The position numbers and the translations under genes are program-made. Shown piece by piece: positions 1-42,297 of a stretch of 42,297 nt of DNA. Within the stretch, counting starts at the first letter, position 1. Every line of letters begins with the position of its first letter. This DNA comes from an uncultured Pseudomonadota bacterium (lineage in GTDB: Bacteria > Pseudomonadota > Gammaproteobacteria > Burkholderiales > Methylophilaceae), in contig CAIRXI010000116.1 in the NCBI GenBank assembly GCA_903882525.1, positions 1-42,297 on the forward strand, given 5' to 3'. The notes under the pieces are model-generated. The model made no database searches and was not told where the DNA came from. It was given only the letters and a program-made list of their open reading frames with translations.

Positions 1-885
1 GAGTCTTATTATCAAGAAACAGGCAGAGCTGGTCGTGATGGTCTACCCGCCAATGCTTGGATGGCTTATGGTTTAGGTGATGTCGTCAGTATGCGCAAAA
101 TGCTTGACTCAGGTGACGCTCCGGAACAGCGTAAGCAGGTGGAACGGCAAAAGCTAGATGCCTTGCTTGGCTTTTGCGAGTCCACTGCCTGTCGCCACCA
201 AACCCTGCTACGCTACTTTGGTGAGCAACACCCAGGTGATTGTGGGCAATGCGATAACTGTTTACAGCCAGTAGATACCTGGGATGCCACGCAGGCGGCA
301 CAAATGGCTTTATCTTGCGTATATCGTACGGGTCAGCGTTTTGGTGTGGTGCATTTGATTGACGTATTATTGGGTAAAGTCACCCCAAGAGTAGCGCAAT
401 TCTCACATCAGGCCTTGAGTACATTTGGAATAGGCAAAGAGTTATCGCAACAGCAATGGAGTAGTGTATTTAGACAATTGGTAGCGGGTGGATTTTTAGA
501 AGCCGATATTGAAGCCTACGGTGGTCTTAAACTCACCACTTTATCGCGTCCAGTGCTACGTAGTGAAACTGAAGTGTGGTTGCGTCGTGATAATGAAGTG
601 GTCAAACGCAAAGTGAGTAAAGTTGGGCGTGGTGCTAATGCTAAAGAGGCATATGTGGCAGTGAGCGAAGATCCATTATGGTATCTGCTCAAAGACAAAC
701 GAACCGAATTGGCGCGTGAGCAAGGTGTGCCACCTTATTTGATTTTCCACGATAGTACTTTGTTGGAATTCCTCAATCGTAGACCGACCAATTTATCTCA
801 AATGGCTAATATCAGTGGAGTCGGTCAAGCTAAGTTGGAGCGTTACGGGGAGGCTTTTTTACAGGTTCTTATAATCGCTAACTAA
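1..885 (+). CDS. recQ: ATP-dependent DNA helicase RecQ, C-terminal part (5' end outside window)
   Basis: The frame is open from base 1 and begins inside helicase motif VI (YYQETGRAGRDG), so the ATPase core lies mostly outside the window. The zinc-binding region follows, with cysteines in CESTACRHQ and CGQCDNC, then a winged-helix domain, then an HRDC domain near the end (FHDSTLLEF). RecQ is a 3'-5' DNA helicase acting in recombination and replication-fork repair. The first ATG seen, at base 61, is internal and not a start. It converges on ppsR, 21 bases away. No terminator hairpin is visible between them. The order of zinc, winged-helix and HRDC domains makes RecQ much more likely than another superfamily-2 helicase. 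Confidence 0.95.
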   Translation, partial: ESYYQETGRAGRDGLPANAWMAYGLGDVVSMRKMLDSGDAPEQRKQVERQKLDALLGFCESTACRHQTLLRYFGEQHPGDCGQCDNCLQPVDTWDATQAAQMALSCVYRTGQRFGVVHLIDVLLGKVTPRVAQFSHQALSTFGIGKELSQQQWSSVFRQLVAGGFLEADIEAYGGLKLTTLSRPVLRSETEVWLRRDNEVVKRKVSKVGRGANAKEAYVAVSEDPLWYLLKDKRTELAREQGVPPYLIFHDSTLLEFLNRRPTNLSQMANISGVGQAKLERYGEAFLQVLIIAN

Positions 886-906
886 ACGAACTCTGTGTAT
901 AAATAG

Positions 907-1713
907 CTAAACGTTATGATTGATTTTCTCTAAAATAATCGCCGATAACTCTTCAATAGAGCGGCTAGTCGAGTCTGCCCAAGTAATACCAGAGTTCAGC
1001 ATTAGATTTTCTGCAGTAGTAATTTCTTTGCGACAATTGTCTAAAGATGCATATACGCTATTCGGTCTGCGCTCACTGCGAACAGAGTGAAGGCGCTCGG
1101 GTTTGATAGTTAGGCCGAATATTTTATCTAGGTGTTTGTGCAAAATCGCAGGCAAAGTACCGCGTTCAAAGTCTTCTGGAATCAGCGGATAATTAGCTGC
1201 TTTAATCCCAAACTGCATGGCTAGATAAATGCTGGTAGGGGTTTTTCCGCATCGCGAAACACCAATTAGGATGACTTGCGCCTCTTCAAAGCCGGAGTTC
1301 GTCATGCCGTCATCATGGTTCAACGTGTAATTAATCGCTTCCATGCGGTCGTGGTAGCTACTACGGGTAATGCTATGCGCAATACCTGATCCGGTCAGAG
1401 GCATTTGATCTAGCTCTTCACCTAATGGATCTATAAAAGTTGAGAATAGATCAATAAAGTAGGCATTGGATTGTTTAAGCGCATTACGCAGAGCAATATC
1501 ACCCAATGACATGATTACCACTGGACGACCACCGTCTTGCTTGGTGACCTGCAGGATTTCCCCCTGTGCATGCTGAATTTTTAACAGCGTGTCAGTAAAA
1601 GGCAACCTTACCTGAGTAAAGTGTGTCCGTGGAAAATGCTCTAGTAACTTACCCAAGGCGCCGGCGGTAATGCCGGTACTGTCAGAAATAAAGAAAACGG
1701 TGCGATTTAGCAT
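907..1713 (-). CDS. ppsR: PEP synthase regulatory protein (bifunctional kinase/pyrophosphorylase)
   Basis: This 268-residue protein is the full length of the DUF299/PpsR family. It starts with the family's N-terminal block (FFISDSTGITAGALG) and has a P-loop GVSRCGKT at about residues 151-158. Family members switch PEP synthase off by ADP-dependent phosphorylation of a threonine next to the catalytic histidine. They switch it on again by phosphate-dependent removal of that group. It lies 8 bases downstream of ppsA on the same strand, so enzyme and regulator are probably cotranscribed. This allows rapid control of gluconeogenic flux from pyruvate to PEP. Nothing unusual was seen. Confidence 0.95.
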   Translation of the reverse strand: MLNRTVFFISDSTGITAGALGKLLEHFPRTHFTQVRLPFTDTLLKIQHAQGEILQVTKQDGGRPVVIMSLGDIALRNALKQSNAYFIDLFSTFIDPLGEELDQMPLTGSGIAHSITRSSYHDRMEAINYTLNHDDGMTNSGFEEAQVILIGVSRCGKTPTSIYLAMQFGIKAANYPLIPEDFERGTLPAILHKHLDKIFGLTIKPERLHSVRSERRPNSVYASLDNCRKEITTAENLMLNSGITWADSTSRSIEELSAIILEKINHNV

Positions 1714-1721
1714 CTTTTCTA

Positions 1722-4094
1722 TTATTTCTTAGTGAGTCTTTGCCATGTAGACACCACAGTATCAGGGTTTAATGACATTGATTGTATGCCTTCAGAGACT
1801 AACCATTCAGCGAAGTCTGGATGGTCGGATGGACCCTGGCCGCAGATGCCTACGTACTTACCTAAGCGATTGCAGGTGTTAATTGCCATTTTAATCAAGG
1901 CTTTCACTGCATCGTTACGCTCATCAAAACCGTCAGCCAATATGCCTGAATCGCGATCCATACCCAATGTTAATTGGGTTAGGTCATTTGATCCGATAGA
2001 GAACCCATCAAAGTAGGCTAAGAACTCTTCTGCCAATAAGGCATTGGATGGAATTTCACACATCATAATTAAACGCAGACCATTTTCACCGCGTTTTAGG
2101 CCGTTAGCAGCCATGATTTCTGTGACCGCTTTGGCTTCAGCCAGCGTGCGCACAAATGGAATCATCAATTCGACGTTCACCAAACCCATTTCATCACGTA
2201 CTTTTTTCATGGCAGTACATTCCATCGCAAAGCACTCTTTAAAGTCTTCAGCCATGTAACGCGCAGCACCACGGAAACCTATCATTGGATTTTCTTCATC
2301 TGGCTCGTAAATCTCACCACCGACCAGCTTTTTGTACTCATTCGATTTAAAGTCTGACGTTCTCACAATGACTGGTTTTGGATAGAACGCTGCAGCAATG
2401 GTTGCTACGCCTTCAGCCACTTTGTCAATATAGAACTGTTTCGGACTAGCATACCCACGTGCGCGATTTTTAATGGTTTTTTGAATACTCGCAGGCATGG
2501 CATCCACATTTAATATGGCTTTCGGGTGTATTCCCACCATATTGTTAATTACAAACTCTAAACGGGCTAAACCTACGCCATCATTCGGGGTTTTAGCAAA
2601 ACCAAATGCCATATCCGGATTACCCACGTTCATCATAATTTTGCATGGTGCAGGGGCAAGGGTCGCTGTGGCTTGGGTGCTCACTTCGAAATCAAGTGCG
2701 CCGTGGTAAACAAAACCAGATTCACCTTCAGCACAAGATACTGTGACGATTTCGCCTTCACGCAAAATGTCGGTGGCATTCACTGAACCAACGATGGCAG
2801 GAATGCCAAGTTCGCGCGCAATAATGGCTGCATGGCAAGTACGGCCACCACGGTTAGTCACCAATGCACTAGCACGCTTCATGACTGGTTCCCAGTTTGG
2901 GTCAGTCATGTCAGCGACTAACACATCACCAGGTTGTACTAAATGCATATCTGCTGGATCAAGCACGATACGCACAGGACCCACGCCTATTTTTTGTGTT
3001 ACTGCGCGACCAACAACCAAAGGTGTCGCTGCATGTTTATTGAGTTTAAAAGTTTCAGTCACGTTGTTGGCTGACTCTTGTGACTTTACTGTTTCTGGGC
3101 GTGCTTGCAAGATATATAACTTATTATCTATGCCGTTTTTCCCCCACTCAATATCCATAGGGCAGCCGTAGTGCGCCTCAATGGTCATGGCGTAACGAGC
3201 TAACTCTAAGATATCTTCATTCGAAAGTGAATAGCGATCACTATCAGCGGCATCCACTTCAACCGTGTGCGTACTTTTCCCAGCGCGCGTTGCGTCTGAA
3301 AATATCATTTTAATCAGTTTAGAACCCATCGTGCGGCGCACAATCGCTGGTTTTCCTAAGGCTAACAGTGGTTTGTGAACGTAGAATTCATCTGGGTTAA
3401 CCGCCCCTTGCACTACGGTTTCACCTAGGCCGTATGATGAAGTAATAAATACGACATCTTTAAAGCCGGACTCAGTATCTATGGTAAACATCACGCCGGC
3501 ACAGCCGATATCACTACGCACCATTTGCTGGATACCAGCAGATAATGCTACGTCTGCATGGACGAAACCTTTGTGTACGCGGTAAGAAATAGCACGGTCA
3601 TTATATAAAGAAGCGAATACTTCTTTAATCGCATGCAAGATGTTGTCTAAACCGTGAATATTGAGGAAAGATTCCTGTTGCCCAGCAAATGAAGCGTCAG
3701 GCAGGTCTTCTGCCGTGGCCGATGAACGTACCGCAAACGTAGCGCCATTGCCAGATTTTGCAATCAGCATTTCATAGTGTTCAGCTATGGCTTTATCAAG
3801 CGCTGCCGGAAAAGGTGCAGCCATAATCCAATCGCGCACTTGTTTGCCGCAAATTGCCAGCGCCTGCGTGTCATCTACATCGAGTTTGTCTAACTCAGCA
3901 TTAATTTTTGCATCTAAACCATTTTGTGCTAAAAACTCTCGATAAGCGTCAGCTGTGGTCGCAAAGCCTGTTGGTACGCGGACACCCTTGGCCGACAGCT
4001 GAGAAATCATCTCACCCAAAGAAGCATTTTTACCGCCGACTGATGGCACATCTACATTACGTAAATTTTCAAATGGAATAACGTGGGCTGACAT
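1722..4094 (-). CDS. ppsA: Phosphoenolpyruvate synthase
   Basis: This 790-residue protein has the normal PEP synthase length. The N-terminal ATP-binding domain begins [11 protein letters not shown] and contains [21 protein letters not shown]. The swivelling phosphohistidine domain has [15 protein letters not shown] with the catalytic histidine at residue 421. The C-terminal PEP/pyruvate barrel ends with [19 protein letters not shown]. The enzyme converts pyruvate plus ATP to PEP, AMP and phosphate. In a RuMP methylotroph it feeds gluconeogenesis and anaplerosis. The ATG at 4094 is preceded by a good AAGGAA ribosome site. A TTAACG/CGTTAA inverted repeat (4140-4158) lies 46-64 bases upstream. 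ppsR follows in the same direction. Confidence 0.97.
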
Positions 4095-4139
4095 GATAGT
4101 TCCTTGATCTTGATAATCGAGTGATTGAATTTCAACTTT

Positions 4140-4158
4140 TTAACGCAAATTTCGTTAA
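4140..4158. promoter_or_regulatory. Inverted repeat TTAACG-N7-CGTTAA upstream of ppsA
   Basis: Perfect 6-base arms are separated by 7 bases, 46-64 bases before the ppsA ATG. The position suits an operator or leader element for ppsA. No regulator can be named from the sequence. Confidence 0.35.
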
Positions 4159-4332
4159 CACGCATGGTTGTTTTGCTGGGAGCTTTACTTCATTGCGTGT
4201 GACTAGGCTGGTTAATTTTTTGAGTTATTATTTGTAATAAGTTATTTTGCCTAAATATAAGTCTATTGTCACCTTAAAAACTGTAGTTTTCGATAAAAAT
4301 GTTGTTAGTTTCTCGCCTTAAGCATGAATAGA

Positions 4333-4352
4333 TTTCATACTTACATATGAAA
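4333..4352. promoter_or_regulatory. Inverted repeat TTTCATA-N6-TATGAAA upstream of the H4MPT operon
   Basis: Two perfect 7-base arms surround a 6-base spacer, about 80 bases before the first gene of the coenzyme operon. The 20-base span is the size of a typical dimeric repressor or activator site. No family can be assigned. Confidence 0.35.
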
Positions 4353-4433
4353 AGATAAGTCGGTCAGCTAGAATAAGCACGATTAAGTCAGAACCATTGC
4401 AAGAAGCCCTTTTCCATTTTTAACGATGAGCCC

Positions 4434-5489
4434 ATGTTAAACCCTGAGTTAACCCCCACAAAAGGTTGTGCTGAAACAGTCATACAAACGACTAAGATTT
4501 CTGTGTGTACCTCAGCGCGATTACATATGGGGTTTTTTGACTTGAACGGCGGGTTAGGGCGGAAGTTTGGTGGTATTGGACTTGCGCTAGATGCGCCGCA
4601 ACTAGCATTAATCGCCAGTGCTAGTGAAACATCAGCACCATTATTGATTACAGCGTTAGGTGATGCTAACGCGTCCGTTGTTGCTAAGGCTACAAAGATT
4701 GCCAGTCAAATGATGACGCAATTGAAAATTAAAGGCCATTTGCACTTACATGTTGAGCAACACATTGCTGAGCACGCGGGCTTAGGTTCTGGCACACAAT
4801 TGGCTTTAGCCATTGGGAGTGCTATTAGTCATCTTTATCATCTCAACTTAACCACCTTGCAAATTGCACAACTGACTGGTCGTGGCGCACGCTCTGGTAT
4901 CGGCATTGCTGCTTTTAACGATGGTGGCGTTCTAGTCGATGGTGGGCGTGCTGTGGACGCGACGATAACTTCTAAGTTACCACCCTTACTGGCTCGCTAT
5001 GATTTTCCTGACGCATGGCGAGTTTTATTGATTTTAGATAGCAGTTTTCCGGGTATTCATGGTGAAGAGGAGCGCTCGGCTTTTAATCAGTTGCCAGAAT
5101 TTTCTGCAAACTTGGCTGCACATTTGTGTCGGCACGTATTGATGCAAGCGATGCCAGCTTTAGTCGAGCAGGATTTAACCGCATTTGGTCATAGTATTCA
5201 AGAATTACAAATGCATGTGGGTGATTATTTTTCACCTGTGCAAGGCGGCCGCTATGCCAGCCCGTTGGTAGCAAATGTACTTCAGCATTTACATCACATG
5301 GGTGTTGCCTGTTTTGGGCAAAGCTCATGGGGTCCAACCGGTTTTGCGGTTTTTGAAACCGATGAGGCAGCTCAAGCACACTTACAGCAACTCCAATCTA
5401 AATTTAGTGATTCAGCCCTAAGTTGGATGGTCTGCGGTGGGCGTAATCATTCGGCAATAATCAAATCTTTACCTTTGAAAGAAGCTTAA
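4434..5489 (+). CDS. Beta-ribofuranosylaminobenzene 5'-phosphate (beta-RFAP) synthase
   Basis: This protein of 351 residues has the GHMP-kinase-like fold of beta-RFAP synthase. Key segments are SARLHMGFFDLNGGLGRKFG, the glycine-rich loop AGLGSGTQLALAIG and TGRGARSGIGIAAFNDGG. The enzyme condenses p-aminobenzoate with PRPP, releasing CO2 and pyrophosphate, and is the committed step of methanopterin synthesis. It corresponds to MptG of methanogens and to the gene called orf4 in methylotroph H4MPT islands. It is first in a plus-strand operon, with mtdB starting 5 bases after its stop. The residues before VCTSARLHMG look dispensable, so the exact start is less certain than the identity. pabB, which helps make the aminobenzoate substrate, is encoded about 10 kb downstream. 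Confidence 0.93.
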   Translation: MLNPELTPTKGCAETVIQTTKISVCTSARLHMGFFDLNGGLGRKFGGIGLALDAPQLALIASASETSAPLLITALGDANASVVAKATKIASQMMTQLKIKGHLHLHVEQHIAEHAGLGSGTQLALAIGSAISHLYHLNLTTLQIAQLTGRGARSGIGIAAFNDGGVLVDGGRAVDATITSKLPPLLARYDFPDAWRVLLILDSSFPGIHGEEERSAFNQLPEFSANLAAHLCRHVLMQAMPALVEQDLTAFGHSIQELQMHVGDYFSPVQGGRYASPLVANVLQHLHHMGVACFGQSSWGPTGFAVFETDEAAQAHLQQLQSKFSDSALSWMVCGGRNHSAIIKSLPLKEA

Positions 5490-5494
5490 ATTTT

Positions 5495-6394
5495 ATGGAA
5501 AAAGTTAGTATTTTGCACTTAATTACCGCGTCCAAAAATGCTAGTCCATTTGATGTGAATATGGGGTATGACGCAGGTTTTGATAAGGTAGTGTCGTACA
5601 CCAATGTGGCCCTAGATGAAGTGGTTGGGCTTACGCAGGACGCAATTTTTTCACGCAGCCCTTCTGGCATCAAGCGCGAGGGGATATTTATTGGTGGGCG
5701 CGATATTGATCTGGCGATGCAGATGTTGAATTTAAGTAAAGGCGTAATGTTTAGCCCATTTACTTGTTCCGTATTTGCCGATCCATCGGGTGCGTTTACT
5801 ACGGCGGCGGCAATGGTGGCTAAGGTTGAATTTCATCTTCATAAACACTTTGGATTAGATCTTAGTGGAAAAACCTTGAGCGTCTTTGGTGCCAACGGCC
5901 CCGTGGGTAGTTGCGCTGCCATTATTGCTGCGCTACAAGGCGCAACTGTTCAATTAGTAGCGCATCGAGCAATAGCTGAGCTTGAACAAAAAGTCTTGGC
6001 TTGGAATACGCAGTTTCAAATTAACCTGCAAGTCGTGGATGGAAGCTCAGAACCAGCAAAAAAACAGGTGCTGGAATCTACAGAGATTGCGCTATGCGCG
6101 GCTGCGGCTGGTGTACAGGTGCTAAGCGTAAATCATTTATCGGTAGCCAAACAATTAAAAATTGTGGCCGACGTTAATGCCGTGGCGCCATTAGGTGTCG
6201 CTGGGATATTGGTCAGTGCAGATGGCGTAAAGATTGAAGCAAGTGTGGCTTACGGCATAGGCGCTATGGCCATAGGCTCGCTTAAATATATAACGCAACA
6301 ACAATTGCTCCAGCAAATGTTAAGCGCAGATAAGCCACAGATGTTTGAATTTATGGCAGCTTTTAAATTGGCGACCGCATTATTAAACCATTAA
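5495..6394 (+). CDS. mtdB: NAD(P)-dependent methylene-tetrahydromethanopterin dehydrogenase
   Basis: This protein of 299 residues begins with ILHLITASKNASPFDVNMGYDAGFD-type residues characteristic of the Mtd family. Its Rossmann nucleotide-binding loop is FGANGPVGSCAA at about residue 130. It oxidises methylene-H4MPT to methenyl-H4MPT in the cytoplasm, using NAD or NADP. This is the step before Mch, encoded two genes later. Its place between beta-RFAP synthase and an ATP-grasp gene matches the mtdB neighbourhood described in other methylotrophs. This favours MtdB over the paralogous, NADP-specific MtdA. Cofactor preference cannot be read from the sequence alone. Its end overlaps the probable start of the next gene. 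Confidence 0.94.
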   Translation: MEKVSILHLITASKNASPFDVNMGYDAGFDKVVSYTNVALDEVVGLTQDAIFSRSPSGIKREGIFIGGRDIDLAMQMLNLSKGVMFSPFTCSVFADPSGAFTTAAAMVAKVEFHLHKHFGLDLSGKTLSVFGANGPVGSCAAIIAALQGATVQLVAHRAIAELEQKVLAWNTQFQINLQVVDGSSEPAKKQVLESTEIALCAAAAGVQVLSVNHLSVAKQLKIVADVNAVAPLGVAGILVSADGVKIEASVAYGIGAMAIGSLKYITQQQLLQQMLSADKPQMFEFMAAFKLATALLNH

Positions 6395-6408
6395 TTCTAG
6401 TCATTGCA

Positions 6409-7518
6409 TTGTCGGCACGGCCTTTTGTAGAGGCGGCCCAGCGTGCCGGTTATCGTGTTACTGCAATTGATGCTTATGCAGATGCGGAAACTTTGGCCTT
6501 AGCTGAACTTTCCGTAGCTGTGGCTTGCGATCAGCAGGGGTTTAATGCAAAAGCACTATTGACTGCTATCAATGGCTTGGATGCTAGTCAGTATTTAGGA
6601 TTTGTTTACGGCAGTGGTTTAGAGGCGCAACCAGAACTACTCCAAAAAATCTCTACTAAGATACCTTTACTCGGGAACACTGCCGCTACAGTAGCTAAGA
6701 TCAAAACAGCTTTTAGTTTCTTTGCCAGCTTACAGCAACTTAACATTCCTTTTCCTAACGTTGTTGAGTGCCTTCCTGAAGCGCCTAAACAGCGTTACTT
6801 GAAAAAATTTGCTGCAGGTAACGGTGGTACCCATATCAGTTGGGTTAAAAAAGCCAGCCAATCGTTAGGGTCAAACTGTTATTACCAAGAGCATATCAGC
6901 GGATGCTCTGTATCATTATTGTTTTTGGCAGACGGCAATTCAGTCGAAGTTGTTGGTTTTAATGAGCAGTGGTTGTCTCCTAGTGTAGCCATGCCATTTC
7001 GTTATGGCGGTGCGGTAAGTCAGCTTCACTTAGCCACTGACATCCAACAGCAACTTATTTCATCAGCCCAGAAAATAACGTTGACGTATGGTTTACTCGG
7101 TTTAAATAGTCTGGATGCCATTGTTTCTGAAGACATTGTCTATATACTTGAAATTAATCCAAGATTAAGTGCCACGGTTGGTTTGTATGCTGAATTCAAT
7201 CTTTTGCAGCGGCATATATTAGCTTGTTTAGGGCAGTCGACAAGCGTTGCGATGAGCGTTAAAGAGGCCTCGGCTCATGCTATCGTCTACGCGCCTGCTG
7301 AGTTGATAATTACTAAGGGCTTGGCATGGCCCGATTGGGTTGTTGATATCCCTGATATAACAAATAAAAATGCAGTAATTAAAGAGGGTGACCCAGTTTG
7401 TTCGGTTGTCTCACAGTCCGCAGATGCAGAAAGTGCCAAGCAACTTGTTCAAACTCGCGTTAAACTGATACAGCAGTTATTAGAAGCTCATAGAGGAACC
7501 CATGTCCAACAACGCTGA
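6409..7518 (+). CDS. ATP-grasp ligase of the OrfY/MyfA type (methylofuran glutamate ligase)
   Basis: This ATP-grasp protein has a C-terminal metal/ATP-binding block, YILEINPRLSATVGLYAEF. Its position between mtdB and mch matches orfY of methylotroph H4MPT islands. OrfY was renamed MyfA in Methylorubrum extorquens because the mutant accumulates methylofuran with too few glutamates. The coordinates given start at a TTG. That start would cut the first beta strand, because the frame continues upstream as LILVIALSARPFVEAA. No ATG, GTG or TTG exists between the in-frame stop at 6364 and the TTG at 6409. The likely true start is therefore an ATT at 6382, overlapping the end of mtdB by 13 bases. mch overlaps its 3' end by 17 bases. 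Family placement is sure; the glutamate-ligase role is inferred from synteny. Confidence 0.82.
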   Translation: MSARPFVEAAQRAGYRVTAIDAYADAETLALAELSVAVACDQQGFNAKALLTAINGLDASQYLGFVYGSGLEAQPELLQKISTKIPLLGNTAATVAKIKTAFSFFASLQQLNIPFPNVVECLPEAPKQRYLKKFAAGNGGTHISWVKKASQSLGSNCYYQEHISGCSVSLLFLADGNSVEVVGFNEQWLSPSVAMPFRYGGAVSQLHLATDIQQQLISSAQKITLTYGLLGLNSLDAIVSEDIVYILEINPRLSATVGLYAEFNLLQRHILACLGQSTSVAMSVKEASAHAIVYAPAELIITKGLAWPDWVVDIPDITNKNAVIKEGDPVCSVVSQSADAESAKQLVQTRVKLIQQLLEAHRGTHVQQR

Positions 7519-8518
7519 TATTGCATCAACCCTAGTGCTAACGCCAGCTCATTTAAGTGTCAATCAGCTCAGTGCGCCTTTGGTACGCCATTTGGTGCAA
7601 CAGGCTGAGGTGTTGCAGGTGGGGGTGTCACAGCATGAATCAGGCTGCACTATGATTGATGCCGGAATTGTACATTTGGGCAGTGTGGAGGCCGGGCGGT
7701 TGATTGCTGAAATTTGCATGGGAGGGCTTGGTGATGTGCGTACGCTCCCTAAGCATAACTTTGCCGACCATCAATTCAACTTCATCAATGCAGGGAGTAT
7801 TAGTGTCAGCTCTAAAAACCCTGTACTGGCTTGTTTAGCCAGTCAATATGCCGGCTGGGCATTAAGTCATGAAAAGTTCTTTGCCTTAGGTTCAGGCCCA
7901 GCGCGCGCTTTGGCCCAGCGTGAAGATTTGTTTCAGGAGTTGCAATACCTTGATGCGGCACCTAGCACCTGTATTGTGTTGGAAACTGGGAAAATTCCGC
8001 CACCAGAGGTGATAGAGAAAGTACTTCGGGACACACAAGTCACACCTGAAAATTTAACGATTATTTTAACGCCCACTACTAGTATTGCCGGTGTGGTGCA
8101 AATTGTGGGACGCGTACTGGAAGTGGCGCTTCATAAAGCACACGCGCTACATTTTCCATTAGGGCAGATTGTTAGCGGCACAGGTGTAGCGATTATTCCG
8201 CCAGTATCAACTGACTTTATGTCGGCGATGGGTCGCACCAACGATGCCATCTTGTTTGGTGGGCATGTGCATCTGCAGGTGACCGGTAGCGATGAGGCCG
8301 CAGCAGAATTAGCCAAGAATTTACCTAGTTGCGCCTCTAAAGATTACGGTAAGCCGTTTGCAGAAATATTTAAATCCTACAACATGGACTTTTACTTAAT
8401 TGACCCATTGTTATTTTCACCTGCCAAGGTGACGATAATCAATTTAGACACTGGTCATGTATTTGAGGGTGGACAGTTAAACGCTGAGTTGATCGCGCTG
8501 TCATTTTCTAAGTCTTAA
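7502..8518 (+). CDS. mch: Methenyl-tetrahydromethanopterin cyclohydrolase
   Basis: This protein of 338 residues matches Mch throughout, including IDAGIVHLGSVEAGRLIAEIC, PVLACLASQYAGWAL, GSGPARAL and GRTNDAILFGGHVHL. It hydrolyses methenyl-H4MPT to N5-formyl-H4MPT in the cytoplasm, directly after MtdB in formaldehyde oxidation. The formyl group is then passed to methylofuran by the Fhc complex, whose genes are not in this window. The ATG at 7502 has an AGAGGAA ribosome site and lies inside the end of OrfY, which suggests translational coupling. The next gene starts 26 bases after its stop. Confidence 0.96.
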   Translation: MSNNADIASTLVLTPAHLSVNQLSAPLVRHLVQQAEVLQVGVSQHESGCTMIDAGIVHLGSVEAGRLIAEICMGGLGDVRTLPKHNFADHQFNFINAGSISVSSKNPVLACLASQYAGWALSHEKFFALGSGPARALAQREDLFQELQYLDAAPSTCIVLETGKIPPPEVIEKVLRDTQVTPENLTIILTPTTSIAGVVQIVGRVLEVALHKAHALHFPLGQIVSGTGVAIIPPVSTDFMSAMGRTNDAILFGGHVHLQVTGSDEAAAELAKNLPSCASKDYGKPFAEIFKSYNMDFYLIDPLLFSPAKVTIINLDTGHVFEGGQLNAELIALSFSKS

Positions 8519-8544
8519 ATGTTAATTGATATCAACGTGGCATT

Positions 8545-9438
8545 TTGAGAGTTCCTATATTCACAGATGATGCTGGCTGGCATGGTGAGCAGTTAAAGCT
8601 AGCTTTTGCCGAACGAGGTGTTGAAGCGATATTTGTTTCTTTGCAGAGCTGTAGCCTAGATATGTCGGGCACTCAGGCTGTAGTTGAGATACCGGGATTT
8701 GAATATGGGCAATTACCTAAAGCCGTTTTTGTTCGCGGCATCGCCGGAGGCACTTTGCAGCAGGTGATTACACGCCTAAATATTCTGCATATACTTAGTA
8801 TGCTCGGTGTGCGAATTTACAATGACGTAAAGGCGATTGAGCGCACAGTAGATAAAACCATGACAAGCTTTTTGTTGCTTCATCATGGCGTGTCTACACC
8901 AGCAACGTGGGTATGTGAATCTAGGGCGCAGTTAGCGCAGATAAGGCTCAAGACTGAAAAAAGTAAGCAACAGTTGGTGCTTAAACCATTATTCGGTTCG
9001 CAAGGGCAGGGTGTCCGTAAGCTGTTGGCGGATGACGCTACGCCGGTGCCAATGCAGCAGTTCGTTGACGGTGTTTATTATCTGCAACAGTTAATCCACT
9101 CTGCCGAGGCGCCGCATGATTATCGAGTGTTTGTGATTGCAGGCCAGATCGTTGCTACGATGAAACGTGTCGGCCATGACTGGGTGAATAATGTGGCCGC
9201 AGGCGCTCGCTGCGAAGCTATAGAACCCAATGCAATCCTAAATCAGCTTGCCTTACAAGCTGCCAATGCACTCGAGATAGATTACTGTGGCGTGGATATT
9301 ATTCAGGCGGTAGGTGGTGAGTATTTGGTGTTGGAAGTAAATAGCATCCCCGCATGGAAGGGCTTGCAAAGCGTGACAGACGTCAATATAGCCAAGCTTT
9401 TAGTAGATGATTTTATGAGTAAGGTGAATACTAATTGA
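8545..9438 (+). CDS. RimK-like ATP-grasp ligase of the Orf5/MyfB type (methylofuran polyglutamate ligase)
   Basis: This protein of 297 residues has a RimK-type ATP-grasp fold. It shows VLKPLFGSQGQGVRKL in the ATP-binding half, DYRVFVIAGQIVATMKR in the middle and YLVLEVNSIPAWKGLQSVT at the catalytic end. Directly after mch, it occupies the orf5 position. Orf5 (MyfB) of Methylorubrum extorquens adds the long polyglutamate chain of methylofuran, so the same role is likely here. The start is the TTG at 8545 or the ATT just before it; no ATG fits and the ribosome site is weak. The gene overlaps orf7 through TGATG. Related RimK enzymes also modify methanopterin in archaea, so the substrate remains inferred. 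Confidence 0.82.
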   Translation: MRVPIFTDDAGWHGEQLKLAFAERGVEAIFVSLQSCSLDMSGTQAVVEIPGFEYGQLPKAVFVRGIAGGTLQQVITRLNILHILSMLGVRIYNDVKAIERTVDKTMTSFLLLHHGVSTPATWVCESRAQLAQIRLKTEKSKQQLVLKPLFGSQGQGVRKLLADDATPVPMQQFVDGVYYLQQLIHSAEAPHDYRVFVIAGQIVATMKRVGHDWVNNVAAGARCEAIEPNAILNQLALQAANALEIDYCGVDIIQAVGGEYLVLEVNSIPAWKGLQSVTDVNIAKLLVDDFMSKVNTN

Positions 9439-10283
9439 TGCGTAAGCAGTGGAGCGCAGCAACGTTGGCTGAAGCCTATCATTGGGCCTGTATGTCTGAA
9501 CTGCAGGCTTTAAAACCTGGGAATGTTCACATATTTGCCGATGGTCATGGCATGACCATACAGGATTTTTTCAAAAGTGCAGACGCAACTGCGTGGCTAA
9601 TTGCACAAGATCATATCGGTGTAGGCCAACGTATTTATCTTGCAGTTGAAGCCACGCAACAAGCCGTGGGTTTAAATACCAATTTAGGTTTAATCTTATT
9701 ATGTGCCCCGCTTATACATGCAGCCTTGCATGCAAATCATCAGCTCAGCTTTACTGAGAATTTGCAGGCGACATTGGCGCAATTGACGATTGATGATGCG
9801 CGCCTAGTAGCGAGGGCTATTGTCTTGGCACAACCAGCGGGACTGGGAAAAGTGGCGACGCACGATGTGAATGATCAGCCGAATGTTAGCTTATTGGCGT
9901 TGATGGTTGCGGCCCAAGAGCAAGATCGGATTGCCTGGCAATATGCCAATGCCTACCAAGATATATTGGGTTTCGGTTTGGTTCAATACACTACCGCAAT
10001 GTCGCGCTGGGATAATCGGGCGTGGGCTACCTGTGCCCTATATCTAAGTTTTTTGGCCTATCAGCCTGATAGTCACATCGTTAGAAAATACGGCATTAAG
10101 GTGGCGACAGAGGTGATGGTTGAAGCGCAAGCCCTAGAGATAGAGTTTAGTCTTTCCTCAAATCCAAAATTGGTGCAAAAGAAATTAAGAGCTTGGGATG
10201 CCTCTCTCAAAAGCCGAAATTTAAATCCAGGCACTAGCGCAGACTTAACAGTGGCTTGCTTACTAGCCAGTTGTTTGGTCTAA
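9438..10283 (+). CDS. CitG-like protein (Orf7), triphosphoribosyl-dephospho-CoA synthase family
   Basis: This protein of 281 residues belongs to the CitG family. It has LQALKPGNVHIFADGHGM near the N terminus, TNLGLILLCAPL at about residue 80, DVNDQPNVSLLALM, and a C-terminal LNPGTSADLTVACLLA. CitG makes the citrate-lyase prosthetic-group precursor by forming an alpha-ribosidic bond from ATP. No citrate lyase genes are nearby. Instead the gene ends the H4MPT operon, in the orf7 position, where its function is not settled. The ATG at 9438 overlaps the stop of the previous gene (TGATG) and is better than the TTG one codon earlier. A role in placing the alpha-ribosyl group of H4MPT is my inference from the chemistry. 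Confidence 0.82.
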   Translation: MRKQWSAATLAEAYHWACMSELQALKPGNVHIFADGHGMTIQDFFKSADATAWLIAQDHIGVGQRIYLAVEATQQAVGLNTNLGLILLCAPLIHAALHANHQLSFTENLQATLAQLTIDDARLVARAIVLAQPAGLGKVATHDVNDQPNVSLLALMVAAQEQDRIAWQYANAYQDILGFGLVQYTTAMSRWDNRAWATCALYLSFLAYQPDSHIVRKYGIKVATEVMVEAQALEIEFSLSSNPKLVQKKLRAWDASLKSRNLNPGTSADLTVACLLASCLV

Positions 10284-10323
10284 CATCCCGGGTGTTCTTG
10301 CAATTAATAGCATTGGTCGGGTA

Positions 10324-10352
10324 ACGACAGCTCATGAGTTTTAAGATATAAT
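10324..10352 (+). promoter_or_regulatory. Candidate sigma-70 promoter of tal
   Basis: A perfect -10 TATAAT (10347-10352) lies 17 bases after ACGACA (10324-10329), which matches four of six bases of the -35 consensus. This leaves a leader of about 100 bases before tal. The gap after the coenzyme operon supports an independent start of transcription. Confidence 0.5.
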
Positions 10353-10460
10353 GTTGCACTAGATTTTGTATAAGACTTAAGCCAGTCAAATCAATAGCCG
10401 TTTAGCGGTAGTTTGTGCGAAAAGCTTAAGATATATTAGATAATTTTCAGGAGGCGTGTA

Positions 10461-11411
10461 ATGGCAAGTTTATTAGAGCAATTAAAGACCATGACTACAA
10501 TCGTGGCAGATACAGGCGATGTTGATGCAATCAAAAGCGTAAAGCCATATGATGCAACAACCAATCCATCTTTGATATTAAAAGCAAGTCAATTGCCATT
10601 ATATGCACCACTAATTGATGCTGCGATTGCTTATGCAAAAGCACAAGGTGGATCTAAAGAGCAGCAAATCGATAATGCTGCTGATAAATTAGCAGTATCA
10701 ATCGGCCAAGAAATCGTTAAAGAAGTGCCAGGTCGTATTTCAACTGAAGTTGATGCGCGCTTGTCATTCAATACGCCAGCGATGGTAGAAAAAGGTCGTA
10801 AACTAATTAAACTATACAACGATGCTGGCATCACTAATGACCGTGTATTGATCAAATTAGCAGCAACTTGGGAAGGCATTAAAGCCGGTGAAATATTAGA
10901 AAAAGAAGGTATCAATTGTAACTTAACATTGATTTTCGGTTTTGGCCAAGCGCGTGCCTGTGCTGAAGCAGGTGTATTTCTAATTTCACCTTTTGTTGGT
11001 CGTATTTTAGACTGGTATAAAGCAAAAACTGGCGAAACATACACATCAGAAACTGACCCAGGTGTAATTTCTGTTCGTGCAATCTATAAGTTCTACAAAG
11101 AGCATGGCTTTAAAACAGTGGTAATGGGGGCTTCATTCCGTAATATCGGTGAAGTGACAGCATTAGCAGGATGTGATCGTTTAACCATTGCGCCTAATTT
11201 ATTGCAAGATTTAGAAGCGACACAAGGCGATTTGCCTCGCTTACTCGTTGACGGCGGCGTTAAAGCAACTGCACCGGCTAAAATGAGCGAAAGCGAATTC
11301 CGTTTTGCATTAAATGAAGATGCAATGGCTACAGAGAAGCTTTCTGAAGGTATTCGTGGTTTTGTTGTTGATCAAAATAAACTAGAGGCGGCTTTAAGCG
11401 CAAAACTATAA
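10461..11411 (+). CDS. tal: Transaldolase (TalB type)
   Basis: This protein of 316 residues has the TalB-type length. [13 protein letters not shown] lies near the N terminus and [16 protein letters not shown] carries the Schiff-base lysine at residue 132. [18 protein letters not shown] and [12 protein letters not shown] follow. It transfers a dihydroxyacetone unit between sugar phosphates. In the RuMP cycle this regenerates ribulose 5-phosphate, the acceptor for formaldehyde. A near-ideal AGGAGG ribosome site sits 6 bases before the ATG, a TATAAT promoter lies upstream, and a hairpin terminator follows. Together they suggest a highly expressed single-gene unit. hps and phi come next. Confidence 0.97.
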
Positions 11412-11470
11412 TTACCAATTATTTTGTAATAAAACGGTAATCTAGCAGTATTAGAATTGACATATATTAG

Positions 11471-11502
11471 CTGGGCATTTACTATAAGTGTCCAGTTTTT
11501 TT
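11471..11502 (+). terminator. Intrinsic terminator of tal
   Basis: A 10-pair stem (CTGGGCATTT with AAGTGTCCAG, two G-T pairs) closes a 5-base loop and is followed by seven T. It ends tal transcription about 60 bases after the stop. Confidence 0.75.
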
Positions 11503-11548
11503 GTAGTATTGGAAATTGTAGGCGCTGCAATAAAAAGTGCTTTAAATT

Positions 11549-11576
11549 TTCACTAAAATAGCAATAAATCTGTAAT
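11549..11576 (+). promoter_or_regulatory. Weak candidate promoter of hps
   Basis: TTCACT (11549-11554) and TGTAAT (11571-11576) are spaced 16 bases apart, just downstream of the tal terminator. A promoter is required here because hps follows a terminator. These boxes are only the best match I could find. Confidence 0.3.
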
Positions 11577-11605
11577 ACCCTAATAATTATTTATCGGAGA
11601 GCACC

Positions 11606-12238
11606 ATGGCATTAACTCAAATGGCATTAGATTCATTAGATTTTGACGGTACAGTTGCTTTAGCAGCATTAGTAGCGCCTCATGTAGACATTCTTGAAAT
11701 CGGTACACCATGCATTAAGCATAACGGTGTTAAATTACTTGAAGTTTTACGCGCTAAATTCCCAAACAACAAAATCTTAGTTGACTTAAAAACTATGGAT
11801 GCTGGTTTCTACGAAGCTGAGCCATTCTACAAAGCTGGTGCAGATATCTGTACAGTTTTAGGTTGCGCTGACATTGGTACTATCAAAGGTGTAATTGATG
11901 TTGCTAACAAATACGGCAAAAAAGCTCAAGTTGATTTGATCAACGTTGCTGATAAAGCTGCTAAAACTAAAGAAGTTGTTGCTGCTGGCGCTCACATCAT
12001 TGGCGTTCACACTGGTTTAGATCAACAAGCTGCTGGTCAAACACCATTTGCTGACTTAGCTTTAGTTGCTGCTTTAGGTTTAAAAGTAGAAATCTCAGTT
12101 GCTGGTGGCGTTAAAGCTTCTACAGCTGCTCAAGTACGTGATGCTGGCGCAACTATCATTGTTGCTGGTGCTGCTATCTACGGTGCTGCTGATCCTGCTG
12201 CTTCTGCTGCAGAAATCACTGCTATCGCTCACGCTTAA
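11606..12238 (+). CDS. hps: 3-hexulose-6-phosphate synthase
   Basis: This protein of 210 residues is of the orotidine-decarboxylase/KGPDC barrel superfamily, with the Hps active-site strands DLKTMDAG, ADICTVLG, VDLINV and the phosphate-binding SVAGGVK. It condenses formaldehyde with ribulose 5-phosphate to hexulose 6-phosphate, the entry step of the RuMP cycle. The ATG at 11606 has a GGAGA ribosome site 5 bases upstream. Codon use is strikingly biased, with long runs of GCT alanine codons, unlike neighbouring genes. This is expected for one of the most abundant proteins of a methylotroph. A strong terminator follows before phi. Confidence 0.97.
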   Translation: MALTQMALDSLDFDGTVALAALVAPHVDILEIGTPCIKHNGVKLLEVLRAKFPNNKILVDLKTMDAGFYEAEPFYKAGADICTVLGCADIGTIKGVIDVANKYGKKAQVDLINVADKAAKTKEVVAAGAHIIGVHTGLDQQAAGQTPFADLALVAALGLKVEISVAGGVKASTAAQVRDAGATIIVAGAAIYGAADPAASAAEITAIAHA

Positions 12239-12282
12239 GTTAAGCGATTTCAATAAGTAATTATTGAGATGAGTAATAAAAG

Positions 12283-12316
12283 AATCCTGACTCAGTAATG
12301 AGTCGGGATTTTTTTT
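12283..12316 (+). terminator. Strong intrinsic terminator between hps and phi
   Basis: A 12-pair stem (12283-12294 with 12299-12310, one G-T pair) with loop GTAA runs into eight T. It separates hps from phi and should reduce readthrough. Confidence 0.88.
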
Positions 12317-12355
12317 GATATTATTCAATCGTTGCCCACTATTAAAGGAAACATC

Positions 12356-12892
12356 ATGGATCATCAAAAACTAATTCTTGATAGACTAACTACTATCTTG
12401 TCTGAAACAGATAACAGCAATGCAGCTAAATTAATTAAGCTGGTTGATGGCGCAGGTCGTATTTTTGTTGGCGGAGCTGGTCGTTCAGGCTTGGTTTCAC
12501 GTTTTTTTGCTATGCGTTTAGTGCACAGTGGATACAAAGTTAGCATGGTCGGCGAAATTGTTACACCTAGCATTCAAGCTGGTGATTTATTCGTTGTCAT
12601 TTCAGGTTCTGGCGGTACAGAAACACTAATGCCTTTGCTTAAGAAAGCTAAATCTATGGGCGCAAAAATCGCTGTTATTTCAATGAAAGCCAAATCTGCA
12701 ATGTCAGAGTTGTCTGATTTGAATGTACAAATCGGTAATGACAATAGCTTTCCAGCTACGATTGGTATGCCAATGGGTTCACAGTTTGAATTGTCAACAT
12801 TGGTGTTCTTAGAGGCGGCGATTGCTGACATCATGGCAGCTAAAGGCTTAACCGAAGAAGGTATGCGCGCAATTCATGCCAACTTAGAGTAA
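12356..12892 (+). CDS. phi: 6-phospho-3-hexuloisomerase
   Basis: This protein of 178 residues is a single SIS (sugar isomerase) domain with RIFVGGAGRSGLVSRFFAMR, the SIS core VVISGSGGTETLM and the closing MPMGSQFELSTLVFLE. It isomerises hexulose 6-phosphate to fructose 6-phosphate, the second RuMP step, completing formaldehyde fixation begun by Hps. The ATG at 12356 is chosen because AAAGGAA lies just upstream. An upstream in-frame TTG at 12332 lacks a ribosome site and lies close to the hps terminator. Only about 40 bases separate that terminator from the ATG. phi may therefore depend on readthrough from hps. Its own terminator follows at 12911. Confidence 0.96.
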   Translation: MDHQKLILDRLTTILSETDNSNAAKLIKLVDGAGRIFVGGAGRSGLVSRFFAMRLVHSGYKVSMVGEIVTPSIQAGDLFVVISGSGGTETLMPLLKKAKSMGAKIAVISMKAKSAMSELSDLNVQIGNDNSFPATIGMPMGSQFELSTLVFLEAAIADIMAAKGLTEEGMRAIHANLE

Positions 12893-12910
12893 TTGGTACT
12901 GTAGTCAATC

Positions 12911-12945
12911 AACCCCTAGCCAATATTGATTGGCTAGGGGTTTTT
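12911..12945 (+). terminator. Intrinsic terminator of phi
   Basis: A perfect 14-pair stem (12911-12924 with 12929-12942) with a 4-base loop leads into a T run on the plus strand. The minus strand lacks a T run after the stem, so it is probably one-directional. Confidence 0.88.
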
Positions 12946-13041
12946 CTTTAGCATCCCCGCCTTTATGCCTCTGATGCACAATATTATTATATTAATAATT
13001 TTAGATTTACTTCTTCAAGATGCAAGTCCGTAAAACAGTGA

Positions 13042-13722
13042 CTAACTGGGGTTTAGATTTCCATTATGTAATGCTGTAGCTACTAGGGCTCCGCTAATGG
13101 ATAGGGTTGCAAGTTGTTCTAAGTCTGCGTTATGTCTAATGCCTCCAGCTGCAAAAATCTGCTTATTGCCGGCTTGCTGCTTAATGACTTCTAAGCGTTG
13201 AGTGGCTGGTCCCTGTTCGCTGCCAACCTGCTTTAATTCCATGACGATGATTTTATCAGGCCAATAATTGGTTTGAATTTCTAACTCTGGGTAGCCTACA
13301 AAGCCGTTTTGATTAAAGTCGAGTGATAGGACGAACTTCCCAGCTAAATTTTCCCTGATAGCAATGAAGTCAGTGGCTGTCGTGATGTTTTCGCTACCGA
13401 TGACGTGGGTTAAGTTTAATGATTTCCAAGTACTGAGCGCCTCGACATTGCTAATGCCCGCATCCAGCCATATTTCTAGGTCTGGATAGTGCGCTTGAAT
13501 CTGCAGAATTATATCTAAATGATGACCTAACCCCTTAATTGCATCAAGGTCGGCAATATAGAGCCGCTTGAATGGGTATAATTCCAAAAGAGCCTCGACG
13601 ATAGCGCTTGGCGCGCTGGATTTACATAAAATTGACTGTACAGGCAAATAATGCTGTCGAAGCCCTAAGCGCGCATGCACGACATGACCATGCATTAAAT
13701 CTATGACGGGAATGATTTCCAT
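13042..13722 (-). CDS. HisA/HisF-related TIM-barrel protein, probable H4MPT/methylofuran biosynthesis
   Basis: This protein of 226 residues resembles HisA. It begins EIIPVIDLMHGHVVHARLG, with the first catalytic aspartate in IDL, and has a second in LSLDFNQNG. Phosphate-binding turns are DAGISN, FAAGGIR and ALVATALHNG. No histidine genes are near. A HisA/HisF-related family is known from methanogens and H4MPT-using bacteria beside coenzyme genes, and this protein fits it. Its reaction is not established to my knowledge. It is transcribed away from the Orf17-like gene, with only about 25 bases between the two likely starts. A true HisA is less likely because the length and C-terminal region differ, but this is not excluded. 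Confidence 0.75.
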   Translation of the reverse strand: MEIIPVIDLMHGHVVHARLGLRQHYLPVQSILCKSSAPSAIVEALLELYPFKRLYIADLDAIKGLGHHLDIILQIQAHYPDLEIWLDAGISNVEALSTWKSLNLTHVIGSENITTATDFIAIRENLAGKFVLSLDFNQNGFVGYPELEIQTNYWPDKIIVMELKQVGSEQGPATQRLEVIKQQAGNKQIFAAGGIRHNADLEQLATLSISGALVATALHNGNLNPS

Positions 13723-13747
13723 TTTTCAGGTGCTTTGTGAGACTTTT

Positions 13748-14776
13748 TTGAAGATACTGTTGTTAGAATATATCACAGCTGGAGGTTTAAACAGCAAGCC
13801 ACTGCCAGCGTCACTATTACGCGAAGGACTCTTAATGCGCGAGGCATTGATTGCAGACCTGAACGCACTCGATAACATTGAAATTGTCACCACGATTGAC
13901 GCTAGATTAGACGCAAGTCATCTAACTGCAGCATCTACGTTAGCTATTGATGCCAGCGCCAACCCTTTTGAAATATGGCAAGTGCTCATCAAGACCTGTG
14001 ATGCTGCGCTTATTGTAGCGCCCGAATGCGATGGTATATTAAGCAAGCTAACGCACATGGTAGAAGTTAGTGGGGTTGTAAATTTAGGTTGTGCTCAATC
14101 TTCTGTGGATATTGCTAGTAATAAATATCACACTTTTATTGCCTTGAAGTCCGCTGGAATTATGACTATTCCCACTATGATGGCAGATGAATTTCTAACA
14201 CTAGGATTCAATGATACATTGTCATGGCAAGGCGATTATGTGCTAAAGCCAATTGATGGTGCTGGATGTGAGCAGACTATGTTATTTAAGAGCCAAGCTT
14301 CAGTGCACGACTGGTTAAGCCAAAATAATTGTCAAAATCAGGGTTATATCGTTCAGCCTTTTCAAGAAGGAACTCCGGCCAGTATGTCAATGCTATGCCG
14401 TGATGGCCAAGTCTGGCTTTTAAGTTGTAATCAGCAAAATATGGTCATGACAGAGTCGCAACATCTGAAACTCGTAGGCGTGATTGTTAATGGATTAAGT
14501 GAGAAACGTGCTGACTTTGAACGATTGTCCGACCGAATTGCCTTGGCGATGCCGACGCTTAATGGCTACGTAGGCGTTGACGTGATATTGAATGAGAATG
14601 AGTTTATTGTGGTGGAAATTAACCCTAGAATTACCACCAGTTACATTGCGTTAAGTGAGTCTTTGGGGTGTAATCCAATGCGCATGATGTTAGATTTGGC
14701 TGATGCAAAGACGTTGGCATTTACTTTACCTAACAACATGTCGCATAAGTCCGTGAACCTGAGTTTAAATGAATAA
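13748..14776 (+). CDS. ATP-grasp ligase of the Orf17/MfnD type
   Basis: This ATP-grasp protein starts at the TTG 13748 as MKILLLEYITAGGLNSKPLP. That opening resembles archaeal tyramine-glutamate ligase relatives. GDYVLKPIDGAGCEQTML contributes to ATP binding and FIVVEINPRITTSYIALSE to metal binding. In Methylorubrum extorquens orf17 is essential for methylofuran. By family it should join the first glutamate to tyrosine or tyramine. The longer frame from the ATG at 13703 would overlap the divergent HisA-like gene and adds residues with no match to the fold. It overlaps the next gene by 8 bases. Orf17 identity is inferred from sequence type and context. Confidence 0.75.
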   Translation: MKILLLEYITAGGLNSKPLPASLLREGLLMREALIADLNALDNIEIVTTIDARLDASHLTAASTLAIDASANPFEIWQVLIKTCDAALIVAPECDGILSKLTHMVEVSGVVNLGCAQSSVDIASNKYHTFIALKSAGIMTIPTMMADEFLTLGFNDTLSWQGDYVLKPIDGAGCEQTMLFKSQASVHDWLSQNNCQNQGYIVQPFQEGTPASMSMLCRDGQVWLLSCNQQNMVMTESQHLKLVGVIVNGLSEKRADFERLSDRIALAMPTLNGYVGVDVILNENEFIVVEINPRITTSYIALSESLGCNPMRMMLDLADAKTLAFTLPNNMSHKSVNLSLNE

Positions 14777-15881
14777 ATCAACCCAATTTAACCGTACGAT
14801 AGGCTGGGATGTTGGTGGAGCCCACCTTAAAGCTGCGCTGCTTGATACCAATGGTGCGCTGTTGCAAGTGCTACAAGTGCCGTGTGCGTTATGGCGAGGT
14901 TTACCTGAATTAGATGCCGCAATAGATATGGTACTCAATCATTTTGAGGTAAAAACTGCATTACATGCGATTACCATGACAGGTGAACTGGTCGATATAT
15001 TTGCTAATCGTGAGGCGGGAGTAAACGCTATTAGTGCTTTGATGGATGCAAAATTAAACGGTGTTAAACTATTTTTTAGTGGCGCCAGAACCCTCGCTGA
15101 TTCTTCATGCTTTTTAATATTGTCTGAGGTATCTCAATCTTGGCACAGTATTGCTTCTGCAAACTGGCTGGCCAGCGCTTATTTTAGCGCGCATCGGTTA
15201 CAAACCTTAAAAAATTGTAATTATGCTTTATTGGTTGATATTGGAAGTACCACCACTGATTTTGTGCCGATAATCAATGGTCAGCCATCTTGCTTAGGTT
15301 TTACTGACGCGACACGTATGCAATTTGAGGAGCTCGTTTATACTGGTGTTATTCGGACTCCACTGATGGCGCTAGCGCAACAAATAAGTTTTAACCTTGG
15401 TGCTACCAGCGTTGCCGCTGAATTTTTTGCAACTAGCGGGGATGTTTATCGATTAACAGGGGATTTGTTAGTGGCTGATGACATGGCAGAAACCGCGGAC
15501 GGCAAAGATAAATCCATATTCTCAAGCGCTAGGCGTATTGCGCGTATGGTTGGCCATGATGTTGAAGACGCTGATATGATCACTTGGAATCGACTTGCAG
15601 AAGCATTTAAAGAAAAACAGATTGAACGCTTAACTGAGGTGACAATGGTGCATCTAGACCGCATTGCTAACACTAGTAATGGGCGAGAAATTAGCATTAT
15701 CGGCGCTGGCGTAGGCCGTTTCTTGGTGAAACAAATCGCAGAAAAAATGCACCTCACTTATTTGGATGTCAGTGATTTGTTTAATTGCAATATAACGAAC
15801 GCTCAGCATTCCCAAGCAAGCGTTTGCTTGCCTGCGTATGCGATTGCCTGCCTAATTTATCAGCATGAGATTGCTGCATGA
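14769..15881 (+). CDS. H4MPT-linked C1 pathway protein, hydantoinase/oxoprolinase-like (MfnF-like)
   Basis: This protein of 370 residues has an actin-like ATPase fold. The first phosphate loop is GWDVGGAHLKAALLD and the second is ALLVDIGSTTTDFVPI at about residue 155. A C-terminal SIIGAGVGRFLVKQIAE completes the fold. It belongs to the hydantoinase/oxoprolinase-related family found only with H4MPT-linked C1 transfer. The archaeal member MfnF joins the activated furan to gamma-glutamyl-tyramine in methanofuran synthesis. The same step in methylofuran synthesis is likely here, with the kinase two genes downstream supplying the activated furan. Its ATG overlaps the preceding stop, and its TGA overlaps the pabB ATG. 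Confidence 0.82.
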   Translation: MNKSTQFNRTIGWDVGGAHLKAALLDTNGALLQVLQVPCALWRGLPELDAAIDMVLNHFEVKTALHAITMTGELVDIFANREAGVNAISALMDAKLNGVKLFFSGARTLADSSCFLILSEVSQSWHSIASANWLASAYFSAHRLQTLKNCNYALLVDIGSTTTDFVPIINGQPSCLGFTDATRMQFEELVYTGVIRTPLMALAQQISFNLGATSVAAEFFATSGDVYRLTGDLLVADDMAETADGKDKSIFSSARRIARMVGHDVEDADMITWNRLAEAFKEKQIERLTEVTMVHLDRIANTSNGREISIIGAGVGRFLVKQIAEKMHLTYLDVSDLFNCNITNAQHSQASVCLPAYAIACLIYQHEIAA

Positions 15882-17281
15882 GTTTTCTAAAATACCCCTT
15901 AAATTACCAGCCAGATAGTGTGCAGCTATTTGAACGTTTACGTCATCGGCCGTGGGCAATTTGGCTCGATAGTGGTCAACCAAATGGCCAATACGGGCGC
16001 TATGACATTTTGGTTGCTGATCCATTTATCACGATCACTACCAGAGAAACTTGCTTGGCTCAGCTCCCGAATGCATACACAGAAATTATGCAAGATGGCA
16101 AAGTGAGCTTGAGTGCTGAAGATCCATTTGTGATTCTTAATCGCCTGCTCGCCCCCTATCAGGTAGCGCAAACTTCGCTACCCTTTAGCGGAGGTGCGCT
16201 TGGATACTTTGGCTACGACTTAGGGAGAAAAGTTGAGGCTGTACTTAGTCACCCCATAGACCAAGCTGTATTGCCAGACATGATGGTGGGCATCTATGAT
16301 TGGGCAGTGGTGGTTGATCATCGGGAAAAAACTGCTTGTTTGGTTTCACACGGATTTCATCCTGAAACCCGCAATCAATGGGCAGAGTTATGCGCCTTAT
16401 TTGATGAGCCAGCAGTTGAGGTAAGTAGTTATTTTGCACTCACGTCCCCTATACGCAGCAATATGAATTTTGAGGAATACGCGCAGGCGTTTCATCAGGT
16501 TAAACACTATATTACTGAAGGTGACTGCTACCAAGTCAATCTAGCGCAACGATTTTCAGCGCAGGCTAAAGGTGATGGTTGGCTGGCATATCTAAAACTA
16601 CGGCAAATAAGCCCAGCGCCATTTATGGCTTATATGAATTTTGGTGCTATGCAGGTGCTTTCTGGCTCTCCTGAGCGATTTTTACAAGTGGTGGCTAACC
16701 ATGTAGAAACACGCCCGATTAAGGGCACACGCCCACGCTCTAAAGATGCTGTGCAAGATCAGCATTATGCTGCAGCGCTGCAAGCCAGTGTTAAAGATAA
16801 AGCGGAAAATCTGATGATTGTAGATTTATTGCGGAACGATATTAGCAAAAACTGCAAAACTGGATCGGTGAAAGCGGATAAGTTATTTCAGTTACAAAGC
16901 TTTGCCAATGTGCACCATTTGGTCAGTTTTGTGAGCGGTGTGTTGGAAGCGGGTAAAACAGCTATAGATTTACTGCGCGGTTGCTTTCCAGGCGGCTCTA
17001 TTACTGGAGCACCCAAATTAAGAGCGATGCAAATTATTGATGAATTAGAACCTAATCGACGGGGTGTTTATTGTGGCGCCATCGGCTATATCGGTTTTGA
17101 CGGTAATATGGACACCAATATAGCCATACGCACAGCAGTGTATGCCAATGGCGAAATCAGCTTTTATGCTGGTGGTGGCATTGTGGCTGACTCCGTACTA
17201 GATAAAGAATATGCTGAGACTTTGGATAAAGCCTCTAGCCTACTTGCGAGTTTGCAGTTTTTTCAAACGGATCAGGGTTAA
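15878..17281 (+). CDS. pabB: Aminodeoxychorismate synthase component I
   Basis: This protein of 467 residues is in the chorismate-binding family. The motif PIKGTRPRSK has lysine at residue 282, the nucleophile that separates PabB from anthranilate synthase, where the position is alanine. DLLRNDISKNC, GCFPGGSITGAPKLRAMQII and a closing YAGGGIVADS block follow. It converts chorismate plus ammonia to aminodeoxychorismate, the precursor of p-aminobenzoate. The ATG overlaps the previous stop by 4 bases, locking it into the coenzyme operon. It probably feeds both folate and the beta-RFAP synthase reaction of H4MPT. No pabA or pabC is present here. Confidence 0.93.
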   Translation: MSFLKYPLNYQPDSVQLFERLRHRPWAIWLDSGQPNGQYGRYDILVADPFITITTRETCLAQLPNAYTEIMQDGKVSLSAEDPFVILNRLLAPYQVAQTSLPFSGGALGYFGYDLGRKVEAVLSHPIDQAVLPDMMVGIYDWAVVVDHREKTACLVSHGFHPETRNQWAELCALFDEPAVEVSSYFALTSPIRSNMNFEEYAQAFHQVKHYITEGDCYQVNLAQRFSAQAKGDGWLAYLKLRQISPAPFMAYMNFGAMQVLSGSPERFLQVVANHVETRPIKGTRPRSKDAVQDQHYAAALQASVKDKAENLMIVDLLRNDISKNCKTGSVKADKLFQLQSFANVHHLVSFVSGVLEAGKTAIDLLRGCFPGGSITGAPKLRAMQIIDELEPNRRGVYCGAIGYIGFDGNMDTNIAIRTAVYANGEISFYAGGGIVADSVLDKEYAETLDKASSLLASLQFFQTDQG

Positions 17282-17284
17282 GCG

Positions 17285-17917
17285 ATGTGGGTGATTAAAC
17301 TAGGTGGTAGCTTGTTAGGCTCAGAGGAGCTTTCACACTGGCTAAATTTGATTGCCAAGCACGGCAATGGCCAGGTGGTGATTGTGCCTGGTGGTAGTGT
17401 ATTTGCTGACGCGGTGCGCGAGGCGCAGAAACGCTCAGGGGTTAATGATGCGGTAGCGCATCAGTTGGCGCTATTGGCCATGGATCAGTACGGACAATTA
17501 TTGGCGGCCATGAACCCAAACTTGGTGACGGCCAGTAGTGAGCTGGAGCTCGCTGAGTGTGGCTGGCAACATAAGGGTGTCATTTGGTTGCCCAGTCGCA
17601 TGGCATTAGCTGATGCTAGCATTCCAAAAAACTGGCAGCTAACCTCAGATAGTTTAAGTGCCTGGTTGGCCAACAAACTCGGTGCCGAACAGTTGGTGTT
17701 AGTGAAATCTAAAACCTTAAACACCTATCAAGCCTCCGCCACGGTGCAAACATTAGTGCATGATGATTTGATTGATAGCGAATTTCCAGACATGGCTAGC
17801 GGAGGCGTCTTTGACAGTTGGTTGTTACATAAAACTGATTATGCTGTGTTTGAGCAAGGTTTTCATGTAGCCCAGCTCAAAGAAAAAGCCTTGTTGGTCA
17901 ACAGCCCTATCAAGTAA
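17285..17917 (+). CDS. Amino-acid-kinase-fold protein (MfnE-like, methylofuran pathway)
   Basis: This protein of 210 residues is a short amino-acid-kinase fold. It has WVIKLGGSLLGSEEL at the start, VVIVPGGSVFADAVR, and a downstream LTSDSLSAWLANKLGAEQLVLVKS nucleotide-binding region. In archaea MfnE, of the same fold, phosphorylates aminomethylfuran phosphate to the diphosphate used by MfnF. The present gene is 3 bases after pabB and in the same operon as an MfnF-like gene, so the same reaction is a good inference. Direct evidence from the sequence covers only the kinase fold. It is the last gene of the operon and converges on rlmF. Confidence 0.75.
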   Translation: MWVIKLGGSLLGSEELSHWLNLIAKHGNGQVVIVPGGSVFADAVREAQKRSGVNDAVAHQLALLAMDQYGQLLAAMNPNLVTASSELELAECGWQHKGVIWLPSRMALADASIPKNWQLTSDSLSAWLANKLGAEQLVLVKSKTLNTYQASATVQTLVHDDLIDSEFPDMASGGVFDSWLLHKTDYAVFEQGFHVAQLKEKALLVNSPIK

Positions 17918-17937
17918 AAATCACATCAAGTTGTTTG

Positions 17938-18918
17938 CTACCAATAGTGCTTACGCCAATGTTTTTGTTGCTCTGGCGTCAGGAACGTCCATGCCACAAA
18001 TCGACTTTGCTTTTGACCTTGCGCCATATTAATGGTTTTCACTTGCAGCGCACCATTGGCTTTAAGTGCTTTGTACACCTCAGGTAAATTGCTCGCTTTT
18101 GAAACCAAGCTACTAAACCAGAAAAATTGACTGCCTATTGCTGCGCTTTCTTCAATCATGCGACTGATAAAGGCAATTTCCCCGCCATCGCAAAACAACT
18201 CAGTACCTTGGCCACCAAAGTTAAGTGTTGCAGGTTTTGCTTTACCAAGATTCTGCCATTTACGCTGTGTGCCTTCCTTGGCCTCGGCTAGTGATGCATG
18301 AAATGGTGGGTTACACATGGTAAGGTCAAAGTGTTCGTCAGCCTTGACAACACCGCTAAATATGGCGCTAGAAGAAGTTTGTAAACGTAGTTCAATCGCA
18401 GATGTTAAGCCTGGATTTGCATCCAATATAGTTTGTGCATTTTTAAGTGCAATGGGGTCAACGTCTGTTCCCACAAACTGCCAACCATATTCACGAAAGG
18501 CTATCAGGGGATAGATTGCATTGGCTCCAATACCAATATCGAGCACACGTATTTTTTTGCTCAGAGTGAGTTTGGCCTCACTCGCTAATAGATCAGCTAG
18601 GTGGTGTACATAATCAGCGCGACCAGGGATGGGCGGACATAAGTATTGCGCAGGAATATCCCATTTAGCAATATTGTAAAAATGCTTGAGTAGGGCACAG
18701 TTAAGCGCCTTTACTGCCTTGGGATTGGCAAAGTCTATAGAGAAATCGTTATAGTCGTTTAAGAGCACATAACTGCCAAGTGGTGGGCTAGTTAACATTA
18801 GTTGCTCAAAGTCGTAGCGTCCTCGATGTTTGTTACGTGGGTGCAATGATAACTTTTCGTCAATTTTTTCTATAGAAGGTTTATTGGACAAAATGACTGT
18901 CTGTCGAACTTTCTTCAT
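17938..18918 (-). CDS. rlmF: 23S rRNA (adenine-1618-N6)-methyltransferase
   Basis: This protein matches RlmF along its length: LHPRNKHRGRYDFEQL, DFANPKAVKALN, LCPPIPGRADYVHHLADLL, the SAM loop LDIGIGANAIYPLI, the catalytic MCNPPFH, and MAQGQKQSRFVAW at the end. It methylates A1618 of 23S rRNA. A longer frame begins with TTG at 18957 but overlaps the upstream glycosyltransferase. I chose the ATG at 18918, 10 bases after that gene's stop, giving 326 residues. It is the last gene of the minus-strand run that starts with the metal efflux system. It converges on the amino-acid-kinase gene. Confidence 0.95.
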   Translation of the reverse strand: MKKVRQTVILSNKPSIEKIDEKLSLHPRNKHRGRYDFEQLMLTSPPLGSYVLLNDYNDFSIDFANPKAVKALNCALLKHFYNIAKWDIPAQYLCPPIPGRADYVHHLADLLASEAKLTLSKKIRVLDIGIGANAIYPLIAFREYGWQFVGTDVDPIALKNAQTILDANPGLTSAIELRLQTSSSAIFSGVVKADEHFDLTMCNPPFHASLAEAKEGTQRKWQNLGKAKPATLNFGGQGTELFCDGGEIAFISRMIEESAAIGSQFFWFSSLVSKASNLPEVYKALKANGALQVKTINMAQGQKQSRFVAWTFLTPEQQKHWRKHYW

Positions 18919-18928
18919 CAGTCTGAAG

Positions 18929-19885
18929 TCAGTGCTGAGCAGGGTGAAAGGCTTCAATTAAATATACCGGACGTTGTTTGACCTCGGTATAAATACGCGC
19001 AATGTATTCTCCTAGGATTCCGATGCAGAAGAGTTGTAAACCACCTAAGAATAAGATGACCACAATCAATGTCGGAAAGCCCTGTACTATGTCTGGATAC
19101 ACGACACTCTTAATTAAGAAGTAACTGGCGTACACAAAAGCGCCACCAGCACTACTTAATCCTAACCAAGTTGCCATTTGCAGTGGTGCTGTAGAGAAAG
19201 CGGTAATGCCTTGCCATGCGAGTCCAACTAATTTAAAGAAAGGCCATTTGGTATTGCCCGCGGCCCGAGGATCACGTTCATATTCTATAGTGGCTTGCGG
19301 AAATCCAAGCCATGCATAGAGGCCTTTCATAAAGCGGCCACGTTCACTGAGTTGATTTAATGCCTCGATGGTGCGGCGACTAAATAATCTAAAGTCGCCC
19401 ACGTTATGCGGTATTTCAATATCACTAATTTTACCTAACAAATGATAGAACATGCTTGCGGTGGCCTTTTTCCACATTGGCTCACCAAAGCGTTCAGATC
19501 GCTTCATGTTGACAATATCAGCCCCATCACGCCACGCCTGAATCATCGCAGGAATCAGTTCTGGTGGATCTTGTAGGTCTACATCAATCATAATCGCTGC
19601 GTCACCGCGGCAGAGCTTGAAGCCGGCTGTCATTGCGGCTTCTTTACCGAAGTTACGACTAAATTTAGCGTAAGCAATTTCTGGGTGTCGTTGCTTTAGG
19701 CCAAGAATAACGACTTCAGTATGGTCGTGACTTCCGTCATTGACATACACAATTTCATAGTTCAAATTAAGCGGTTGCAGAATGCTGATAATCTTGCTGT
19801 GGAAGATAGGCAATACGGCTTCTTCATTAAACACCGGCACGATAATGCTTAAATCAATGTGGTTGGGAGCTGTTAAAGTAGTCAT
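18929..19885 (-). CDS. GtrB-like family 2 glycosyltransferase (polyprenyl-phosphate sugar transferase)
   Basis: This protein of 318 residues has a GT2 domain with LSIIVPVFNEEAVLP, YVNDGSHDHT, and the metal-binding MIDVDLQDPPELIP. KASFSRNFGKEAAMT-type residues (FSRNFGKEAAMTAGF) are typical of GtrB/DPM1 enzymes. Two C-terminal membrane helices lie at about residues 240-262 and 270-295. Such enzymes load a sugar onto undecaprenyl phosphate at the inner face of the membrane. The gene overlaps gtrA-like by 4 bases, the usual synthase-flippase pairing. The sugar and the final acceptor, which may be LPS or lipid A, cannot be determined, and no third-component transferase is adjacent. Confidence 0.88.
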   Translation of the reverse strand: MTTLTAPNHIDLSIIVPVFNEEAVLPIFHSKIISILQPLNLNYEIVYVNDGSHDHTEVVILGLKQRHPEIAYAKFSRNFGKEAAMTAGFKLCRGDAAIMIDVDLQDPPELIPAMIQAWRDGADIVNMKRSERFGEPMWKKATASMFYHLLGKISDIEIPHNVGDFRLFSRRTIEALNQLSERGRFMKGLYAWLGFPQATIEYERDPRAAGNTKWPFFKLVGLAWQGITAFSTAPLQMATWLGLSSAGGAFVYASYFLIKSVVYPDIVQGFPTLIVVILFLGGLQLFCIGILGEYIARIYTEVKQRPVYLIEAFHPAQH

Positions 19886-20244
19886 GCAAATGTCCAGTAA
19901 CGATTAAATATAAAGGTTAAAATTAGCCCGCTAAACGTGGCTACTAGCTGTGCCAGCAAGTAATGCAAATGAGGGCTTAAGGCTGCCACAATTAAGGTTT
20001 GAATTATAATCCCCGCACCGGCGACCAGTAAAAATTTAGGCAAAATTTTACGATGTGCGGCTTGGCTCAGAAACGTATAGCGATAGTTTAGGCTGTAAGA
20101 GGTGAGTGCACCGATACAGCCAGCGAGGAGTGTTGATTGCCACGGCGCCCATAGCATCAAATGGATGGCGAGTAAAAATATCAGATAATGTACTGCAGTC
20201 GCTAATCCGCCAGCGCTAGTGTATTTGATAAAAGATTTGATCAT
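19882..20244 (-). CDS. GtrA family membrane protein (lipid-linked sugar flippase)
   Basis: This 120-residue hydrophobic protein has four predicted membrane helices. It begins MIKSFIKYTSAGGLATAVHY and ends with the GtrA-typical FIFNRYWTFA. GtrA proteins are thought to move polyprenyl-phosphate-linked sugars across the inner membrane. It overlaps the GtrB-like gene by 4 bases and follows the RND transporter by only 6 bases, so it appears to share the efflux transcript. Confidence 0.88.
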   Translation of the reverse strand: MIKSFIKYTSAGGLATAVHYLIFLLAIHLMLWAPWQSTLLAGCIGALTSYSLNYRYTFLSQAAHRKILPKFLLVAGAGIIIQTLIVAALSPHLHYLLAQLVATFSGLILTFIFNRYWTFA

Positions 20245-20250
20245 TGCGCG

Positions 20251-23200
20251 CTAAAAACTTTCTTGTTTATTAAATTTACCGAAGTGCAGCATGATCGTGG
20301 GTAGAATTAATAAATTGAGGATGGTAGAAGTCACTAACCCGCCGACAATAATGGTGGCCATTGGCCCTTCAATTTCACGCCCTGGCTGTCCGCTGCCAAC
20401 AGCCAGTGGCAATAAGCCTAAAGCGGTAACGATGGCAGTCATTAAAATAGAGGGTAAGCGTTCAGAGGCGCCGCGGATGCATGTCTCTAAGCCCCATACG
20501 CAGTTTTCTTCATCGATAAGATGTTGGTAGTGTGACACCATCATGATTGAGTTGCGCAGGGTAATGCCGAATAGGGTAACAAAGCCGACTAGTGAGCCTA
20601 ATGAAATCCAACCCCCGGTAAATAGAGCCGCTAATATGCCACCAATCAAGGCGAACGGGAGGTTAGCAAAGGTGAGTAGCAAATTACGTAAGCGACCAAA
20701 TGCGATATACAGCATTAAGAATACGGCTGCGCCAGCTAAAAACGACTGCATAATGAGTGCTTCCCGCGATTTTGCATTCGCTTCAGCCGCACCAGTAAAC
20801 TCTAAATAGGCCCCCGGTGATAACACGACATCATGTTGGATTTTAGTTTTAAGTTCTGCGGTAAAAGCATCAATATCACGCCCGAATACATTGGCAGTTA
20901 CAGTTTGTATCCGTTTGGCACCCGCATGCAGTATTTTGGACCGTCCATTTTCCTGCATAATGTCTGCAACATCACGTAAGCGCAATAATTTACCTTCTGG
21001 GTTAAATAGAGGTAGGTTTCCAGCCTCCTGGAGATCGTCGCGAGCTGAGGTGTCTAGCACTACGCTTACACCAACGACACGACTTCCTTGATAGACCTGC
21101 GTGATTGGTACACTTTCATATGCCAAGCGTATGTTGTCTAAAACCTCAGTAGGTTGCAGGCCCCATAAGGCGAGTTTTTCTGGCCGCAAGCGCATGACCA
21201 GTTGCGGCGTACCTGGCGGCGATTGTACTAATATGTCTGAAGCGCCTTTAATACTAGCCACTACCCCAGAAATTGCCTGTGCATCGTGGTCTAAGGCGTC
21301 AAGGTCATTGCCATAGATATTAATAACTGTGGATGCGGCGTAGCCAGAAATGGTTTCTTCTATCCGCTCGGTTAAAAAGGTGTTAATCGCAAAATTGACA
21401 CCAACAAAACCGGGTTCTGCTTTACCATCGCCATTGTTATCTAATGTTTCGCCAGCAAGTTCTTCGCGTATATTGTTGAGTATTCGTCGTTGTTCCTCAG
21501 CTGAAATGTTGCCGATTTCAATCTCAAATTCGCTGTAGTGTGTGCCGAAAGTGTCAGCAGCATTAGGGGCACGTCCTACCCATTGAGCTACTGACTTAAC
21601 CCCTTTAATCTTGCGAATAATTGCTGTGGCTTTATTCCCGATACGAAGCGACTCTTGTTCTGATGTGCCCGGCACTGCAGTCATATGCATAATGTAATGG
21701 CCTTCATGCAGGGCAGGAATAAACTGGGTTTTTAGTAAAGGTAAAATGCCTAGCCCCAATGCGATTAGCATGAAACTGACGGCCATCACTATTTTGTAAT
21801 GCTTTTCAATTTTGTGTAGCACCTTGATATACCATTTTTTGATAATGCGTATCATTGGTGGATCTTCAGCATCTAAATCTGCGTTGCCAAGCAATAGGTA
21901 ACATAGTGCTGGCGTTAAGGTGAGGGCAATGACTAGAGAGGCGGATATTGCAGCGATATAAGCAAATCCGAGAGGAGCGAACAATTTTCCAGCGACGCCA
22001 CCTAACGTGAGCAGTGGAACAAATACTAAGATCACAATGATTGTGGCATAAACTACGGAACTACGTACTTCCATGGAAGCATTAAATACCACTCTGTGCG
22101 TAGGAAGCGGTAGGCTTAATTGGCGATTTTCACGGAGTCGGCGAAAGATATTTTCAGTATCAATAATGGCATCATCCACCACTTCACCTAGCGCAATCGC
22201 CAAGCCACCTAACACCATAATATTGAGGCCGATATTGAAATAACTCATCACAACAATGGCAGTTAGTAGTGATAATGGAATGGCCGTAGCGGAGATGATG
22301 GCAGTACGCACATTGAATAAAAATAGAAACAGCACGGTAATGACTAAAATAGATCCAATGAGAATGTCGGTACGTACGCCATGGATCGCTACTTCAATAA
22401 AGTTGGCTGGTCTAAACAAGCCTTCATGTAAGGTCACATTTTGTGCACTTAGTGCTGGCTTGATTTCCTGAAGTGATTTTTCTATGGCCTGGGTCACCGC
22501 ATAGGTGTTGGCGCCGAGCTGTCCCTGTACCGATAGATAAACGCCAGTTTCTTCATTGATAGCGGCGGCGCTAATGGAAGGCGTTGCGCCTAAAATCACT
22601 TTACCAATATCCCCTAAGCGAACACTTTGCCCATTTTTGTGAAATAAAGTTGCCTGCGCAAGTTGTTCTGGGGTGGTTGACTGACCCTCAGTATTAATGA
22701 TGATCCGTTGGTTTTTATTTTCAATAAAACCATTGCCACGCACCCCTGTAGCATTTTTAACAGCGGCTTCAATCTGCGTTAAGGATACGCCGTAACGTAT
22801 CATCTTTTCTGGGTCTACCTGAATCTGCAACTGACGTATCTTGCCACCAAAAACATTGACATCAGCCACCCCTGGAATGGCCAGGAGGTGTGGCACGATG
22901 GTCCAGTCTACAAGTGTACGTAACTCAGTCAGGTTGCGTGCTTTAGAGGTTACTCCTACGCCAAGTACCGTGCTTGCCGAGGAGGTAAGAGGGGTGATGT
23001 TAGGAGAGGTAAAGGGAGGTAATTTATTATTTAGTGTCGCCAAGCGCTCTGCTACCACTTGTCGATTGCGGAAAATATCGGTCTGCTCATCAAAAATGAC
23101 AGTGACAATTGAAAGCCCTGGAATCGACTGGGAACGCATGCTTTTGATACCGACTGATCCAGCAATGCTGCTTTCAATCGGCTGGCTAACCAAGCTCTCT

Positions 23201-23382
23201 ACTAACTCAGCAGATAGCCCAGGTGATTCAGTTTGAATGATAATTTGAGTCGGAGAAAATTCTGGAAAAACATCAAGATTACTTCTCGTCAGGGTGTAAA
23301 TCCCATACAAAAGTACTAGGCAGGCTAGACCAATAATGACCCCACTAAATCGAATGGAAAATCGGACTAAGGACGACATCAT
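20251..23382 (-). CDS. Heavy-metal efflux RND transporter, CzcA/CusA family
   Basis: This inner-membrane protein of 1043 residues has the RND plan of twelve helices with two large periplasmic loops. It starts VRFSIRFSGVIIGLACLVLLYG and has the HME-subfamily region DVFPEFSPTQIIIQTESPGLSAELVE. The fourth-helix signature LGEVVDDAIIDTENIFRRLR contains the conserved aspartates of proton relay. It is proton-driven and exports metal ions with the adaptor and outer-membrane factor encoded upstream. The signature differs from the typical CzcA and CusA versions, so the ion (nickel, cobalt, zinc or copper) cannot be assigned. It follows the adaptor gene by 6 bases. Family assignment is secure. Confidence 0.9.
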   Translation of the reverse strand: MMSSLVRFSIRFSGVIIGLACLVLLYGIYTLTRSNLDVFPEFSPTQIIIQTESPGLSAELVESLVSQPIESSIAGSVGIKSMRSQSIPGLSIVTVIFDEQTDIFRNRQVVAERLATLNNKLPPFTSPNITPLTSSASTVLGVGVTSKARNLTELRTLVDWTIVPHLLAIPGVADVNVFGGKIRQLQIQVDPEKMIRYGVSLTQIEAAVKNATGVRGNGFIENKNQRIIINTEGQSTTPEQLAQATLFHKNGQSVRLGDIGKVILGATPSISAAAINEETGVYLSVQGQLGANTYAVTQAIEKSLQEIKPALSAQNVTLHEGLFRPANFIEVAIHGVRTDILIGSILVITVLFLFLFNVRTAIISATAIPLSLLTAIVVMSYFNIGLNIMVLGGLAIALGEVVDDAIIDTENIFRRLRENRQLSLPLPTHRVVFNASMEVRSSVVYATIIVILVFVPLLTLGGVAGKLFAPLGFAYIAAISASLVIALTLTPALCYLLLGNADLDAEDPPMIRIIKKWYIKVLHKIEKHYKIVMAVSFMLIALGLGILPLLKTQFIPALHEGHYIMHMTAVPGTSEQESLRIGNKATAIIRKIKGVKSVAQWVGRAPNAADTFGTHYSEFEIEIGNISAEEQRRILNNIREELAGETLDNNGDGKAEPGFVGVNFAINTFLTERIEETISGYAASTVINIYGNDLDALDHDAQAISGVVASIKGASDILVQSPPGTPQLVMRLRPEKLALWGLQPTEVLDNIRLAYESVPITQVYQGSRVVGVSVVLDTSARDDLQEAGNLPLFNPEGKLLRLRDVADIMQENGRSKILHAGAKRIQTVTANVFGRDIDAFTAELKTKIQHDVVLSPGAYLEFTGAAEANAKSREALIMQSFLAGAAVFLMLYIAFGRLRNLLLTFANLPFALIGGILAALFTGGWISLGSLVGFVTLFGITLRNSIMMVSHYQHLIDEENCVWGLETCIRGASERLPSILMTAIVTALGLLPLAVGSGQPGREIEGPMATIIVGGLVTSTILNLLILPTIMLHFGKFNKQESF

Positions 23383-23388
23383 GGTGAT

Positions 23389-24456
23389 TTAATCCTGATT
23401 CTCATTGGTAATTTGTGACTTAAACTCTTCGGAGAGTAATAATTGTGCACCGCTAGTCACCACAGCGTCATTGGGGGTGAGTTTTCCTGTATAAAACCAA
23501 CCATTTTCAAGTTCTACTTCAGTATTGATTGGTAGGCGACTAAATTGATCTGCACCAAGTTTGCGGTAAACCCAAGGCTTGCCACCATACCAAATGACTG
23601 CTGTACTCGGGATAATCACGCCACTAATACTGCCTTTGCTTTGTGTAGACAGTACCTTGACCTGCATGCCAGCCCGCAACTCTAGACTTTTGGCATGATA
23701 AAAATAGGTCTTGCCCTGAATTGTGGCGCTACTCGCTGGTGCGCGCGAAATATATTGCGCATTGACGTTATGAGAACTTGCTAATGAAGGCGCCACGCTG
23801 ATACTACTTTTTTGCGAGGGCTCTGGGCTATCAAAGGGTAAGGTTATTTGGATTAACACTTCTTTGTAGTCGATCAAGTTTTGCAATAACTGACTTGCCT
23901 CCTTATTGAGGGCTAGTTGTGCCAAGCCTTCACCCCAAGCTTGTTGCATACTACTGGCCAAATTTGTGGCATTTAATTCGGCCGCAAATACTTTAGCTTC
24001 ATTGGATTTAACGTCGACCAAGGCTGCTGCAACAGCTTTATCAGATATGTTTTTATCATCCAGATTCAGCGTATGTAAACGGTTATATTCAGACTTAAAA
24101 TGGGTCAGCGTTGTGCGCAACACCTCAGCCTCAGCTTTGGATGACAAGTAGCGCGTACGCAAATCAATTAAACTGTCGATACTGATGATATTGCCGTAAC
24201 TGGTTAGCGTGGCTTGGTGTGTGCCCACTTTAAGCGGACTGGTTTTGATTTCACTTTGCGCTTGTGTGGCTGGGTTGACGGTAATGATGGTTTTGCCAGC
24301 TTTGTTAGAGACGCGATTAGGCGTTGCAATCTGATCTGCGCTCGCTTGGCTAGAAGCCTCGTATTCATCTTTGCCAAAGAATACCAACACCCAAAATAGC
24401 ATTACAATTAAAAATGCTTGTAAGCCAATAATCATGCTCAGTTTACGGTTCATCAA
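23389..24456 (-). CDS. Periplasmic adaptor (membrane fusion protein) of the metal efflux system
   Basis: This protein of 355 residues has one N-terminal membrane anchor (IIGLQAFLIVMLFWVLVFF). A periplasmic portion follows, with half of a lipoyl-like motif near ATLTSYGNIISIDSL, a helical-hairpin region at about residues 100-170, and beta-barrel strands near GVIIPSTAVIWYGGKPWVY. The C-terminal NDAVVTSGAQLLLSEEFKSQ is typical of HlyD/CusB-type adaptors. It would bridge the RND pump and the outer-membrane channel. It is rather short and has no metal-binding histidine- or methionine-rich segment, so the metal is not indicated. The gene lies between the other two components, 6 and 39 bases from its neighbours. 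Confidence 0.86.
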   Translation of the reverse strand: MMNRKLSMIIGLQAFLIVMLFWVLVFFGKDEYEASSQASADQIATPNRVSNKAGKTIITVNPATQAQSEIKTSPLKVGTHQATLTSYGNIISIDSLIDLRTRYLSSKAEAEVLRTTLTHFKSEYNRLHTLNLDDKNISDKAVAAALVDVKSNEAKVFAAELNATNLASSMQQAWGEGLAQLALNKEASQLLQNLIDYKEVLIQITLPFDSPEPSQKSSISVAPSLASSHNVNAQYISRAPASSATIQGKTYFYHAKSLELRAGMQVKVLSTQSKGSISGVIIPSTAVIWYGGKPWVYRKLGADQFSRLPINTEVELENGWFYTGKLTPNDAVVTSGAQLLLSEEFKSQITNENQD

Positions 24457-24495
24457 ACGTTGCTCCCAATCACTTTTTTATTATGGCCTCGCAAA

Positions 24496-25926
24496 TTAAT
24501 GCGAGGCTGATTTTAAACTTATGGCTTCAATATCCAAGCTTTGTGTGGTTTGTATCAATGGTTTTTGTAAGGTATTTTCGAGCTCTGCCTCTGCTATTTT
24601 CAATTGGTAATGCGCCAATGCTAGGTTTTTCTCGACTGCATTTAGCTCAAGTTTAGCAAAAGTCAGTTCCAGCCTGTCAATTTCTCCGGCGGCTAGTCTT
24701 TTATTCATTTGTTGAGTGTTATGTTGCTGTTGCTTTAATATGTTTTTTTGGTTTTCTAGGACTTGTTGCGCTTGCATTAGTTGCGCATAAGCCACGCTGG
24801 CATCACTCATAATTTTACTTTGTAGCGCTTCAAATTGAGCTGCTTCAACTTCACGCAACGATGTAGCTTCGTTAATGGCTACTTTATTTTTGTTTAGCAT
24901 ACTTAGTAAGCCGGATAATCCTAGTGACCACACTTTGTCTCCATACTCATAGGCATAGCCGGGACTAATGGTAATGTTCGGATACTGCTTGGCGATTTCA
25001 AGTTTTAATTTAGCTTCTGCTGCTGCATAGCGTTCCAGTGCAATGCGAAGGTCCAGGCGGTTAAAAACAGCCTCGGCTTGCAGATCGGGTTCTAACTTCA
25101 ACGTTAGCAGGCTATTGCTGTCGGTGACTATATTCATATTTTTAACTTTAGGCAGGCTGAGTCCTAAGTTACTGGCTAAACTAGACATTAATACTAGATG
25201 ATTCAGTTCGTTGGCCTGTAAGGCTGCGTTACTTGCTTGTAATTGCAGGTTGGCCGTACTCAACTCAACATTAGATGTGGCGCCGAAGCCTAATCGTTTC
25301 TGGTAAATGGCCACGATTTCAGCGCGCTGTATTTTTTCAGCGCTTAGTAAGCGACTTTGTTCTAGATTAAATTGATAGGCATTAAGACTTAACGCTACTT
25401 GGTTCCGAAGTTGCCACGCGCTTTGAGCAATTTGTAACTTAGCCGCCAGAGATAAATGCTGCGCGTTTTCTATTCGAATCTCACGTTTATTGGAGGTTTC
25501 TATTGGGATGTCAATACTAAGGCTAAATGCGTAAGGGCTTTTAGCCTCATTTGCACGACTGTTATTAGCCGCGCTTGTGTTAATCGAGGGAGTAGGGCTT
25601 GCGCTTGCCGTGCCGACTGCAGCTTCAGCAGCGCGCCACTGAGATCTATCTACATCTAAGCTAGGATGAAAGAATAAGGCGCAATAAGTGAGTTCATCTA
25701 CACCCCATTGCTTAAGTGGCAGTAGTTCTTTTTTATAACCACTATTGACTAGGTATTGTATAAATTCTGGGCTAGACGGGTCTTTGCTTGCGATCTTTTC
25801 AGCATTAAGCTTAACGTCAATGGCTTTTGGCTGATATTGAATAAAGTTACAGGCAGTCAATGTTAGGGGCATTGAAGCCGCTAATACTGACATGAATATA
25901 AAACTGGTCGTGGTGCGTTGAATCAA
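24496..25926 (-). CDS. TolC-family outer-membrane efflux lipoprotein
   Basis: This protein of 476 residues has a signal peptide ending in the lipobox LTLTAC, so cysteine 26 or so should be lipidated. Two repeats of the OEP domain follow, with long coiled helices (ALERYAAAEAKLKLEIAKQ and KNILKQQQHNTQQMNKRL are typical stretches). It forms the trimeric outer-membrane exit channel for the RND pump. Order on the strand is channel, adaptor, pump, the common CzcCBA order. It begins 50 bases after the small-protein gene. Confidence 0.88.
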   Translation of the reverse strand: MIQRTTTSFIFMSVLAASMPLTLTACNFIQYQPKAIDVKLNAEKIASKDPSSPEFIQYLVNSGYKKELLPLKQWGVDELTYCALFFHPSLDVDRSQWRAAEAAVGTASASPTPSINTSAANNSRANEAKSPYAFSLSIDIPIETSNKREIRIENAQHLSLAAKLQIAQSAWQLRNQVALSLNAYQFNLEQSRLLSAEKIQRAEIVAIYQKRLGFGATSNVELSTANLQLQASNAALQANELNHLVLMSSLASNLGLSLPKVKNMNIVTDSNSLLTLKLEPDLQAEAVFNRLDLRIALERYAAAEAKLKLEIAKQYPNITISPGYAYEYGDKVWSLGLSGLLSMLNKNKVAINEATSLREVEAAQFEALQSKIMSDASVAYAQLMQAQQVLENQKNILKQQQHNTQQMNKRLAAGEIDRLELTFAKLELNAVEKNLALAHYQLKIAEAELENTLQKPLIQTTQSLDIEAISLKSASH

Positions 25927-25976
25927 AATAGAGGATTTAAATCATTCAAATTAGGATGGCTAAATCGTGATGTTAA

Positions 25977-26225
25977 CTAGTTGACGATTTCATCTTGTAC
26001 TGCGCTTAGAGCATCTTGCAGAGTCTCTTCGCTTAAGCTATTGATGGACGTCGCTAGTAAGTCTGCAGCCGCTAAAAATGTGCCCGGTAAATTATGGCTA
26101 TCCATCTCGGCAATTAAGCCTGCAGCGGCGCCAGTAACTACTAACAACGCTTGGCGTTCGCGCATTAATAGCTCTAGCTCCGAACGTAGCATGCTTATTT
26201 CATTGGCATTAATGGCGTTTTGCAT
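25977..26225 (-). CDS. Uncharacterised 82-residue protein at the head of the efflux operon
   Basis: I do not recognise this protein. It has 82 residues, no signal peptide and no cysteine or histidine cluster. The N-terminal half reads as an amphipathic helix (ISMLRSELELLMRERQALL), followed by a short nonpolar alanine/glycine-rich part (VVTGAAAGLIA). A helical, acidic C-terminal half ends LQDALSAVQDEIVN. It lies 50 bases before the efflux channel gene on the same strand, so it is probably the first gene of that transcript. An overlapping plus-strand frame is weaker because it lacks operon context. Coding status is likely but not certain. Confidence 0.6.
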   Translation of the reverse strand: MQNAINANEISMLRSELELLMRERQALLVVTGAAAGLIAEMDSHNLPGTFLAAADLLATSINSLSEETLQDALSAVQDEIVN

Positions 26226-26541
26226 ATCAGTCGACTTTGTTTGATTTTGTATTTAAAAATATTAACATCATTTTCGCACAATCGTAGTTAGCTCTGCTAG
26301 CTATTGTGTCGCTTAGACCTGTTATTTGGCAATATCTTTGGCCGAACTATGATGCAAGTTGTTTTTGTTAGTCCAAGTAACGTTATGCTCCATTGAGTGC
26401 TATTAACTAAACGCATACGCTGTAAGTGAAAGTTAGGAATAAAACCAACTTTTTCATTTATATCTTTTCGCTGATGGCATAGTTGCGCTACAATAGCGCC
26501 TTGTTTAAACGGCTGAGATTTATTTTAGCTGAACCCTACCT
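26226..26541. other. Intergenic region between the efflux operon and tRNA-Leu
   Basis: This 316-base AT-rich stretch has no ORF of note. It must hold the minus-strand promoter of the efflux operon and the plus-strand promoter of the tRNA. A candidate for the latter is at 26466-26494. No repeat or hairpin stands out. Confidence 0.5.
26466..26494 (+). promoter_or_regulatory. Candidate promoter of tRNA-Leu
   Basis: TTTCGC (26466-26471) and TACAAT (26489-26494) are 17 bases apart and end about 48 bases before the tRNA. The -10 box is good and the -35 box is poor. Confidence 0.42.
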
Positions 26542-26626
26542 GCGAGAGTGGCGGAATTGGTAGACGCACTGGATTTAGGTTCCAGCGCCGCAAGGCGTGA
26601 GAGTTCGAGTCTCTCCTTTCGCACCA
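26542..26626 (+). tRNA. tRNA-Leu (anticodon UAG), CCA encoded
   Basis: The acceptor arms GCGAGAG and CTTTCGC pair over seven bases with one G-T. The anticodon stem CTGGA/TCCAG closes the loop TTTAGGT, giving anticodon TAG at 26576-26578, which reads CUA codons and possibly other CUN codons. A long variable arm (class II) and a GAGAG/CTCTC T stem with TTCGAGT are present. CCA is encoded at 26624-26626. Confidence 0.97.
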
Positions 26627-26649
26627 AAGTTTTATAAACAATTAAAATC

Positions 26650-26680
26650 GCCCCGTGAATGTAAATTTCGGGGCTTTTTT
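26650..26680 (+). terminator. Intrinsic terminator after tRNA-Leu
   Basis: The stem GCCCCG (26650-26655) with CGGGGC (26669-26674) is followed by six T, 24 bases after the tRNA. Confidence 0.8.
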
Positions 26681-27077
26681 ATGCCTGTTAGGCTTAACTT
26701 CGCTGCTGACCAATTTACTTATTAATTAATAAGATATATCTGTATTTTCAATAAATTTTCAATAGTAAAATTTACTTGCTTGAATATCCTGATAGCAGAC
26801 ATACAAAATCTTCACTATCGACCCAAAGCGGTCATTGGGTATTTAGCACATCCTGAGCTATGCCTGATTGGATGGGGTTAGTAGAGATACAGCGAAAATA
26901 GCGAATGTCTTCAACTGGCCCATAACAGACTAACGCTCTACTAATCGCGCTACCTCTAAGCAGACGTCCGCAAAGAAAAGGGCTGGAATTTACTCCAGCC
27001 CTTCATCATTTTATTTCATCTAGGTCAACAGATAAGTAACCCCAACCTGTGGATATCAATTCATCAATCCTGCTTTT
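26681..27077. other. Non-coding stretch with a repeat-like segment
   Basis: This stretch of almost 400 bases lies between the tRNA terminator and the CobW-type gene. No ORF with codon structure is visible. It contains an inverted repeat at 26821-26840 (ACCCAA and TTGGGT) and, at its right end, the terminator of the minus-strand GTPase gene. The rest may be a decayed repeat. Confidence 0.45.
26972..27003 (-). terminator. Intrinsic terminator of the CobW-type gene
   Basis: The arms AAGGGCTGGA (26978-26987) and TCCAGCCCTT (26994-27003) pair perfectly over 10 bases with a 6-base loop. Read on the minus strand, a T-rich tract follows. It lies about 75 bases past the stop. Confidence 0.78.
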
Positions 27078-28109
27078 CTAAAATTGCATCAAGGCTTTTC
27101 TGATAGCTAGTTCATCTAAGCCTTTGCCGATAATCACGATGCGAGACTGCTTTGCTTCTTCATGCCAACCCTCAAGCGGGGTAGGAGGGTAAGGTGTAAA
27201 ATGAACAGCATGAATTGCGAGCGGGTCCGATTGATCTTCTGCGTATATGATGCCTTTAAGCCGCAGTAAGTCTTTGCCATAGTTTTGGCAAAACCAAAGT
27301 AAATGTGGCTTAAGTCGTGACCATTGTAGTGGGCTAGGCATGACCACAGTAAAACTCACAATGTCGTCATTGTGTACTTTTGTCACCTTTGTTAAGGTGG
27401 AATTAGACGATTTTCTAGGTGCACGGAGCCAGCGCAATGGTGAGGCTCGTTTTGTGGCGAAATCAAATAAACCGATATCAATCACGAGCGCAGGGTCTAG
27501 ATTGCCTTGGGTGATGCAGTGCTGAGTTGCACCGGGGTTAATGGCGCTGAGTTTTTGTTGTAACTGGCTAATTTGATCGGGGCTAGCTAGGTCAGTTTTG
27601 GTTAGCAGCAACACATCTGCAACGGCTGCCTGTTTTAAAGCCTCTATATTCTCATCTAGTTGTTGCAAGCCATAAATACTGTCTATGGTGACCACGACCG
27701 CATCCAGTCGGTAGGTGGATTCAATCACTGGCTCGTTCATGAGGTTAGCCAGTATGGGGCCAGGGTCGGCCATGCCGGTGGTTTCAATAATTAGGCGTTT
27801 AAATTCTGGTATGGCTTTTAGTGCGCGCTTAAAAAACAAGTCGCGCATGGTGTCTGCCAATTCATTTTTTAAGCTACAACATAGGCAACCAGAACTCAGC
27901 AATACCGTATTATCTGCGATATGCTCACTTTCAATATTTTGCGCTAAATTGCTTTGAGCAAAAATTTGATCCAGACCGGCATCGCCTAGCTCATTAATAA
28001 TGATTGCAGTGTCATGCAGCGCTGGTTGGTGCAGTAGTTTATTCAGTAGGGTAGTTTTGCCACTGCCTAAGAATCCAGTGAGCAGGGTGACGGGTATGCG
28101 TTGATCCAT
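27078..28109 (-). CDS. CobW/COG0523-family GTPase (metal chaperone type)
   Basis: This protein of 343 residues has Walker A GFLGSGKTT at residues 12-20. The metal-binding GCLCC motif lies at 74-78, an ETTGMADPGPI switch region follows, and the guanine-specificity LTKTDL comes next. The C-terminal CobW domain ends with RIVIIGKGLDELAIRKAL. COG0523 GTPases deliver zinc, cobalt or other metals to client proteins. No cobalamin genes or clear Zur box are near, so the metal is open. It is divergent from the RNase II-like gene and only a tRNA separates it from the metal efflux operon. Annotation as a cobalamin protein would be unjustified. Confidence 0.9.
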   Translation of the reverse strand: MDQRIPVTLLTGFLGSGKTTLLNKLLHQPALHDTAIIINELGDAGLDQIFAQSNLAQNIESEHIADNTVLLSSGCLCCSLKNELADTMRDLFFKRALKAIPEFKRLIIETTGMADPGPILANLMNEPVIESTYRLDAVVVTIDSIYGLQQLDENIEALKQAAVADVLLLTKTDLASPDQISQLQQKLSAINPGATQHCITQGNLDPALVIDIGLFDFATKRASPLRWLRAPRKSSNSTLTKVTKVHNDDIVSFTVVMPSPLQWSRLKPHLLWFCQNYGKDLLRLKGIIYAEDQSDPLAIHAVHFTPYPPTPLEGWHEEAKQSRIVIIGKGLDELAIRKALMQF

Positions 28110-28174
28110 TTTTTAGCTAGTTTTTAGTAATAGGTGAATGATTGGTTGTATGAAATTCAATATGTCGCTTTAAG

Positions 28175-28203
28175 TTCAGGTGATGGGTATGGACTGGTAT
28201 AAT
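28175..28203 (+). promoter_or_regulatory. Candidate extended -10 promoter of the RNase II-like operon
   Basis: A perfect TATAAT (28198-28203) preceded by TGG forms an extended -10. TTCAGG lies 17 bases upstream. This would give a leader of about 110 bases before the ATG at 28321. Confidence 0.55.
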
Positions 28204-28320
28204 GCCAAGTAGTTTTGTATGCACAGCGTTAAAAACAAAAAAAAGCACCCTAACATTTCCATTAGCTTACATCAGTAGACTAAACCAATCGATCATACCA
28301 ATAGAAATTAGAACTGAACA

Positions 28321-30219
28321 ATGAACGTATTTTTTGAAGAAGATGGCAATTTCAAACTTGCCTCTATCATGACTGAAACACAGGGTTCTATGCAAATAGA
28401 ATCTGCCAGTGGCAAGCGAAGCAAAATTAAAACGAGCAGCGTGCTAATGCGCTTTGAATTGCCTTTGGCGGGCTTTATGGAAGCCGCTAATGCAGAAGCC
28501 GCGAGCTTGGAGGTGGACTTTTTATGGGAATGTTGTGGCGAGCCTGAATTTGGATTTGAAGCGTTCGCCGCCGACTACTACGGTAGAAAACCTACACCTA
28601 TTGAAGCCGCAGCTATCGCTATTAAGTTGCATAGCGCGCCAGTGTACTTTAATCGTAAAGGCAAAGGCCATTACAAAGCAGCCCCAGCTGAAATCCTGAA
28701 GGCTGCGTTGGCAGGACTTGAGAAAAAGCGATTATTGGCAGAAAAAATGGCTGGTTATGTGCTGCAGTTAAAAGCCTTGGACGTGCCGGATGAACTGAAG
28801 TCCAAGCTTGATATGCTTTTATACGAGCCTGACAAAAATTCCATGGAATACAAAACGCTAGAGACAGCGGCCAACGAACTGCACCTCACTCAACTTAAAT
28901 TACTGCAGGCATGTGGTGCTATTCCTTCAGCTCAGGATTATCATCTAGGCGCATTTTTGCGTGAACACTTTACCAAGGGTACGGAGTTTCTTTCTGAGAC
29001 AGTCATAGAGCCGTTTGAAGAGTTACCGTTGGCCGATGCTGTGGCTTTTAGCATTGATGACAGTACGACCACCGAAATTGACGATGCTTTTTCTATTACG
29101 CAATTGCCAAATGGCATTACGCGTGTCGGCATTCATATTGCTGCGCCTGCCCTAGGCATTACGCCAGATAGCCCGTTGGACAAAGAGGTGATGCAGCGCT
29201 TATCTACTGTATATATGCCAGGCCATAAAATTACCATGTTGCCAGAAGCGGCAATCAGACCCTTTAGCTTGGACGCGGGCGAGATTAAGCCGGTGTTATC
29301 GTTATACCTTCATGTGAACGCTGATTTAGTTATTACTCAGCGCGATACTAAAGTAGAGCGCATGCAGATTGCAGACAATCTGCGCCATGACACTTTAGAG
29401 CCGTTTTTTAATGAAACGACTTTGGATGCCGACAGTGGGCATCCCTACTGGGCTACCCTATTGTATTTGTTTAAGTTGGCTGAATCTCTAGAAAAATTGC
29501 GCGGTAAGTATGACCCGACCAAACCGCCGCAGATTGACTACAACTTTTATGTCAATGATGGCAAAGTTAGCATTGTAGGTCGCCATCGTGGTTCGCCTAT
29601 GGATAAGCTAGTGGCGGAGTTGATGATAGAAGCTAACAATCAATGGGGGGCCCTTTTGGCCACCCATGAAGTGCCAGGTATTTATCGCGCCCAATCTGGT
29701 GGAAAAGTCTATATGACTACGCGTGCCGAGCCTCACCAAGGTTTGGGTGTAGCGCAGTATGCTTGGAGTACATCGCCGTTGCGTCGCGCTGTAGACTTGA
29801 TTAATCAACGCCAGATTATTAGCGTGGCGCAAAATATAGCGCCTGCATACCCGCCAAACAGTGAAGCATTGACTACGCATATGCGTAACTTTGAGCTCAC
29901 CTTTCAGGCTTATAGTGAGTTTCAGTCGCGCATGGAACGTTATTGCTGTTTACAGTATTTAATTCAGGAAGATGCGCAAATAGTTCATGCCACGGTATGG
30001 CGTGAAAATTTGGTGCGCTTGGATGATTTACCTTACATGACTAAAGTCTATGGTTTGCCTGAGCTCAAGTCTGGCACTCGCGTTAGCTTGCAAATACAGG
30101 AAGTCGATACATTGTTAATTGAGTTACGCACTAAATTCATTGAGGTATTAGATGAGGCAGTTGCCACGGTAGCTGAAACGATTATTGATGATAACGAAAA
30201 CGCAGAGGTGGTTGCCTAG
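28321..30219 (+). CDS. RNase II/RNB-family 3'-5' exoribonuclease
   Basis: This protein of 632 residues is built around an RNB domain. Its active-site block IDDSTTTEIDDAF has acidic residues D246, E252, D254 and D255. Later blocks are RIGHIAAPALGI-like (VGIHIAAPALGITP), VYMPGHKITMLPE and the RNA-contact AQYAWSTSPLRRAVDLINQRQ. The first 190 residues form winged-helix and cold-shock-like parts. The family degrades RNA processively from the 3' end. The second of the usual four aspartates is a glutamate here, as in some RNB relatives. No full S1 domain is obvious at the C terminus, so RNase R is unlikely. It overlaps the next gene by one base (TAGTG). Confidence 0.88.
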   Translation: MNVFFEEDGNFKLASIMTETQGSMQIESASGKRSKIKTSSVLMRFELPLAGFMEAANAEAASLEVDFLWECCGEPEFGFEAFAADYYGRKPTPIEAAAIAIKLHSAPVYFNRKGKGHYKAAPAEILKAALAGLEKKRLLAEKMAGYVLQLKALDVPDELKSKLDMLLYEPDKNSMEYKTLETAANELHLTQLKLLQACGAIPSAQDYHLGAFLREHFTKGTEFLSETVIEPFEELPLADAVAFSIDDSTTTEIDDAFSITQLPNGITRVGIHIAAPALGITPDSPLDKEVMQRLSTVYMPGHKITMLPEAAIRPFSLDAGEIKPVLSLYLHVNADLVITQRDTKVERMQIADNLRHDTLEPFFNETTLDADSGHPYWATLLYLFKLAESLEKLRGKYDPTKPPQIDYNFYVNDGKVSIVGRHRGSPMDKLVAELMIEANNQWGALLATHEVPGIYRAQSGGKVYMTTRAEPHQGLGVAQYAWSTSPLRRAVDLINQRQIISVAQNIAPAYPPNSEALTTHMRNFELTFQAYSEFQSRMERYCCLQYLIQEDAQIVHATVWRENLVRLDDLPYMTKVYGLPELKSGTRVSLQIQEVDTLLIELRTKFIEVLDEAVATVAETIIDDNENAEVVA

Positions 30220-31019
30220 TGTTTCGCGTAGCAAAGCATCTGATGCGTGGACTTGGGGCCCTTGATGAATCAGTGGATGTGAGTGAGACTGATGGTGTGC
30301 GCGCTTTGCATTTAGGCTCGGTCACCATACAAAGCGCAATGCGGATTCGTGAGCCGTTTTCACTGGAGCTCACCTACACCCGTGCCATCATGTGTTTTCT
30401 TCTATTCAAACCTATGATTAAAAATGTGCTTGCAATAGGCTTGGGTGGTGGCTCTCTCGCTAAGTATATGCATGCATATTGCCGTGATATTCAAAGTATT
30501 GTCATTGAGCTGAATCCAAAAATTATTCAAATTGCACATAACCAATTTTACCTACCAGAAAATGATGAACGTTTAGAGGTCATTGAAGGTGATGGTTTAG
30601 TCTATTTGGCCGAGCATGCTGACGTGGCCGAAGTCTTGTTGATTGATGCTTTTGATAGCAACGGCATCCCGCCTAATTTTTGTAGCCAAGATTTTTTTGA
30701 TCAATGCGCCACAACGCTCATGGATGACGGTATCTTGGTGATTAATTTATGGGGTAGTGATAAGAAGTATGATGTGTATCTGCAGCGGATAGAGCAGAGT
30801 TTTGATGGCAGGGTGTTAATATTACCAACTGGCAAGCCTGGCAATATTGCTGTCTTTGCTTTTAAGCGTGAACCTATCGATCTGCGTTTAGCGAGCCTGC
30901 GTGAGCGCGCTAAATTACTAGAAAAAACGCATAAAGTTGAGTTTTTGCAATTTGTAGAAAAATTAGCAGAACATAATTCCAGTACCAACAACCGAATTTT
31001 TATGAAAAGCGATAGCTAA
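30219..31019 (+). CDS. Spermidine-synthase-like SAM-fold protein
   Basis: This protein of 266 residues has the spermidine-synthase fold: VLAIGLGGGSLAKYM (SAM loop), IVIELNPKIIQIA and LLIDAFDSNGIPPNF. The usual SpeE GGGDG and catalytic DSTDP-like segments are altered. True aminopropyltransferase activity is therefore doubtful and a methyltransferase or other role is possible. No SAM decarboxylase gene is near. It starts at GTG 30219, overlapping the RNase stop by one base, and the RlmL-like gene begins 3 bases after it. The context suggests a link to RNA metabolism. Confidence 0.8.
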   Translation: MFRVAKHLMRGLGALDESVDVSETDGVRALHLGSVTIQSAMRIREPFSLELTYTRAIMCFLLFKPMIKNVLAIGLGGGSLAKYMHAYCRDIQSIVIELNPKIIQIAHNQFYLPENDERLEVIEGDGLVYLAEHADVAEVLLIDAFDSNGIPPNFCSQDFFDQCATTLMDDGILVINLWGSDKKYDVYLQRIEQSFDGRVLILPTGKPGNIAVFAFKREPIDLRLASLRERAKLLEKTHKVEFLQFVEKLAEHNSSTNNRIFMKSDS

Positions 31020-31022
31020 GCT

Positions 31023-32180
31023 ATGAACCAAAACCAAGCGCCTAACCGATACTTTGCAACCTGTCCACGGGGCCTAGAGCAACTGCTTGCAGATGAACTT
31101 TTGCAGGTGAATGCCAAAGCCATTAAGACTACTGACGGCGGAGCGAGTTTTGATGGCGATTGGTCGGTTTGTTATGCCGCTAATTTGCATTCACGCATTG
31201 CCACCCGCATTCTATGGCAAGTTTCACGCGGAAAATACTTGAACGAAGAAGACTTATTCGAAGCTGCTTATAAGCTGAATTGGCCTCAATGGTTTGATGT
31301 TAAACATGACTTTATGGTGAAAGTGACCGGCGTTAAATGTCCGCTAAAAAGCTTAGAATTTGCTACTTTAAAAATTAAAGATGCGGTGTGCGATAAATTT
31401 AGACTAAGCGTGGGTAGTCGTCCTTATATTGATACGAAAAACCCAGCCGTGCGTATTCATGCTTATTTGGCTGCTGAAGAATACCAGTTTTACTTAGATA
31501 CTTCCGGGGCAGCTTTGTTTCAGCGTGGTAACCGTGGCGCCAGCATAGAAGCCCCTTTGCGTGAAAACTTGGCCGCTGGTATTTTAAAATTGTCTGGCTG
31601 GCAGGTGGGCACCCCATTACTAGACCCGATGTGCGGTAGCGGTACTTTTTTATTAGAGGCAGCCATGGTTGCGCTTGATATGGCGCCAGGTTACAAAAGA
31701 AGTTTCGGCTTTGAAACCTTAAATAATTTTGAGCCTACTACTTGGTCTAAGTTAAAAAATATGGCGGCGAGCAAGGTTAAGCCAGTGACGTTTCAAAAGA
31801 TATATGGCTCAGATATTGATTTGCGCGCAGTACGCATTGCTAAGAAAAATCTGGAAGATGCTGGCCTGTTGGCTGCAGTGCAATTATCGCAGCAAGATAT
31901 TGTCAATTTGTTGCCACCGGCTGAATCAGGTGTGATGGTCGCCAATCCTCCATACGGTGTGCGTATTGGTGAAGATGAAGAGTTAACGCAGCTTTATCCC
32001 AAAATCGGCGAGTCTCTTAAGCGTAAATTTGCTGGCTGGAATACGTATTTCCTAACCAATGATCTGCGTATGCCAAAATTAATGCGCCTCACTCCAAGCA
32101 AGCGCACGCCTTTATATAACGGACCTTTGGAATGCCGGTTGTTTGAAATTAAAATGGTGGCGGGCAGCAATCGCAAATAG
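31023..32180 (+). CDS. THUMP-domain class I rRNA methyltransferase, RlmL-type
   Basis: This protein of 385 residues begins YFATCPRGLEQLLADEL, the THUMP-containing RNA-binding part typical of RlmL. LLDPMCGSGTFLLEAAM is the SAM loop and VMVANPPYGVRI is the catalytic block, with NPPYG at 308-312. It corresponds to the N-terminal half of Escherichia coli RlmKL, which makes m2G2445 in 23S rRNA. The RlmK half is absent here. This separate form is common outside the enterics. It follows the spermidine-synthase-like gene by 3 bases. The exact target base is inferred from the family. Confidence 0.88.
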   Translation: MNQNQAPNRYFATCPRGLEQLLADELLQVNAKAIKTTDGGASFDGDWSVCYAANLHSRIATRILWQVSRGKYLNEEDLFEAAYKLNWPQWFDVKHDFMVKVTGVKCPLKSLEFATLKIKDAVCDKFRLSVGSRPYIDTKNPAVRIHAYLAAEEYQFYLDTSGAALFQRGNRGASIEAPLRENLAAGILKLSGWQVGTPLLDPMCGSGTFLLEAAMVALDMAPGYKRSFGFETLNNFEPTTWSKLKNMAASKVKPVTFQKIYGSDIDLRAVRIAKKNLEDAGLLAAVQLSQQDIVNLLPPAESGVMVANPPYGVRIGEDEELTQLYPKIGESLKRKFAGWNTYFLTNDLRMPKLMRLTPSKRTPLYNGPLECRLFEIKMVAGSNRK

Positions 32181-32198
32181 CTTTAACTAGGGAACCGC

Positions 32199-32570
32199 AT
32201 GACTGATCCGAATGTGAGTATTGATTCATTAGGGCAACTCAATCAGAAGCTGCAGCAGTTTGTTGAAGCGCGCGATTGGGAGCAGTTTCACTCGCCTAAA
32301 AATTTAGCGATGGCGATGATAGTTGAAGCGGCTGAGTTAGTAGAGCATTTCCAATGGAGTACTGAGGATGAAAGCTATCTGCTGACTCCTGAGAAGCGTG
32401 AGCAAGTCAGTCATGAGATTGCAGACACTTTTGTGTACTTGCTTAGGTTGGCGCAAGTGCTGGAAATTGATTTGATTGATGCTGCGAATAAAAAAATAGC
32501 GCTGAATGCTTTGAAATACCCTGTAGACAGGGCGCGGGGAAAAAACAATAAATACACAGATTATCTATAA
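32199..32570 (+). CDS. MazG-like nucleotide pyrophosphohydrolase
   Basis: This 123-residue all-alpha protein carries the MazG-type metal site, AMIVEAAELVEHFQW, with the second acidic block HEIADTFVYLLRLAQ. Small members of this family hydrolyse non-canonical or excess NTPs or dNTPs to monophosphates. It ends an operon of RNA-related genes, 18 bases after the RlmL-like gene, and is followed by a terminator. The preferred nucleotide cannot be read from the sequence. Confidence 0.88.
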   Translation: MTDPNVSIDSLGQLNQKLQQFVEARDWEQFHSPKNLAMAMIVEAAELVEHFQWSTEDESYLLTPEKREQVSHEIADTFVYLLRLAQVLEIDLIDAANKKIALNALKYPVDRARGKNNKYTDYL

Positions 32571-32590
32571 AGCGGATATATAAAAAGCAA

Positions 32591-32627
32591 AAAAGCGCAT
32601 GACGTGTTAGACGTCATGCGCTTTTTT
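32591..32627. terminator. Bidirectional terminator between mazG-like gene and tpx
   Basis: Perfect 15-base arms (32591-32605 and 32611-32625) enclose a 5-base loop and have A and T runs on their outer sides. It can stop the plus-strand operon and the minus-strand tpx gene. Confidence 0.9.
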
Positions 32628-32645
32628 ATTTGGGTTTGTAATCTA

Positions 32646-33152
32646 TTATTTAAGAACCGCTAATGCAGCATCGTAATTAGGCTCACTAGTGATTTCAGAT
32701 ACCAATTCGCTATGCAAAACATTATTATTTTCATCTAACACAATCACTGCGCGGGTAGTTAAGCCAGCTAAGCTAGTGGAGTTTATCGCTACGCCATAGC
32801 TCTGTGCAAAGCTAGGGGTATTGCGGAAGCTAGACAGGGAAACTACATTTTCAATGCCTTCTGCCGCGCAAAAGCGACTTTGTGCAAACGGCAAGTCGGC
32901 TGAAATGCATAGCACCACTGTGTTATTGAGGCTGGCAGCTTGTTTGTTGAAAGTGCGTACTGAAATCGCACAAGTTGGTGTATCAATACTTGGAAATATA
33001 TTCAGTATTTTGCGTTTGCCAGCAAAGTTAGCTAATGAGACGTCGGTTCTACTTTTGTCGGCAAGCGTGAAATCAGGTGCTACTTGACCTTTCTGTGGGA
33101 AGTTGCCGCCGATTTCTACTGGGCTACCTTTTAGTGTGACTGCGTTGCTCAT
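32646..33152 (-). CDS. tpx: Thiol peroxidase (Tpx, atypical 2-Cys peroxiredoxin)
   Basis: This protein of 168 residues is the full Tpx length. The peroxidatic cysteine is residue 61 in [14 protein letters not shown] and the resolving cysteine is residue 95 in SRFCAAEG. The C-terminal block [18 protein letters not shown] is also typical. It reduces lipid and hydrogen peroxides using thioredoxin. Its transcription starts in the gap shared with dnaE and ends at the bidirectional terminator. All key residues are present. Confidence 0.96.
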
Positions 33153-33415
33153 GATATTTTCCTATTAAGTTTTGATGTGATATTGACTATGCGATCATCA
33201 TAAAACAAAAGTGTTTATTTTGCACCGCGCTTTTTGATATTTTACCTTATTATATGCCCTTGTTTTTGTAGGGGTTTTACCAAAAATTATGAATATTTAT
33301 TAAAATATAGTGCGGCTTACTACCATGGTTTTAACTAGTCAGTGCTACCGATATTAATCCATTATTGGGTAAAGTTTTACGCTCAAAATAGGCGCGTATA
33401 AGGTAAAATTGACAG

Positions 33416-36400
33416 ATGTCTGCAACCACGCCATCAGCTTTAAAGTCTCCGCATTTTGTGCACTTGCGCTGTCATAGTGAGTACTCCATTGTCGATGGTA
33501 TTGTACGTATTGACGACTATGTTAAGCATGCAGTAGACGATCAAATGCCAGCGCTGGCATTAACCGATTTGAGCAATTTGTTCGGTGCTATTAAGTTTTA
33601 TAAAGCCGCGCGTAGCAAGGGCGTTAAGCCGATTATTGGTTGTGATATCTGGTTGGAAAATACGTCTAATCGTGATCAACCTAGTCGCGCACTATTATTA
33701 TGTCAGTCCCATGCGGGATATTTACTACTTTGCCAGTTAATCAGCCGTGCCTACTTAAGTAACCAATATCGTGGCCGCGCTGAATTTAAGCGTGAGTGGT
33801 TTTCGGAATGTGGTACAGAGGGGCTGCTAATGCTCTCTGGTGCATTGGCCGGTGATGTGGGTCAAGCTTGTGGGCAGGAAAATTTAGACTTGGCGCTTAA
33901 ATTAGCGGCCGATTGGCAAGCTCTGTTCCCCGGACGTTTTTATATAGAAGTGCAGCGTGTAGGGTCAACCAATGGCAACGAAGAGGGCTATATCCAGCAA
34001 GCACGTCAGATTGCAAGCCAGCTAAAGCTCCCAATCGTCGCTACCCACCCAATTCAATTCACCACCCCTGATGACTTTAGGGCGCATGAAGCCCGTACCT
34101 GCATCTCTGAAGGTTATGTGCTTGCAGATACGCGCCGGCCAAAGTACTTTACTACTGAGCAGTATTTTAAAACGCAGGCTGAAATTACGCACTTGTTTGA
34201 TGACATGCCTGAGGCATTGGCTAATAGTGTAGAGATTGCGAAACGCTGTAACTTGGCGCTTACCTTAGGTAAAAACTATTTACCAAATTTCCCTACGCCT
34301 AATAACGAAAGTTTAAATGAGTATTTGGTGGATGCTGCGCGTATTGGATTAGTGCAACGCCTAGCCGTGCTTTATCCAGATGCGTCTGTGCGAGCTAATA
34401 AGCAGCAAAGTTACCACGACCGTTTGGATTTTGAAACCAAGGTTATTAACCAAATGGGTTTTGCAGGCTACTTCTTAATTGTGGCTGACTTTATTAACTG
34501 GGCTAAGCATAATGGGGTTCCGGTAGGACCAGGCCGTGGATCTGGTGCTGGATCGGTGGTCGCTTATAGCCTGGGTATTACCGATTTAGACCCGTTAGAA
34601 TATAACTTGCTGTTTGAACGATTTCTTAATCCAGATCGCGTTTCCATGCCCGACTTTGATATCGATTTCTGCCAAGAAGGGCGTGATCGTGTCATCGACT
34701 ATGTGAAGCAGAAGTATGGATTGGATGCAGTATCCCAAATTGCCACTTTTGGTACCATGGCAGCTAAAGCGGTGATACGTGATGTAGGCCGTGTGCTAGA
34801 TTTACCGTTCCACTTTGTGGATGGTATTAGCAAGTTGATTCCTATGGAGTTGGGCATTACGCTGACCGATGCTTTAGTTAAAGAGCCTCAACTTGCCGAG
34901 CGACGTGAAAATGAAGAAGAGTTGCGCGAGCTATTGGAACTAGCATTAAGGCTAGAAGGCTTAGTCCGAAATGTCGGTATGCATGCCGGTGGTGTATTGA
35001 TATCACCAGGAAAAATCTCAGACTTTTCACCGATTTATTGTCAACCCGATGGCGCCAGTCTAGTCAGTCAATACGATAAAGACGATGTGGAAGCCGTGGG
35101 CTTGGTCAAGTTTGACTTTTTGGGTCTCCGCACACTCACCATTTTAGAGTTAGCCTTAGTCAATGCTAATAAACAGCGCGCCGACAGCGACTTACCGCCA
35201 TTGTCTTTTGCGACTTTACCGTTAAATGATAAAGCCACTTTTCAGCTATTAAAAACCGCCAATACTACGGCTGTATTCCAGCTGGAATCACGCGGTATGA
35301 AAGACATGTTAAAGCAGGCCTTACCCGATTGCTTTGAAGATATTATTGCGCTGGTAGCGTTATACCGTCCTGGCCCGATGGATTTAATTCCAGATTACTG
35401 TAGACGTAAACACGGTAAACAGCGTGTGGAATACCCACATCCGCTCACAGAGGCTATTCTTAAAGAAACCTATGGCATTGCCGTTTATCAAGAGCAGGTC
35501 ATGCAGATTGCGCAGGTGGTAGCTGGGTATAGCTTGGGCGGTGCAGACTTGCTTCGCCGAGCGATGGGTAAGAAAAAGCAAGAGGAAATGGACGATCAGC
35601 GTAAGACCTTTACTGAGGGCGCGGTTAAAAACAATATGACCGAGCGTCAGGCCACCGAGTTATTTGACTTGTTGGAGAAGTTTGCTGGCTATGGTTTTAA
35701 TAAATCCCACGCCGCAGCCTATGCTATGGTTGCCTATCAAACTGCCTATTTAAAAGCGCATTATCCGGCGGCTTTCTTAGCCTCAACCATGTCGGCTGAT
35801 ATGAATAATACGGATAGTGTGCGCATTTTTTATGAGGACTGTGCACCCAATCAGATTGAGGTATTACCCCCTGATGTGAATCAGAGTGAATTTAAATTTA
35901 AGCCGGTGAATAAAAGCCAGATTTTGTATGGATTGGGTGCAGTAAAAGGTACTGGTGCCGCTGCGATTGAAGTAATCTTACAGGCACGCGCTAAAGACGG
36001 CCCATTTAAAGACTTGTTTGATTTCTGCAACCGTTTGGATTTGCGTAAAGTGAATCGCCGTGTGGTTGAATCTTTAATACGAGCAGGGGCTTTTGATCAG
36101 GTTAGTCAAGATCAAACGCCACCTAATCGCAATGCTTTGTTAGCTGGTGTTGCCATGGCGATGGCTGCAGCTGAACAAAACAATGCTAATAGTAATCAGG
36201 ACAGTTTGTTTGGTGAAGCTGTTGATAATGCAGTCAATGTATTGCCAAGCGTTCCAGCATGGACTGAGCAGCAGCGTCTACAAGAAGAAAAAGCTGCACT
36301 TGGCTTCTTTTTTAGCGGACATCCTTACTGGGCCTATCAAAAAGATCTTAGCCAATTTGTCAGTACAACCTTAGCTAATTTGGCACCGAAAGAACAGCCA

Positions 36401-36907
36401 CAGCTATTGGCAGGAATTGTTTCTGGAGTGCGTAACCGGATGACTGCACGTGGAAAAATGGCCATCGTCGGGCTTGATGACGGTACTACGCGTATAGAAG
36501 TGGTGGTAGGTAACGACTTACTCAATCAGTCGCAGCATTTACTAAAAGACGACCAGTTAATTATTGTTGAAGGACGCGTGAGCAATGATGAGTTTTCGGG
36601 TGGCATCCGCGTCAATGCTAGAAAATTACATGATTTATCTAGCATTCGTAATAGCCGTGCTAGTTTTTTAAAAGTGTCATGCAATGGCCAGGCCGATGCA
36701 GTTAAATTAAAAGAATTATTAAAGCCTTATTGTAAAAGCGCATCAGATGAAACGCGAGGATGTGCTGTGAAAGTGGAATACCATAATGCCAGTAGCAAAG
36801 TTGAATTGATGCTAGGTAATAATTGGCGTGTAGATTTGCATGAAGATCTGATTGCCGGCTTAAGCGCATGGTTAAGTCGTGAAAACGTAAAAATCCTATA
36901 TAATTAA
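33416..36907 (+). CDS. dnaE: DNA polymerase III alpha subunit
   Basis: This protein of 1163 residues is the replicative polymerase of the DnaE1 type. The PHP domain opens FVHLRCHSEYSIVDGI. The palm has GPGRGSGAGSVVAY and the catalytic PDFDIDF at 412-418, with two essential aspartates. The fingers include KFAGYGFNKSHAAAYAM, and an OB domain lies near residues 1000-1075. It synthesises DNA in the replisome. It is followed by accA after 30 bases, an arrangement seen in many proteobacteria. The 263 bases before it hold no gene. The start ATG at 33416 gives an N terminus matching family proteins. Confidence 0.97.
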   Translation: MSATTPSALKSPHFVHLRCHSEYSIVDGIVRIDDYVKHAVDDQMPALALTDLSNLFGAIKFYKAARSKGVKPIIGCDIWLENTSNRDQPSRALLLCQSHAGYLLLCQLISRAYLSNQYRGRAEFKREWFSECGTEGLLMLSGALAGDVGQACGQENLDLALKLAADWQALFPGRFYIEVQRVGSTNGNEEGYIQQARQIASQLKLPIVATHPIQFTTPDDFRAHEARTCISEGYVLADTRRPKYFTTEQYFKTQAEITHLFDDMPEALANSVEIAKRCNLALTLGKNYLPNFPTPNNESLNEYLVDAARIGLVQRLAVLYPDASVRANKQQSYHDRLDFETKVINQMGFAGYFLIVADFINWAKHNGVPVGPGRGSGAGSVVAYSLGITDLDPLEYNLLFERFLNPDRVSMPDFDIDFCQEGRDRVIDYVKQKYGLDAVSQIATFGTMAAKAVIRDVGRVLDLPFHFVDGISKLIPMELGITLTDALVKEPQLAERRENEEELRELLELALRLEGLVRNVGMHAGGVLISPGKISDFSPIYCQPDGASLVSQYDKDDVEAVGLVKFDFLGLRTLTILELALVNANKQRADSDLPPLSFATLPLNDKATFQLLKTANTTAVFQLESRGMKDMLKQALPDCFEDIIALVALYRPGPMDLIPDYCRRKHGKQRVEYPHPLTEAILKETYGIAVYQEQVMQIAQVVAGYSLGGADLLRRAMGKKKQEEMDDQRKTFTEGAVKNNMTERQATELFDLLEKFAGYGFNKSHAAAYAMVAYQTAYLKAHYPAAFLASTMSADMNNTDSVRIFYEDCAPNQIEVLPPDVNQSEFKFKPVNKSQILYGLGAVKGTGAAAIEVILQARAKDGPFKDLFDFCNRLDLRKVNRRVVESLIRAGAFDQVSQDQTPPNRNALLAGVAMAMAAAEQNNANSNQDSLFGEAVDNAVNVLPSVPAWTEQQRLQEEKAALGFFFSGHPYWAYQKDLSQFVSTTLANLAPKEQPQLLAGIVSGVRNRMTARGKMAIVGLDDGTTRIEVVVGNDLLNQSQHLLKDDQLIIVEGRVSNDEFSGGIRVNARKLHDLSSIRNSRASFLKVSCNGQADAVKLKELLKPYCKSASDETRGCAVKVEYHNASSKVELMLGNNWRVDLHEDLIAGLSAWLSRENVKILYN

Positions 36908-36937
36908 ACAAAGATTCTTGAGATTAAGCCCAAACGC

Positions 36938-37927
36938 ATGAAAATAACTTATTTAGATTTTGAACAACCGATTGCTGAACTTGAAGCCAAAATTGAAGGC
37001 TTACAGTCAGCCCATGATGATCATGATAATTTAGACATTTCTAAAGAGTTGTCAGCTTTAGAAAAGAAAAATCAAAAATTATCTGAAGACATTTACGGCA
37101 GTTTGTCCGCATGGCAAATTTCGCAATTAGCGCGCCATCCCCAACGTCCTTACACCTTGGATTATATCCAAGGTATTTTTACTGACTTTGAAGAATTACA
37201 TGGGGATCGTGCGTATGCGGACGATCCAGCTATTGTTGGTGGTTTAGCTCGATTTGAAGGGCAGCCGGTCATGGTTATCGGCCATCAAAAAGGGCGTGAT
37301 GTTAAAGAGCGTCAATACCGTAATTTTGGTATGCCACGTCCGGAAGGCTATCGTAAAGCGCTACGCTTATATCGCATGGCAGAAAAATTCAACATTCCTG
37401 TGATTACCCTCATTGATACTCCAGGTGCTTACCCAGGTATTGGTGCTGAAGAACGTGGTCAATCTGAAGCCATTGCACGTAATTTGTATGTGATGGCCGA
37501 ATTAAAAACGCCTATTATCGGTGTGATTATCGGTGAAGGTGGCTCCGGTGGAGCATTGGCACTTGGTGTAGTTGATCAATTGTTAATTCTGCAATACGGT
37601 ACCTACGCGGTGATTTCCCCTGAAGGTTGTGCATCTATCTTATACAAAAGTGCTGATCAAGCGCCGGTAGCGGCTGAGTCGTTAGCGATTACCGCTGATC
37701 GCCTTAAATCCATGGGTTTGGTTGATCGTATTGTGCCTGAGCCATTAGGCGGCTGTCATCGTGCACCAGAAGTGGTGATGGAAACCTTACGCGGTGCGTT
37801 AAAAGATGAGCTAGCTAAACTAAAAAATAAATCCATTAAATCTTTATTAGTGACTCGTTATGAGCGTTTAATGAGCTACGGTAAATTTAAAGAAGTGGCT
37901 GATAAGAACCCATCAGTCAAAATTTAA
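36938..37927 (+). CDS. accA: Acetyl-CoA carboxylase carboxyltransferase alpha subunit
   Basis: This protein of 329 residues has the AccA N terminus ([18 protein letters not shown]), [38 protein letters not shown] and the oxyanion-forming [12 protein letters not shown]. It joins AccD to transfer carboxyl from biotin to acetyl-CoA, the first step of fatty-acid synthesis in the cytoplasm. It lies 30 bases after dnaE and 1 base before tilS, probably in one transcript. Nothing is missing. Confidence 0.97.
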
Positions 37928-37928
37928 G

Positions 37929-39305
37929 GTGTCAAAAAGTAAAGCTTCCGCAATTCGCTCTAAATCTCATGCGCTAACCCTTAGCGCAATCCAACTTCAG
38001 TTAAATCAATTTCTCGCGACGCATCTTAAGTCAGGCCAGCATTTACTGCTGGCCTTAAGTGGCGGGCTAGATTCTTGCGTGCTCTTACATCTATTGGCTA
38101 ATGCTAAGTCCAGCTTAGGCGTTGAGTTGTCAGCAATGCATGTGCACCATGGTTTAAGCCCTAATGCAGATGCATGGGCTAGTTTTTGTGAGCAGCAATG
38201 TCAGCATCTGCAAGTACCCTTTCAGGTGGCGCATGTGCAGGTTGAGAAAAATCCAAATTGTGGCGTAGAAGCCGCTGCAAGGCATTTACGTTATGAGGCA
38301 CTTTTTAATGCCCTTGTAGCGGACGCCTCACCAGATTTTATTGTGACCGCGCATCATGAAGATGACCAAGCCGAAACGCTAATATTGCAGTTGATGCGTG
38401 GTGCTGGCGTTAAAGGGTTGGCGAGTATGGCTGCAATTGATCCTGTGCGCCGTTTACTGCGACCTCTATTGGGAATTACACGTCAACAACTACATGACTA
38501 TGCAAAGTTACACGCCATTGCTTGGTGTGATGATGAGAGTAACGTGAATACGCACTATGAACGCAATTTTGTGCGCCATACGTTGATGCCAATCTTGGCA
38601 GGACGGTCACCAGCAATTTCATCCGTACTTGCAAGAACTGCATCGCATATGGCAGAAGCCAATACGTTGCTTGATGATTTAGCCAACATCGATGCTCAAA
38701 CACTGGTGCGTGAAAATAGCGTGTGCGTATCTGGGTTAAGCATGCTAAGTCAGGCGCGAGCAAAAAATGTATTGCGCTTCTGGTTGGCGCGCAATCATTT
38801 GGCCATGCCACATACAGAACAATTGGCAGAAATTCTACATCAGTTACTGAATGCCAAGGTGGATGCCAATATCAATATTCCCCTACAACATTTAAGTTTA
38901 AAGCGCTTTCAACAACGCGTTTATCTATGTCGTGAGCAAGTGGCGCATGATTTTGATTTGGTATGGAATGGTGAGCAGTATTTAGACTTACCCAATGGTG
39001 GACAACTTATATTTAAGCAGGTAGTAGGCACTGGGTTGGCGTTAAAGTTTGGTATGACCAAATTGAGAATTACCAACCGAGATGGCGGAGAGCGCTTTAA
39101 GCCGAATGAGCTAAGACCTACGCGAACCTTGAAGCATCTATTGCAGGAAGCGAATATTCCGCCATGGCAACGGACTAATTTGCCACTCATCTATTGGCAC
39201 GACACCTTGGCTTGTGTGCCTAGCATTGGTATTGCACATGAGTTACAAGCCCACGGTGAAGAGGTTGGCTTAACGATTAGCTGGCAGGATGCACGTGTCG
39301 ACTAA
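37929..39305 (+). CDS. tilS: tRNA(Ile)-lysidine synthase
   Basis: This protein of 458 residues has the PP-loop LALSGGLDSCVLLHLL (SGGLDS at 44-49), AMHVHHGLSPNAD, TAHHEDDQAETLILQLMRG and the NFVRHTLMPIL region. C-terminal TilS domains include RDGGERFKPN. It converts C34 of tRNA-Ile(CAU) to lysidine, which is needed to read AUA codons. It starts at GTG 37929 almost directly after the accA stop. The downstream gap of 52 bases to tesA shows no terminator. Confidence 0.95.
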   Translation: MSKSKASAIRSKSHALTLSAIQLQLNQFLATHLKSGQHLLLALSGGLDSCVLLHLLANAKSSLGVELSAMHVHHGLSPNADAWASFCEQQCQHLQVPFQVAHVQVEKNPNCGVEAAARHLRYEALFNALVADASPDFIVTAHHEDDQAETLILQLMRGAGVKGLASMAAIDPVRRLLRPLLGITRQQLHDYAKLHAIAWCDDESNVNTHYERNFVRHTLMPILAGRSPAISSVLARTASHMAEANTLLDDLANIDAQTLVRENSVCVSGLSMLSQARAKNVLRFWLARNHLAMPHTEQLAEILHQLLNAKVDANINIPLQHLSLKRFQQRVYLCREQVAHDFDLVWNGEQYLDLPNGGQLIFKQVVGTGLALKFGMTKLRITNRDGGERFKPNELRPTRTLKHLLQEANIPPWQRTNLPLIYWHDTLACVPSIGIAHELQAHGEEVGLTISWQDARVD

Positions 39306-39357
39306 CGCTTTGTTCTTTAGGGAAGCACAATCCAAAAGGTTGCCTCTACTAAGAATC

Positions 39358-40011
39358 TCACTTTTTAAGTATTAGTTTTAACTGCGGCCATATATTTTCT
39401 AAAATGATAGGCTGCCCCTGCACGTTGGGGTGTAAGCCATCATCCTGAATTAACTCTAGTCGGTTTTCCATGCCCTGCAACATAAAAGGTACGCGCGGAA
39501 CTTTAAATTCATGGCTTAACTGTTGGTATTTTTGCGTGAATGACTGCGAATACTTGGGGCCGTAATTGGGAGGTATTCTCATGCCGATAATGAGTACTTT
39601 TGCGCCAGATTTTTTACTTTGTTCTATTATCTGCGCTAAGTTAGCCTTCATCTCGGTTAGTGGCAGACCACGCAGGCCATCATTAGCGCCTAGTTCTAAA
39701 ATAACGATGTTGGGTTGATGCTCATTGAGTGTTGCACTAAGCCGACTAAGCCCACCGCTAGTGGTTTCGCCACTAACGCTTGCGTTGATGACTTTGTATG
39801 GGTAGTGTTGATCTTCCAGTCTTTGTTGTAGTAGGCTTACCCATCCTAGCTGTTGTGGTATCCCATAGGCTGCAGATAGACTGTCGCCATAAATCAAAAT
39901 GCTATTACTTGCCGCGTAAACAGGTGCCGTTAAAAAAATAAGGCAACTTAATCCCAGTAAGAGTGGACTCAGTAATAGGACTCTCATTATTGAACGTAAT
40001 CGGAAAAACAT
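39358..40011 (-). CDS. tesA: Periplasmic GDSL acyl-CoA thioesterase I / lysophospholipase
   Basis: This protein of 217 residues has a signal peptide ending TAPVYA, so it should act in the periplasm. The catalytic serine is in LIYGDSLSAAYGI. LGANDGLRGLP is the third SGNH block, and the Asp-His pair lies in DGLHPNVQGQ. TesA enzymes hydrolyse acyl-CoAs, lysophospholipids and other esters. It is divergent from an ABC transporter gene, the same arrangement as tesA-ybbA in Escherichia coli. The ATG at 40011 lies 2 bases from the other gene's start. An alternative ATG at 39987 would give a cleaner signal peptide. Confidence 0.93.
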   Translation of the reverse strand: MFFRLRSIMRVLLLSPLLLGLSCLIFLTAPVYAASNSILIYGDSLSAAYGIPQQLGWVSLLQQRLEDQHYPYKVINASVSGETTSGGLSRLSATLNEHQPNIVILELGANDGLRGLPLTEMKANLAQIIEQSKKSGAKVLIIGMRIPPNYGPKYSQSFTQKYQQLSHEFKVPRVPFMLQGMENRLELIQDDGLHPNVQGQPIILENIWPQLKLILKK

Positions 40012-40013
40012 AG

Positions 40014-40694
40014 ATGCAACGCACTCCCATTATTCAGGCACAAAATTTATACTACGAAATTGCTAATCATGATAACTATATTCGCATACTACAAGGTTTA
40101 AATCTAACCATTCACACAGGTGAGCAGGTCGCGATTATAGGGAGCTCAGGTTCTGGTAAATCTACCTTACTAAGCTTGTTGGCGGGTCTTGATGTACCTA
40201 CGAGTGGTCAGGTTTTGGTCGAGATGCAAGCATTTAGTAGCTTAGATGAAGATGGGCGTGCGTTTGTGCGCGCACGTTACATGAGTTTTGTGTTTCAGTC
40301 ATTCCAGTTATTACCGTCACTCACTGCGCTTGAAAATGTCATGCTTCCGCTACAGTTGACGCAACATGCCGATGCTCAGGCGTTAAGTCTCGAAGCCTTA
40401 GACCAGGTAGGTTTAAGTCAGCGCGTACAGCATTACCCAAAGCAGTTATCTGGCGGCGAACAGCAAAGAGTAGCTATTGCACGTGCTTTTGCCACCAAGC
40501 CGCGCATCTTATTTGCTGATGAGCCTACTGGCAATTTAGATAATGCAACCGGAAAAGTTATTATTGAATTGCTCTTTAAGATGAACGCGGAGGCTAACAC
40601 TACCTTGGTGTTGGTGACTCATGACATGGAGTTAGCCAGTCGCTGTAAGCGCCAATTACAGTTGGATAATGGTGTACTGACAGATTTAGTATGA
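40014..40694 (+). CDS. ABC transporter ATP-binding protein, YbbA/LolD type
   Basis: This ATPase of 226 residues has Walker A IGSSGSGKST, the signature LSGGEQQRVAIARA, Walker B ILFADEPTGNLD and the switch histidine in LVLVTHD. These are of the MacB/LolD class that pairs with FtsX-type permeases. The permease begins inside its last codons (ATGA overlap). The divergent tesA and the permease behind it match the ybbA-ybbP locus of enterics, whose substrate is not firmly known. Lipoprotein sorting by Lol is less likely because lolC/E-type neighbours are absent. Confidence 0.93.
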   Translation: MQRTPIIQAQNLYYEIANHDNYIRILQGLNLTIHTGEQVAIIGSSGSGKSTLLSLLAGLDVPTSGQVLVEMQAFSSLDEDGRAFVRARYMSFVFQSFQLLPSLTALENVMLPLQLTQHADAQALSLEALDQVGLSQRVQHYPKQLSGGEQQRVAIARAFATKPRILFADEPTGNLDNATGKVIIELLFKMNAEANTTLVLVTHDMELASRCKRQLQLDNGVLTDLV

Positions 40695-42297
40695 ATGCCA
40701 TTTTAAAATTAGCTTACTTGCAAACTTGCAGCTTGTGGCGCGCAGGGGCGCTAAGGGTGTTGGTATTTTCCTTGGTGTTGGCGGTCGCAGCGATTACGGC
40801 AGTGAGCTTCTTTACACAGCGCATTGATAAAGCGCTCAATCAGCAAGGGAGCTTGTTACTTGGGGCTGATCTCGTCCTGTCGGCAAACCATACGCTACCA
40901 GAAAATTTTGAGCAACGTGCCACCACGTTAGGATTAGCTTCGTTACGAAGCTATGAGTTTCCAAGCATGGTGGTGTTTGGAAATTCAAGTCAACTTGTAG
41001 AAGTGAAGGCGGTAGGGCAGGGTTTTCCATTGCGAGGTGATCTAACCATAGGTGCAACCACGGATGATGAAGGTCAAGTGGTTAAGGCTATTCCTAAGCT
41101 AGGTCAGGTGTGGGTGGAGCCACGACTTGCCCACTTACTCAACTTGCAAGTCGGTAGTGAAGTTGAAGTCGGAGAGCGTAAATTTAGCGTAAGTGCTATT
41201 TTGCTGCATGAGCCATCACGTGGGGGCGATATGTTTAGCTTTGCGCCACGATTAATGATGAACGCAGCCGATTTAGCCTCAACCAAACTGTTGCAATATG
41301 GGAGTCGCGCCAAATTTCAGTTATTACTAGCGGGGACACCAGGCAAGATTAACCAATATATTAGCCTCACTCAGCCTGAGTTAGGGCGTGGTGAAAAAAT
41401 CCAAGATCTTCGTAATGCAAGACCTGAGATTAAATTGGCCTTAGAGAAAGCCCAGCAGTTCTTAGGGTTATCGGCTATGGTGAGCGTGATTCTAGCCATG
41501 GTGGCCATGCTACTTTCCAGCATGCCTTATATTAAGCAAAGCTTAGATAGTTTTGCACTGATGCGTTGCTTTGGCGCATCTCGGAACACTGTGATGCAAT
41601 TGTTAGCAATACAGACATTGTTGATCGCTTTTTTCAGTGCTTTGGTCGGTATAGTACTGGGGTTTATGGCGCAGCTCGGTTTAGCACAATTAGCTGGAAG
41701 TCTGTTTGTAGAAGCTCTGCCACCAGCAGGCCTGATGCCAATGTTTGTCGGCATGGTTGCAAGTATCGCCATGATGTTTGCGGTGGTGTTGCCGCATGCT
41801 TGGCAAATGCGTCATTTAAGCGCCATGAATATTCTGCGCCGCGAAACGCTGGTGCAACCTTTAAGCGCTCAACTCAAGTTCTTGCCCGCGGCTTTGACGA
41901 TGAGCGTCATGGTATTTTGGCAGGCGCAGGATTTTAAAATTGCATTGGCGACGATCGGTGCCATCTTATTATTGTGCTTGCTAGTCATTGCATGTGCCTA
42001 CGGATTTGTTTGGCTAACGGCACGTCTATTCACTTTATCGCCACAAAACTCTACAGTCAATGCCGTTCAGTTAGGCGTGCTAGGCTTAAAGCGTAGGTTC
42101 TCGATTTCTACGATACAAATGATTGGGTTCAGTATGGGCTTGATGGTGCTCGTCTTGTTAGCCTTAATTCGGGGAGACCTCATACATAATTGGCAGGCCT
42201 CGCTTCCTGTTGATGCGCCCAATCGTTTTGTCATTAATATTCAACCGGCGCAAATTGACGGGGTGCATCAATTTTTTGCACAGCAACACATTAAAAA
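40691..42297 (+). CDS. FtsX-type ABC permease, YbbP-like (3' end outside window)
   Basis: This frame begins at ATG 40691, overlapping the ATPase stop, and stays open to the last base, giving 535 codons without a stop. The start (MNAILKLAYLQTCSLWRAGA) is followed by a first membrane helix, FSLVLAVAAITAVSFF. A large periplasmic loop precedes an FtsX domain with LMRCFGASRNTVMQLLAIQ and several helices (LLIAFFSALVGIVLGFMA). A second FtsX copy seems to begin near residue 415. Two copies with nine or ten helices match YbbP, about 800 residues in enterics. The likely role is ATP-driven movement of a lipid or lipid-linked molecule; the substrate is unknown. Confidence 0.88.
   Translation, partial: MNAILKLAYLQTCSLWRAGALRVLVFSLVLAVAAITAVSFFTQRIDKALNQQGSLLLGADLVLSANHTLPENFEQRATTLGLASLRSYEFPSMVVFGNSSQLVEVKAVGQGFPLRGDLTIGATTDDEGQVVKAIPKLGQVWVEPRLAHLLNLQVGSEVEVGERKFSVSAILLHEPSRGGDMFSFAPRLMMNAADLASTKLLQYGSRAKFQLLLAGTPGKINQYISLTQPELGRGEKIQDLRNARPEIKLALEKAQQFLGLSAMVSVILAMVAMLLSSMPYIKQSLDSFALMRCFGASRNTVMQLLAIQTLLIAFFSALVGIVLGFMAQLGLAQLAGSLFVEALPPAGLMPMFVGMVASIAMMFAVVLPHAWQMRHLSAMNILRRETLVQPLSAQLKFLPAALTMSVMVFWQAQDFKIALATIGAILLLCLLVIACAYGFVWLTARLFTLSPQNSTVNAVQLGVLGLKRRFSISTIQMIGFSMGLMVLVLLALIRGDLIHNWQASLPVDAPNRFVINIQPAQIDGVHQFFAQQHIK

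Follow-up and report, generated by a model that had tools for sequence, protein, structure and literature searches.

Orf7, a CitG-family protein encoded in a mixed tetrahydromethanopterin/methylofuran operon of a Methylophilaceae bacterium, is a candidate alpha-ribosyl transferase of tetrahydromethanopterin-type coenzyme biosynthesis

The DNA analysed here (the window) is a contig of 42,297 nucleotides, CAIRXI010000116.1 of assembly GCA_903882525.1, from an uncultured, methanol-using member of the Methylophilaceae. Six genes on the same strand, at 4434-10283, occur in the order RFAP synthase family, MtdB-type (Mpt_N), ATP-grasp, Mch, RimK-like ligase, and CitG-like (Orf7), with intergenic gaps of +5, +14, -17, +26, and -1 to -4 bases along the operon. 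A second cluster lies outside this operon.

4434..5489, + strand: RFAP synthase family gene (mptG/orf4), operon gene 1 (TIGR00144, 198 bits, cut-off 113.5)
5495..6394, + strand: methylene-tetrahydromethanopterin (H4MPT) dehydrogenase, MtdB-type (Pfam Mpt_N, 4e-34)
6409..7518, + strand: ATP-grasp ligase, OrfY/MyfA-like, methylofuran (ATP-grasp_3, 4.9e-20; named by gene order and the accessible part of PMC8141765)
7502..8518, + strand: methenyl-H4MPT cyclohydrolase Mch (TIGR03120, 395 bits; PF02289, 5e-125)
8545..9438, + strand: RimK-like glutamate ligase, Orf5/MyfB-like, methylofuran (RimK, 2e-26; rimK_fam, 163 bits, above the cut-off of 143)
9438..10283, + strand: Orf7, CitG family, proposed alpha-ribosyl (triphosphoribosyl) transferase of H4MPT-type coenzyme biosynthesis (PF01874, 1e-63; motifs, tree, co-occurrence)
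13042..13722, - strand: HisA/HisF-like protein, second cluster, outside the operon (TIGR00734, 126 bits, below the cut-off of 180)
13703..14776, + strand: MfnD-like ATP-grasp protein, methylofuran side (NF040722, 138 bits, below the cut-off of 400)
14769..15881, + strand: MfnF-like, H4MPT-linked C1 pathway protein, methylofuran side (TIGR03123, 310 bits, above the cut-off of 244)
17285..17917, + strand: MfnE-like amino acid kinase, methylofuran side (NF040622, 83.7 bits, below the cut-off of 300; AA_kinase, 5e-13)

With other models, the RFAP synthase family gene scores 224 bits (stricter equivalog NF040726, cut-off 328), the RimK-like ligase 192 bits (MptN_Meth, cut-off 350), and the 14769..15881 protein 140 bits (MfnF, cut-off 520), all below the cut-offs. 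PMC8141765 identifies OrfY and Orf5 as the methylofuran polyglutamate ligases MyfA and MyfB, whose counterparts here, judging from gene order and protein family, are the ATP-grasp and RimK-like genes; the Orf5/MyfB-like name was taken from the order mch-orf5-orf7. In other words, the operon is a mixed H4MPT/methylofuran operon rather than a purely H4MPT one. The first-pass annotation had placed Orf7 last in the H4MPT operon with beta-RFAP synthase. Orf7 is indeed the last gene and the RFAP family gene the first, but of the five genes that accompany Orf7 two belong to methylofuran synthesis, so the argument from the operon is weaker than stated. By order and family, and with no difference found, the same gene stands in the “archaeal-like” methylotroph cluster mch-orf5-orf7-fae of Methylosinus trichosporium; the part of PMC3615186 available to us lists it only as “Tetrahydromethanopterin-linked C1 transfer pathway protein, Orf7”.

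The orf7 open reading frame spans 9435-10283 on the + strand, with an ATG start at 9438 and coding sequence at 9438-10280, and its product has 281 amino acids. The Pfam model PF01874 (CitG) matches residues 11-277 (1e-63, 216 bits, cut-off 27) over profile positions 1-283 of 284, and a profile-profile comparison with CitG/MdcB extends over 251 columns (E 5e-11). CitG-family membership, which had been proposed from the letters alone, is thus confirmed for the whole length of the protein. Orf7 carries the motifs KPGN (26-29), NTNLG (80-84), D211, and NPGTSAD (263-269), and is the single CitG-family match in its source genome (G000, 88% complete).

The characterised homologues CitG and MdcB, 2-(5''-triphosphoribosyl)-3'-dephospho-CoA synthases, form an alpha-ribosidic bond. 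Orf7 shares with them its whole-length homology and a common core (KPG, NT..G, D211, PG..AD), but it has KPGN, NTNLG, P91, D163, and NPGT where the six CitG/MdcB sequences have KPGL and the signatures NTH[KR]G and SPGG; in the alignment, H at 82, K or R at 83, S at 263, and G at 266 are found in all six. With the NCBIfam equivalog models, Orf7 reaches 30.1 bits for CitG (cut-off 272.3) and 27.8 bits for MdcB (cut-off 282.35), whereas the control proteins, E. coli CitG and Azospirillum MdcB, both exceed their own cut-offs. The first-pass annotation had also noted the lack of citrate lyase partners. A tblastn search of the window (E 1e-3) found no match to CitC/D/E/F/X or MdcC/D/E/G, and so no CitX, MdcG, carrier, or lyase/decarboxylase partner, a result limited to the window and of low sensitivity, since even Orf7 was missed when E. 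coli CitG and Azospirillum MdcB served as queries. No nucleotidyltransferase partner was found in the window or within 1.6 kb of the CitG gene in 24 bacterial loci.

In a midpoint-rooted tree of 97 of the 179 family sequences, with bootstrap values not yet settled, CitG/MdcB form a clade of their own (support 100/100, branch 2.73) and bacterial Orf7 falls elsewhere, in a 45-row group with archaeal homologues (99/92). An ordinary CitG/MdcB identity for Orf7 was rejected on score, motifs, tree, and the lack of partners in the window. In such a reading, to which its Pfam family and the database annotation of its relatives would point, Orf7 would act as a normal triphosphoribosyl-dephospho-CoA synthase for some acyl-carrier protein that has escaped recognition; given the same scores, its place outside the CitG/MdcB clade, the missing signatures, and the tblastn result in the window, we consider this extremely improbable.

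Among the archaeal rows that group with bacterial Orf7 are Hadesarchaea and members of the phylum to which a Methanobacteriaceae genome belongs. The CitG-domain proteins found in methanogens, haloarchaea, Bathyarchaeota, and Hadesarchaea lie in the same part of the tree, as does the solved chain 3h9p. The A3 profile matches 3h9p, described as a “putative triphosphoribosyl-dephospho-CoA synthase”, at 2.8e-55. Because seven other archaeal rows attach to the CitG/MdcB clade, the archaeal-type proteins are not demonstrably one clade that excludes CitG/MdcB. The core KPG, G84, D211, and PG..AD is common to the family with few exceptions; G63, N80, and T81 are lost in the divergent homologues L231 and L232, and the L29 of CitG also occurs in 15 of 38 Thermoproteota-type rows. 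It should be mentioned that group labels in the tree and motif counts (“methanogen_like”, “Sulfolob”, “Thermoprot”) follow the sampled phylum or guesses, and that the motif counts exclude five unassigned rows.

A PF01874 match alone cannot tell an H4MPT-type protein from a citrate-lyase CitG. For the archaeal proteins, one CitG-family gene per genome was found in 79 of the 80 genomes searched, the match in G323 being in two pieces. In the Gammaproteobacteria (143 genomes), the family is present in 21 of 22 RFAP-positive genomes and in none of the 121 others (phi 0.97, one exception); 24 genomes matched RFAP, of which two with low scores, G054 (24.8 bits) and G057 (18.6 bits), were treated as RFAP-negative. 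In the archaea (160 genomes), it is present in 124 of 127 RFAP-positive genomes, the exceptions being G182, G206, and G226, and in 5 of 33 RFAP-negative ones (phi 0.84). In the Bathyarchaeota phylum, 87 of 121 genomes matched RFAP, 38 of them over the family cut-off; the 49 with at least 80 bits were counted as RFAP, and 38 matches of about 30 bits or less as no RFAP. Eighty of the 121 were scanned for CitG, MfnB, and DUF447, and since these comprised all 49 RFAP-positive genomes and the first 31 of the 72 RFAP-negative ones, the resulting proportions are not those of the phylum. Among these 31, four (G157, G171, G179, and G187) have CitG without RFAP or DUF447. Thirty of 50 genomes of the Methanobacteriaceae phylum were scanned further. 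Borderline matches were counted as RFAP in G028 (93 bits, partial, under the cut-off) and G286 (49.6 bits, at a contig end), as CitG in G175 and G244 (37 and 40 bits, over the cut-off), and as no MfnB in G244 (21 bits, under the cut-off).

The operon itself raises the question of whether Orf7 acts in methylofuran biosynthesis, like its nearest biosynthetic neighbours OrfY/MyfA and Orf5/MyfB, which PMC8141765 identifies as methylofuran ligases. CitG and MfnB are indeed associated in archaea (phi 0.29 in 80 genomes, 0.49 in 160), and of the five archaeal genomes with CitG but no RFAP, all except one carry MfnB (G171, G179, G187, and G145). However, MfnB is absent from 42 of the 129 CitG-positive archaeal genomes, 41 of which are RFAP-positive, and it is these 41 genomes that lower the methylofuran role. 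Among 14 named control genomes, RFAP and DUF447 occur in Methanocaldococcus jannaschii, Haloferax volcanii, Sulfolobus acidocaldarius, and Methanosarcina acetivorans, and CitG in these four plus E. coli, whereas MfnB occurs only in the two methanogens, so that H. volcanii and S. acidocaldarius are CitG-positive and MfnB-negative. To our knowledge, moreover, methanofuran and methylofuran contain no ribose, and we regard a methylofuran role as very unlikely. The presence of Orf7 follows RFAP synthase, and follows methanofuran less. The phylogenetic profile against H4MPT genes, which the first-pass annotation had suggested, therefore supports H4MPT-type coenzyme biosynthesis over methylofuran or CoA.

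The archaeal neighbourhoods include DUF447, RFAP, and DUF6513. CitG-DUF447-flavoprotein-DUF6513 lie near RFAP in two Hadesarchaea loci, DUF6513-RFAP-DUF447 lie opposite CitG in two Bathyarchaeota loci, and in all 59 haloarchaeal loci DUF447 lies no more than 0.6 kb from CitG. A nucleotidyltransferase of a GS..SD[ILV]D family is found near CitG in 16 loci, whereas the bacterial gene sits in its mixed operon without one. Homology of this nucleotidyltransferase to MdcG was considered and rejected, as the alignment is confined to the SDIDL motif (hhalign probability 7); the two appear to have a motif in common, and we claim no common family.

Orf7 very probably works in H4MPT-type coenzyme synthesis, given its protein family, its operon, its motifs, its grouping with archaeal homologues, and a co-occurrence that is closer for RFAP synthase and DUF447 than for MfnB. 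The co-occurrence supports the pathway proposed in the first-pass annotation, while the exact step, the missing ribosyl transfer, is drawn from CitG chemistry. Orf7 may instead catalyse another step, for example at the 2-hydroxyglutarate/phosphate end group, or use a different acceptor: the profile points to a pathway and to no single step, and the solved structures matched by the frequent neighbour DUF447, 3b5m and 2ptf, are all of proteins without a characterised role. On the other hand, CitG and MdcB make an alpha-ribosidic bond, H4MPT contains one such bond, and the core residues are shared, which makes another step an unlikely, if still serious, reading. By this analogy, alpha-ribosylation is the likeliest step, and on balance we favour it.

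A further reading, compatible with the others, is that the archaeal and bacterial proteins differ in function and that in haloarchaea and Sulfolobus a different modified folate lies behind the co-occurrence with RFAP. Core residues are lost in the divergent homologues. In the accessible part of PMC8305020, HVO_2628 is doubted as an RFAP synthase and haloarchaea are held to use tetrahydrofolate, so an RFAP-positive haloarchaeon may not mean H4MPT. Against a difference in function stands the grouping of Orf7 with Hadesarchaea and with rows from the phylum of Methanobacteriaceae, and H4MPT is established in methanogens; we think it quite unlikely. The best explanation overall is probably that Orf7 is a bacterial member of the archaeal-type part of the CitG family, acting at the ribosyl step of H4MPT-type coenzyme biosynthesis.

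For this step we infer the reaction, acceptor, and donor by analogy. The deoxyribitol arylamine, either free or attached to the pterin beforehand, would use its 5-hydroxyl to attack C1 of the ribosyl donor, and departure of the leaving group would yield an alpha-linked ribose with a 5-phosphate or 5-triphosphate. If the donor were ATP, as CitG suggests, adenine would leave with inversion from beta to alpha; ATP is a tentative choice. In White's pathway, as cited in the accessible text of PMC3334880, a second PRPP is added after RFAP formation; the cited donor is thus PRPP, which counts against ATP. Methylobacterium extorquens uses dephospho-H4MPT, according to the available parts of PMC6193120 and PMC8153426, and if this form lacks the second ribose, the claim of bacterial alpha-ribosylation fails. 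The modified folates of Thermococcales lack the ribose phosphate. Our literature search, with little coverage of subscription journals, found no gene assigned to the alpha-ribosyl bond of H4MPT, and nothing linking CitG or triphosphoribosyl to (tetrahydro)methanopterin or a ribosyltransferase to methanopterin biosynthesis; an earlier assignment or an orf7 phenotype may exist there.

I would speculate further, although the idea is doubtful, that H4MPT is finished by the two-step logic of the citrate-lyase prosthetic group. A CitG-like enzyme would transfer 5-triphosphoribosyl from ATP onto the deoxyribitol through an alpha bond, and a partner of nucleotidyltransferase fold, from the GS..SD[ILV]D family, would then link this product to 2-hydroxyglutarate, releasing pyrophosphate and forming the phosphodiester. 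Bacteria making dephospho-H4MPT would retain only the first enzyme, and haloarchaea and Sulfolobus, whose named controls have RFAP, CitG, and DUF447 without MfnB, would make a related coenzyme.

Methanogenesis relies on H4MPT as its one-carbon carrier, and so, together with methylofuran, does the oxidation of formaldehyde in most methylotrophs among the bacteria. An estimate from 2011 put the still unknown proteins of H4MPT biosynthesis at seven (PMC3087415). Orf7 is a good candidate, and one open to testing, for the enzyme adding the second ribose to methanopterin: one gene, present in methanogen-phylum genomes and in methylotrophs and with a chemistry fitting one bond, would narrow part of this gap to the test of a single gene. 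If an Orf7-type gene is used by haloarchaea and Sulfolobus as well, the sole reliance of haloarchaea on tetrahydrofolate would need to be re-examined.

Orf7, the CitG-family protein that the first-pass annotation proposed as a candidate alpha-ribosyl transferase of tetrahydromethanopterin (H4MPT) synthesis, has 281 residues from the ATG at 9438 and is encoded by the final gene of an operon.

Gene clusters in the window
4434-10283, six genes on the same strand: RFAP synthase family, MtdB-type dehydrogenase, ATP-grasp ligase, methenyl-H4MPT cyclohydrolase (Mch), RimK-like ligase and CitG-family (orf7, 9438-10283)
13042-17917, second cluster: HisA-, MfnD-, MfnF- and MfnE-like genes, on the methylofuran side

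The following same-strand ORF begins at 10461; a consensus scan marks 10324-10352 as promoter-like and places a terminator-like hairpin, weak and near chance level, within the end of orf7. By eye, the stretch adjoining the operon (10461-12892) holds transaldolase-, hexulose-phosphate synthase-, and hexulose-phosphate isomerase-like genes, and the gene between MfnF and MfnE is PabB-like. The source genome (1.57 Mb, 200 contigs, 88% complete) has a single CitG-family match.

The gene order in Methylosinus is mch-orf5-orf7, according to the accessible part of PMC3615186, and the ATP-grasp and RimK-like genes of the window are, as predicted from gene order and family, OrfY and Orf5. In the available portions of PMC8141765, where these proteins are now named MyfA and MyfB, methylofuran halts at one glutamate at most in the orfY mutant and at two glutamates in the orf5 mutant; the main text, within those portions, nowhere names Orf7. 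Because OrfY and Orf5 are methylofuran genes, operon position alone does not separate an H4MPT role from a methylofuran role. The operon argument is amended to this extent: the operon is mixed.

The phylogenetic profile that the same annotation had suggested supports a role in H4MPT-type coenzyme synthesis: the presence of Orf7/CitG tracks RFAP synthase in both the Gammaproteobacteria (phi 0.97) and the Archaea (phi 0.84). Among 143 gammaproteobacterial genomes, including the source genome, RFAP synthase is present in 22 (two weak matches dropped, one partial match kept) and Orf7 in 21, all of them RFAP-positive; Orf7 occurs in 0 of the remaining 121. The sole RFAP-positive genome without Orf7, G008, is 75% complete. 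In 18 of the 21 genomes the two genes lie less than 5 kb apart on the same contig (coordinates read by eye), and in three (G002, G070, and G096) they are on separate contigs. Two genomes of only 1.1 Mb (G039 and G142, 98-99% complete) retain both genes about 4 kb apart.

In the Bathyarchaeota phylum (that of genome G143), RFAP synthase, counted at 80 bits or more (the next best genome reaches about 30 bits), is found in 49 of 121 genomes, 38 of which exceed the family threshold (113.5). Further scans covered all 49 along with 31 of the 72 RFAP-negative genomes: CitG (a PF01874 match) occurs in 46/49 versus 4/31, DUF447 in 43/49 versus 0/31, and MfnB, a methylofuran-side protein, in 14/49 versus 4/31. 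In the Haloferax phylum (that of G144), 49 of 50 genomes have RFAP synthase and CitG, one of the RFAP matches being only a contig-end fragment; G284 lacks both, and MfnB is missing from nine of the 50. In the Methanobacteriaceae phylum (that of G145), RFAP synthase is found in 49 of 50 genomes, and 30 scanned further have RFAP in 29, CitG in 30, and MfnB in 30. The pooled archaeal counts, which are PF01874 matches with the H4MPT-type assignment examined for tree rows only, are 124 genomes with both CitG and RFAP, 5 with CitG only, 3 with RFAP only, and 28 with neither; for CitG and MfnB they are 87, 42, 2, and 29 (phi 0.49). Fisher values for such counts ignore kinship and are not readable as probabilities. 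CitG and RFAP without MfnB characterize 41 archaeal genomes. The 14 named control genomes show RFAP and DUF447 in the same four archaea, CitG in these four and in Escherichia coli, and MfnB nowhere but in the two methanogens. It is mainly because CitG tracks RFAP/DUF447 more than MfnB that we prefer the H4MPT-type pathway to methylofuran.

There are exceptions. CitG is present, with RFAP and DUF447 both missing, in G157, G171, G179, and G187, three of which have MfnB, and G145 has CitG and MfnB without RFAP; the CitG gene of G157 has Mch and formylmethanofuran dehydrogenase genes in its vicinity. Because RFAP, DUF447, and DUF6513 genes are contiguous in two Bathyarchaeota loci, a single lost contig could account for the paired absences; RFAP and DUF447 are, however, missing from both G171 and G179, two genomes with similar CitG regions. 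RFAP occurs without CitG in G182, G206, and G226. G167, G175, G213, G244, and G262 match CitG more weakly (37 to 141 bits) and have no DUF447; several of them carry a second RFAP-like gene.

At the domain level, Orf7 matches PF01874 at 1e-63. Against the equivalog models of CitG and MdcB, the 2-(5''-triphosphoribosyl)-3'-dephospho-CoA synthases, Orf7 scores only 30 and 28 bits (cut-offs 272 and 282); as controls, the CitG of E. coli and an MdcB from Azospirillum exceed the cut-offs of their own models. Profile-profile comparison between 12 Orf7 and six CitG/MdcB proteins gives an alignment spanning 251 columns, at E 5e-11. Neither Orf7 nor E. coli CitG matched a solved chain by phmmer at E 1; profile A3 reaches 2.8e-55 against 3h9p, which is named a "putative triphosphoribosyl-dephospho-CoA synthase". 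K26, P27, G28, G84, D211, G265, A268, and D269 are near-universal across the rows. Comparing 27 bacterial Orf7 rows with six CitG/MdcB rows, we found N29 (26/27 versus 0/6), P91 and D163 (each 27/27 versus 0/6), L rather than K or R at position 83 (26/27 versus 6/6), N rather than S at 263 (25/27 versus 6/6), and T rather than G at 266 (26/27 versus 6/6). Archaeal rows match Orf7 in part: P91 and D163 are near-universal, position 82 is variable, and 15 of 38 Bathyarchaeota-phylum rows have the CitG-like L29. G63, N80, and T81 are lost in the divergent homologues of loci L231 and L232, which counts against the proposal.

In a midpoint-rooted tree of 97 rows, whose bootstrap had not settled, 26 of the 27 bacterial Orf7 rows form one clade (100/91) with the Caldisericota row nearby, inside a 45-row group with Methanobacteriaceae-phylum, Hadesarchaea, Bathyarchaeota, and Asgard rows (99/92). 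The CitG/MdcB rows group together (100/100), and their branch, 2.73 long, joins seven Bathyarchaeota-phylum rows. This topology does not establish a single archaeal-type clade that excludes CitG/MdcB.

DUF447, which matches structures 3b5m and 2ptf, recurs beside CitG. It lies within 0.6 kb in 2/2 Hadesarchaea and 3/5 other archaeal loci, in 9/30 loci L154-L183, 6/30 loci L196-L225, and 4/7 loci L233-L239 (genomes partly shared with L196-L225), and in 0/20 gammaproteobacterial, 0/8 named Bathyarchaeota/Thermoproteota, 0/3 Asgard, and 0/3 other bacterial loci. Among the matches listed, two Hadesarchaea loci carry CitG, DUF447, a flavoprotein, and DUF6513, then RFAP on the opposite strand, and two Bathyarchaeota loci have DUF6513, RFAP, and DUF447 opposite CitG. 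On methylotroph plasmids, the orf7 gene island also holds DUF447, DUF6513, a flavoprotein, and MfnB.

Sixteen loci, with known duplicates from the same genome counted once, carry a gene for a candidate partner no more than 1.6 kb from CitG, and in 14 of them the two are adjacent. The protein is about 300-370 residues long and bears the nucleotidyltransferase signature GS..SD[ILV]D, whose residues are invariant in 13/13 aligned members.

Loci with the nucleotidyltransferase-motif gene
L084, L087 (same genome as L158), L094, L095, L097, L099, L106, L157 (as L229), L161, L167, L169, L171, L181 (as L227), L230, L231, L232
Examples of the gene
L097:10804-11847
L084:8876-9907
L231:10269-11162

In the Caldisericota locus L097, orf7 belongs to an H4MPT operon and this gene comes immediately after it; another CitG-like paralogue, a divergent one, lies near that cluster (13694-14761, minus strand). 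Three tandem copies of the motif gene occur in L099, L106, and L229, and a DUF1464 protein (L231:11129-12052 and L232:11048-11959) overlaps the one beside CitG. The RFAP-negative genomes G157, G171, and G179 also carry the partner. The search within 1.6 kb of CitG came up empty in 24 loci from bacteria, 60 from haloarchaea, 30 from the methanogen side, and 10 from Hadesarchaea, Asgard, and other archaea, as well as in 23 of the 30 loci L154-L183; the flanks measure only 1.5 kb in many of these loci. Nor did such a gene turn up in 20 regions, up to 19.5 kb long, surrounding RFAP genes, or in the window. MdcG has a similar motif, GS..SD[IL]D, and matches Polbeta weakly (E 0.2); family kinship with it was considered and set aside, the profile comparison joining the motif only.

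The probable mechanism of Orf7 is modeled on CitG, which uses ATP to form its alpha bond and releases adenine. If a beta-nucleotide is attacked with inversion, the alpha-riboside arises in a single step, whereas the alpha-configured PRPP would need retention; this speaks for ATP as the donor, although White's pathway, as cited in the available text of PMC3334880, has a second PRPP. By analogy, the product of Orf7 would bear a 5-triphosphate, to which the nucleotidyltransferase could then join 2-hydroxyglutarate; CitX and MdcG, the nucleotidyltransferase partners of CitG and MdcB, perform the analogous joining with a serine. The lack of a nucleotidyltransferase at the bacterial loci would agree with dephospho-H4MPT as the bacterial coenzyme, the form attributed to M. 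extorquens in the accessible parts of PMC6193120 and PMC8153426, provided that the prefix dephospho refers solely to a missing phosphate end group. In the literature searched, which leaves most subscription journals outside, no link of CitG or triphosphoribosyl to methanopterin or tetrahydromethanopterin was found.

Finally, haloarchaea are taken as tetrahydrofolate users in the accessible part of PMC8305020. H. volcanii and G144 have an RFAP-synthase homologue and CitG, without MfnB. The haloarchaeal CitG query returned at least 535 matches, of which the best 80, biased to haloarchaea, made up the initial locus set; among these, DUF447 adjoins CitG within 0.6 kb in all 59 haloarchaeal loci examined (L028-L083, L090, L096, and L104), three of which also have RFAP within 6 kb. 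Haloarchaea may make an H4MPT-like coenzyme.
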